Position numbers and translations under genes: made by a program | Notes under the pieces: model-generated | The model's input: only the letters and a program-made list of their open reading frames with translations | Databases searched by the model: none | What the model was told of the DNA's origin: nothing | Assembly (NCBI RefSeq): GCF_032854445.1 | Contig: NC_088295.1 | Coordinates: forward strand, 43,015,385 to 43,079,384 | DNA length: 64,000 nt | Origin: Liolophura sinensis | Taxonomy: Eukaryota; Mollusca; Polyplacophora; Chitonida; Chitonidae | Reading direction: 5' to 3' | Shown: piece after piece, positions 1 through 64,000 of the stretch | Position numbering within the stretch: position 1 is the first letter of the stretch | Layout of the letters: every line of letters begins with the position of its first letter

Positions 1-215
1 TGTATAGAATTCTGGCACGATGGCCACGGCTATCTGGTCACATACACTTACTTGTAACTTGTATAGAATTCTAGCACGATGGCCACGGCTATCTGGTCAC
101 ATACACTTACTTGTAACTTGTATAGAATTCTGGCACGATGGCCACGGCTATCTGGTCACATACACTTACTTGTAACTTGTATAGAATTCTGGCACGATGG
201 CCACGGCTATCTGGT
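1..215. repeat. 59-bp tandem repeat, about 3.6 copies
   Basis: The unit starting TGTATAGAATTC recurs at 1, 60, 119 and 178 with almost no divergence, so it is a young array cut by the window edge. The copies differ at one or two positions (for example TCTGG versus TCTAG). The short open frame over it is only a product of the repeat. No gene is seen between 216 and 784. Confidence 0.95.
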
Positions 216-888
216 AGCCACTTCGTTTGGAGCGGATACAGGACTGAGCACCACACGGACATGTCGAATCAGTTAGAGTCTGGTTTATCAGTCTGTCGAT
301 GGCGTTAGCTGAAAGCAAAATGCAAACTATGATTTTCAAAAAACTGAAAAATTATAGATTTATATAAAAACACATAGCGGCACTACAAAGTGTTTTTATG
401 AAAACAATCGTGCCTGTATCTGAGTGAGAATAATTAAATGTCAAAACCTTTCTATTTTGCGGTTCATGTCGTAGCCCCTATGACCTTGAAGTTAGGGCAA
501 CAGCGTCTATATAATTTTTATCATCAAGTTTCGCATATAAATTCTCCGGGTTTGTTCAGATTTACATGCATGCCACGAACGAACAAATTCATTTTGGAAA
601 TGAAATTTTTTTAGCTAAAACTGTAACACTTTTGTGTTTCATTCATATGTCGCTTCAAAAGGCTCCAATATAATTATCATCTTTTTTGCCAAAGACTTGA
701 CGGTAAATTTCCGTAAAGGACGAATCCTTGGTCTGATACATACGTTTTAGCAAACTGAATTGTTCTCCATGAAATCACGGTTTGCTACTTGCTAATTATA
801 CCAGAATGGACTTTAATGTGCTTAAATGGTACAGATTTGAGCAAAACATGAGGAAATGGACACGACAAAATTTGATTTAATGATTTAC

Positions 889-1081
889 CTCCCTTGTAGG
901 AGATGAGATGATTCGGATCGCAGATGTAAGATGGCTTATTCCTCCCACAGCGTCCAAACTCGTTTTGAGGATTAGGGAATTGGCTCCAGTGCCATTTCAG
1001 TGGTATCTGGGTGGGCGCAATCTGGGCGTGGACTGTTGCTATGACAACGACGACCATGCACAGTAATGGTTTGGTGTCCAT
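889..1081 (-). CDS. MOLO1-like secreted protein, first coding exon (partial gene)
   Basis: Reading from an ATG at 1081, the exon encodes 64 residues and ends at a good donor (GGAG|GTAAAT) after the first base of a codon. Residues 1-20 form a clear hydrophobic signal peptide ending in VHA. The mature part has a WSQFPNPQ segment followed by a CGRNKPSYICDPNHLIS motif. The FPNP...CGR...CDP(D/N)xLxS pattern is the N-terminal signature I know from the MOLO1 (modulator of levamisole receptor-1)/TPM family of secreted or membrane-anchored extracellular proteins. The rest of the gene should lie to the left, beyond position 1 or across the repeat; I found no convincing second exon in 1-785. The family assignment rests on this motif only. 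Confidence 0.6.
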
Positions 1082-4000
1082 GATGCCGTTCAGAATTGGT
1101 TCTCAAACCCTTTAAGTCCTTCAAGCAAAAACAGGAGTGGGTGTTTATTGTAATAAAAACGACAGGCAAAGAATAAAGAATTTATAAATCAAAATGCTAG
1201 CGTTTTTTGAACTCTGTTAAATTTAAGTGTAGCAAAATTACAGCTACCACATAGTTTAATATCAAGAAACTTCAAAAAGCTGAGAGCATATAAGTGTAGG
1301 TTATCGTCCAGATTTAACTATAGATATTGGCAGTGTTATAGTATAGTGATTTATATATTCATTCATTCATTCATTCAAGCACATTGATGCATGCATATAT
1401 GTAATTTAACAGATATGAGCTAATACTTGCTTATAACAAGCTATGTGTATCCAAAAAAAATCCATCTGTCGCATGGCCCAAGAAATTAACCGCTCACCTA
1501 TAAATATCAGTATCCTCGAATACCTGTATGGAAAATTATCATCTATCCACGGTATATACGCAGGGAATAGTATTCTGAATGTCCCTGTAAACGACAAACC
1601 TCTGCTTCTGAGCATGCGTGCACTCTTTGTCTTACACACGATACTCAGACTCCAAATATCCCCTTTTACATGCGCATTGTGTCAAGATTTTGTCTCTGAC
1701 TCAGACCACCAACAATAGAAACGGTCAATTTTATTACTGACGACATTAATCCCTGCGAGGTCCTATTCCTTTCTATCCCTGCTTGGCTGTTCCCTCAAGA
1801 CCTCTTTGTCTTTTGCTCTATGACCATGGAGCTGTAGGGTCAGGTTGCTGATGACCACAGTGTTACATCTGTCTCTTGTACTAACTCAGATGGATCCAAT
1901 ATCCTTTAGTATTTATAAACCAACCTAATGTCACAAAAGTATACGAGTGTTTCTTGGACACGAATACGTCATTATAACAATACGCCCCATGCAGACAAAG
2001 CCTGCGGAGAGCTAGAGAAGTTGAGGCCTTTGAGGTGGACAATACTTAACGCCGACTGGGTTCTCTGTCGGTGTATTCAGTCTGGTCTACTTGAACCGTT
2101 AACTGGCAAATCGTACTTGGGAATACAAATCCTCCAGACAATAGCTTCCGACCCTAAAATATACTTGTGGACAAACTGCCACACAGCTGCTTCGCGAAAA
2201 GTTTATTCAAGAAACTTCTCCTTATGGATGTCCTCGAGGGGTATGATGCTTGCATCTCCTATGAATTTTTGTCATAGGAAATCTTTTCCAAACTGAAACA
2301 GACTGATGTATGGATTTTTGTCGCAATTTTAGATGTGCTATACCGCGTTATTCTCTTTCTTTTTAGCTTTGGCATTAATACATTGGCTCTGTTATGTACA
2401 TGAACGAGAACAATACATGTAATCACCCCGTAATAAATTAAGCTAAGGATATATTTTGTTTATAAAATTATTCAAATATGCCCACAAAAGAAAAAAAAAA
2501 CCCACGCATCATGCAGTAAATGTAAACTCCATACATACATATACCATATACAACCATTGTATTATAACAAGTCATTCGCGCTTTATAAACAGCACGATGC
2601 TTTTCTCTTTCTCACTTGGAGTCACTGATAAACTACAGAGCAATATGTCGTGGAAATAAAATTGTAACAGAAATGAGGATAATATTATTTCATCTGAAGA
2701 TGAATTACCTCACTGGTCTCGTGTAACAACATATAGAGCTCAGCTGTAGCAAAAGATGCTGGCTTAAGTAAATGAAAATCGTCATTCACATTTCCAAAGA
2801 TACGTAGTTTTCACAGCCTGTAAATATTTAACTTAATTTAACAGCCTAACTCCTGTCTCTTTTTATACTTCAACGGATTGGGAAAATATTTAAAACTGGG
2901 ATCCAGTGATTACTTTGGCATAATAAAGGGAGAACTGTAATCATTCTCCGAATGACTGACAGAAATATGGACATGTGATCGACAACTACATCACTTGTAA
3001 TAAACAATTTATTGTGGTATACCTTTCTTAACGATGACATGAATAAAGTGTTGCAATACTTATGCTATATGTTATCGACTGACATTTTCGGAGAAACTAT
3101 CCTCCCATGTTAAATATTAAGTGACAGAAGTACATTGGAAAACCTGTCTATCCATTCATGATTATGGAAATTATGGAGCTTTGCTAGATAAAGGAGGTAT
3201 AAATTCCGTATAGAAAGGTTGCAATGTATAGGGTGTATTCAGTAGCACAGAAAGCTTTTTCTTATTTTTAGCATTGAACTCCGGAATGGCAAAAATGTTT
3301 ATGTTCATCGCATTGTGCCTCAGTATATACCCACTTAGTGGCAGGTAGATATTTACATAACACCGATCTTTGCCAAATCATCAACACACCTGCACAAGCT
3401 AGTAGACACGGCCCAAACCGCCCCCATGCTCCTCGGTATAATTTTAACCTGGTAGTCACTATGTAAGAAGTTAAACACAGAATCAGTACTATGGTGGGAG
3501 GAACCCGGGCAGAGGCCGGTGGAAAACCCTCGACCATCCACAGGTTGCTGCAAGGCCCTGGTTGAATCGTGTAGTGTTTATATACACGATGATCTTTAAC
3601 AGACTCTATGCCGCTTCGATTATGCACTGCTTTAATCGTGTAGATATTTCAATGCGTTATACATCGGTCAGATCTCTTTCAGCACACTCATTGTTTGGGT
3701 TTGGGGTGGGGGGGGGGGAGTGTGGACAATAATCTGTCCACAACGCTCGTGTGGCTGTTGAAGACCAGTTGCCTTCCATCAAAATCTTCATGTACGTTGA
3801 AAGTTCATCAGTAACTTGTCAAACGTCAGTGGTTTGCTCCGGGAACTCCCATCCATAGTTAAAATGTAGCGCCATCGTATACGTGAAATATTCATGAATA
3901 TACCTTTGTGACGTGTTCTGGTTCCGATATATACCATTGTATATTCAAAGAATGATGACTGCAGTTATTACGAAACAATACAATCTGCCCAGCTCTAGCT

Positions 4001-4204
4001 ATCATTTAAGATAGATCAAGAAATATCAGTGTAAGCGGCATATGACACAGTATTTCGGAAAGCCGCTGACAAACGCATTTTTCCTTTATATAGAAACACT
4101 TAAATGAAAAATTACATCCAAACTCTGACATCAGAGTCTCCTGTGGCTCAGAAATATAACTTCACATCCATGGTTTAAATCCCCATATACCCTTCTCAAC
4201 ACGT
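1082..4204. other. Intergenic, no gene recognised
   Basis: AT-rich sequence with short uninformative open frames; the longest, 122 codons at 1928-2296, has no motif I recognise. A short ATTC microsatellite lies near 1360-1377. A fragment of the common SINE is listed separately at 3488-3558, and a G-rich run follows at about 3706-3718. Confidence 0.5.
3488..3558 (-). mobile_element. SINE family 1, fragment
   Basis: A diverged 70-bp piece of the middle of the common SINE (GGTGGGAGGA, CCGGGCAGAG, CCATCCACAGGTTGCTG) in minus orientation. Both head and tail are missing, so it is an old copy. Confidence 0.65.
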
Positions 4205-4209
4205 GGGTA

Positions 4210-6010
4210 ATTTATAATATAAGAGAGGTATACAGGAAGCATCCCAACCGTCTAATACAATATATAAGAGTGGTTTTATACACAGGAAGCATCCTAACCA
4301 CCCAATACCAGATATAAGAGAGGTATACCGGAAGTATCCCAATTACCCAATACCAAATATAAGAGAGGTATACAGGAAGAATCCCAGCCATCTAATACCA
4401 AATATAAGAGTGGTTTTATATACAGGAAGCATCCTAACCACTCAATACCAGATATAAGAGAGGTATACCGGAAGTATCCCAGTTACCCAATACCAAATAT
4501 AAGAGAGGTATACCGGAAGTATCCCAGTTACCCAATACCAAATATAAGAGAGGTATACAGGAAGAATCCCAACCATCTAATACCAAATATAAGAGAGGTA
4601 TACAGGAAGTACATCAGTAACCCAATACCAAATATAGGAAAGGTATACAGGAAGTATTCTAGTAACTCAATACTAAATATAAGAGTGGTATACCGGAAGT
4701 ATTCCAGTAACCCAATACCAAATATAAGAGTGGTATACAGGTAATATCCCACTTACTCAATCCCAAATATAAGAGTGGTATACCGGAAGTATTCCAGTAA
4801 CCCAATACCAAATATAAGAGTGGTATACGGGAAGTATCCCAGTAACTCAATACCAAATATAAGAGTTTTATACAGATAATATCCCAGTAACTCAATCCCA
4901 AATATAAGAGTGGTATCCCAGTTACTCAATCCCAAATATAAGAGTGATATCCCAGTAACTCAATCTCAAATATAAGAGTGGTATCCCAGTTACTCAATCC
5001 CAAATATAAGAGTGGTATACCGGAAGTATTCCAGTAACCCAATACCAAATATAAGAGTGGTATACGGGAAGTATCCAAGTAACTCAATACCAAATATAAG
5101 AGTTTTATACAGATAATATCTCAGTAACTCAATCCCAAATATAAGAGTGGTATACATTAATTATCCCAGTAACTCAGTACCAAATATAAGAGTGGTATAC
5201 AGGAAGTATCCCAACCACCCAATACCAAATATAAGAGTGGTATACAGGAAGTATCCCAGTAACCCATTACCAAATATAAGAGGGGTATACATGAAATATT
5301 CCAACCACCCAATACCAAATATAAGAGAGCCATACAAGACACACTCAAACCACCCAATATCAAATATAAGAGAGGTATACATGACGCACTCAAACCACCT
5401 GATACCAAATGTCAAAGAAGTATACGAGAAGCATCCCTGCCACTAAATGTAAGAATGGTATACAGCAAGCATCCCTGCCACTAAGTGTAAGAGTGGTATA
5501 CAGCAAGCATCCCTGCCACTAAATGTAAGAATGGTATACAGCAAGCATCCCTGCCACTAAGTGTAAGAGTGGTATACAGCAAGCATCCCTGCCACTAAGT
5601 GTAAGAGTGGTATACACAAGCATTTCTGCCACTAAGTGTAAGAGTGGTATACACAAGCATTTCTGCCACTAAGTGTAAGAGTGGTATACAGCAAGTATCC
5701 CTGCCACTAAGTGTAAGAGTGGTATACAGCAAGCATCCCTGCCACTAAGTGTAAGAGTGGCATACAGCAAGCATCCCTGCCACCCAACACTAAATGTAAA
5801 AGTGGTATACAGGAAGCATCCCAAACACTCGAAACCAAATATTACTGTGGTGTACAGGAAATATCCCAGCCACCTAATACCAAATATAAGACTGGTATAC
5901 CGGAAGCATGCAAGCCACCCAATACCAAATATAAACGTGGTATAGGGAAAGCATCACAGCCACCCAACCCTAAATATAAAAGTGGTATACAACAAGCATT
6001 CAAACTACTC
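4210..6010. repeat. 45-bp minisatellite with a 38-bp sub-array
   Basis: Imperfect copies of a 45-bp unit (core AAATATAAGAGTGGTATAC, then AGGAAGTATCCCAGTAACCCAAT) run for 1.8 kb. From about 5441 to 5760 a shorter 38-bp variant (TAAGTGTAAGAGTGGTATAC, then AGCAAGCATCCCTGCCAC) takes over, after which the longer form returns. Because 45 is a multiple of three, several frames stay open on both strands for 60-99 codons, giving 15-residue peptide repeats. There is no start context, splice site or domain, so I treat these as repeat artefacts. Confidence 0.95.
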
Positions 6011-8280
6011 AGCGTCACGTACAAAAGCTAGTACAACAACCAACTCATCTAACCATAAGAGTTTGCACAACACCAAGGTATCCTGATAAATCAAATTAAA
6101 ATATTGTTATAAAGAGCTGTATTTTAGAAACATTCATTCAAACCATGAATACGGAACAGAACAGTTTGCACAATATGTATCCCAGCCAAAGTCCAGATAT
6201 AAGATGATCTTCCAATGTTCATCAAGTAAACAGTCCAGACATTCAATATTATCAGGAACACAAATTGCTAAAACAACGATCACGGGGATATTTTATATAT
6301 AGCAAGGTAAGAAAAAATATGTAGCTAACATAACCACCAATTAACCCGTACAGGTTTGTACATTCATTCAGTCTGTGAAAGGATTCTCGCTGGCCCAGAC
6401 GGCTATATCGGCTGTTTAACCCCATACATGCAACGTAAAAATTTATCCGATTTTTTAACGAAATATCTTAATGCATGCCTGCCATGCAGCAAAGCCTTTA
6501 AGTACATGAACTTATATGTGCACGAGAGCCAGCCATCATATAATCGAATTGATACAATCGATATGGACTTAGTCACAAGTCATCGACAGTCAGTGCAGTA
6601 TTTTTGGCAAATTTATGACAGTGCATTAAATATTATTTTCATATTCACTCACAGATGAATATCTAAAACACGCAGTATACCTATAGGGCGATGTAGACTT
6701 TAAATGTAAACGAATACAGTTTTGTACTGAACACGATGGAAGCAATGTAATGTATTCCCACCCACCATAACGCTGACCGCCGTCCTATACGTGTAATATT
6801 TTTGAGTACGGCGCAAAACACTAATCAAATCAAATAAATAAAATTGCAATATAATAGAAAAATCAACGGAAAACTTGGCCTGGGCGAACATAAGGACCAT
6901 GGTGTACGATGAACAACATCGGAGTGTGCCCAACAAAACGTTATCTGATATGCCTCTGTTGTGTCGATGTAAAGGTCACCTATATGATGAAGGGGTGTTG
7001 CTGATGCGAGCTGTGACTGTATCCTATCGCCGCATCTTCTACATACTCTGTTTCCTATATGCCATGTAACTATTCGAATTCTGAGTTCTTGAGCAGTATA
7101 GGTGGCCATTATGGACGGACAAAGTGGAAAAAGGCTTTAATTACTTGTATCAAATCTAAATAGATGTGAGCATGTACAGAGTACATCAAATAAGACCTTT
7201 CGTCTTTTCCATAAATGCAAACACCAATAAACCTGTTCAGCATTACAGAGATGAGTTAGGTGATATTTCAGATGATCTAATATTTATAGAATCCCTAGGA
7301 ATATAATTATAAAGACTTACCAATTTTTGTTTCTACTCGGGTATCCAAAAGTTGAATTAATGCACATAGGCGTGTCTAGTTGAGTTTAGCTCAGGTTTTA
7401 CCAACAACAATAGGAATCACTAGAGTGAGTTTGGTGTAGGTCTATTGGCCTGTATGGTGTTCCATTACTTATTCGGTCGTATTCTTCCGGACCTCAGTTG
7501 AGCCTCTGCAAGCTGACCAACTTTATGTGAGTGATCACTTGAAACACACATTATATGTATGTATTTATATGCTGTGATAATCCTAACACTTTCATTTCTG
7601 TTATGAAGAAATAAAATGCCTTGTTAAGTAACTACAAAATGTGAGAAAGTGCATTATTGCAATGTACCGTAAATACGAACTGGAAGTTAGAAAAACCAAG
7701 CGCCTGGAGTCCGAGATTATCTGACGAGATTTTTTTCCACCAGGAGACGAAGGCACCCGATGTAAGCCGACCAGCCGTTCGTCCGGCCATCTTTCCATAT
7801 TTGGAATCCATCGTTCTCCTCCGACTTGGCTTTGAACCGCCCCTCAACAATCAACATCAGTGTACGTGAATCACGCATGCAGTTTTGGTGGGACCCCTGA
7901 GCGAGTGGGCGCAGCACTGCAAGCTACAGACGGGTAAACACATGTGCATGTATACAAGTAGGCCTAATCTATAAAAATAGCCATCAACAAGAGGTTAAAC
8001 AGCCAAACGAGACTGACATATGCAGGCTGAAAATAGCCGTGTTATAATCTGTAGCGGAATGATGATGTCAGGTGTTGACATTGCGAAGCCTGAGAGTCCA
8101 TCTAGATTGATTTGAAACCGGTTGTCCGTCCCTGTATTTTTAAAACATACATTTATCTATTTTTAATAGCTGCCTGTCTTTTATATTTCAATTAAAATTC
8201 ATATTTCAAATTGCATGAATAAAAATGAGCAGGAAACTGACTTCAAATTCAGAGACAAAACAAAAAATTAAGCAAGTCAC
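6011..8280. other. Intergenic, no gene recognised
   Basis: Apart from the SINE fragment at 6754-6843 I see only short open frames without motifs. The stretch 7690-7910 is unusually GC-rich for the area and contains overlapping frames on both strands, but no conserved motif or splice pair could be assigned. Confidence 0.4.
6754..6843 (+). mobile_element. SINE family 1, 3' fragment
   Basis: The terminal part of the common SINE: CCCACCATAACGCTGACCGC, a GAGTACGGCGCAAAACAC block and an AAATAAATAAA-type tail. It is 5' truncated. Confidence 0.8.
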
Positions 8281-8353
8281 AGCCCCCAGGGAGGATCGAA
8301 CTCCCGACCCCTGGTTTACAAGACCAGTGCTCTAACCACTGAGCTATGGAGGC
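8281..8353 (-). tRNA. tRNA-Thr (anticodon UGU)
   Basis: The minus-strand sequence folds into a complete cloverleaf. The acceptor stem GCCTCCA pairs with TGGGGGC (one U:G), the D stem is GCTC/GAGC, the anticodon stem is CTGGT/ACCAG around loop CTTGTAA (anticodon TGT), and the T stem is GGGAG/CTCCC with loop TTCGATC. It is intronless, has consensus A and B boxes, and no encoded CCA, as expected in a eukaryote. A TTTTTT Pol III terminator follows within about 20 bases on the minus strand (plus A-run at about 8262). It looks functional. Confidence 0.97.
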
Positions 8354-10178
8354 ATAACAGTTAAGCGGGCTCTTATACTTGATATAATTCTTCTATTCAA
8401 TGAGCTAAGCGATAATCTTAGCAAAATGTTATTTTAATTAAAATATTTTGCGAAATATTAATAGCTAAATAATCTTGAATGTATTTTGCATAACAAAATG
8501 CTCTCTGAGACATAAATAATGTCCTAAAATGCATCAAATGCAGGTCGTCAGTACATGGGGCGCACGATGGGCTATTTCGGCAGTCGAGATGTTTGAACGT
8601 GGCGTTGGATCCCACTTTGTAACGCGCCCCTTCGCGCAGTCACTTTGAAGCAGCTCTGTACAAATATTGTGTATGGTAATATATATTGATGCCTTCATAG
8701 CTGATGAAATCACTGACTTACCTTCCACAACACAACAGTGTTAAAAAGTTGTTGTGGTTCTACATTATAAGTGAGCATGTCATTGAACTCACAGGCCACT
8801 TAACCGGCTATTTAAGACCTATACATTCTCGATATTCAACAGCAGAGGAGGTTAACAGCCATGTCAGACTGGGATACTGCACGAAATTCGAGAAATATAA
8901 TAGTCCTATAGTTTTTTTTCCAGTGTGAACATGAATTAAACCCATTAATAGGCACCTGATTATAAACCAGGCCTATCGGAAATCAGGAAACTTTTTCCCG
9001 GTCAACGTACGTGACCGAGAATAGGCCTACTCGAGAAAACCGATTTTCTTCCATTAACAACCATGTTAGGCCTACGGCATTTTTTTTTTATCCCCATGTA
9101 AATTATATAGGTCTATTTGCAGAGAAGTGATAATATACTAGTATATCGTTAGATGTATATATACATACAAATATAGGCTTATGCATAATAAAGCTAGGCC
9201 TATATCGTAATATCAACGCATGTGTGTGTGTCTGATTTGTCGCTTTTCAAGTGGATGGTCAAGGTGTGGAATTAAAGGTGCTACGGTAATTATAGGGCGT
9301 CAGTGAAGTTAACTCCCAGTTTCCAGTTCCCAGTGTGACATTCGGAAGTGAACTTAGCTCCCCGATTAGACATTCAATGCTATATATCGAACTGGGGACG
9401 ATCGAGGAGCTATCTTCAAATATTTATTGTAATATTCTGCTCTTAATATTGCTCTTTGAGGTACCAAACGATTTTTTGAGCATTAATTTGAGCTGTACAG
9501 ACCCATGCAGCTCTCACTTCGATATCTGCATATGCGCTCCCAAGCGTTGTAACTTGGAACCACTGGTACCATCAGGTGCAGCATGTCTTAGGGTGTACAT
9601 TGTTATATATCCGACCTCCGATGATGGCCGATATGAAGGTAGGGACAATGGCGCCTTATTTAGACTGCCATCTTTATTCATCTGCATATTCTCTAAGACA
9701 AAAGGGAACAGGTGACGTCAAACAAATCTGTCACGTGATATCTCTTGCGTAATGAGCATTTAGTACATAGTAAGTGATTTAAGTTCACAATATAATATGC
9801 AAACACAACATCCCTCCACCTCTTTAGATATGGAAATTATCTCTGATTTAGTTTATAAAACAGGAGTGGAGTATTTAATTTTGCGGAAATCGAATTATTC
9901 AAAGCAATAGAACAAAATCAAATTAATTACATGTTACAATATCTATCTGATATTTGAACACTGGAAAAAAATATTTCTTAGCTCAATAAAACACAAATAA
10001 TATGTGGATGAAATTCAACAAAACACATTAGTATAATAAAACTGAAATACATCTATAAGAAATCATTAATCATGCACAAACTATTGAATGCGTCTGTATA
10101 AAAGGTTACAATCAAATTGATTTTTTACTCTTTAGTACATGTGGAAATCTCTACAACGATTTGGTTGCTTGCGTTGTC
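8354..10178. other. Intergenic, no gene recognised
   Basis: The longest open frame is 126 codons at 9335-9715 on the plus strand. Its product has no domain I recognise and no clear splice or start context, so I do not call it. The rest is AT-rich with short frames. Confidence 0.4.
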
Positions 10179-10560
10179 TTATCGGGCGTTGAAGAAGAAC
10201 TGCTTGGTCAGTAACGACATCGGGTAGCTCTGCGTTTCAGAGAAGTGGTTTAACTCATCCTGTGCGACCGGGTTGCCCTTTACTTGGCCAGTGAATTTGC
10301 GAACTTTACTTGAATTTCGCCGGAGTACTTTGTTGTTGTCAGAAAGGAGAATCAACTGGCTACCTGAGACATGAATTACTTTGAACGGTTCCGGACCAAA
10401 ACGAGGCGATAGCATGTTATGTTTCGGTTACCGCACTTGCACTTTGTCACCTATCTTCATTTGGCACTTGGCAGCACGACGTTTCTGATCGGTGTATTCT
10501 TTGAATTTACATTTATATTCACCATCGCGTTTGAGTGCAGTTCGGCAGACGCTTCAATCT
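10179..10560 (-). pseudogene. Ty3/gypsy-type pol fragment, integrase C-terminal end, decayed
   Basis: The minus-strand frame from about 10415 to 10179 begins with an LSPRFGPEPFKV block. This is the short chromatin-side tail that follows the integrase core in Ty3/gypsy retrotransposons. Upstream, up to about 10560, the same strand continues with a KEYTDQKRRAA and MKIGDKVQVR segment typical of the preceding linker, but a stop codon interrupts the two halves. No long terminal repeats, reverse transcriptase or integrase core are visible nearby. This is an isolated, inactive remnant. Confidence 0.65.
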
Positions 10561-11880
10561 GTCCTCTGACCTTATCCGTATCAGTACTGAACGGACACAA
10601 TCCGTCACAAAGCTTAATGGCCTAATGTGAACTCTGTAGCACGCACACTGAACTGTGGAACTGTCAAGGGAATTATTTTTCGTTTTTCATTGACATACTT
10701 CGTATCTTACATATTTGTATATAGCTGCTTTATAAATCTCTCAAATAAAAACGTGTACATAATAGGCTATGTTATACAGGAACCTACAGACAGTTTGTGT
10801 GCACTTCACCAGGCGCTTTAATCTATCCTCTAGCCTTGTCCTTATCAGGCCTCAATCCATCACAATGAATGCCCTAATGTGAGCTGTGCAGAACTCACAC
10901 TGAGCTGTGGAACGGTCAAAGAGAAGACCACCACGGCTTTGAGTCACATTATACAGATATGGGCGATCCCTATGTTTAACAACAACAACAACAACAACAA
11001 AAGAATATTGAGTCTTAAGCTTTCTTTCGTCATATACCGCGAAAAGAAATCCGACAAGAACTCTAAACCCCAGCGGCGTGTATCATTTACTCGATGGGGG
11101 CTCATTAAAAAAAAACCCACACTGAACTGACCCACTGGATGGATTAAACATTGCACACACGTGATCAAATAATATGGCAGTATAACTGGTTCTTACTATA
11201 ACTTTGAACACTCTGAGGTAACTGAGATATCTCACATTCTGTACGCTAAAAGTAAAGACGTTTCAAACTTAAATTATTTTTTTTATCATTTTTTTTTATG
11301 ATTTACTTGCAAATTTCAGTTCTGATTCGGTAATAAAAATGTTCATGCTAAAAGAAGCCAAAAAAAAATGTGATCATTTAATAGTTTTAGTAAAAAGACA
11401 CTGAATTGACCAGTCGGGATTGAGTTCAAATCCAGCTAAAATGCGCCCAGGGACCACCAAAATTCACTCATCAACTGCGGAAAACAGCGATGATCCCGGA
11501 CTTTAGCGGCCCTACAGTGTTGTGTGTGTACTGTGTGCAGTTCAGCAGACGCTTCAATCTGTCCTGGGGCCTCGGTGGCTCAGTTGGTTAGCGCCCTAGC
11601 CGTCCCTCTCCGGCCGTACGTGGGAAGGACTTACAGCAACCTGCGGATGGTCGTGGGTTTCCCCCGGGCTCTGCCCGGTTTTCACCCATCATAATGCTGA
11701 CCGCCGTCGTATAAGTGAAATGTTCTTGAGTACGGCATAAAACACCAATCAAATAAAATAAATAAATCAATCTCTCCTCTTAGCTTGCCCTTGAAGGGAC
11801 ATTCAAGGGATCCGTCACAACGAATCTCCAAACGTGAACTGTACACCAGGCATGCTGAAAGGGAACGATTGAGGGGAGAG
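10530..11880 (+). repeat. Three diverged copies of a roughly 130-bp repeat
   Basis: The block GCAGTTCGGCAGACGCTTCAATCTGTCCT...CCGTCACAA...TAATGTGAACT...CACACTGAACTGTGGAAC occurs at about 10540-10670, in diverged form at about 10800-10920, and again at about 11535-11880. The third copy is split by a SINE (11566-11766). An (AAC)n microsatellite sits at 10979-10999 between copies 2 and 3. The repeat family is unidentified. Confidence 0.6.
11566..11766 (+). mobile_element. SINE family 1 copy with target-site duplication
   Basis: Starts with a tRNA-like head (CCTCGGTGGCTCAGTTGGTTAG, a good A box), has an internal deletion of the B-box part, and continues through GGCCGTACGTGGGAAGG and CATAATGCTGACCGCCGTCG to an AATAAAATAAATAAA tail. 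It is flanked by TCAATCTGTCCT (11554-11565) and TCAATCTCTCCT (11767-11778), a 12-bp target-site duplication with one mismatch. Confidence 0.9.
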
Positions 11881-13284
11881 CACCGGCTGTTAACACTAGG
11901 GGTTATGGTGGAGCAGTGGAGAGAATGGAGATTTAGTTCCACTCTCCAGAGAATATAGAAAAAACAAACATACAAATAGGATGTGTTTTGCTTACTCGCG
12001 TACATTTGAGCGCATGCCAAGCAACAGCCGGATTGGAGCTCTCAACTCATGTACCGTATCATGTATACCCTGAAATCACAAATAAGAAGATGCACAAAAC
12101 TTGTTCTTGGAGACGGAAAACTGACAAAAGCACATGGTTTATTGCAGTAAATTACCAGCAACGAATATCAGGACCCCAGGAAAAACAGTTATATACCCCG
12201 CGACTGTAACAGACAGTGTCACTTGCCACTACACCAAAACCGCTAAATTTTCCCTGTGTGTTTTTAGGCGTCACCGCCCTGTTCAAAACATATTTAAATA
12301 CTATACGAAGATTTGCTGACAGTAACCGAAAGTAGGAAGGCCGACAAATGCTCTGAAGTATCACTGCAAATATGTAGAACGTTTGTTTCGTATCAAACAT
12401 GTCCACCAATACATGCAAAGATAATTACACTTGTCATATAGACTCCACCACATATAGAATACATTTGTGATTAGACGGCAATCTTTGTGACTGATTGCTC
12501 GATTGAATGATAACGACATCGCTTATTCACCGTTTTGTCATCGTTTGGAGACTCAGTCTGTGCGCCAGAGGCCAAACTTTTCTTCTTATTCCTTCTGGTC
12601 ATTCTGTTGAGGAAAATTGTCACCTGAAACTGCGACAGATCCAGTTTGCGTTAAAATCAAAGATAATTTTGAATACGTTAAGAAATTATGTAAACCTGTT
12701 CTGAGCTTCTTTGTCATAGCCTGATGCAAAGTCGCAACATATGGAAACAATGTCTGTATGGAATAAATTATTAATTTACAATATGTCAACAAAGGCCAAA
12801 TGTCTATATATACACGGTGTGTGTGCAAGGATTAAACGTCCGTACATGGGTCTTTTTCGTCGCACCGAAGTATTTCTCTTCTGCTGCTCGTTCTGAGTGA
12901 TAGGGCAGATCTGACAAACAAGAGAAATCTTAGTCAGTAAACTAAGCAGTATAAATAAAACACATCTGTACGCTATTTAAATGTGTTCGTGAAGGAGTAG
13001 GTAATTCTTTAAAAATAACTGTATACAGTGATATATACTGTACATTTCGATATATATACCTACTTGAAATTTAACAGTATAGCATTGAAATACTCAAGCC
13101 ATATATTTTAATGTGTAAAGAGAAAAACGTTGCCTATGTTTTGGGGTACACCCATAGCTAAACACAAGGGAATGTGAACAGGTGTTGAAAAAAAAATCTA
13201 ACCACAAAGTACATATATATAACAGACTCATAAGCATTCTTCACCCATAATATAAGACGGTGAGGTTTATGAGAGTGGTGAAAA
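11881..13284. other. Intergenic, no gene recognised
   Basis: Only short, motif-free open frames on both strands, mostly AT-rich. No splice-bounded conserved segment was found. Confidence 0.4.
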
Positions 13285-14230
13285 ACGGACCATGAAAATA
13301 TGCAGCTGGCCTCGCCAGGTCATATCACCGGAGAAATATGCAACAAACCACTCTGTGGAGAAAAACGGGTAGAAAACCATGAAAACATGCAGCTGACCTC
13401 GCCAGGGAGAAAAACGGGCAGAGCACCGTGAAAACATGCAGCTGACCTCGCCAGGGAGAAAAACGGACTGAGCACTGTGAAAACATGCAGCAGATCTTGT
13501 TAGAGAGAAAAATGGACGCAGCACCGTGAAAACACTCAACAGGTCTCGCCAAGGAGAAAAACAGGTAGAGCACCGTGAAAACATGCAGCTGACCTCGCTA
13601 GGGAGAAAAACGGGCAGAGCACCGTGAAAACATGCAGCTGACCTCGTCAAGAAGAAAAACGAGCAGAGCACCGTGAAAACATGCATCTGGCCTCGCTAGG
13701 GAGAAAAACGGGCAGAGCACCATGAAAACATGCAGCTGACCTCGCCAGGGAGAAAAACGGACAGACCACCATGAAAACATGCAGCTGACCTCACTAGGGA
13801 GAAAAACGGGCAGAGCATCGTGAAAACATGCAGCTGACCTCGCCAAGGAGAAAAACGGGCAGAGCACCGTGAAAACATGCATCTGACTTCGCCAAGGAGA
13901 AAAAACGGGCAGAGCATCATGAAAACATGCAGCAGACCACGCCAGGGAGAAAAACGGACAGCATCGCTAAAAACAAGCAAATGACTTGGCCAAGGAGAAA
14001 AACGGGCAGACCACCGTGAAAACATGCAGCTGACCTCGCTAGGGAAAAAAAACGGACAGAGCACTGTGAAAACATGCAGCAGATCTCGTTAGGAAGAAAA
14101 ATTGACGGAGCATTGTGAAAACACGCAACAGGTCTCGCAAAGGAGAAAAACGGACATAGCACTGTGAAAACATGCAGCAGACCTCGCCAGGGAGGGAATC
14201 GGAGAGACCAGTGTGCAGAAAGCCTTGTCA

Positions 14231-14265
<35 letters not shown>

Positions 14266-14460
14266 AGGGGGCAGAACACTGGGGGACATTACAGCCGACC
14301 TCTTAAGGGAGAAAAAACGGGCAAAACACCGTCAAAACATGCAGCAAGCCTTGCCAGGGATAAAAAACGAACAGACCACTGTGAAAACATACAGCAAGCC
14401 TCGTCGGAGAGAATAAAACGGACAGAGCAGCGTGAAAACATGTTGCGTCGACTGTCAGTA
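13285..14460. repeat. 49-bp minisatellite, about 23 copies
   Basis: The unit begins GAGAAAAACGGGCAGAGCAC and continues CGTGAAAACATGCAGCTGACCTCGCCAGG. It repeats with 5-15% divergence. Since 49 is not a multiple of three, the frame rotates each copy. Long minus-strand frames (94-139 codons, motifs such as CFHGALPVFLPSEVSC) arise purely from the repeat. Confidence 0.95.
14233..14271. repeat. Poly(G) tract inside the minisatellite
   Basis: Thirty-two consecutive G residues (14233-14264), then AA and five more G. It interrupts the 49-bp array. It is a potential G-quadruplex site, and its exact length is likely unreliable in an assembly. Confidence 0.95.
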
Positions 14461-14494
14461 AATTTTTAGGTGCCGACCAAAGTTCAGTGGTTTA

Positions 14495-14754
14495 CTTTTA
14501 TTTATCTACTTATTTAATTGGTGCAGCAACATTTCACTTATACGACGGCGGCCAGCATTATGATGGGTGGAAACCAGGCAGAGCCCGGGGGGAAACCCAC
14601 GACCATCCGCAGGATGCTGACAGGCCTTCCCACGTACGGCCGGAGAGGAAGCCAGCATGAGTTGGACTTGAACTCACAGCGACCGCATTGGTGAGAGGCT
14701 CCTGGGTCATTACGCTGCGCTAGGGCGCTAACCAACTGAGCTACGGAGGCCCCT
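14495..14754 (-). mobile_element. SINE family 1, near full-length copy with target-site duplication
   Basis: On the minus strand it begins GGGGCCTCCGTAGCTCAGTTGG (tRNA-like head, consensus A box) and contains a B box (GAGTTCAAGTCC). It continues through GGCCGTACGTGGGAAGGCC and CGACCGCC-type sequence to an AATAAATA tail. AGTGGTTTA flanks it at 14486-14494 and 14755-14763 (9-bp duplication). This is the best reference copy of the family in the window. Confidence 0.93.
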
Positions 14755-15138
14755 AGTGGTTTAACGTTATTAAAAATTAAAACACGATTATACACTCGAG
14801 CCAGAATATGTGCAATTACATATGTTTATACTTCTGGATTCCCCTTAAAATTTCAAACTACACATCCACATCAACTTTGTTCTTATCCTGTACATCTCCC
14901 TTTTCCTCGGCAATTCCAAACTACTGGAAACACTTTACGACTAATGGACATTGCATATGCATAAACACTGTGATTTAAACATTAAACACAAACCAAATAG
15001 ATCATTAAATTTATGGAAAAAGCATGTCAAATCTTTCATCATCGTACTTTCAGGGAACATTTACCAATAAAAAGAACCTTTAATGAACTGTACTGAGGGC
15101 AAAGTGTATAATTATCATAAACACAAAGTAAAACTGAC

Positions 15139-17717
15139 CTTCCCATGCAGCAATCACCTCTTTTATAACTTTTGCCGGCGTCGAACTCACTAAATCGTTC
15201 ACGAACTCTGAAAACATGACATGGGTATTAACAAATGGATATCAGCTGGTGGTCTGAAATGGTTCGTGACAAGACTGTGCCAAAACGATTATAGCCTTAC
15301 ATTCTGGATGTATAATAAAACATATGCATTTTAGAACTAACCGTCATTATCAGATTCCGTGAAGGATTCATCGCATGCACACATTTAATTAAAACTGCTG
15401 AAAAGAAAGAAAGAATAAAAACACTGCACACGAACAATGGTTTTTTATACCTTAAAAAGAGGACGCATAATCTTTCTTCCATGGATTTTCGGTGAATATT
15501 ACAATACAGTAAGAACTGTTAATGAGCTGTACTGGGGATAAATTATATACACACGCATTTAGCGTCATAATAGTTCTAATGCATGGTATGAAGACCCATC
15601 TGTTTTCGTAATATAACCATCCGCAGGTTGTTGATGGACTCCCCACGTACGGCCGGAGAGAAGCCAGCATGAGTTACATGTAGGAAAGTTCGTCATTAAC
15701 AAAATTGATGCTTATATGTGTTTGTAAGGACTGGATTGTGTACATGTCGTGTCGTGTATAAGCATCCATGCACGACAAGAAAGGCCTGCAAGTGGTAGAC
15801 AGCGACACAGATATTACATCTATATGAATATATTATATCTACAGTAAAGGCTGTAGTCGAAAGTCTTTAAAAGTTTGTGCGAGTCAAACTTGACAACAAA
15901 TCTGTTTCCATAGCGACAGATTTTAGGTCTACCCTTTGAAGTCTTGATATATTTATCCCAGGTAGACGTACATGTATAACATCTCGAGAACAGTTCAAAG
16001 ATGGACGTCAAACGCCGCTATACAGCGATATTAAATATCTATATATCATATGTACTTCTTCGCTGAACCTCTGTGTATTTTGTTGTTGGTAAACTATCCC
16101 TTATTTGCCGTCCATTCCATTTCCTAACATCATTTTCTGTATTACCATACCGCCACTCCTCATTATCTTTATTACAGTTTACCAACGCCAGTGAACTTAC
16201 CGGGATTTGCTTTTCTTACCATGCCGCCGAAAACTTACGTTTCTCTATTTTTTATGTGAGCACTGTACCATCTCTAAAATCCCCTTTTGCCTCTGTCTGC
16301 TCTAGGCCTGTATTTCATGACCATTCCGCCAGTCATCTTTCCTCATTCGCAACATGAATACACCGGTTGACCCTTTGCTTTCCTGCTCGACACCATTTAT
16401 TTATTTGCCCATCTATACAGGTATGCCGCGGATCATTATTTTGCCGCCAATCATATTTCCTTACACGCATTTACTGCCCTTGATATGCTAGTGGCAATTC
16501 TTTATATGTCATTCTAAATAATGTACTTCTGTAGGAATATAATCTTTTTGTCGGTGACTCTTCACACTGTCTGTGGCGTATATTTCCTGGGGTGGAAGTT
16601 CTTTACCTTCTTTTCCAAATTTGTAACACTTAATAATCTTACCGCTATTGAAACTTTCCTTACTCGCTACTACACAATGATATAATTCCACATGTGACAT
16701 TTCTTTACTTGCCGTTCTGTAAGGGATTTGCCTCACTTTATCACTTTACCACGGGAAAACCTTTCCATGTTTGCTCTATACTGTACATGATTTACTGTCA
16801 TGGGTGACGTTTCTGTACTTGCGGTTTGATAGCAGATCTGCCTCACTTTATCATTTTACCACGGAAAAACCTTTCCATATTCGCTCTATACTGTACATGA
16901 TTTACTGTCATGGGTGACGTTTCTGTACTTGCGGTTAGATAACAGATCTGCCTCACTTTATTACTTTATTACCACGGGAAAACCTTTCCAGGTTTGTTCT
17001 ATACACTGCCATGGGTGACGATTCTGTACTTTGCATTCTATATTGATCTGTGGCACTTCTTCATATTCTTAGCGCCGGTGCACCTTTCTTTACTAGCTCA
17101 ACCATATATATAATATTGTCACAGGTGATATTTAATTCTTTACCAGCTGTCCTCAATAGAGTTCGAATACTGTACAAACTTACCTCCGCTGAACCTTCCC
17201 TAACTCGCATTGCTGTATAGGCTCCAACTATAATATAGTCCCAAGTGACATTTCTCTATTTTCTGTTCTGTACAGATCCGTGGAACTTCTTAATATGGAA
17301 CCAGTAAAACTTTCCTTTGTCTTACGAGTGACATTTCTTTACATTCCGTTCTCAATAGATTTCACTCTCCTCTTCACAATGTTACCACCTTTGAACTTTT
17401 CGTACTCTCTCTACTGCATGACGTTTCTTTACTTGCCGTTTTATACAGCTCTCTCGCAACTTCACAGGTGAACGACTGTGTAGACAAAAATGTCCAGTTT
17501 TAGGTGTGGTATATACCAGACATGTCGGTAATGGACACACACCATGTCAAGTACCCAAATACAGCTCCAATGAACAGAACAAAAGACAGGGCAACCGGAA
17601 GTAAATTTGATCTTATAACTTCATTGGCAGCTGACCAGTTGGCATTAGCTAAAATGCGCTCAACTGGCTTAGAAGCACCCAATTCAAACAGGTGACAAAT
17701 AATCTTGAAATCGACAA
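15139..17717 (-). CDS. Unidentified membrane protein, two internal exons
   Basis: Two minus-strand exons fit one gene. Exon a spans 17717-17517 (201 nt) between a poly-pyrimidine/TTAG acceptor and a GTATAT donor. It encodes FKIICHLFELGASKPVERIL, an ANANWSAANEVIRSN stretch and a strong membrane segment (LLPVALSFVLFIGAVFGYL). Exon b spans 15207-15139 (69 nt), TTTTCAG acceptor and GTCAGT donor, and encodes EFVNDLVSSTPAKVIKEVIA plus AWE. Exon a leaves one base and exon b supplies two, so the frame joins exactly (G|AG). I do not recognise the family. The N-terminal and C-terminal exons were not found; further exons should lie beyond 17.7 kb and below 15.1 kb. Confidence 0.45.
15617..15678 (-). mobile_element. 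SINE family 1, fragment
   Basis: A 60-bp internal piece (CCATCCGCAGGTTG, CCCCACGTACGGCCGGAGAG, AAGCCAGCATGAGTT) without head or tail. Confidence 0.75.
16080..17470. repeat. Degenerate tandem repeat, period about 110 bp
   Basis: The block GTGACRTTTCTKTACTTGCSG...GATCTGCCTCACTTTATCA...ACCACGGGAAAACCTTTCCA...CTATACTGTACATGATTTACTGTCATGG is best preserved at 16694, 16804, 16914 and 17014. Weaker copies extend on both sides to about 16080 and 17470. It lies within the intron between the two exons of the unidentified membrane protein. Confidence 0.8.
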
Positions 17718-19890
17718 CTAAAAAAAAAAAAAACAACCAATCAGTTACTACTGGACAAACATGAGATTTACTGACAAAATATACACACATATTTGTTTCT
17801 CTAAAGATACCAGTAAACAGTTCATGAGGCAAATAATAGCTTCAATCTTTACACATGTATACTAATTCACTTCCCATACATTTTGTGTGTGTGTATATAC
17901 ATATATACAAAATTTCCTGTATCCCATATCCATTCCACCATTCCAAGCATTCTCCACAGCTAAAAAAAGCAATGTGTTTTCGAATTGAACCTTTGTTTTG
18001 CACAACAATGTAATGAACATGTTTTGAACCAAAGTCTATTTTCTCCCGTTATGGCTGTTCAGGTCCAAGCTGGAGTGGTACATATTGCTTTGCATGATAC
18101 CACAATGCCTATAAGTAAATATATATGTGTGTTTACCAATGAGACAACGCACAGCAATGAAAGCCCTCAATGTGTTACAGTTGGTTCCTAGGACAACTCT
18201 GGGGCATAACTTGTGTTGTCAAAGTTGTAGCCTCGCTGTGCTATGTCGCAAGGAAACTCTTCACAGAGCTACTCTCTTGTTTAGTTCATTTGAACAACAG
18301 GTCCTGACAGGATACTTTAATTACACAATGGCTTTTGGTATGTATGTTTATTTGGTATGTCTCGTTATTTAATACTATTAATGTACATATTACAAGATGA
18401 ACATGTCAGAGAATTCTGTGAAATGATATAACTTTTTTATGGATTTAATAAGAACAATGTTATAATGGAGCTTTAAATCTACTGCCACAACAAAATGTCA
18501 CCTGAGGCCATAAGACATTCCGTCTTTTACAAGAGGTATTCTACCAGATGTGTAAATGATGAGCAAGTCACTGCATATACATGGATATGTGAGTAATATG
18601 TGCACTGTTTATCAGACATCAGAGAAATCAAAATTCAAAAGAATACTAAAATACATGATGAACTATAAGTCACAGATTAATACCATGGCAATTTGTGAAA
18701 TGTAATAATCTGTAAATCAAAGTAATAGCAGCAGTTCATTGAATAAACACAATAAATGCTTTAGTATCAAGTATCAATATACACTGTGGATAACAGAGAC
18801 GATGAATATTTGCAAAATGAATAAGTGCCTGAATATCACGAAGCCTGATTCCAAGGGTAATGCAAAACAACTAGCAATTATATTTGAAATTGAGTACCTT
18901 CTTTATTTACTTGATTGCTCCTACTCAAGAAAATTTCAGAAATAGAGTACCAGCTAAATGAATAACTGAGATTCAATTTATACATTTATTCCTATGATCA
19001 TTTGTAAAATTCTTTACTTTTTATATTAATGTTCAGTGCTTTATTTACATGTAAGAATTTGGACTCATGAGTGTTATGCTGCAGTTAAAAATGTGAAGTG
19101 ATGATAACTCCTATATACGCATGTGCTAAAATTTATTCATACTTGTACATTAAAATACTTCCTCAATTTCAGATAATTAATACAACATAACTCATGAAGA
19201 CAACAGCTGAAATGACGCTCAAAATCATCTAGTGTTTTGTCTATATGGTCCAAAGAGCAGAACCACAAAACCAGTTAGGTGGAAACAGTTCACCAAGTTA
19301 TTAAATGTTGAGTTAACACACCGTCAGTAACTCAGACATAAATGGACGAAGCTCAATCACAAGATAAATTTGAAGTTCCAAAATCATCTTTAGGTGACAC
19401 CAATTCTATTGTGCGCTTTATAGGCTAGTCGAGACTGAAAAAACAAAATGAGGAGAGGAAAAAAAAAAAAACGCCCTGAAAATCTACTGTTATGTAATGA
19501 TTTCCCTGTTTTTCAAGCCTTTCCCATCATGTTAATAGGTCTCAAACAGCAACAATTTCTTGGACAGTCCACATTTTCCATGAATTATGGGATTTGTCAG
19601 TTGTAGTCTTTTTTATTTTTTACCCTCTTCTGGCACTAAAGAAAAAAAATATTATCACTTTTATTTTTATTTTTTTATCCTCCTGTGACATTAAAAAAAA
19701 ACAGTCATTCTGCTCATAAAACAAATATTTAAATTGGTGATTCTGAACTTAACCAAGGTGAGGTTCAGAATATTTTATTCCAAGCCATGTCAACATCAGA
19801 AATTGCAAATGCTTGCCAGAAGCTGACTTGGGTGGCACATAGCTGTACACAAGGTGGCAGAATTTGAGCAGGCCTAAATCTAAGCCATTC
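17718..19890. other. Intergenic or unresolved intron, FDX1 3' untranslated region at right
   Basis: No further exon of the membrane-protein gene was recognised here. The right end (about 19600-19890) is probably the 3' UTR of FDX1 on the minus strand, with AATAAA-like signals on that strand near 19612 and 19660. Confidence 0.4.
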
Positions 19891-22800
19891 TCAAACGTTC
19901 CTGGCATCTGCCACACCCACGGGTACCTTGATCTCCCAGCCCTCCATGTCTTTAGTCACACACACCTGACACCCAAGCCTGGATCTAAAATCATACAGGT
20001 AAAACATGCGTTAGAAAACTGGCGGCACAGTTCATGCAACATAAATACTGCTTCTCAACATGAATCTCAAAACGATAAGACTCTCAAGTACAGGTATACA
20101 GAAAGTCTATCTAATAACCTACAAATCCCACTCTAAACCATGATATTGCCTGACATAACATTCAGAATCACTAAGTTGATTTATAAAATACAAACATGGG
20201 TGGAAATAAGTATGTCACAATTTTTGTTTACTTGTGCTATTCCATATTTGAAGGTAAAAGACGTAAAATTGGGTGAAACTCTCAAAAACAAACTTCAAAA
20301 CACCTTCCTAAAATTAACAGAACTCTCAAAATCAAAATGTGCAAGCTTATATAATAGTCATGGGCAAGATTTAGGTCAGTGTGTATGCTATAAAGTGGTC
20401 TCTTTCTTCAATTTATTTGATTGGTGTTTTACGCCTTACTCAAGAATATTTCACTTATTCGATGGCAGCCAGTATTATGGTGGGAGGAAACCGGGCAGAG
20501 CCTGGGGGAAACACACGAACATCCGCAGATTGCTGGCAGACCTTCCCACGTACAGCCGGAGAGGAAACCAGCATCAGCTGGACTTGAACTCACAGCGACC
20601 GCTTTGGTGAGAGGTTTCTGGGTCATTACACTGCACTAGGGCGCTAACCTCTTTCTTCAAACCACTGTATGTCTTACTAAAGCATGCACATGTTATCAAT
20701 GCTACATCTCCAGTCGTGGAATTTATTTGGTTATTTGGCTGGTGTTTTATGCCGTACTCAAGAATATTTCACTTGTAAGACAGAGGCCAACAGTATGGTA
20801 GGAGGCTCTGCCCTGATCCAGTCATGAAAAGGACAGAGGTATAAAAGCAAATTAATATGTTTAAAAAAATTCATCTGTTTTCTTGTTTTCAATGGCCTAC
20901 CTTTTATATTTTTTCAAGGACACTGCAACAAATTCCTGTATGTACTGTAATTCTTATAACTTTGAAATACCACTCTGCTATTATTTACATGACAAACCCA
21001 AGTTTCTTAAGACAGAAAAGAAAACAAAAATATCATATGAAGAGTCTTCAAAATTAAATATATACACACATGTTTGAGAATTACCTTGTGTGCATACTTA
21101 CATTTACTCGCGCATGTTTACAGGTATCGTGTACTTGTTAATTTAGCTTATAAATTCAGCAATCACTTGTCATTATGTTGGCCTATTTATTTTCTGCATT
21201 GAACTACATGTCCATTCATTTAAAGAATATTTTAAAAGTGAAATGCAGCTCTTAGACAGCAAGTGAATGGAATAAGGATTCCTTGTTTCAGGTTTAGCAA
21301 ATATCTCAGTGTTTACAGAGCAATCATATTGAGAATGAAGGATAATGTCAAAGAAAGCAGGCCTTACATTGCAACAAGCGCTCTTAACGTTTGCCATTAA
21401 TGCTGACAACAAAGGGAAGAAGCTACATGTATATGCAGCTTGTTTAGACTGACTGACAGCTTCCATGGGTAACAAACTTACGTATCCTCTAAACCAAAGG
21501 CCAGGTCTAACATATCCAGCTCTTCGTCTGTGGGTTTATCAGGGATTTTCTCAAATTGCTCAGGTTTGAAGATCAGGTGGCAGGTGGAGCAGGCCAGGGT
21601 TCCCTCACAGGCCCCTGAAATACATCAGTATAATCGGGATTAAAACCTCTGAGCTTCAGCCTCATGCTGAGCATCTTAATGGTAATAGCAAACCTGAATG
21701 GAACAGACGAATCTTACTGTACATGAATTGTTCTTGTCTATGATTTGTTTGATTGGTGTTTTATGTCGTACTCAAGAATATTTCACTTATATGAGGGCGC
21801 TCAGCATTATGGTGGTAGGAAACTTGTGGGAATAAACAGAGGGAAACCCACAACCATTCGCAGGGCTGGAGACGAAGCCAGCATGAGCTGGACTTGAACT
21901 CGCAGCTGCCACATTGATGGGAGGCTCCTGGGTCATTTTGCTGTGCTGGTGTACTACATGTAATTCCCTTGCCCCTTTTTGTCTATGACATGAAATCTGG
22001 CAAAGGTAAACGTGCAAGATTCAGGTTCCTCTGAGCCCTACTATCATTGTCAAATATCTCAATAAAAGCACACATTCACAATGGTCGCAATATACTGCGA
22101 AAAGATACAAACTTCTGAATGCTTGCTGTTGTAATCAGTAGATACAGCACTGAAACCTTCACAAACTAAGCATATATATAATCAGTGAAGCTCTTACCAA
22201 ATCCATCTATGTCCAGATCATTTTCTATAATAACATCTAATAGGTTGTCTCCTAATTTTGCTTTGGCTGCCAGCTTTTCTCCATCAGCAGTAACAAAGTA
22301 GATGTTCACTCTAAAATTGAAAAAAAAACAACACATAAATAAACATATTCATGAGTACATAAAATAAAAAAACAAATCATGAGAAAACAACAGCCAGAGA
22401 CATCTGCCAAAGACGTCAGTGGCTGAACAGCTGATCATCAGCATTTAACTATGATCATTAAGCTGCACAGAGAGGGGTGCCTAAACGACACCTGAGACTT
22501 GTGTAGGCAAGCATTATCACCCAGGTTATCAAGTTCAAATCAATTACCTCACCAAGCTTACTAGCACAACTAGCAAGTCTGTATTTCTTATTTCTTAGCA
22601 TATAATCAACATGTGGCATACATAACATGAAAGAAAACAGTTATGGGCATGAACACAGATGCATATTACATGAAATATAAACAGACAGAGATGGATAGGT
22701 ATATACATTCTTCATTACATCCACACATACATTTTCATCTGGTGTACATAATTCACGCACACTCTGATTTTTTAAAAATTTATTTATTTAATTGGTGTAT

Positions 22801-24826
22801 TATGCCATACTCAAGAAAAATTCAATTACTAGTATCTGATTTATGACAGTATTATGGTGAGAGCAAAGCAGCTAGTAGCATACTTTGAGGTCATTCTTGT
22901 CTTTATATAGACAAAAAATTACAATTTGATGATTTTAAGTGTTAATATGTCCAACCCAGCCAATACATTAAGCATTAAATGTCCATGAATTATGTCAGAC
23001 TACATTGCAGATTACATTTTCATCCTTTCTTTATCACGTTCTGTCGAAGGCCTTGACATTTCAAACTTCATGGTCTGACAACGGGCTCATTTCAAATTAT
23101 TACAAGAAACCCTAATGAAGGCAAAATCATGACAAAGCCTTATGAAGGCACAAACATGACAAAGCCTTATGAAGGCCCAAACATGACAAAGCCTAATGAA
23201 GGCACAAACATGATAAAGCCTAACGAAGGCACAAACATGACAAAGCCTAACGAAGGCACAAACATGACAAAGCCTAATGTAGGCCCAAACATGAAAAAGA
23301 AGATTAAATAAACACAATTACAGTATTTCACCTAAACTTTAGCTTTTTTCAAGTGACACGTTTTGCTTGATTCTGACTGAATCCACCTCAAAAGGCCAAT
23401 AAGGGTTTTTTGTGAAGTCAGATTCATTTCTTATCAGAAAAACTTAGAGGAAAAGACCTCTAAAAATTGAAGTAGGTATAACTAAAACTATGCATAAATA
23501 TACTTTCATTTATTTTTTTCGATTTTTATGAAGAGCCTTAAAGGCGTTCAAACATTTGAATTCTAAAATGGGCTTTACAAAACTCTGACGTCTGAAAGTT
23601 TTTTCAACTCTTATCATGACATTGAATTTTGGTATAACTCTGTTTACCCATGAGTAAAAGACTACTGATGAAAGATTCCTCAAAATTCCTTCCTTCTGGT
23701 GAACATCAGGAAAAAAAAAGGTGAAGTGACGTTAGAGTTCCTAGATACCATCAGTATGGCTCATAATGCCCACAGTATTCAAATATTTGAATGCCTTTCA
23801 TCACTCTTAAAAAAATCTGAAAAACTAAATAAGAGTATTTTTATGCATAATTTTCAGTTGTCTGTATTTTACTTTTAGCTTTCTTTTACTTTAAAGGACA
23901 AGACAGCACCTGGCTCAAACATATTTTAATAGAAAGCAGACAACTCAAGCTTTCTAAAAAGTATCATACTTTATTATTTTAATGAGATTTCGCCGAATAA
24001 CATATCAACAATACTTCAGGTATATATACATTAAATGAATCAAAATACAACATGTTTGGGATTTTTTTTTTCAACTTCTGGTAAGGTGATGGGCTGCGAA
24101 AATTCTCTTTTAGTTGCATGTGCTGTAAAAAGAATGTTGGGTGGGATAAAATTTTTGTGGCCCATCACATGGCCTGATGTTGAAAGAAAAAAAATCCAAA
24201 TACTGCAGATTTTCATTTGAGTTGTTCAATTCGAAAGCTTAAATGGCTGGATTACTGTTGAAAGATGGTTTACCAGTGCTGACTTTGACATATTACATTT
24301 AGGGCACTTTATGGAATAGGTAGATAGCAAAAATAAGGTAGGATTCGAGTCGGGTTTTTTTTTTTTTTTAGTGAAATTGTCCGCGTGGAAGACTATATGA
24401 CCGAAACTGGGCGATAGGGGAGGAACGTTCAGCTTAGCTTTGGGCTATACTTTTACAGTCCGAGTACGTGTACACTGACAACTAGGTTGAGAAATCTGAT
24501 TCATGTAAGACTAACATATTCAGACAAAATCAACTGTTAGAGTGCTGAATGATCGCTAAACAGTGCCTCGACCTGCAAAGTGACAATATCACATTCATTC
24601 ACAACTCACAACGCAAGTTCCAACCTCACGGTCAAAACTGTGATACTTACGTTTCTTTTTTTAACCGAGGAACAGTGGAAGAGAAATGTTCTTTCTTTGT
24701 GAGACTCTGTCTAAGAAATCTTGGAGGTGCCAACAGCTGATGTGACGAAGTACATTTTGTCCGTGAGACAGCAAACCAGGGTATTCGCACAGTGGATATA
24801 AACAACCTTCTTGCTAACGCAGCCAT
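19891..24826 (-). CDS. FDX1: Adrenodoxin, mitochondrial [2Fe-2S] ferredoxin (FDX1)
   Basis: Four exons: 24826-24651, 22310-22198, 21614-21482 and 19984-19891, all GT-AG with matching phases; 171 aa. The start at 24826 ([10 protein letters not shown]...) opens a basic, Ser/Arg-rich mitochondrial presequence of about 50 residues; an upstream in-frame ATG exists but would bury it. The mature ferredoxin fold follows. Cluster ligands are C99, C105, C108 ([10 protein letters not shown], Cx5Cx2C) and C146 (SRLGCQVC). The acidic helix [13 protein letters not shown], which docks adrenodoxin reductase and P450 partners in the family, is present. [20 protein letters not shown] and the SRLGCQ...ADAR tail place it with FDX1 rather than FDX2. 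It carries electrons from ferredoxin reductase to mitochondrial P450s and Fe-S or lipoylation targets. It has one residue more than vertebrate adrenodoxin between cysteines 3 and 4. Confidence 0.95.
20412..20648 (-). mobile_element. SINE family 1 copy in FDX1 intron 3, perfect 12-bp duplication
   Basis: Minus-orientation copy truncated just inside the tRNA head (GTTAGCGC). It has the full body and a TAAAACACCAATCAAATAAA tail. CTCTTTCTTCAA is duplicated exactly at 20400-20411 and 20649-20660, showing a recent retroposition. Confidence 0.93.
20725..20815 (-). mobile_element. SINE family 1, 3' fragment
   Basis: The tail portion (GGTGTTTTATGCCGTACTCA, AGAATATTTCACTTG) about 80 bp from the intact copy at 20412-20648, in FDX1 intron 3. 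Diverged. Confidence 0.75.
21744..21978 (-). mobile_element. SINE family 1 copy in FDX1 intron 2, 10-bp duplication
   Basis: Diverged body (a deletion removes part of GGCCGTACGTGG). It keeps the tail motif GTACTCAAGAATATTTCACT and the B-box region. TTGTCTATGA flanks it at 21734-21743 and 21979-21988. Confidence 0.85.
22775..22840 (-). mobile_element. SINE family 1, 3' tail fragment
   Basis: TTTATTTATTTAATTGGTGT followed by ATGCCATACTCAAGAA in FDX1 intron 1; only the tail is left. Confidence 0.65.
23108..23300. repeat. 27-bp tandem repeat in FDX1 intron 1
   Basis: About seven copies of GAAGGCACAAACATGACAAA GCCTAAT-type units. The period of 27 keeps the plus frame open as nine-residue repeats of the type MTKPNEGTN. 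It is intronic and antisense to FDX1, with no coding evidence. Confidence 0.93.
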
Positions 24827-25196
24827 GTTGTACTGTAGTGAGGTCACATGATCGTACAAGCGCTCTAAAGTGCATGGGTTATCTCCCATATTAATCGTAT
24901 TGTGCAACTGTCGCAGCACTCAGGGACAAATTTCTTTAACTACTATAAGCTACTTTGTGGCGTTCACAATAAATACATTTTTATTTTTAAGTGAATGGTA
25001 CCCATGTCTGGGTCTGTGACATTCAAAGAAGAGGAAGTTACTCAATAAATTAACTTCTTCCATGGATTCGTCGGGAAGATCTTGTGTAATTGGAGTCAAA
25101 AACAGTCGGCTACGAGGAAACAGCTGGAAGATTGAGAACATGTGTTTGAAAGCAATCTAGATGCAGAAGAGTTTCGGAATACGTGTGCTTGTCACA
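24827..25196. promoter_or_regulatory. Shared divergent promoter of FDX1 and SPATA20
   Basis: Only 370 bp separate the FDX1 start codon (minus strand, 24826) from the SPATA20 start codon (plus strand, 25197). Both first exons encode presequence-like N-termini, so both 5' UTRs and core promoters must fit here. No TATA box is obvious. A GGTCACATGATCG element lies at about 24842-24854. The inference is from gene arrangement only. Confidence 0.6.
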
Positions 25197-28100
25197 AAAT
25201 GTAGAAGTTGGAAAGGAATAAGCATTTCTGGGTAAATTTATGCTTCGGTTGGCCTGGTTGTTATTAACAAACACTTACCTAGATTCTCCAACTTAAGTCA
25301 GCCCAGTGCTTGATTGAATCTCATCTTTTCAAGTTTTTGCTCAGCTTCAGCATTGTATCTGGAAGGAATGTAGCCCCCAGATTGCACGAAGGCATGTAGG
25401 GCTAGAATTGTGTTTCACTGCCTGTACCTTTACCAAAAAGTCCTCGTCACAATAGAATGGACAGTTGAAGAGCAAACAATGAAGCTTACATGCATGTGCT
25501 CTGCACAGAAAAGGCAAACACAGAACATTTATCTGAGGTTTTGGGAGTGCCTGCTAGCTGTCTCACAATATTAAACAACCATGACTTTAAATGCATTACC
25601 CTTACCCCCCCCCCCATAATGCTGGCTGCCATCGTATAAGTAAAATATTCTCGAGTACGACGTTAAACACCAATCAGATAAATAAATAAATAAATATAAA
25701 CTATAATTTTTTCACCAATGAAGATGATTGTGTTGAGATCATAAAAATGAAGAGGTAGAGAAATGAATGGAAAAATTTGTAATTCATCTTTGATGCGCTC
25801 TATAGTTCATACTTCTATTTAAATTACATTACAAGTTTTATTTCATATTTTTCCCTCTCTATCATTAATAAATGGCTGTTTTGACTTATTTGTATTATAA
25901 CACTTTTTTCACCAGGAAACTATGTAGAACACAGTTATTTCGCATGATGACAAGCTCAGCAGCTGGAGAACATACCAACAGGTTGTCTGAAGAAAAGTCT
26001 CCATATCTTCTGCAACATGCCACAAATCCTGTTGATTGGTATGAATCTTAAAAAAACTTTTATTCGTTTCTTTTTTTCATTCTAGAAATTTAATACAGAT
26101 ATTGCAATTACAAGAAAATATGACTGTAAATCCAATGTATTCACAACTATAATATATTGAAGGTCTCTGTCCTGATTGAATGTATGTATTCTGTTGATTG
26201 TTTTGATAGATAACATAGTAAAAGTAATTAAGGTTACTTATACTAGACTAGAAGATTTGGTATTTTAAGTGTGATCAGGGTCCATTTTCTCAAGCCATTG
26301 TTGGGATATTTTCTCCAGTGACTTGTATTGTAAACCATAACTCTGTATGTAATTTTATCACAGAGAGCACCATTTCCAAAACATTTGTGAAAAACTGCAT
26401 TTCACAAGGTTAGTAAACGTGAACTCCAAACCTACTAATGGGCACAGAATGGCAACATCTCAGGAGTTTAGTGATTGTCTATTACGATGATTAAAGTAAC
26501 ATTTGCAGTAACGGCGACATCTTGCAAAAGCTGATGTTATCTTGCAAGCAAGGCTCCTCATTAAGAAAATTTCACATGTTAGGGCTTAGCGTGCTAGGGC
26601 AGCATAATGACTCAGGAGCCTCACACCAATGCGGTCGCTGTGAGTTCTTGTCCAGCTCATGCTGGCTTCCTCTCCGGCCGTACATGCGAAGGTTGACAGC
26701 AACCTGTGGATGGTCGTGGGTTTCCCCCGGGCGCTGCCTGGTTTCCTCCCACCAGAATGCTGGCCGCCGTCGTATAAGTGACATATTCATGAGTACGTAA
26801 AACACCAATCAGATAAATAAATAAATAAATCACATTTTAAGAGACAGGAAGTAAAAAGTGTGACCAACTGGTCCATGTTAAAAGATATGATGAGCAATGA
26901 GATAGAACATCCAATATAATCGAGATTTAATGAAGGATAGACATATTCATTTTAATATATTGTTGATTCTGTTGTATATTACAGGTACCCTTGGGGTTCA
27001 GAAGCCTTTCAGAAGGCTGTCACAGAAGACAAGCCTATTTTTCTCTCAGGTATGTGAAATTAAAGTGCTGTCTACCTCGGGGCTGGTGTGAATTGCGCTT
27101 TAGACTAGTAGTAGAAATGTGAACCCATGTGGAGATGGCTGGCTCATATGTCCATCTGGTAAGCCTATTCTGATGTATGTTGTACAGTTATCATGACTGT
27201 GTTGTAGAAAGACAGGTTGAGATATTGATATTGGTTCCTTTTCCGAATATCTGTTAAAACATCATTCAAGCTTGCTGATGAGGCTTGCATGGTCAGTAGC
27301 CTATAAAGAGAAGCAAATTTTTCCTGAGAAATGACCAAGTATTAAATCACAGTTACAAGTGTTGGGGTTTATATTAGAATTTGTTGTAAATCCTGTAGTT
27401 TTCATGAATGTGTTGCTGAATGTCATGATATAAAATTTGTTTCAGAAAAACTTTTGTCATTTCTTAGCAAAGATAATTCATTACCTGTGTGGTTGCGGTA
27501 TTTACATGTTCAGACACGTCTTTCTCATTTGTATGGGTCTCTTGGTGAGAATCGCCACAGACCCATTGTAGAGGCATGAAAAAATGCAAAGAAATTACCG
27601 GCAGTAGTTTCACCCAAATACGACTTGTCAGTGGGCTTGACGAAATAAACCGTGTGTTATGGTCAAATATTAGCTTCCTTTCATGATGTTTTTTCATTGT
27701 TTTGTTGGGATTTATATGTTATGATTATGCATTGAACAAAAATTTTAATTATGTTTGGAGTTGAGCTTTCATTTATTATTCGTTTCGGTTCATGTCATGA
27801 AAGGATTTGGAATGTGCTTGCACTATTTTGAGGATCGTGACAGTAAATGTCACATACCTGTCTGTAACTTGATTGCATGTGATAGCGTACATATGTAGCG
27901 AAAAGATTTACACCATGTAAGGCAGCCTACGTTCATGTATTTAACAGCTCCTAATAATATTCAGACACACCGCGCGGCAGTCAACGCTTTGTACGTTACC
28001 AAGATGGCGAAAATAAAGAATGTGGAGGTTATCAAACAACGGGTATGCCATTTGACCTTGACACCAGGTCTACAGATAAGGAATGTGCAGGAGTAAATGC

Positions 28101-31100
28101 TCTTAAAAATTAGACGATACACTTCTAAACTAAATTCCTGAAATAGCATACTGCGAGATTTAAAGCAAACAGTCCTGTCAAAATCGAAAGTAGATCTCCA
28201 AAGTAGTTTACATGTGTGACGCTCTCCACAACGTGTTAGTTTTCAGAAACTGAAAGTTACAACAAAAGCTCATATACCACTACCCGCAGTCGTGGAGAAT
28301 GACTACTGTCATATTTGTATTTGTGACATTCTGCAGTGTTTGCCATGAAGATGTTGAAAGGGCTAAAAAAAATTTGGGTTACTATAGAGCAAGCTGCTGT
28401 ACTGCATTAAATCATCCAATGTATGGTTTTAATTCTACACCGATCATCAGTTATATGAAACTAGTGTTCAGAAACTGTTTAGATTTATTCTATACACTGC
28501 CAATAAACAAAGCACACATAATAAATTTTTGTCTTGTAATGTAGGCCTACATTTGATTCCAAAACAGCAGGTGTTCGTGCATACAGGAATGTTTGACAGG
28601 TGCAAAAAAATTACCAATCGCATTTGACAAGTTACGATAAAATGAAATAATACCGCAACCCCTGCTATTAAAACAGAATGAAAAGGTAAAGTTGTCAGTG
28701 AATGAATTAGTGGAATAAACCCAGTAGGCCTACAAGTTTAGGTGTAATAAATAAATGTAGGCCTATAAGCATCATTCAGATTCATTCCTCATGAGGAAGA
28801 GCTAAAATAATAAATTTATTCTAGAATGACAAGTCTTAATTCTGTGCAATCGACATGTACATATATATACATATATATAACCCTATATGTAACTACAAAA
28901 ATCTCTGCATCATGTATACGTGTAGCCCTATACATGTATGCTCATGTTTGGGCATGTGTATCTTTATATTTTCTCAACCCCTTTCACTCAGTTAACTTCA
29001 CACTTTTCAGGTTTATTGCTGGGAACCCAAAATAGTGAAGTGTTGAGTATTTTCCAAAAATGTGCACAGTGATAGGTTTACCCAGTACTCTCTCTCTTGG
29101 AAATATAAGGATACAGCACTAATTCTGAAAATTATCTGTAGCACTGCTTGACCCCTTGGGTTGGTGCCCAGTAGTTGATCTTCCTAACTTATTATACAAA
29201 ATTGTTCATGGTTCGTTGAATAAGTTATCTTTTAAATTGTGGAATGAGCTGTTAATTACGTTAGCCATACTGTAAATGTCTTTTTATTCGCGTGGTACTA
29301 ACATTCGCAGATTTCGTGCAAGAACATTTCAGCGAAAATAAGTGCCATCGAATATAAAACCCATGTAAGTAATTTATTAATGTAGCCTGTGTTACAGTTA
29401 TAAATTTGTTAACAAGCACTACAGCTCTAATACTTTTTCAACCACTCTTTTAAGAAGGCTTAGCTCTATCTAACTATTGCCACAGTGCAACGTTGTTGTT
29501 GATTTATTGCTGGGGTTAGATACATACAAATCGATAATTTGTACTGGGCGTGTGTACGTAATACAATATACATACGATGAGAGTGGCTGTTTTTTATCAA
29601 CTGTACTTGCCTTCCAGTCAGATCACCTTTCCGACTTGCCCGATACATCGCTCGGGGGTTTCCGCACTTCAAACTTCCTTTTCATAATGATGATTTCTGA
29701 GAAATTTACTAACGCTGCTGATGCCTGAGAATGAGAAACGGTGGGATTCGTTTGATAAAGGTTAACAGTTTTCAAAAGATTAACAGCTTAGTCTGATCAA
29801 GTTACTGTATTATATAGAATTTTTATCACATCTTACAAGTGCAAACAAGTTTAAATGATAACACTGTTACTTGAATGCTTGAGTTGTTGTATTACTTCAT
29901 GTTTCTGTATTAAGGTTTGATCAGTTATCCAAAAATTCTGTTAAGATCCGCGAAAGTTGATTCCCACAAATGTGTCTTCTTAATAAATCCGTGAAAGTTT
30001 ATGCCCGTGAATAAAAAGGCATTTACAGTATGTGATGAACATTTGGATATAATCCTGAAAAGATCGAAAATTGACAGATTGACAGATTGTACATGTATTT
30101 TATGTGTCCTTGCCATATTTGTAGTGTTGAGATACAACTATACTATGTAAGGATGAAAACATATATTGTATTAAAATATGTTTCCTTCAAACGTTGCATT
30201 GATCTGTTGCCACATACAGCAGTGGTACAGATAATGAAGATTTTCGTGCTCAAACTAACTGAACAAATAGAAATGGTAACGACTTTGTTGCAAAAAACAT
30301 TTCAGGAAAATGTCTACAGTTGTACAGTATATCATAATATGGTGTTCTGGTGCAGTGCAGTCTTGTTAAAGTCAATAACTGATAGACCCTTTGTGGGTGG
30401 AGAAGACCAATGAATTGTACTAGAAGACAATTTGTCTTCAGTTACAAGAGTACAAGAGAAATGAAAATAGAGCAGTAGACCCATTTCACAACTCCTGGAC
30501 TCTAGTTTTCTTTTTTTTTTTTTTTGAGAAATCCTTGAGGATGCCTTTGTTCTGTGTTTTGTGTATTTTGCAGTGGGGTATTCCACGTGTCACTGGTGTC
30601 ACGTGATGGAGAGAGAATCGTTTGAGAATGAGGAGATCGGGAAATACCTGAGTGAGAATTTTGTCTGTATAAAAGTGGACCGTGAAGAGAGGCCTGATGT
30701 GGACAGAGTGTACATGACATTTGTTCAGGTCAGACTCAATACATGGACAGAGTGTACATGGTGTTTGTTCAGGTCAGACTCAATACATGGACAGAGAGTA
30801 TGTGATGTTTGTTCAGGTCAGACTCAATACATGGACAGATTGTACATGACATTTGTTCAGACCAGGCTCAATACGTGGACAGAGTGTACATGACATTTGT
30901 TCAGGTCAGAGTCAGTACATAAACAGATTGTACATGACATTTGTTCAGGCCCCTCTGTAACACAGCAGCCTTTATTGCATGATAACCCTAGACAAGGGCC
31001 TATTGGGCTCTATTACAAGCTAAAAAGAAAATATGCAGTCGTGGCCTTGCAGTGATGAACAATCCACAAAAATGTAAGAAATGTTGCTGTGCCCAAGGCA

Positions 31101-34100
31101 GGCTATGCACAAACTTTCATATTTATCTGGCTAAAACATAAAACATTCTTAGTTTTGGTAATGAAAGGGGTCTCCACTTTAAGTCTTTCTAGATCCTTTG
31201 ACATAAGTGTCTCTTGTTACCTCTTAGAAAGTCTCTGCCTCATGTTCTGGCTAGGCTCAGGTGTTACAGATAGAGCTCCTGTAGTGACAACTGATCCATA
31301 CAAGGCTGATCTCAGGTCCACTTTTGTGACAAGGATTTTGGCAAGACCAAATAAAACAACACAGAACAGAGATCTAGTATGTAGAATGCTGTCAACCTGT
31401 GTGGCTATATGAGTTCAAGACCAGTTTCGGTCATTTTGTCATATTAAAATGCAAGCTTTTTATGGAGAAGCTGTGACAGGGTTATATAAGCTGTTTTGTT
31501 TTAGCTGCTTTTTTAAGGGCATGTTAGTCAAAACTGAATTTAACCAAATTTACCAGTGATTTGAAATAAATGGTGTTGGAATGTTTTGCAGGCAACCAGT
31601 GGACGAGGAGGCTGGCCTATGAGTGTGTGGCTGACCCCAGACCTCAAGCCATTTTACGGAGGTACATATTTCCCACCTGACAACAGGTACTATGGACAGC
31701 CTGGCCTTAAGACCCTGCTTCACACAATCACTGAACAGGTAAGACAGTGGCTCAATTTCTTCTCCTTTTCAAATGCTTAAATGACACTTAATACATATAC
31801 ATGTATGTCTTCATAATTACTATATATTTTTTTATGGATGATAGTTAATTAGTTTGGTATTTGGACCTAGCAAAGGTAATTTCACAAGAGGGGACAAGAA
31901 AAAGGTGGGAGAGGGGCAAACACCTCAGTTCCAAGGCCAAGGGCCAAAGGGTGAAAAGTGGAGTAAAGATGTTTTTTAGCCTGTTTTTGGCACCAAAATT
32001 TTATCTTTGTTTCATTTTAAATCAGACCAATTTGAGAAAAAAAGTTGCTGGGCTTTCCAAGGACGAATCTGATCCTCCAGCCCCACTCCATTCTCTATAT
32101 CCAGCACCGATAAAGGATGTCTTGTTTTAGTGGAAGGCAAAACGAGAGAAACTGGCTGAGCAGAGTAGCGCCATCTTAGATGCCCTAGCCAAGGCAACAT
32201 CTTTGGGTGAGACAGGCAAAATACCAGGTCAAGAGGTCATTTCTAAGGGTTACAAAGCCATAGAGAAGACCTTTGATGAACAAATGGGAGGATTTGGAAA
32301 AGCCCCAAAATTTCCCCAACCAAGTAAGTATAAAGTCTACCAATAAACAACTATGTTGTATTTTAAAGACATCCATGGGTGTTCTTGATATGAGGCTAAA
32401 TGTATCAGTAGGAGGATCTCATGAGTCAATGCAGGGCACAGAATTTCGTGTTTAATTGCAGGATCTTGTACATTGATTTACTGTCTCTTGGGCTGTCAGG
32501 AATTTGTGATTTACCAAGAGCTGATACTCCTGCTGAATTAAGCCTATTAAAAACTAGGTATACCATTTCGCTGTTAAAAAAGTCGAAGTCCTAGAGAATT
32601 CTATTTCTGGAGATAAAACCACACTGACTGCATTTACCAACTTAATCTTTGTACAAAGTGTATAATTTAATCAGTACACATAGGACAATGCCCTTCTAAC
32701 ACCTTTAAATATGCAATTAAGATTATGTAGATCTCTGTTTTACGAGGTGACCATATTGTGAATCTGTTGCGTATTAAGTAAGCACCTGTTTTATGGTTCT
32801 GCAGCCATGTTGAGCTTCCTGTTGCGAGTATATGCGGGTCACTCCATGGCAGTGTTAGGGGAGAGAGCCCTGGAGATGACACTCTTCACACTGAAGATGA
32901 TGGCTAAAGGAGGCATGCACGACCATGTCGGCCAGGTAACACATCTTCACAACACTCATTGTTAATTTGTCAGATTTTTATAACAGGTAAATGAACATCT
33001 GTTGTATTCAATCTGATTGCTTACAAAGCAGCAGAGCAGGAAGTAAATTTATAGATTTTTTTGAGTATTCAGTTTATCAAACCCAGATACGAAAAGAGAT
33101 TGCACATTTACCAGATTTTCAGGATGGTAATGTTTGCACACTTTTTTTCCTTCCAGCTGTTTATTTTACAGTTTGTAGATGCGGCTTCCAATCCAGTTGA
33201 TGTGTTGATATGAGTACATGTATGTGTGTAATGTGTCTGCTGTTTTGTCAGGGATTTCATAGGTACTCCACGGATGATTTCTGGCACGTGCCTCACTTTG
33301 AGAAGATGCTGTATGATCAGGCTCAGTTGGCTGTAGTCTACTCCGAGGCATTTCAGGCAAGATGCGCTGAGCTAAATTTTGTCTACTAGTCACCAACAGC
33401 TGATTGACTGCATATATTTTGGACCCCTGAACCTTCACCCCAAAAATTTGGGAAATACACCATCCTAACATGCTTCAACCAACAGTATGAACCCATACAC
33501 CATCGTAACATGCTTCAGCCTACAGTATGAACCCATACACCATCCTAACATGCTTCAACCAACAGTATGAACCTTTACACCATCGTAACATGCTTCAACC
33601 AACAGTATGAACCCATACACCATCATAACATGCTTCAACCAACAGTATGAACCCATACACCATCCTAACATGTTTCAACCAACAGTATGAACCCATACAC
33701 CATCCTAACATGCTTCAACCAACAGTATGAACCCATACACCATTGTAACATGCTTCAACCAACAGTATGAACCCATACACCATCCTAACATGCTTCAATC
33801 AACAGTATGAACCCATATACCATGCTAACATGCTTCAACCAACAGTATGAACCCATACACCATCGTAACATGCTTCAACCAACAGTCTGAACCCATACAC
33901 CATCGTAACATGCTTCAACCAACAGTATGAACCCATACACCATCGTAACATGCTTCAACCAACAGTATGAACCCATACACCATCGTAACATGCTTCAACC
34001 AACAGTATGAACCCATACACCATCGTAACATGCTTCAACCAACAGTATGAACCCATACACCATCCTAACAGGCTTCAACCAACAGTATGAACCCAGAGAT

Positions 34101-37100
34101 ACTAATGTTTCCACTTGGCTAACGTATTGATGCTCACTAGTTTGACTCATTGTAATTATGAAAGAAAATGTAAAATTGAGGTGATTACCTTATAACATAG
34201 CAGTAAAGCCAAATTTGTGACAGCACCATATGGCACTCTGGCGTACATTTTAGTAGATGATCCCACAAAGTGAGGGAAAAAAGGTCATCGCTTATGTTTT
34301 GCCTTTATTGTTATCAGATAACAAAGGACCCCATGTTTGCTGACATCACAAAGGACATTTTGCTGTACGTGTCCAGAGATTTAAGTGACCCAGTAAGTAA
34401 AACTGAGTTCTTATATCAACTTTTAGTAGAATTCAGATCCATAAAGATATTATTCCACTTACTGTTATAACTTGTTTGTATATATAGTTGCTGTGTTTCA
34501 TTTCAACAAACGAAACTGAAAGATTTGCAGTTCTTCAGTGTCGTAATATTACACTTTTCACAGTGTTACATGTAAAAAGTCATGTTTTCATGCACCCTGT
34601 TAATGTTTCCTTAATGCACCCTATTAATGTTTCCGTATTAATGTTTCCTTAATGCAGCACCCTATTAATGTTTCTTTAATGCAGCACACTTGCCACTTAA
34701 ATTGGTTATGACCTTCAGGACCTCCCATAATAAATTTGGGTATGGTAAACTTTATTCAGCAATTTTGATAAATTGCAACAACTCTTTAACTCTTCATATT
34801 AAAACAGGCAATATTTCCTGTGTTTATATACATAGATATGTCCATTTTAGGCATTGCACTCAATCCCTGGAAAAGGGATTGAGTGAAAGTGAAACTCTTT
34901 AGAGGGTTATACTTACAGTACAGTGATTGTATCTCAGTCAGGGGGCTTCTACAGTGCAGAGGATGCTGACTCTCATGTGAAACATGGTGATGTGGAGAAG
35001 AGGGAAGGGGCATTCAATGTATGGGCAGGGAAGGAGGTTAACAGTCTGTTGTCTCACCAGGTGGATGGTAAGGAAGGGATTACCTGGGCACAAGTCTTCT
35101 CCAAACATTTTGACGTCAGAGAAGATGGCAATATTGCACCTTTTCAGGTAATAAAGCAAATACATGTGTTTACATGTGGTTGTTAGTTTTTTTTTCGTGA
35201 ATTAAATGCAAAATTGTGTTTCGTTCTGTAAATAAAGCATCTAGAGTTGTTTTGCTGTTCATTGCTTTCAGTGATAACTGTATATGCTTTATGTTGTGTT
35301 TCATTTATTATTTTAATGCATTTTCACCAGTCATAAATGAAAAAAAAAAAAGAAAAATGAGGAGAGAAATAAATATATGAAGTAAATTCTCAGGCACTCT
35401 GATTGATTGATTGATTGATTGATGGGAATTTACTGCTGAGTTATTCTATTCACCAGTGTTTATTTATTTATTTGATAAAGGTCTACCACTGTACTCAAAA
35501 ATATTTCTTCTGTTACAATGGTATCCAGGTTTTTGAGTGGAGAAACAATCGGTGTAGTTGATTGAGCTAACACGGAGCATCCATACTGCATGACAGGGTC
35601 AGAAACTAAGTAACCAGGATCAGTAATGTGGCTCCCAAATCTACACATTTCATCAGCTTCAGCTTCAGACCACTAGAAACCAGAGTTCAAATCTGGCTTC
35701 ATCACAGGTATGATCACATTTTAAGATTGATAACTTTCTCTTTCATACAAGGATCCCCATGATGAATTGAAGAACAAAAATGTGCTGATTGTGCGTGGAG
35801 GTTTGGAGGAGACAGCTGAGCATTTCAAACTGCCTGTTGATGTGACCAGCGATATACTGAGTAAAAGCCTTAAGATTCTGTTTGATGAGAGAGAGAAACG
35901 TCCCAGGCCTCACCTAGACAACAAGATGGTTACAGCCTGGAATGGTGAGCTCTTTTCATAATCTAAACCTTCTCTTGGGCCCTTGCTGGCTTAGGATAGA
36001 TTCAGCAAAGCCATTTCTAAATCTGACTCTTCAGTCTCAAAATTTAAAACCTCATCATGGTGCTTCTATTTTTGTTGTGGAAGTAGAAATTTTTAACATT
36101 TGTCTGAAGATAACAGTGATGAGATGGTCAAAATTTTAATTCGTAGGTCCAAAAATTAAAATGTAAAATTGTATTTGAAGTCATAAATGGCTTTGTGGAA
36201 TTGGCTACAAATGGGTGAAGCACTGGTTCTACAGGGGCCATAGGTAGCAGGTACTTGGCAAGCAAAGGGTGATGGTTTACTCCAGTTTGTCTACCTGAGC
36301 GCTGTCATACAAGTGAAACATTCTTGAGTGAGGTGTTAAACACAAATCAAATAAATAAATAAAAGGTATTATGTATAAAAAGCCAATCTCATTGTATGGA
36401 ATAGATCGGTTTTGTTTATTTATTTGTTTGGAGTTTTACTCAAGAATATATCACCTATATGATGATGACCAGCATTATGGGAGGAGAAAACCAAGCAGAG
36501 CCCGGGGGAAACCCACGACCATCCATAGGTTGCTGGCAAACCTTCCCATGTATGGCAGAAGAGGAAGCCATCATGAGCTGGACTTGAACTCACAGCAACT
36601 GCATTCGTGAGAGGCCCCTGGGTCATTGTGCCGTGCTGGCACAATAACCACTTCTGGGTTGACTAGCTTTAGAAATGTACACACATGTACCTAATAGTGA
36701 CAGGATCCTTTAAGGGTCAGGACACAGTATGCCGACTCTTACTGTGCACGTCTGTCAGTGTTGAAGAATCAGTTAATAATTTCTGGATCATAATCACCAC
36801 CAAAATTTATGCATAACATTTTCGTCTGTTGAGAGACAGACAGGCAAACAAATAAACACGAAAAAAAAGAACAGAACAATATCTGAGTAGGTAATGAAAA
36901 TGATTGTGGCTTATAAGGTAAGCCATAAAATTCTCTGATTGCTCCTTTCAGGGTTGATGATCTCTGGGTTTGCAAAGGCAGGCCAGGTCCTTGATAACCC
37001 GGAATACCTCAGTCGAGCTGTTCAAGCTGCAGATTTCTTGTACCAACATGCATTTGTCAAGGATAAGGGGAGATTACTCAGGACATGTTACACAGGGGAA

Positions 37101-39997
37101 CAGTCCACTATTACTCAGATGTAAGCTTTGATTAGTCAGGGTTAGCAAAAGTCATATAATGCCCATGAAAATTCAGGACATTTAAATATCTAACTCTCTG
37201 GAAAAGTACATGTAATTGGTAAAAACAAAATGATACGTACTGTATTTCCCCTAAAGCTTAGCATGTTTCAAGTGAGACAGTTTGCTTTATTCTGATTGAT
37301 TCATCCATTTTATAAGGCCACTTCAGATTAATTTTATAAAAAAAAATTTTTAATTAATTTCTTAAGTGTTAGCTTAAAAAGAATGACTTTAAGGACAAAA
37401 TTTATATTCCATACTTAAGGTGAAATACAGTAAATTGAATAACTTGTTAAATAGAGTATTTTATTCCTAATTACTACAGTGAACTTGGGTTATATGTACA
37501 TATGTTTTGCGATAGGATCATTCCACTTACTGGTATGGCTTTTGTGTAATACTGTAAGATGACTAATCCAACCATCTTAATTTGGGGGTCACAAATCATG
37601 CCATTTGGACAAAATCGTGGCCAAACTTGATTCAGTTGAAAATACAATCGTCTTCCTCTGTTCGTCCATCCATTTTATCTATCTATTTTATCAATGCAAC
37701 TCTTCCTACAGTTATTAATGGATTTTCATGAACGTTAGCAGGTGCATTCAGGACAGTGTGTGGATGTGCACAAAGCTTTGTGGATCCATTCCATCAATTA
37801 TTTTCAAAGTTATTCTCACTGTCTGAATTTATAGAATTTTAACTTGAGTGAAAGAAGACATGTCAACACACGTCCTAATGTTCTTAACAGATTGTGAAAC
37901 TTGGCAGACGTGCTATTGACAATACATAGATGTGTGCGGATAGTTTTTTTTTTTTTTTTATAGTTTAGTAGGCCTACAAGTAATTGTCATTGTCCTACTC
38001 ATTAGTGGGTGATCTAATGAAAGCCCTCACACTTGTGGGGGACAGGGGAGATATGGGATCATCTGATAGGTCGTCTTGTTTGATATTTTTCAGAGCACAG
38101 CCTATTGAAGGGTTTGTTGATGATTACTCTTTCCTGATCCGTGGTCTGTTGGATCTGTATGAAGCCTGCTATGATGAACGCTGGTTACAGTGGGCTGCTC
38201 AGCTCCAGGAACAACAGGATGGGTTGTTCTGGGATAACGAAGCGGGGGGATATTTTGCCAGTCAAATCGAAGATACAAATATACTGCTAAGAATAAAAGA
38301 TGGTAAGAATTCTCAAAAAAAAAAAAATTATAAAATAGCAAAATTAAGCCATTTGAATCTTTCATTTTGCATGAAGTATGTAGTTTATGAAATTTGGTAT
38401 ATGGCTCCACCATCAAAGTTACAAAGCAGTTTTGAGATTTGTGCTGCTTTGTTCATCTTTGATCAAATTATATGACAGATTTGTCCTGTAATGTACTGGG
38501 ATACATTCTGCACTTTTATTCAGAACAAGTTACAGACCAGGATCAGACTTTAATTGAGTCGCTTTGTCCATTTTTGACAAAATTATGGATGTTTTTGTTC
38601 TGTTGTAGAAATTATCATGCTTGTTCAAGTAGGTAGAAGGCATCGCTGTTCCATGGATTACAATATTTGCATCTTTCAGATCAAGATGGAGCTGAGCCCA
38701 GCAGCAACTCTGTGACTGCCAGTAATCTGCTACGACTAGCCACATATCTGGACATACAGCAATGGCGGGACAAAGTTGCTCAGATCTTCAAGGTTTTCTC
38801 TGACCGCCTAACAAAGATTCCCATGGCTCTGCCTGAGTTACTGTCGTCTCTGATGATGTTCAACCAAACTCCTAAACAGGTTTGTCCACTTTTTTATGAA
38901 AATCACATGAAGGGCACTCTTTGTCGTGCTGAATGATCATTCAAATGCAGATCTAACAGAAAGGGAATGTTTAACTGTGAATTGCACCCTTGCATAAATT
39001 TGTTAAGGGGAGATAATTTTAGTTTTGGCTGTTCATGTGTGATTGGGCAGCTGCTTGATGATAGCTGGTATCTGAGGAGTGATTTGTGAGGTTAAGATCT
39101 AAACCAGTGCAATTAACCTTATACACAATACCGCAACTGTGTAACTGTTTTACATTGTTATAATGCTGGTAAGTATGTATAAAGCTTACATGTAGTTTCA
39201 CAGTGAAAATTGTGTAAGGACAATTCATTTTGTAGTATTTGTGTCCATTTGGGTTTTTATTTTGTCAGATTAAGTATTGCATTATTTAGAGTAATGTGAT
39301 TAAATTCACTGGCATTATACTTATTCGTAAGTATCATTATGTATTCTTATTTAAGTTGACACACATGTACATACAACTTGAAGTGACCTATCCTTAGCCG
39401 ATGAGTTTGCATGCTAATGTGGCGCAGTGACTCAGGAGCCTCTTAGCACTGCAGTCACTATGAGTTCAAGTCTGGCTTCCTCTCCAGCTGGACGTGTGAA
39501 GGTCTGCCTCCACCTGCGGATAGTCGTGGGTTCCCTCCGTGCAGGTTTCCTCTCGCCATTATGCTGGCCAACGACATTCAAGTGAAGTATTCTTGAGTAC
39601 AGTGTAAAACACCAATCAAATAAATAAGTTAAAGTGATTAGCAAACTGTACTGCTAACTGTTACTGAATGCCAAAGTGCTATACACACAGGATAGTTTTT
39701 TTTTTTTTTTCATTTCTCTTTCAGATAATTGTTGTTGGTGATGTGGCAGATGATAGTACGCAGGCTCTCCTGCGAGCAGTTCACTCCGTTTTCCTGCCTA
39801 ACAAAATCCTTATAGTTTGGGATGGCAATGAATCTAGTTTTTTGGCTGGTCATCTGAAGGTCTTATCCACACTTAAGAAGAAAGATGAGAAGGCTACAGC
39901 GTTTGTGTGTGAAAACTACACATGTTCTCTGCCAGTGACCACCTCAGAGGATCTGCTGACATTATTGAATACCCAGCCTCCACCAGCTGGTCAGTGA
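25197..39997 (+). CDS. SPATA20: SPATA20 / YyaL family thioredoxin-domain protein (DUF255)
   Basis: Fifteen exons, all phases consistent: 25197-25231, 25916-26038, 26985-27049, 30574-30728, 31592-31738, 32131-32323, 32805-32935, 33252-33356, 34318-34392, 34938-35147, 35752-35944, 36952-37120, 38094-38302, 38680-38879, 39725-39997; 760 aa (human about 786). The tiny first exon gives a basic presequence-like N-terminus ([20 protein letters not shown]). The thioredoxin-like DUF255 domain starts at [21 protein letters not shown] and contains [16 protein letters not shown] (C80 and C83), [10 protein letters not shown] and [20 protein letters not shown]. The C-terminal (alpha/alpha)6 toroid, like N-acylglucosamine epimerases, contains [30 protein letters not shown] and [16 protein letters not shown]. 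The family is conserved from bacteria to mammals; biochemical function is unsettled and mammals link it to spermatogenesis. Intron 8 uses a GC donor. The first exon is the least certain part. Confidence 0.95.
25609..25698 (+). mobile_element. SINE family 1, 3' fragment in SPATA20 intron 1
   Basis: CCATAATGCTGGCTGCCATC through CGAGTACGACGTTAAACACC to an (AAAT)n tail, preceded by a short poly(C) run. 5' truncated. Confidence 0.8.
26583..26831 (+). mobile_element. SINE family 1 copy in SPATA20 intron 2
   Basis: Begins within the tRNA head (TTAGCGTGCTAGGGCAGCAT), has a B-box-like GAGTTCTTGTCC, a full body and a GATAAATAAATAAATAAAT tail. The flanks TTCACATGTTA and ATCACATTTTA resemble a diverged 11-bp duplication. 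Confidence 0.88.
27050..30573. other. SPATA20 intron 3 (3.5 kb), no other gene established
   Basis: Mostly unique AT-rich sequence with short open frames and no recognised SINE. It contains an orphan exon-like segment at 28004-28042 (ATG in strong context, 13 codons, then a GTATGC donor), discussed in the findings. A T-run (about 30508-30525) precedes the exon 4 acceptor. Confidence 0.5.
30698..30953 (+). repeat. 44-bp tandem duplication covering the exon 4 donor site of SPATA20
   Basis: The last about 30 bases of exon 4 (GGACAGAGTGTACATGACAT, TTGTTCAG) and the first 16 of intron 4 (GTCAGACTCAATACAT) are repeated, giving about six copies at 44-bp spacing. CAG ends at 30728 (the real donor), 30772, 30816, 30860, 30904 and about 30948. 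The next bases are GT at copies 1, 2, 3 and 5, AC at copy 4 and GC at copy 6. Confidence 0.9.
33357..34317 (+). other. SPATA20 intron 8, GC-AG type
   Basis: Exon 8 ends TTTCAG at 33356 and the intron starts GCAAGATG. There is no GT that keeps the frame nearby. CAG|GCAAG matches the consensus of the minority GC-AG class, which compensates with a strong exon end. The acceptor is TTATCAG before 34318. Confidence 0.85.
33454..34095. repeat. 40-bp minisatellite, about 16 copies, in SPATA20 intron 8
   Basis: The unit AACAGTATGAACCCATACAC then CATCGTAACATGCTTCAACC repeats with only one to three changes per copy, mostly at the CATC(G/C)TAACA position. High homogeneity implies a recent expansion. It fills two thirds of the intron. 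Confidence 0.97.
35400..35520. repeat. GATT microsatellite and SINE tail fragment
   Basis: (GATT)n at about 35400-35423, followed at about 35458-35515 by a diverged minus-orientation tail of SINE family 1 (TTTATTTATTTGATAAAGGT, GTACTCAAAAATATTTC), in SPATA20 intron 10. Confidence 0.65.
36290..36364 (+). mobile_element. SINE family 1, diverged 3' fragment
   Basis: GAGCGCTGTCATACAAGTGA, AACATTCTTGAGTGAGGTGT and an AAATAAATAAAT tail, in SPATA20 intron 11. Confidence 0.7.
36412..36650 (-). mobile_element. SINE family 1 copy in SPATA20 intron 11
   Basis: Nearly complete minus-orientation copy from a TTTATTTATTTGTTTGG tail through CAGCATTATGGGAGGAG and CCCGGGGGAAACCCACGACC to GGTCATTGTGCCGTGCTGGC. 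The head is decayed and no clean duplication is seen. Confidence 0.88.
39413..39628 (+). mobile_element. SINE family 1 copy in SPATA20 intron 14
   Basis: Diverged copy starting within the head (TGCTAATGTGGCGCAGTGAC), with a B-box-like GAGTTCAAGTCTGG, CTGCGGATAGTCGTGGG and an ACACCAATCAAATAAATAAG tail. Confidence 0.85.
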
Positions 39998-40137
39998 CAT
40001 GGAGATCTAAATGTACATTAACTGGAGAGACTAGAGGAAAAAGTTTATTCTGCCAATCTGCCAGTTTTAACATGTGTGTGGGTTGATACATACCTTTAAC
40101 AGATATGGCCATTCTCTAATTCGTACTAATTGTACAT

Positions 40138-40143
40138 ATTAAA
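40138..40143 (+). terminator. Candidate SPATA20 poly(A) signal
   Basis: ATTAAA about 140 bp after the SPATA20 stop codon, followed by a GT-containing stretch. It is the first hexamer of this kind downstream. Confidence 0.4.
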
Positions 40144-40149
40144 GTACAA

Positions 40150-42400
40150 ACTAAAAGCATTTTATTCTTATAGCCGTTGTCAAGTTTTAAATAAGGTGTG
40201 ATTTACACATACAGTTAACCCTCATGTGGCCTTGCATCAGGATTGTTGGTACCTGACAAGGTGCAGTGGTTTGCTTCATGCTTTGATCATTATCATTCAT
40301 CCTTTAAGTTGACTGTTGTCATATAAGTGAGGTGTTATTACCCTAATTCTTCTAACCTTTAGGACAGATATTGGCACATACTCCTTACAGCACATTCATA
40401 GCTCTCTACTTTCAATTTACATCACTGCCACCACAGCAACAATGCCGAGGTCAAGGTGATGAGGTAGGAAGTGATGTCAGAAAACACACACAATCCGTCT
40501 CAACATGTCTCTAATAATACTTTATACACATGCATTCTCTTTATCCAGAGTATGTACAATATGATTCTAATCAAAACCTGAAACAATTCTTTTGATGAAC
40601 GCTGATTAAATAGTTCCAGTGTGGAGACAAGTGATGAGACTAAGCTTAAAGAAGCCTACGTGCATCTCACAGGCTCCAAAGGTGAAGCTTGTCTATTGGT
40701 GGCAGTGATGTGAAGCGAAAGGTAGAAAACGACACATGCGCTGTAAGGAGTATGACATTAGTTCTGGTAGGAAAGAGTTACATTTCTCTCCCAGTTAAGG
40801 CAACCATACAATTACTGCAAGATCAGTTCTGAGAATTGATAAAGGATAATTATAACAATTTTACAAATTGTTTTTGAGGCAATGGTAGTAATTTCAAGTC
40901 TATGTAAATACTGCTTTAGAAAAGGTTACGAAATTTTTAGATTATTCATATGCATTTTGATTCATTGAACTATGTTGGTGGTTTCAGTGAAGTGTTTTTA
41001 ACCAGTGATAGGTTTTCAAACAGCAACGCTTGGTAAAACCTTCCTCAAATATGTGTCATTTTCCCTTGTAAAATCTGCAATTGTTATATATTGGTAACAG
41101 GGAAGACTGTGTGTAAACTAAATACTGAGACAAGTATTACCAACATGTTTTTCCCAGGAAGTTACAGTTTGGGAATATTCTCTTGGAAAAATCTCGATCA
41201 AACTCTGAAGTGCTATTTTTTTTCGTACACATTTAGCCATGATAAGCTTTGTGACATTTAAAATAAAAACCTGATTTACCAAATAAATCTTTCACTTGTT
41301 TTTATTAATTGAAATCTGTGATACAATGGGGTTAAGGTCTTTTCTATGCATTAATTTCATATAAGGTCAAACAATGGATACTGGGAGCAGCTTTTCAGTG
41401 CTTATAGGCCTACCAGCACAAACTGGCCTCCCTTTAGCCCAGATGGTGGAGTGAAGGATTTTGTTGTGGATGAGGAGATCCAAGTTCAAATTTGAGTTAG
41501 TTGGCTTGATTTTGCTGCAATGAAAATTTCACTAATTGCACCAATCAGAGCCATGGGTAGGCCCACATAGAAGGGATGCTGCAGACATTCACCCCCTCTG
41601 TTTTTTAGAAGGAACAGGTTTTGCTTTACGAGGATTAGCCTAGCTCTTACTAACCAATTAATCGTCCCTTTTTTTTCTGTAGTTAGCATATATTATTTTA
41701 TTGATCAATGCACCTCATTGACATATATCCTTTAAATTTTCTGTGTATTTGCTGTTCTGCTCTGTTACTTGTATATGTATCACTAGGCCTATGTGACAAC
41801 CTGCTGTTTTCTAACATAGGGGCCTACTTGTACTATAATATTCGGCTGGCTCACATCAAGCACGTGTCCAAAAATACCACAAACAATTCATCATTTCCCT
41901 GTCGATTATATCACATACACTTCTACGCAATAATATTTATTTGTTATCCTAATGACAGTGTGTGTGAGTAGCTGTTCCGAAGAGCGTATCCTGTCTCTCA
42001 TTAATTAAATACAAGTATTCAAGTCAAATGATATTTCCTAATTTAGGAGCCTACATAAACATAAGTCAACTTTTCAAAAACGCTTTATGCCAAAACTTTT
42101 AACAAATATGTATTACTTTGAAATTAACAGCCACCTTTCACGCACGCGGACTTACATACAGTTCTGCGAATGCCTGCCATACCAAATACGGCTGGGTCAC
42201 TGAGTAACATGGCCTGGTTACGAAAGTTGTAGGTCACCACTACAAGTGACTAAGATTCACTAAGATTGAGTGGTACGAATATTGACTCATTACTTTCGCC
42301 ACTATCCGCACCGGTGCATCTTTCTAGCGGATTTAGACACATTAATTTACATACATGACATGAAAATCAAAGAAAAACGAAATCTTTATCTCAACATAAA
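40150..42400. other. Intergenic between SPATA20 and USP2-like
   Basis: No gene is recognised. A 15-bp inverted repeat (CATACTCCTTACAGC at 40377-40391 and its complement at 40740-40754) and a weak tRNA-like segment at about 41433-41495 (A-box-like TAGCCCAGATGG and B-box-like AGTTCAAATTT) are the only structures seen. Confidence 0.45.
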
Positions 42401-42418
42401 ACAACTCAAAACACGCGC

Positions 42419-42430
42419 GCCACCTAGTGG
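42419..42430 (-). promoter_or_regulatory. CTCF-like core motif
   Basis: GCCACCTAGTGG on the plus strand is the complement of CCACTAGGTGGC, which matches the bilaterian CTCF core CCASYAGRKGGC. It lies about 130 bp upstream of the putative first exon of the USP2-like gene. Sequence match only. Confidence 0.45.
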
Positions 42431-42504
42431 TCACAACATGTATTGACGTGAAAGGCGACAAGGTATGAGTCGCCATTTCTATAGAAACTGTCGAAAATAA
42501 CTGG

Positions 42505-42515
42505 GGTCACGTGAT
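42505..42515. promoter_or_regulatory. E-box / CLEAR-like element upstream of USP2-like
   Basis: GGTCACGTGAT contains the palindromic E-box CACGTG and matches nine of ten bases of the CLEAR element GTCACGTGAC. It is 31 bp upstream of the putative first-exon ATG, in a locally CpG-richer segment. Confidence 0.35.
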
Positions 42516-42545
42516 ATGTAATTTGGAAAAGGACAGCCAGAGGCG

Positions 42546-43371
42546 ATGAACAACTTTCGAGATGTGGAAATTATGACAGTTAGCAAGGACAATAAATTGG
42601 TAAGTGAGTGAATCTAGCAATAAGATGCCTTTCAGGAGGATAAATCTCTACGGAACGAGTTTCTGCCATTTTTCTACTGGTTACAACAACAACAACAGCA
42701 TTCTGGCAACTCGAGCTGTCGGTCTCGCACCAGTAACATCAATTAACTTAGCCCTCTAACCTGTTGGCGACCTCGGTAGGACAGTTTACCTGTCAACAAC
42801 ATTGTATAAAGTGTTCGTTCCTCCACAAACGTGACCACCTGTGCTCGCCTATACTAGTATATGCTATGTTAATGGCCTTGTTATTTTGTTTTTCGAGAAC
42901 GATGAAATGTGTAAAAAAAATGTTCCAGTTTCTAGGCCTGGTGAGTATTCATGAAGGTTACACCATCGCTCATGTGTCCCCTGCACGTCAATCAGTTGTC
43001 TTTATAGAGCATATAATACTTGAGGTGCAGTGATCTATCCAATCAGAGAAAAAAAAACCTTATATACATGTACAATTGTGCAGATGAAGAATACCTGGCT
43101 TAATGTGCCTTCTACCTTTTTAATACCTATTGCATAAGACAGTATCTCCAGCTAGAAACATAACTTAAGTTTGGCACTGTATCTAAGACTGTCCATGTGT
43201 GTTCATTTTGGATAATGCACATTTTGTCTTAACCCAGAGAAATAAGATTTAGCCCACCAAAGTCTACTGTACAGTTATTGTTGTAAAATTCTATATTTGT
43301 ATTGTCAAATGTTTCATCATGTTTTAAATCATTATGTCATGTCTTCTCCTTTTTTATAGGTTTACTTCTAG
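42546..43371 (+). other. Spliced upstream ORF in the USP2-like 5' leader (predicted)
   Basis: A plausible first exon ends at 42599 with a perfect donor (TTG|GTAAGTGAG). From the ATG at 42546 it encodes 18 codons (MNNFRDVEIMTVSKDNKL). Joined to the acceptor TTTTTATAG before 43360, the frame runs three more codons and stops at 43369-43371. The main CDS starts 188 bp later, so this would be a 21-residue uORF. The splice is predicted, not proven. Confidence 0.45.
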
Positions 43372-43558
43372 TGCAATCATCAGACAAGTAAGAATGGAGG
43401 CTTGACTGCAGCCATTGAAAAGTGGTGATGGAAGGCACTGATAGAGGGCATAATAAAATTATAACCTCGTTGTCAGCCATGTCCTGATGCCACAGGCCTG
43501 TGTTGGCCTGGCTTTGTTGACTTAACTGCTGGCAAGAGGACAACTGTACAAAATTTAC

Positions 43559-46500
43559 ATGTATAGCAGTTCCATTACTTCACCAAGGCCGTCTGACCAC
43601 AGTTATGTAAAGATGCCTGGCATAACAGGTACTTCAGCATCTAGGTTACCATCCTATAAAATGACTTATAACAGTTATCGTAACACTAACACCACCACCA
43701 GTGCATTGAAAACTCCGCCCATGCAAAGGACGACCTATGGTGCCACTAGCTCAAACTACAGTCCACTGTCACGAGTTCGACCTCTGCCCTCTGGACCAGG
43801 ACCTTTGGCACCGGATGGGCGAAATAAACTTCCTTCAGATTTCACAGTGAAGTCCAGAATACGTGCTCCATCTCTAACTCGTAATGGTCCTGTAAGAGTT
43901 GACTGTAATAGTGATTGCACAAGGTCTTATTTAAATTACCAGAGTGCATCACAAAAAGGGTCATCCTCGAGTAATTTTTCCCAAAGCAGTTTACATGGAC
44001 GAAGATCAGGCAGTTTGTTAAATCTGTCTTCATTGAACTCGGACTACGATCGGAATGATCGCTTTGATCACCTTAACAACAACTCCACAACAGCCAAAGC
44101 TACTTATGACTATGGCTCTCACTCACGATCATCAAGCCGGTCAAGAATTTATGCTGATTACAGTGACACAGATACCAGTACTAAACCTTATGGTTCTAAC
44201 AGATATGGAGTGCAACGACGGAGTAGTATTGCTACCAAGGATGAATATACTCGGGGTAGTACTTTTGAGAGATCACCAGAACCAAGGGTTACAGTTACTG
44301 CAACGTATAAGTCAGATTATCCTTCTTCTGTGCGGAGAAGTTCAGTGAGAGAAAATGGTATTGTCCCTACAAACCGCAGGTTTCACGAGAAAGATGACGG
44401 AAGTTACACAGAACAGAACTTGAACAATAACCTGAGTCAGGTGTGTATGGAAATTCTTTACTGCATAGGTGTTAACTTTACTATCAGTCTCTGTAGAGAT
44501 ATATAAACACACTTTAGTAGCAGTAGCATCAGAAACAGTATGGCTGTACCGCTTTTCCAAAAAAAAAAAAAAAAAAAAGGAAAAACATAAAAAAAGGCAA
44601 TAAAACAAATCAAAGATCAAACCAATTTAATTGCAACCAACCAAGGCCCAAGCACACATATGTGCGCTGTAGACCATCAAGCACATAAAACTACAATGGA
44701 TCTATGTAAAGAATAAAAAACTCATGAAATGACTTTTGGGGCATCTCCAGTCTGGCATCCCAAGACTTCCGGGGCCTGGGCAGCCCCTGGACCCTCGCCT
44801 TTTGTGCTGGCCCTACCACTTTCAAATTGTCAATGCGCCAGAATAATCTATCAATTTCATGTCTTCTCTACAATTATAGGCATCTACCAGGCAGTGGCCA
44901 CTGTATTTTAAACTCCACATCTCTTGGTTCGTTCAGCATTGCAAGTGTAAACAGGGCATTTATCATCATGTTACCCATGATTATGTACATGTATTGGACA
45001 GTTTACTTCATGCTGTAATGCAATTTAGTTTATATTTTAATGTGTCAAAATTCTGTTATACATTTGTGGTCTTTCTTTACTCAGCTATCACTTTCCAATC
45101 GACATACCAGGGGTAAAATAGGGTTGCGTAACCTGGGCAACACGGTAAGTGACGAACATTATAGTTTGTTATAAAACAAAATGGGTGTAACAAAAATTGT
45201 TCTTAGGCATTAATCTTTTGAAAAAATGTTATGGAAAAATGATTTTGTCATGTCTACTGCTAAATGCTATAGTACCTCTAAGAAACTGTGTTCTGGATAT
45301 CATTTTATGATATTTCCTTTCACTCATAGGCATACTGCTCATGCTGGCATCCTCCCCTGCATTACGTGGAAAGATCTGCCAGAAACCTGTGAATGGTTGT
45401 GGGTTTCCCCATGGGCTTTGCCTGTTTTCCTCCCACCATAATGCTGGCCGCAGTCGTAAAAATGAAATATTCTTGAGTACGGGCTAAAATGGATGTCAGA
45501 TATGCCTTTCTCTTTCCTATGGAACTACAGGAGAAGAATGAATGATTAGCACCTTTCATCTGTATGGCACTCAACTCATACCACAATAGAAGTCTTACTT
45601 ATAAAGTGCTAGAGTTCTTTACATGCAAATTTTGCGAGGAAGTTAATAGTTAATAGGAAGTTAATACTTTTAAGGACATAAAAGAGCATTTTTGAGCGTT
45701 TTCAAATTCATTAGTTTATAGATCATGGAAATTATATATATACATGTAGTATATTTTAGCAATGTGCGCAGTTGTGATATGACAGTGAATGAAAAAAATA
45801 ATGCAACTTTATTTTTGTCATTGTGTTATTTATCCTATCAGCTCCCTGCGTTTTACCCATAATTCTGACTTGTTTTTTTTTTCAGTGTTTTATGAACTCC
45901 ATACTGCAGAGTTTAAGTAATACTAAGCCCCTTTTGGAGTACTGCTTGAATGATGAGTTCCGTTCAGAACTGACCTCCAGTAGCAGTAATGTTAAAGGAG
46001 CTCTTTTCATTGGTGAGTCCTGTTGATTTATGCTTGTTTTATTAAGACATGTTTACTGTTTTGACGAATTCACCACTATTGACATGGGTTTCTAAGCATT
46101 TGTTACAGCCTGGTACAGCAGTATTACATGTGTTTTCATCATTCTTCTCATCTTATGATCGCCTGTCTTTAACGATAGATCTGGAGTTCAATCCTGAATC
46201 AAGTCTAGCCTTGGGCTTTAACATTGGTAATCTTTGCACAAGCTCATTTGGCATGCAGCATAAGAAGAATTTATATTTGATTGGTGTTTTACATAATACT
46301 CCATAAGAATAGGCCAATTACTAGTTGGTCCAGTGTCAGTGTAATGTGCCTTAGTGGACATGGCGCTTCAGTTAAGCAGCACTAAAAATATGTTCAGCTT
46401 TAAGTGCAGCCTGGTACCAAGATACCGTTGTGGTATAACTGAAAAAATTTTGAAAGCAACATTAAATCCTGTGAAAAAAAACAAAACAATTCTCCTGTAA

Positions 46501-49500
46501 TGATGCAGACCAGATCATTTTTTCAGATTTATCATCAGTTCAAACCACTGACTCTTGAATCTGACTTGCATTTACAAGGTGCAATCATGGATATTGTCAT
46601 GTGGTTTTTCCTTATAAAAATCTAACTATGAAAAATACTACCCACGACAATCAAATAAATACATACGTGTACATGTATATTTCACAGTGTAAAGAACTAG
46701 AGATGCACTCTCAGGGTATTGTTATCGTTCTCTTGATGCTCATGTTTCAGGTTATGCTGGCCTGATGAAGTCCTTGTGGAATGAAGGCAGTGACAGCTAT
46801 GTCTCCCCAAATAACTTTAAAACCCAGATACAACGATTTGCACCTCGGTTTATGGGATACCAGTATGTTTATACACTTTATTACTTCTGCTGATTTCTCT
46901 GGAATGTATCAAAATGCTTTCATTGTTTGTTAATATTTCATTACTTGCAGCCTGTTGATAATTTGTTTTGTGTAATTAAAGGGTATGTTTAATATTACGT
47001 GAGCAGCAAAATCAAAACTATACCCAATACATTGGCTTCGTGCATATTTAGAAAATCTGTATTTTACATGAAATGCTTTTTCTAAAGCTTCTCATCACTT
47101 TATTATCTGAATATGACAGGAAACACAGTATTTAGGTGGTAGCATTTACTGAGAATCTACTGAGTTAGGTGTAGTGTGTTATGTCATGTGATGTGTGGAA
47201 GTGTGCTTAGTTGTTGTTGTATCTACAGACAGCAGGATGCTCAGGAGTTTCTGAGGTATGTGTTAGAAGGCCTCCATGAGGATGTGAACCGTGTGACCAC
47301 AAAACAGAAACACACTGTACCAGATGAGGAGGAAGAGGACAGACTGAGGTGAGTTACTTACTGTATTTGGCCACGGCTAAGGTGTTCATTCTGCTGCATT
47401 CTGAGAGTTTTGTAGATCTTACAAGGACATTTTGAGAGTTCTTTAGAAGGTAGGATGATATAACTTTCAGTACCGAAAATTAATAATTTATTTTCTGTGT
47501 TATCTTCAAAAAATGAACTTTCAGGTTGATTTTAGGGCAAATACAGTATGTCTATATTGGATATCTTTCCAATGTCTTGTGCATTTGGATGTTACCTTCA
47601 ACAACTTTGTGGAAAAAGCTTATACACAAGCTCTCCTGCTATTGAGGTCACATGTTTCAGCCTAACTGTGTGACCTAATTGCCAGTAATTCGGAATCCAC
47701 ACTAGGCTGTCTTATTGCTACTGTCAATGAAAATAATCTGCCTGTCCCCCCTCCCAAAAATGACCACTCTTGTATGCAATTTTTCATAGAATTTCAAATT
47801 AGTAGCATTTTAGTGTAAGATCCTTCATTTACTTGCTGTCAGTTATCTCTCCTCTGGTGCTGTGCTAAACCTGTTTTTATTAGCAGACATAGACATGTAT
47901 GTATATATATATACTAGTATATGTTAATATGTTGCTTGTTTACGTATGGTTTTAGTGACTCTGAAAAAGCCAAGGAATATTGGAGACGTTACCTAACAGT
48001 TGACAACAGTAAAATTGTGGGTAAGTATGGACAGTGAGACCTTGTTACACATTTATTGGAAATGTCTTAGCTGTGGTGATTATGATCATTTCATACAACA
48101 GTTGTTTCTTTATAGTGTCAATCATTCAAGACTGGCAGTTTGTTCAGGACACACTGGCTTCCTCATAAAAATGACTTGCCATTGTATCAATTAAAAATTC
48201 TCACATTTAAGTGTTTGAGGATATAACAGAGCTTGTTGCATGTGTATGCAAGCTTATGGATTCTTTTACATCTCTTGTGCATTTGCCTTCAACAGACATA
48301 TTCGTAGGCCAGCTAAAGAGTGAACTGAAGTTTGATGCCTGTGGACATAAATCCGTCACCTTTGATCCATTCTGGGATTTGTCTGTACCAATACCTAAGG
48401 TGAGTAACCCTCTCTCTCAAATTACCATTAATTTCATATTGTTTATGTTTACGCATCCCTTTTTTTTAAATACACTGTACGAAGTAAGGCGAGGTATTGT
48501 GAGAGGGGGAGGGGAAGTGTCGGTGTTGGTGTCCGGTTAAGCTTTTTATTTTTACTCCTGTATAATGGGCTCTCATTCATTGAGTGAAGGTTAAGCTTTG
48601 TTGTTTAACTCTCTTATCTAAGGTCTGGTGTGTAAATGCATATACTCGGATGGAAGGTTGAGCTTTTTTTTTTTTTTTTTTTTAAAGTTCTTGTATATTG
48701 GGCTATCATACATGGAGTGAAGGTTAAGCTTTTTTTTGTTTCCTAGTTTAAGGTATGGACATTCTAAGATGGCAGGTTAAACTATTTTTTTTAGCTTTTT
48801 TTATTTTTTTAGGCAGCCATACTTGGATCTCCAACATACAGCAATAGAAAGTGACATTTTGTTTGTGTTTTTTATATTTCTTTTTGTCTGTGTACATCTA
48901 CAAAAGGCTTACTGGTGGAACGCAAAACTGTTTAAATGGTTTTAGTTTTATAGGCTCAGTGAATGTTTTTAATAATTTTAATTGATAGACTTTCAATTCA
49001 AAACTTTATCGGTTATATGAACTTCAATTTGTTTACTGAAGTAAACACGTTCTCTAGAAATTAAGCCTCCATGCAGGGCAACAATTTCCTATATTTTTTG
49101 TTTAAATGAGATTTATGGATTTATGGCCAGATTTTTGAAGTTGAGAAAAGTTTCATGTATTGCTACAATTTTTATGCACATGCCTATCTACGTGTAGGGG
49201 AAAAAGAAGAGTAGTGGGTTTCTTTGACGATTTTACCAGATTTGTCACCATTTTCCTGTTTTGTGGACACACATTCAGATTGACTTCATTCTCTTCTCGT
49301 GTAAACACGGATTTCTACAAACTTTTCTTACATGGCTACAGTTTCTTATGCAATCACTTGTCTAGATAAGATTTTTGTCTCTCTAGCTAGTTTACCAGAT
49401 TTGTAGAGTGTAAGAATTTACCTTGGTGTATACCAGCTTATGTGGTGTACACAGTATCTGTAGAAAGCCTTCCACATCTGTATTAGTACTAAGTAGCTTA

Positions 49501-52500
49501 TTACACTGGCAGATGCATAAACCTTCCATGCAGAGAGTGACTTTTCAGCTGATTATTTGCTCAGCCAATCAGAGGGCTGCAGTGCCCATCCTTAGTATAC
49601 AGATAGCCAATCATGGGAAGCTATTTGCATATCAAAGACCATTCCAGCAAGTTGGTACTCGAACACCCCTTAGTGGAGATTTTTTTACTACCATAGCTCA
49701 ACATTTGCTCAGCCATTCACAGCTGTGGAATTGTTCATGGATTGCCACATACATTTCATAATTTGCCTATCAAAGACCAGTGCCTCAATTTTGTGCACGA
49801 ATTCCCCACAGTGATGTCTTTACCACCACAATACTTTACAACCCTGGTCTTTATTCTGATTCCATTGTCTAGTTGACTGCTATAGCATGTGAGCTGATGG
49901 GATTCTCTGAATGCCTTGTTTTTCTTTGGTGTAATGTTATAATATTATCAGTTCATTGTTGAAATGTTTGTGTGTTTGCTATTTTATTGTTTGTTGTATT
50001 TTTTTTTTTTTGGTTTTTTTTTTGTTGAAAACAGATTTCATCCATAAATATCTAGTGAACCATTGAAGAATTTAATAAATCTTTCCCCTGATTTGTCAGT
50101 GTGGGATGTTTAACTTTATCTGATGTTGTTGGGTTGTCAGGGGAAATCATGTGTGACGCTTCAGGACTGTATAAGCCTGTTCATGAAAGAGGAGGAACTG
50201 GATGACGAGGAGAGACCAGTAAGTAATGACATGAAAAACCTCATTTTAACTCTGAATAGCCTAAAATTCTGCCCATGAAAGTGCATTAGTAGAGGCAAAT
50301 AATTTTCATAAAATGTTGCTCTTGGTGCTGAAACTTACATTTTTCCTGAAGGACTTCAAACAAACCTAAAAGCACCTATATAAAACTAATAAAATTGTCA
50401 TAATCAGGCAAAGTCCAGTTTAGATGTGAGCAAAATATTAGGTCATTTACTGTGCCCAAACTAATTCACAATGCATTCCCCATCAATCAGCTGTCATGTA
50501 GTACTTGACATTGTTGACAGTCCAGAGCAAAGCAGCAATTATCATATTAATTTATTTACATTTCAGTTTCAGTTTTGTTAGTTTCATCATTATTAAGTTT
50601 ATACTTTATACTGTCTTTTGATAGTCCAGAGCAAAGCAATAATTACCATCTTCATTCATTTATATATATATATATTCAAGTGTTATTTGTTTCAATTCTG
50701 ATAGTTTCATTATTATTATGTAACTTGATATTCTCTTTTTATTTGTTTACAGAGTTGTTCAAAGTGCAAAGAAAGGAGATCATGCAAGAAAGCTTTCTCA
50801 ATCCAGAAGTTTCCTAAAATCTTGGTTCTTCATATCCTTTTGCCACTGTGTTTTTGTTCAGACGATCTTGGCTAAGCAGGCAGTCATCGTTTCTGATGGC
50901 AAATGTGTAATGTACCTGCCTCACCTTATAACTACATTTTTACTGCAGAAGCTGGTGCTTGAGACAGATTAAATGTTCTAGTAAATATCATGGTGAAGTC
51001 ATTATATAATAAGGAAATGTCATCTATAACATCTGACAGCATCATCTTAAATATTCAGCCTTCTTCAAGACTGATTTTGTTGGTAAGTGAACTGAAAACA
51101 CTGTTCAACCTGAAGCCACACCTGAAGTTATGAGTTCAAATCATGCACCTGCCTGCTTTTTACCAGGGAGAGATCGTCACTGAACTAAGAATGTTTATCC
51201 TGCATCTTCTTCAAAGTTTCAATTGGTTCAGTTTACCAGGTGTGTAGTGTGTTCATATAAAAGATGCACAGTTGGATTTTCATTCAGCAGAACAAGTATT
51301 AATATAACAATAATGTTGAATGGAGTTGTGAATATTCCTTGACAGCTGTCATATCTCAAACGTTTCTCTCAAGAAATGTATCGGCGTAAACTGACAGGAC
51401 TGGTGGAGTTTCCTGTTACGGGACTGGATTTAACTGCATTTTCAGCTGAGACGGGTGAGTTGTCCGGAATTTTCTTTCATGACCATGGCCCGAGCATCAG
51501 GCTATGGTTTGTTCTAGCTGTTGAACTAGCACCAGCAGGGTGTGAAGTTCCCCTCAGGACATCATCCACCATGTGACCTCCATTAAGTTTCCATCAGCGA
51601 CAATGTTAACGTTTAGCGCTGTAGCTCAGTCCAAAACATTCGGTAGCCAATAAGCTTTGGTGCAAAACTGGCCCAGCCTGTGAGAAAGCAGATATAAAAA
51701 TCTTGACTTAGGTTGACCGTCAAAATCTGGGCCTTTCTGTGCCCGCAGGTGGGAGGGGTGCTGACCAAAGCCAAGGGGACATCACTCGCAGCCTCATCAC
51801 CACCTGTCTCCTTGTGTCCTCTCACCCAGAATTTCAAATTTCCATCATTTTGATACCAAGCACGCACCTATACACTAAAAATCACAGGCTGGCAGCAAAA
51901 AAAGACTTTATACTCTAAAGTACACAGAATTACATTCATTCCTTATGAGAAACAGAAGAGCTGATGGCGTCCTGGTTCCATAAACACATACCTTTTTGAT
52001 TACCAGTAGTTAAAAATGGGTCGAAGGGGAATAACTCTTGCCATGAAAATTCCTCCTTTATGTGCATGTTTCATTGCTTCGATTTGGCTATATATTAGTC
52101 TTATTGCCGACACAGGTTGTGCAGTTTTTAGTACAAGTGCAGTCTTGTGGCTTTCCACCAGGTAATAACATTAAGGGCATGAAGGTAATTGTACAGTCAT
52201 CTATCCTGGTTTAATGCAAGTGGCCTGATGTCAAACAAATTGAAAAATTATAAAATGTGTAAACCATACTTTAATGTCTATTCTTGTCAGGTGGGCCAAA
52301 GATCCTGTACAACCTGTACGCTGTGTGTAACCATTCTGGAGGGACCCATTCTGGCCATTACACCGCTCACTGTAAACACCCGTATGCTGATGAGTGGAAC
52401 TACTTCAATGATAGCAGGTGAGCTCCACAGTAACTGTTAGCAATAACAGTAGCTCTTACACTGGTGAATTTTTTTTCATACAACATGATTTAATAAATAT

Positions 52501-53203
52501 ATGTTCCCACTGGTCCTTGAAAGTATTTGAATTTTGTGGAAAGTCTTTGAAAGCCTGGAAAAAAAGATTTCTTTGATGTCATTGAAGGCACTTGATTTTT
52601 CAATGTTTTTGCATTGTATTATGCTTAAATGAACCAAAACATAAGCTATTAAAGTAGTATGCATGTGAAGATTTATGCTTAAACAATGTCCTTAAAAGCA
52701 CTGGAAAACCGTTCTTCCCTTGGGTAGGAACTTTATTCACCTGTGTCAGTTATGTTGAATTTGTGTGTTAGAACACAACCTTACTGGCTTGGTTTTGTCT
52801 CAGTGTGGGAAGTTTTGTGGAGAACACGTGATTCCACCATAAATTGCAAAGTAAAATTGTCAACTAATTTCATTGGTAACACATATTCAGTACTGTGTAC
52901 GATTCATGTACATAGTGTACGTGGGAAGGTCTGCCAGCAACCTGCGGATGGTCGTGGGTTTCCCCCGGGCTTTGCCCGGTTTCCACCCACCATAATGCTG
53001 GCCGCCGTCGTATAAGTGAAATATTCTTGAGTACGGTGTAAAACACCAATCAAAAAAAAAAAACATGTACATAGTATTCAGTTTTGTGACAGATCTTTAT
53101 GATTCTTTGTTTCAGAGTAACGCTTTCCAATGGTCAGAATGCAGTATCAGCAGAGGCCTATGTCTTGTTCTATGAACTGTCCAGCCAAAGTGCCAGACTG
53201 TGA
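43559..53203 (+). CDS. USP2: USP2-like ubiquitin carboxyl-terminal hydrolase
   Basis: Twelve coding exons, phases consistent: 43559-44440, 45085-45144, 45886-46012, 46751-46862, 47229-47348, 47956-48020, 48296-48399, 50141-50218, 50753-50831, 51353-51454, 52291-52417, 53116-53203; 647 aa. Residues 1-300 are a Ser/Arg/Tyr-rich, probably disordered tail held in one exon, as in USP2. The USP domain follows. Its Cys box [20 protein letters not shown] has the nucleophile C315. [48 protein letters not shown] and [16 protein letters not shown] come next. The His box [14 protein letters not shown] has H599, and WNYFNDSR has N616/D617. The C-terminus [14 protein letters not shown] is USP2-like. These enzymes cleave ubiquitin from proteins in cytosol and nucleus. 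One zinc-knuckle cysteine is F468. Intron 9 is U12-type. Confidence 0.95.
45333..45491 (+). mobile_element. SINE family 1, 5'-truncated copy in USP2-like intron 2
   Basis: From CTGCTCATGCTGGCATCCTC through TGGTTGTGGGTTTCCCCATG and CATAATGCTGGCCGCAGTCG to CTTGAGTACGGGCTAAA; the A-rich tail is lost. Confidence 0.82.
48540..48815. repeat. Degenerate repeat with T-runs in USP2-like intron 7
   Basis: Four or five diverged copies of a 60-110 bp block, each with GAAGGTTAAGCTTTTTT, a T-run and a TTGTATATTGGGCTATCAT-type segment. T-runs reach about 22 bases near 48665. Confidence 0.6.
48816..50140. other. USP2-like intron 7, remaining part
   Basis: Unique AT-rich sequence with T-runs and no exon or mobile element that I can support. 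The acceptor before 50141 is TTGTCAG. Confidence 0.5.
50515..50740. repeat. Two diverged copies of a roughly 105-bp segment in USP2-like intron 8
   Basis: AGTCCAGAGCAAAGCA, AATTATCAT and TAGTTTCATCATTATTA recur about 105 bp apart (about 50518 and 50623), with an expanded (TA)n in the second copy. Confidence 0.65.
50832..51352 (+). other. U12-type (minor spliceosome) intron 9 of USP2-like, AT-AT ends
   Basis: The intron starts ATATCCTTTT at 50832, a full match to the U12 donor consensus. TTCCTTGAC at 51335-51343 fully matches the U12 branch consensus TTCCTTRAC. The branch A (51342) is 10 nt from the exon, inside the usual U12 window, and there is no U2-type polypyrimidine tract. Keeping the conserved LVLH|LKRFS reading frame forces the junction C|AT CTC AAA, so the intron ends in AT. 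Confidence 0.85.
52917..53063 (+). mobile_element. SINE family 1, 5'-truncated young copy, perfect 12-bp duplication
   Basis: Begins GTACGTGGGAAGGTCTGCCA, runs through CCTGCGGATGGTCGTGGG and CGCCGTCGTATAAGTGAAAT to ACACCAATC and an A12 tail. CATGTACATAGT is duplicated exactly at 52905-52916 and 53064-53075. It lies in the last intron of the USP2-like gene and is among the least diverged copies. Confidence 0.95.
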
Positions 53204-54900
53204 ATTCTTCTAACCCTGCTGGTTGGCTCGTCCTGTTGGTTCTTTCATTCTCCTTTTGAATGAGCAATGTGGGTTGTCAATACCACAGTTGAATGATCTG
53301 GCTGAGGTTTTTATCCTTCCTATTCTTTTCAATCCTGCCAGAGTTCTGCAAGATTGTCTAATCCTGCAAATCCTTCTGACTATGTCATCCTGTGGATCCT
53401 GCTGGCTGGCCCGAACACTTTTCTGCCATTTACTTAGTGCATATTACTAGTCCGTGACTGGCTAATTTACATAATAGCTGACCTCTTGCCTTATCTTTGA
53501 AGCTGTAATTATTTACTGTATGTGTTGTTGTACTCGCAGAGATAACTATTTTAATGTGGGTATATGACAAACTCAGACTGAAATTAACAGATAACTTGAC
53601 ATTGTTTAAAAATTTGTCAGAATAATTCAGATTTCAGTTTTAAAATTAAGAGGTACACTTAAGAAAAACTATGCAGACATTAAAAAAAGGAGGTCTCCTT
53701 ATTCTATTGCGTACATATATTATTATGAAATATGTGAATATTTATGATCGATGAAGTTTTTCAGATTTTTGATGGAGTTTTATCCCCCAAGGTATTTGAA
53801 AAGTGCATGTGTTTACATTCAGGTGAACATTATTGGTTGTGTGTTGGTATTGATTTGTAGATGTTTGATGTTTTTGGCCCGGTTTATGTATTAGAATTTT
53901 AAGTTGCACATTTAATATTTTGACTGGTCTCATTTGTATAGAACTGATTGAAATAGAATCTGTGTTCAAGTCTGTGTTGTGATACCACACCTAAACAAAC
54001 TTTTTTTGTAATTTTACAACATAAGGTATTAGAAAATATTGTTGGATATGGGAAAGTTGTTCACCTACATTTGTAACATGTATTATTGCTGAACTTCTTC
54101 TCCGTCGTGTCATTCCCTCACACCCCACCCAAACCATCCACCGAATCATTCTTGAATGTGTTAGTTTTGACTTTACCATCTACCTTAATATTATGCATTA
54201 CACATATTTATGATTAATAATTATTACTTTATCACTATGGGCAGATTTAAGACTTTATGAAGACAATCATAGCACATGTATTTGAAAAGAAGGTACACAG
54301 AAGGCTTGAAGTGTGCATCATTGCTATTTGACGAAGGGATTTTTTTTTTCTTTTTAGTTTTAAGGATAGTTTTATTGTGTTGATTAGTTCATAGTTATAT
54401 CTTATGAAAAAGACAGACATTATTTTCAGTGTTTTTTCTGTTATTTTATCTATACTGGATACAATACTATCTAGTGGAAAAATAAAAAAAAACAAAAGCA
54501 GACCTGATGAATATTCTCCTATAAACATTTACTCTAAAACTTATACATAAGCACTGGTGGTAACAACATTTGTATTTCACAGCTGACATTGTTACAAATG
54601 AGTGTAAGTTTACACAGCATGTGACCCTCAACCTTGTTAATATTCATTGTTTTTAATACATACAGCATAGGTCTGTATTTTTTACATTGTCATGTCCAGT
54701 GGTGGGCTCTCAAGGATTGTTCTATAGTTGTTATAAACACATTTTGTGTTTTTGTTTATGTGATAATAATTTTATAACTAGGCCAGTTATTTTTAGAAAG
54801 TTGGTTGAATGATAAATGTAGTCTCTGTTTGATAAACCTTAGTCAAAAAGATGAGGATTACATGAGTTTGACTTGTTTTAATAAAAAATGTTGAAAACTT
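53204..54900 (+). other. Probable 3' UTR of the USP2-like gene
   Basis: AT-rich with no conserved frame. AATAAA at 54880-54885 and an earlier AAATAAAAAA near 54480 are candidate poly(A) signals. The end of the transcript cannot be fixed from sequence. Confidence 0.4.
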
Positions 54901-56500
54901 ATTAGAAACGTGTGTTTTTGATTGATATTGGATTGGTAAATTCAGACATATGACCAAAAAACATGCTTATTCTCTTGTAGGATACACAAGTACTGTGTTA
55001 CCAGTTTGCCCGGAAATGATCTTTGCATACAGTAATGAAGCATAAACTAGCCCTGCAGCTTTGGCCTGAACTGCTTCAGACAGGAAAGATTTCCCATTTG
55101 GAACTATTATTCAGTATGACGAGTTGCCCCTGGGCCATATAGTTAAACAGTTGGCCCGTTGAGACTGCCACACTCTTATGTTGGCCACAATGTTCTGTGC
55201 TGGAATGTACCTCTCGCTCTTTCAGCTGCAATCCCAAATCCTGATGTTTGTCAGTCACCAGGTGGGGGAACGGCGGTTTTTTTTGAGTTGTCTGATTTCC
55301 TCTACATCTATGCAGCTGACAACCCTCGATCATCTAAGCTAAATTACGGCGTTAAACCCTAAACATACCTACATGTATTTTGAACTAAATCAACTGAGTA
55401 GGCCTACGGTATTAAATACAAAATATAGTATAAATAATCTCCATGTATGGCTACATACGACTGCGTGGATTATTTCGGTTCAAAGGCAACATATTTTTCT
55501 GTTGCTCAACTGGCGAAAGGTGTAAATGTGGGTAATCTTTACCTAAGCAAGACGTCTTCGTGTCAAAGAAAAAAAATATAGATAAGAATTTATCATCTGT
55601 GTGACCACACGCCCCCTGAGATAAATGTGTGGGAGGGGCGATGACTTAACAGTTCTACCCAACACTAGAATATGGACTTGTGACGCTTCATATAGGAGAG
55701 TGGGTGGGGGCGGGGGGGGGGGGGGGGGGGAGATTTTTGTTGGAAAGGTGGCTGCTTCCTCCAGGGTTCCTACACCCATTATCCTAACGGTCTCCGAAAA
55801 TTAAAACATTGTTTAGTATACAAAGGGCAAGACACCACTCCAGTCGATTCAAACATGACTTTGGGAGTATTCCGAAGCATATACACAACCAATTTATATT
55901 GAGTTAATATATCTACGTCAGTTTCACGATCCTTGGACAGGATGTTGAGCAGTGCAAGCAGTCTTCTTTCTTATAATAACGTCATTTTAAAAGACCCGGT
56001 TTTCCCGCGCCTTAAATCTTGTCCCAATTATGATTTTTTTTTTTTTTGGGGGGGGGGGGGGGGGAGTACGGTACAATGTTAAACATGTGAAGAGAAAAAG
56101 TAATTCAGTCAATACAAAGTAGTTGAATAGAAGTTTTGAGTCTATGAAATGCTAGAGTGATGATATTTATATAGTAATCATTTAATTCAGCTTTTCAGAT
56201 CGCTAACTATATAATTTATTTATACATTAGCATCGTCAGCAGAAGCCGAGTTCAAAGGATTCTTTAATTTTTTTATGAAAATCGAGAAAACTTCAGTCAC
56301 GTTCATATCTCAATTTGGAACGGTTCCACTTCCACACACATGCCGATTTGCGTCGTTCGAACAGAAGATGTTACTCCCTTATCTGTAAATTTGATATAAC
56401 ATGTTATAACATGTGTTACATATGTTCATTCAACTGCTTTCAATCGTGAAAACATTTACTATGTGCTCCAAATGATGACGATTAACTATTTGCTCAGTAG
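54901..56500. other. Intergenic, poly(G) tracts
   Basis: No gene is recognised. Two long G runs stand out, 19 G at 55712-55730 (after a GGGTGGGGGC lead) and 17 G at 56048-56064 directly after a T-run. Confidence 0.5.
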
Positions 56501-56525
56501 CTATACTACCATGCAATGGCATCTC

Positions 56526-57258
56526 TCATGCATGGCAGAGCCAGTGGATGTGGAATAGTAAAGGTTTTTGTTCCATGGATACGCCTTTTGAACCTTGATA
56601 AGAAGTGCACCAGATGGACCATTGTCTACTGGTAAAATTCGTTTTTTTTTTTAACCTGGTTCGGCTGATGCCATCAAACGATTTAGTGAGTACTGACTTG
56701 GATCCAACACTTCGAATCACATGCAGACCTAAAAATTCACGTGCACGCCCTGGAAACACTCGTCTTGCACCTCCTCCGAGCTACATATAGGTTGTTTCAT
56801 CTGCTGGGAAAGTGATGGCCTGGGTTTTTGGGATTGATAACGGGTTTGTGTTCGTGCTTCATCTTCCAAAGGAGCGGCATACCATCAGTTTATATAGTAC
56901 TTCGTGAAGTTATAAAGAACGGGCCAAATTTGGAAAGAAAATTTAAGGTGTCTTATTCCACCAAGCCAACGGTCTGTCCCACATGTCCTTCACTGCAATT
57001 GCTACTGTCGATGACTGTGGCTTCGGCCTTATGCTGTAGCATTCGTCATTCTCTACCTATCTGGCATCATCTGCAAACATCCATCTCTTCGCAAACCACA
57101 TATTTGCTGGAAGGTATTTTCTTGCTGGTGATAGGATTAAATCCGTCACTCATGGCGCTTTTTTGGTGGAGCAGGAGGGAACCTGGTGCTGCTTCTCCGC
57201 TGGCCGAAGTGTGATAGTATGTACCGTCAAGAGCAATGCGTTGAATAATGACTACCAA
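56526..57258 (-). pseudogene. Degenerate coding-like segment, unidentified
   Basis: The minus strand shows two frames (57258-57067 and 56759-56526) linked by protein-like but stop-broken sequence. Examples are SEGHVGQTVGLVE, DTLNFLSKFGPFFI and DGMPLLWKMKHEHKP around 57000-56830. The composition and the several in-frame stops suggest a decayed gene or transposon ORF. I cannot name the family. Confidence 0.35.
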
Positions 57259-57416
57259 AAAAGCTAATTCCAGAAGGGCTCAAAATTGTTTATCCAAGCC
57301 TCGAAGGAGGCATGTCTATATATATTGTCGTTAAATACTGTCTCGGATTTTGGCAGATATAGGCTAACGGTACCCTGCTGAAGGCAGATCATAAGGATTG
57401 CCTCATAAAATGTTCG

Positions 57417-57621
57417 ACCGCCTCGGTCGCCTAATGGTTATAGCGACCGCCTCGAAGTCTGGAGAACTGGGTTCAAACCCGGGTATGGTCATGCCTTTAA
57501 AAATTGTACTTGTTGCTGTCTCGCTTGACGGTTAGTAATGACGGTTAGAGCATGGAAAGGAGGACTGGTTGACCATGCAGGTGTCAGTATAATGTCACAA
57601 GTGGCATAACCACGAAAAGAT
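57417..57621 (+). mobile_element. tRNA-headed SINE, family 2-like
   Basis: A tRNA-like head GACCGCCTCGGTCGCCTAAT with a B box (GGTTCAAACCC) at about 57469, but mismatched acceptor and anticodon stems, so it is not a tRNA gene. The body runs about 120 bp and abuts a family 1 copy at 57622. Confidence 0.6.
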
Positions 57622-57868
57622 GTATTTATTTATTTGATCGGTGTTTTTACGCCGTACTCAGGAATATTTCCCTTACACGGCTAGCATTATGGTGGGATGA
57701 AACCAGGCAAAGCCCAGGGGAAACCCACGACCATCCGCAGGTTGCTGCAGACATTCCCACGTGCGGTTGAAGAGGAAGCTAGCATGAGCTCGATTTGAAC
57801 GCTAAGCGACCGCTTTGGTGAGAGGTCGTTCTGGGTCATAACGCTGCGCTAGCGCATTAACCAACTGT
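57622..57868 (-). mobile_element. SINE family 1 copy
   Basis: Minus orientation, from a TATTTATTTATTTGATCGG tail through CCCAGGGGAAACCCACGACC and TTCCCACGTGCGGTTGAAGA to CGCTGCGCTAGCGCATTAAC. The tRNA head is truncated. Confidence 0.88.
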
Positions 57869-58191
57869 AAACCCCGAAGCATCCATGCAAATAGATAAGT
57901 AAGTTGTTTGGAATATGCCATAGTATGCACAGCGTGATGAAATCTCCACATAAACAGTGGTTATGTCTGTGTAGAAGTTCGTTTGTTTTAAGTTTGTTAT
58001 ACAATATTTGCAATATAGCGTTGCATGTGTAATTCATGCATTTTGTTTCACAAATATATACATTAACAATTATGTTAAATCAGAATTTATATACATTTCA
58101 AATACCTGTGCTGCTTACATTTATAGGCTATATCGATCCCGGTGGAAAGTCCAGAACAAACTGTTCCGTTAAACAGGCATGGAGTTCAAAT

Positions 58192-61100
58192 TTAGGTGCT
58201 TGTAAGTGAATATATGTATACTAGTCCCTTATTGTAGTCAGGTACAAATAGTTCTGTATGACCATCCCCATCAACGTCAGCATAGGCAATCTCGCCTACT
58301 GTATCAGATCCAGTTCCTAAAAATGCTGTTGTGGTATACTTCCAGTTGGTATGACTTTCACTTTCGCTTTCCAATATATAGGCGTTACCGTCGTCGTCAC
58401 CAGACATGATTATAATGGGTCTCCTGGATATGACAGATAAATATATATCGTTATTTCACAACACGAGTAATGATGTGCTAAGAAAAACTAATGTGACTGA
58501 AAACTGTAAGAGTTGAAAGCTCCACCCGTTGATAAAGTTTTTACGGCTGTCCTGTGTGTATATATAAACATATTTTTTGGCATATTAATTATCGATGGTA
58601 ACGACTACAATTAGAAATGTATAAATGCTTTTTTTTTCAACCAGTAAAAGCTTGCAAGAAACGACTTCGATATGGAAACATTTTGAATAAGGCGCTTAGT
58701 CTGACTTCAATAGTTTAGAAAATAAATTTTAAAGATTGTTGTCTCAACATCAATTTGAGGAGTCAATAAGCTAACAATACAACTTCATTTTGGACAAATT
58801 GCATGATGCTTACAACCACTCTTAAAAAAACCCAAAACCAGTATATGCCTGACCGCACTCAACGAACTTACTTCTTGCTGGAAATAGGTTCGTGTATAGC
58901 GTAAGCTGACCCCAAAGCTCCTGATCGTCCAAAAAGGTTGAAACGCGCGTGGAAACCGGAAGCTAAAATATGCTGTTTGAAAGTGCCAGTCCTGAAAAAA
59001 AAAAGAAAATATAAAAAGATCGGCTAGTTGTTCACTTTAAGACTGGATTATATTTCTTGGTTTGTTAGCTCTCCAAAGGTTCTGTTTGTTCGCTCTTGAA
59101 AGGTTTTGTTTTTTCGCTCAGAAAAAGTTTTCTTTTTCTCTTCTCCAAAGGTTGTTGTTGTTGTTCTGCAAATGTTAAAAATACACGAACGATTATGGCT
59201 TAACACCACATGGGCAATGTTTCAGCCATATCGTGGCGAGATCATATTTAAATCAGGAGGCAGTGACAAAGATGTAAGTGTATAACTTTAACCAGTATTG
59301 ATTATATGACAACAACGTTTTATGTTACCAGGCTTATATCTGTATTGTCCCATCCAGAATTCCACAGAGAAATTTAATGTAGACATCCAAATAATTCGTC
59401 TGAGTCAGACTATACAGACGCATAGTGTACGTATGTATGTATGTATGTATGTATGTGTGTATGTATGTATGTATGTATGTATGTATATATGTATGTGTGC
59501 TTGGGGTTTAACGTCGTACTTTTTCAGTCGTATGACGACGAGGAGTCATTAGGTGTGTGTACATATATTGTGTCTTCTTTTGGCAGGGCAAGTCCATGCC
59601 GCCAAAGTGCTGCCGCCACTGAAATATCAAGCCGAAGACACCAGACATGAAACCCCACCCAGTCACATTATACTGACACAAGGTCCACCAGTAACATTTT
59701 CTTGCTCTATAACTGAGCGCCGAGTAAGGCAGCAGCAAGTAGCCTACCATTTATACAGTTTTTGGTATGACCCGACCCGGGTTTGATACCGAGGTCCCCC
59801 GAAGCTCTAGCCATTAGACCACCAAGGCGGTCTTGTGTAGTGTATATGAAGACGTTCCTAACATGAATATTCCTAATTTACATTTACCTTATAACACCAT
59901 TGCACAAACAACTGATAATAGGCACACACTTTTAGTCTACACCTTGAAAGTCTTGAAAGTTATACTGAACGTGTGCTGTGTTGGATCACAGCCTTAAATT
60001 ATTTTAGAAACGCATAGGCCTATATATGGTACATGGATATGTATCTGACATAAAATATGATTAGACAATCCTCAATGCGAAATATTCTTCCATTGCTCTT
60101 GAACTTCTCACCTAAGAGTAGATGAACAAAAACTGTATATAAAAACATGTTATTCCTCTTAGTCAGTGTAGGAGATTATACCTGAAATCGTCCGGGAATT
60201 CATACACATAGATGGCTGCATTGGACTGTTTGTTCGTTGTTACCAGGAGATCCTTCTTGCCGTCGTTGTTCATGTCAGCAAGTTCAACGTCAAACACGGC
60301 TCCGATTCTCTTCTCTATAGTACGGAAATGGAGCTGTTGGCAAATCATGCGGACAAAAATATCACAGAAATGTGTCAAGATGCGTTCATAATGTTAGCAA
60401 TGATGTACGAAAGTCTTCCCAGGTGAAGAACCGAAGCTATGCATCGAAACAGGCATCCGTATACCAGCCGTCGACCGAAATGCAAGGACGTAACCTGGGG
60501 ATTAAGATAGACTTCTTAATCCCAGACGTAACCTACGTAATTAAAAATTCAATATCGCTGCAGACTATGAACAAATTAGTCGTCGGTTTAATCAGAAAGT
60601 TATTGGCACATCTGCATGGAACCTGGTGTGATTTTTCTAAAGAGAGTGAAAACAATTATAAATATTAATTGAACATCTAGTTAGTTTTGCTCAGTAATTT
60701 GATCCTGGGCATTGATTACGGTTGACGATTTGTGTATTAGATTCACACAATATGCATGTATAGTACCTGTGAACTGACGGTCCATTTTTTAGATGGCTCG
60801 GTGGTCCAAAATATATCAATTCTCTCGGAGAAAAACCCAGCGGTTATAATGGCGTCAAAATCACCTGATGGCGTACTCAAGGTGACTGCCCGAAAATACA
60901 CATCTGGGCCACTCGCAATGATATGCGAAGTCCAAGGGTTCGCGAATTGGGCAGGCATTTGTTTCCCGGGGTTTTCAAACCACAATAGCTGTCCCTTTGC
61001 TCCTCCTAATTCAAAGTAATAAGAAATCATAAATATTTGTTTGTTTCATTGTGTGTTTTTAGACTCGATTTCAGCATTATTTGAGTTTCTTCACCAAGGT

Positions 61101-62118
61101 CCTGCCTGTACCAGACTGGTATTGACATATTTTACAGTGCTGCCTCACTGATGAATCATATACGAAAGAAAAATTGGAGATGAATGGAGACTTAAACCAT
61201 GCAAAATGCGACGCGCAAGGCGCCTCATAAACCTGAGTATATAGCTCACTCCATATACATATATATATCCACATATTCAACACAGATGTTAACTAAGGTC
61301 TAACCAAGGATGGGTTTCTGTGCTCTGGCGGTTAAGACGTCTAAGTCACCGTCACCATCCATGTCCTTCCAGGCAATTCGGTGGTAGAACCAGCTGGAGT
61401 CCGCACCATGGTTGTTCGTGATGTAGTACGGGCCTTTGGGAGGGTTGGAACTGGTGTCGTACAGTGCGATGGAGCCGTGAGTCTTCATCGGCACCAAGAA
61501 ACCGCCGGCAACAGATATCATCTCTTTGTGAAAGATCGATTCTGAAAGAATAAGGGTTTTTGCAGTTATGGAAGGTTAACTGCAACTTAGAAAATAACTC
61601 TAGGTACAGTTTTGAACTTGTCAAAGAGGTTAAAACATCTTTTTCCACTTCCACTGAATGTTTGAATACATGGGTAACCGTTTTTTTCTGATTCACACGC
61701 ATGCCAAACGATACAAAAGTATATTGTGCATACATAAAAGACGAGACAGTATAATAGCCTCTCTTAGTTTTTGCTCAACTCAGCATTAAAGAAAATATTT
61801 ACCTGAAACCGAGTCAACTTCATTAGGCCATGTAATTTTGGAAGTTACGACTGTTGGGTGGATGCTTGAGACGTCACTGAGATGGCGTCCCACCTTCTGT
61901 ACTTGGTAGACGAAGTCAGAAGAAAACGGGATGGCGTTGAAACCAGCGACCATCAGGCTATACTGGTCTTTGACGTCCGAATGATGTTTGTTCCTACTGA
62001 TGCCTACAAAAGCAGCATGTGGAGCTCTGAAGTGACCTAGCAGTTTAGGGGTCACCTTGGCTTCTGCACCCAGCGCGAGAAGCGTTAGAAAAAGGAACGT
62101 CCCAAATTTTCCCGCCAT
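58192..62118 (-). CDS. Secreted FG-GAP/VCBS-repeat (beta-propeller-like) protein, frameshift in exon 5
   Basis: Six exons on the minus strand: 62118-61803, 61541-61305, 61005-60767, 60333-60182, 58992-58872, 58423-58192; about 431 aa. MAGKFGTFLFLTLLALGAEA is a clear signal peptide. Calcium-loop motifs of the FG-GAP/VCBS type recur: DMDGDGDLDVL (exon 2), DMNNDGKKDLL (exon 4) and DVDGDGHTELF (exon 6), each followed by a hydrophobic strand. Such repeats build extracellular seven-bladed propellers. No transmembrane segment is seen, so the protein is probably secreted. Exon 4 ends in phase 2 and exon 6 begins by supplying one base, so exon 5 should be a multiple of three long. It is 121 nt, one T too many near 58980-58983. 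Except for that base the exon reads TGTF-KQHILASGFHARFNL...EPISSK. I do not know the orthologue. Confidence 0.85.
59423..59844 (-). mobile_element. tRNA-headed SINE family 2 with microsatellite tail
   Basis: The tRNA-like head is at the right (minus strand AGACCGCCTTGGTGGTCTAA, with B box TATCAAACCC), the body covers 59500-59770, and the tail end (GGGGTTTAACGTCGTACTTT on plus) runs into a (GTAT)n microsatellite at 59429-59491. TAGTGTA at 59423-59429 and 59838-59844 may be the target duplication. It lies in intron 4 of the FG-GAP gene. Confidence 0.65.
60490..60525. repeat. Short inverted repeat (hairpin)
   Basis: CTGGGGATTAAG and CTTAATCCCAG flank a 7-base loop within FG-GAP intron 3. GACGTAACCT occurs on both sides. 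No known element matches. Confidence 0.5.
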
Positions 62119-64000
62119 GTTGCTTTCCTCGAAGAGCTGCCGACGTCGTTGTCCAGAAAGTCGCTCAGGTTCTGGTACAAAAGAAACCAGGTTTCTTGGT
62201 TTTAAAGTAAATTATGTCATCTCAAGGCCTTGAATTTTAGGTCAAGACCAACAAAAGACAATAAAGTGATCTTTCTTGAGAACAAGAGCAGGTGTCTTTT
62301 TTTCTTTTAGAAAGGTTACCTACGCAGGACACATTTAAAACAGTGGTGTTAGAACATTTGTGAGTAAAAAGTATATGCCTTCAGAAGTTATTTATGTAAC
62401 AATATACAATTTTGGGGCACAAAGAGAGCACTCTGTAGCCCTTTCCTCTGTCATCATATTAAGATACACAAAATATGTGCATAATTATACATTTATTTAT
62501 TTGATCAGTGCCTATCAGTTAGCTTATTTGATGGCGGTTTATCGTGGCAGAAAACCGACCGTTGCCGAGGACCTGAGGGTCAGGCGACATCAACCCATGC
62601 ATACACTCTTTTGAAGAGCATCCGTTTTTCATCGGTCGGCCAAGGTCCTTTTCTACTTTGTGATTTACATCTAGCTCCCCCTTTGCAAATTTAAACTTAA
62701 ACTGAAACCATTCATGGTAATAAGTCACTGAAACCTCAATACTTGACTATAGACTAATCTTGAACCTTTATTGCACTTTTGAGCACCTTGGTCCTGAACT
62801 AAATGTGCTATCTGGAATCTGGAATGCCATGTTTTCCTTTAGGCATGTAACGGTAGTAGTTAAGCCACTAATCTCTTCGCGGAGTAGAATCGTGACCACG
62901 CATTGCTTTCTTCTCTTATCTAGCCCGTTTCTTTTAACTGACTGACCTTGAACTGAATGACCGTTAAATCCCACATGTGACCGTTATCAATGCTTTCTCA
63001 TGTAGGACAGTCTCCAGCTTGGAACATCATATGTTTTTGTATTCAGTCAAAGACTACGAAGATGCGTCTGATACCAGTACCAGTATTTTGGACAGCCAAT
63101 ATCGTGGGCGGCCAAAATATCACACTTATCCTCGGTTTCTTAAGGCTTTAATCTGTGCTGTAGTGCATTGATCCTTAAAAATAATCCATACTATTCAGTC
63201 CACAGTTATAATGCAACTTACAAACGAAATATTTGTGACGTAATCAATGCCTAATTTACATAAACAATCAGCAATTTTTCGAACACACCACACTGTAGGT
63301 CTCCTATTTTGGGTGCTCAGCAATACAGCGGATGAAAGCGATTAGAGTGATGAATGGTTATAAAATAAATAATCTTTCTTAATAGTTATATATATGGAAT
63401 GAGATACATTAATATATATCTCATGTTCGTTTGTTTATTTTTCATTTGCCATGCCAAATAATCTTAATTCAACGAATGCATGCCACAAGTATGGAAGCGG
63501 GATAAGGCCTGCTTCACCGTAAGCACGCGCTCTGGGTCACATATTGCCATCAGTGCAATTAGATTGGGGAAATCATAGAATTTCCTTGTCCAAGACCTTG
63601 ACTGAACCGGCGTGCACCTCGAGTGTTAGTCGCTATCTTACTATCTTAGATTTAATCCAAATGTTCTATGCCTATAAGTATTATGACAGGATTATATGTA
63701 TAGCGACAGCAAAGTTTTAGAATAGGGTGTATATGGCCCTACAATCTGAAGGACGGTCGTGCGGAGGTAAAAAACGATTGTATTATTAACGTATATTCTT
63801 TATAAGACAATGGAGTACTCTGTCCCTACAATGGCGACTCTGGTCCAATTCAGGCTGACATTTGTTCTGTTATAATACATGAGTAGTTTATGTGTTACCT
63901 ATCCTCCTCATGAAGAGGTTCGTGCATTACCATTTAGCCGTCTAATCGTTATCGTAAATGTTGAAATGAGCAATAAACTATATAACACTGGTCCGACCTC
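62119..64000. other. Upstream of the FG-GAP gene, no gene recognised
   Basis: Should include the promoter of the FG-GAP gene just right of 62118, but no TATA or other element stands out. Open frames are short and motif-free. A TTTATTTATTTGATCAGTGC segment at about 62490 may be a SINE tail relic. Confidence 0.45.

Follow-up and report, generated by a model that had tools for sequence, protein, structure and literature searches.

Across more than 3000 surveyed genomes, about 3.8% of the conserved minor introns of animals have non-canonical ends; the majority of these differ from a canonical pair by a single base, AT-AA being the commonest and AT-AT the second (PMC10639083). The same pan-eukaryotic survey noted an enrichment of minor introns in molluscs. 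CENATAC is needed for the A-type (AT-AN) introns, a recognised class that includes AT-AT (PMC8280824). Experiments on the terminal nucleotides, as outlined in PMC2831892, covered all sixteen NU-AN pairs, and non-canonical ends are known to support splicing, often less efficiently (PMC3584512). A review places the optimum distance between branch site and acceptor at 11-13 nt (PMC3584512), and an intron of syntaxin-6 is listed as an AT-AC U12 intron in both fly and human (PMC2831892).

We analysed an intron with apparent AT-AT termini in a USP2-like deubiquitinase gene, lying in a window of 64 kb (the whole stretch of DNA under analysis). The initial annotation had taken AT-AT to be outside the known range and the non-AC ends of AT-type introns to be essentially AG; both views are at odds with the survey, in which AT-AA and AT-AT lead the non-canonical ends of animals (PMC10639083).

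U12-type intron in the USP2-like gene

The segment 50832-51352 is a U12-type intron inside an intact USP2-like gene, and its letters and coordinates were reproduced exactly on recheck (Table 1). The upstream exon ends in CTTGGTTCTTC at 50831 and the intron opens with ATATCCTTTT at 50832, which agrees with the U12 5' splice site RTATCCTT. Near the 3' end, TTCCTTGAC agrees with the U12 branch consensus TTCCTTRAC, and the intron closes at 51352 with GCTGTCAT, the branch A lying 10 nt away; the downstream exon then opens with ATCTCAAACG (in a longer read, ATCTCAAACGTTTCTC) at 51353. The exact consensus matches and the 10-nt spacing claimed earlier are thus borne out. This spacing is slightly short against the 11-13 nt optimum, and that of the syntaxin-6 U12 intron in the same genome, 9-10 nt, is also below it.

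With both strands counted, ATATCCTTTT and TTCCTTRAC occur once each in the 64 kb, where about 0.16 and 0.66 occurrences per strand, respectively, are expected by chance. The chance of finding donor and branch together at a junction defined by homology, computed under a first-order Markov model, is about 7e-10, or about 6e-9 if an 8-base donor is considered. Since the 521 nt are not a multiple of three and contain stops, the intron must be spliced out; the stops are in frame, and retention would therefore truncate the protein.

Table 1. Coordinates of the intron, its flanking exons and the alternative splice sites in the window (a slash marks an exon-intron junction)
Feature	Position	Strand	Remarks
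U12-type intron, apparent AT-AT termini	50832..51352	+	521 nt, phase 1
U12-type 5' splice site ATATCCTTTT	50832..50841	+	sole copy in window
U12-type branch site TTCCTTGAC	51335..51343	+	branch A at 51342; sole TTCCTTRAC in window
Proposed 3' splice site TGTCAT	51347..51352	+	one base off canonical CAC
Upstream coding exon	50753..50831	+	26 residues and first base of H codon; preceded by U2-type acceptor TTTACAG
Downstream coding exon	51353..51454	+	(H) and 33 residues onward; terminates at donor CGG/GTGAGT
Rival acceptor AAAC (AT-AC)	51361..51361	+	19 nt from branch A, in frame, removes HLK
Rival GT-AG intron TTG/GTTCTT ... TTGACAG	50825..51345	+	in frame, VLH replaced by LSY

Joining 50831 to 51353 across CAT/ATC restores the His codon C/AT of the conserved USP motif ILVLHLKRFS. 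The product spliced in this way scores 137 bits against human USP2 in a PDB search, with an identical stretch of 13 residues, and 102.8 bits against Pfam UCH, which upholds the identity first assigned to the gene. The USP2 catalytic domain is covered in order by blocks that extend from 45106 to 53200 and include NLGNT/CFMNS and the final exon; a human USP2 catalytic-domain sequence served for exon placement only, and the PDB search did not rely on it. Near the other exons, the best donors belong to the ordinary major class, for example CCA/GTAAGT, CGG/GTGAGT and CAG/GTGAGC. Two USP paralogues whose matches cross the site (L009 and L012) read through it with no intron there.

The window also contains repeats. 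A dispersed repeat with the core GTATAAGTGAAATATTCTTGAGTACGG (at most 3 mismatches) occurs 9 times against 0 expected, at sites including 53010-53036, 11709, 20434 and 45456, and the motif is seen again in L072/L073; the repeat resembles the 3' portion of a SINE-like element. Additionally, long tandem arrays lie at 4216-5999, 13357-14442 and 33455-34095, with periods of about 45, 38, 49 and 40 bases and up to about 25 copies.

Choice of the 3' end

Only three pairs of cuts give an identical mRNA, namely 50832/51352 (AT-AT), 50833/51353 (TA-TA) and 50834/51354 (AT-AT, with the donor ATCCTTTT). The two slid cuts were rejected, the U12 donor consensus starting only at 50832. No equivalent cut ends in AC, as the AT-AC subtype would have at this mRNA junction, and the nearest AC end costs HLK. 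The initial annotation had stated that the cut could slide without ever giving AC or AG; this holds for sliding, but two nearby in-frame introns with canonical ends, AT-AC at 50832-51361 and GT-AG at 50825-51345, had been overlooked. With the donor fixed, all AC, AG, AT and AA from 51343 to 51419 were read as acceptors, and the conserved protein was obtained from 51352 only. The others shift the frame, gain or lose conserved residues, or overlap with the branch site: the AC at 51343 belongs to the branch site, and the AG at 51345, 3 nt past the branch A, would shift the frame when used with the U12 donor. On the strength of the letters and their translation, we consider it probable that AT-AT are the true ends, being those which best restore the protein frame and the Pfam and USP2 scores, as the earlier reading of the conserved frame had proposed. 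They are preferred because the UCH and USP2 scores favour them and because the donor of the GT-AG intron is very poor; against the USP domain, the two canonical in-frame alternatives score 9-16 bits lower.

An ordinary AT-AC U12 intron running to the acceptor AAAC would have canonical termini and keep the frame, but it would cut HLK from the conserved LVLHLKRFS, and the scores fall to 86.9 bits for UCH and to 121 bits for human USP2. The AC acceptors of U12-type introns are usually YAC, and AAAC is without this pyrimidine ahead of AC. The choice of U12 3' splice sites is reported to be error-prone, which speaks for such an end; its 19 nt spacing, however, exceeds the 11-13 nt optimum (PMC3584512), and on balance we regard this intron as improbable. 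Another route to AT-AC termini would be a true C at 51352, with the T stemming from a minor allele or from an error in sequencing or assembly. CAT and CAC are one base apart, and the T at 51352 rests on one assembly with one assembled copy; no second copy or haplotig of the USP2-like locus was found in the assembly, and as the locus is single copy there is none to compare at this base. Nevertheless local signs of error are absent, with an intact frame to either side, which makes such a miscalled or rare base very improbable.

It is still less probable that the intron is a major-class (U2) GT-AG intron at 50825-51345, giving a 12-residue segment of equal length, in which the U12 signals are relics of a converting intron. 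Cryptic U2-type sites adjoining U12 sites are a known route of conversion (PMC3584512), the frame is kept and the ends are canonical, with the acceptor TTGACAG. Yet its donor TTG/GTTCTT matches CAG/GTAAGT at 4 of 9 positions, whereas at seven other exons the best donors reach 6-7 of 9, and the change of VLH to LSY costs 9 bits for UCH (93.5) and about 7 bits for human USP2 (130), besides which two perfect U12 signals would be left unexplained. We give least credence to dual splicing, in which the minor spliceosome would use AT-AT (VLH) and the major spliceosome the GT-AG intron (LSY), which overlaps it with a 7-nt shift and has the same length; if that scarcely credible arrangement were true, three residues of the USP core would be switched at one locus by whichever spliceosome acts.

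The intron is best explained as a minor-class (U12-dependent) A-type (AT-AN) intron that probably uses an AT acceptor at 51352 in RNA. U11, and then U6atac, would pair with ATATCCTTTT, and U12 with TTCCTTGAC; the second step would cleave after the CAT at 51352, about 10 nt beyond the branch A, and joining would restore the C/AT (His) of ILVLHLKRFS. An AT-AC intron is the most likely source of the AT end, its canonical CAC having become CAT via a single C-to-T change of the kind that A-type minor introns tolerate. This is the simplest origin, because CAT and CAC differ by one base.

Minor spliceosome and other U12-type introns of the genome

The assembly encodes U12 (132 bits), U11 (94), U6atac (100) and U4atac (86.5), all above the Rfam gathering scores, and exons of CENATAC (PF14968) are present. 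Complementarity to TTCCTT is provided by GTAAGGAA in the U12 snRNA copies, and complementarity to CCTTTT by CAAAAGGG, the 5' end of U11; U6atac contains AAGGA. Four U12 snRNA matches cluster at G000:C1:65318678-65336263, of which two are strong (132 and 130 bits) and the other two diverged (54 and 52 bits), and a further strong copy lies on C12.

Ordinary U12-type introns are also retained by other genes of the same genome in which they are expected. Syntaxin-6 (STX6) has an AT-AC intron at ETIG/IVE, with the donor ATATCCTTT, the branch TTTTCCTTAAT and a branch-to-acceptor spacing of 9-10 nt before the end TTGCAC. The U12 intron of DERL1, at FNWLCLV/IVGFAMNLM, is of the GT-AG type, with the donor GTATCCTTTT, the branch TATCCTTAAC and the end TTTCAG. 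The STX6 exon lies in L072, although a genome search with an STX6 peptide gave no match. Taken as gene content, the four minor snRNA genes, CENATAC and the conserved U12 introns of STX6 and DERL1 support the presence of a minor spliceosome in the organism. The initial annotation had deduced this from the intron and suggested a search of the genome for U11 and U12 snRNAs, which located both above the Rfam cut-offs.

In a DERL2-like gene (L061:1679 to ~2090), GGLLMT is followed by a donor GTATCCTT, and LLALFVNLV is preceded by what may be a diverged branch, CTCCTTCAC; this is probably another U12 GT-AG intron. Among the stretches of voltage-gated channel genes examined as AT-AC comparators (50 kb), no convincing U12 pair was seen, and STX6 and DERL1 served as comparators in their place.

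Comparison with described minor introns

AT-AT minor introns are already documented in animals, though uncommon, and the USP2-like case is a new example, adding one well-defined intron of this kind in a lophotrochozoan-like genome. Knowledge of minor splicing is unchanged by it, AT-AN ends being already accepted, but this deubiquitinase would be annotated wrongly by gene finders that accept only GT-AG, GC-AG and AT-AC ends.

Like the animal AT-AT U12-type introns of the survey (PMC10639083), the intron has an ATATCC donor, a TTCCTTRAC branch and a probable AT end one base from AC; no tested feature differs, the AT end being deduced here from the protein frame. With the CENATAC-dependent A-type introns (PMC8280824) it shares the AT donor and the variable last nucleotide, and the genome holds the genes for CENATAC and U4atac/U6atac. 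A comparator within the genome is the AT-AC intron of syntaxin-6, which has in common with it the donor ATATCCTTT, a TTCCTT-type branch, a spacing of 9-10 nt and phase 1, whereas the syntaxin-6 intron ends in CAC and the USP2-like intron probably in CAT.
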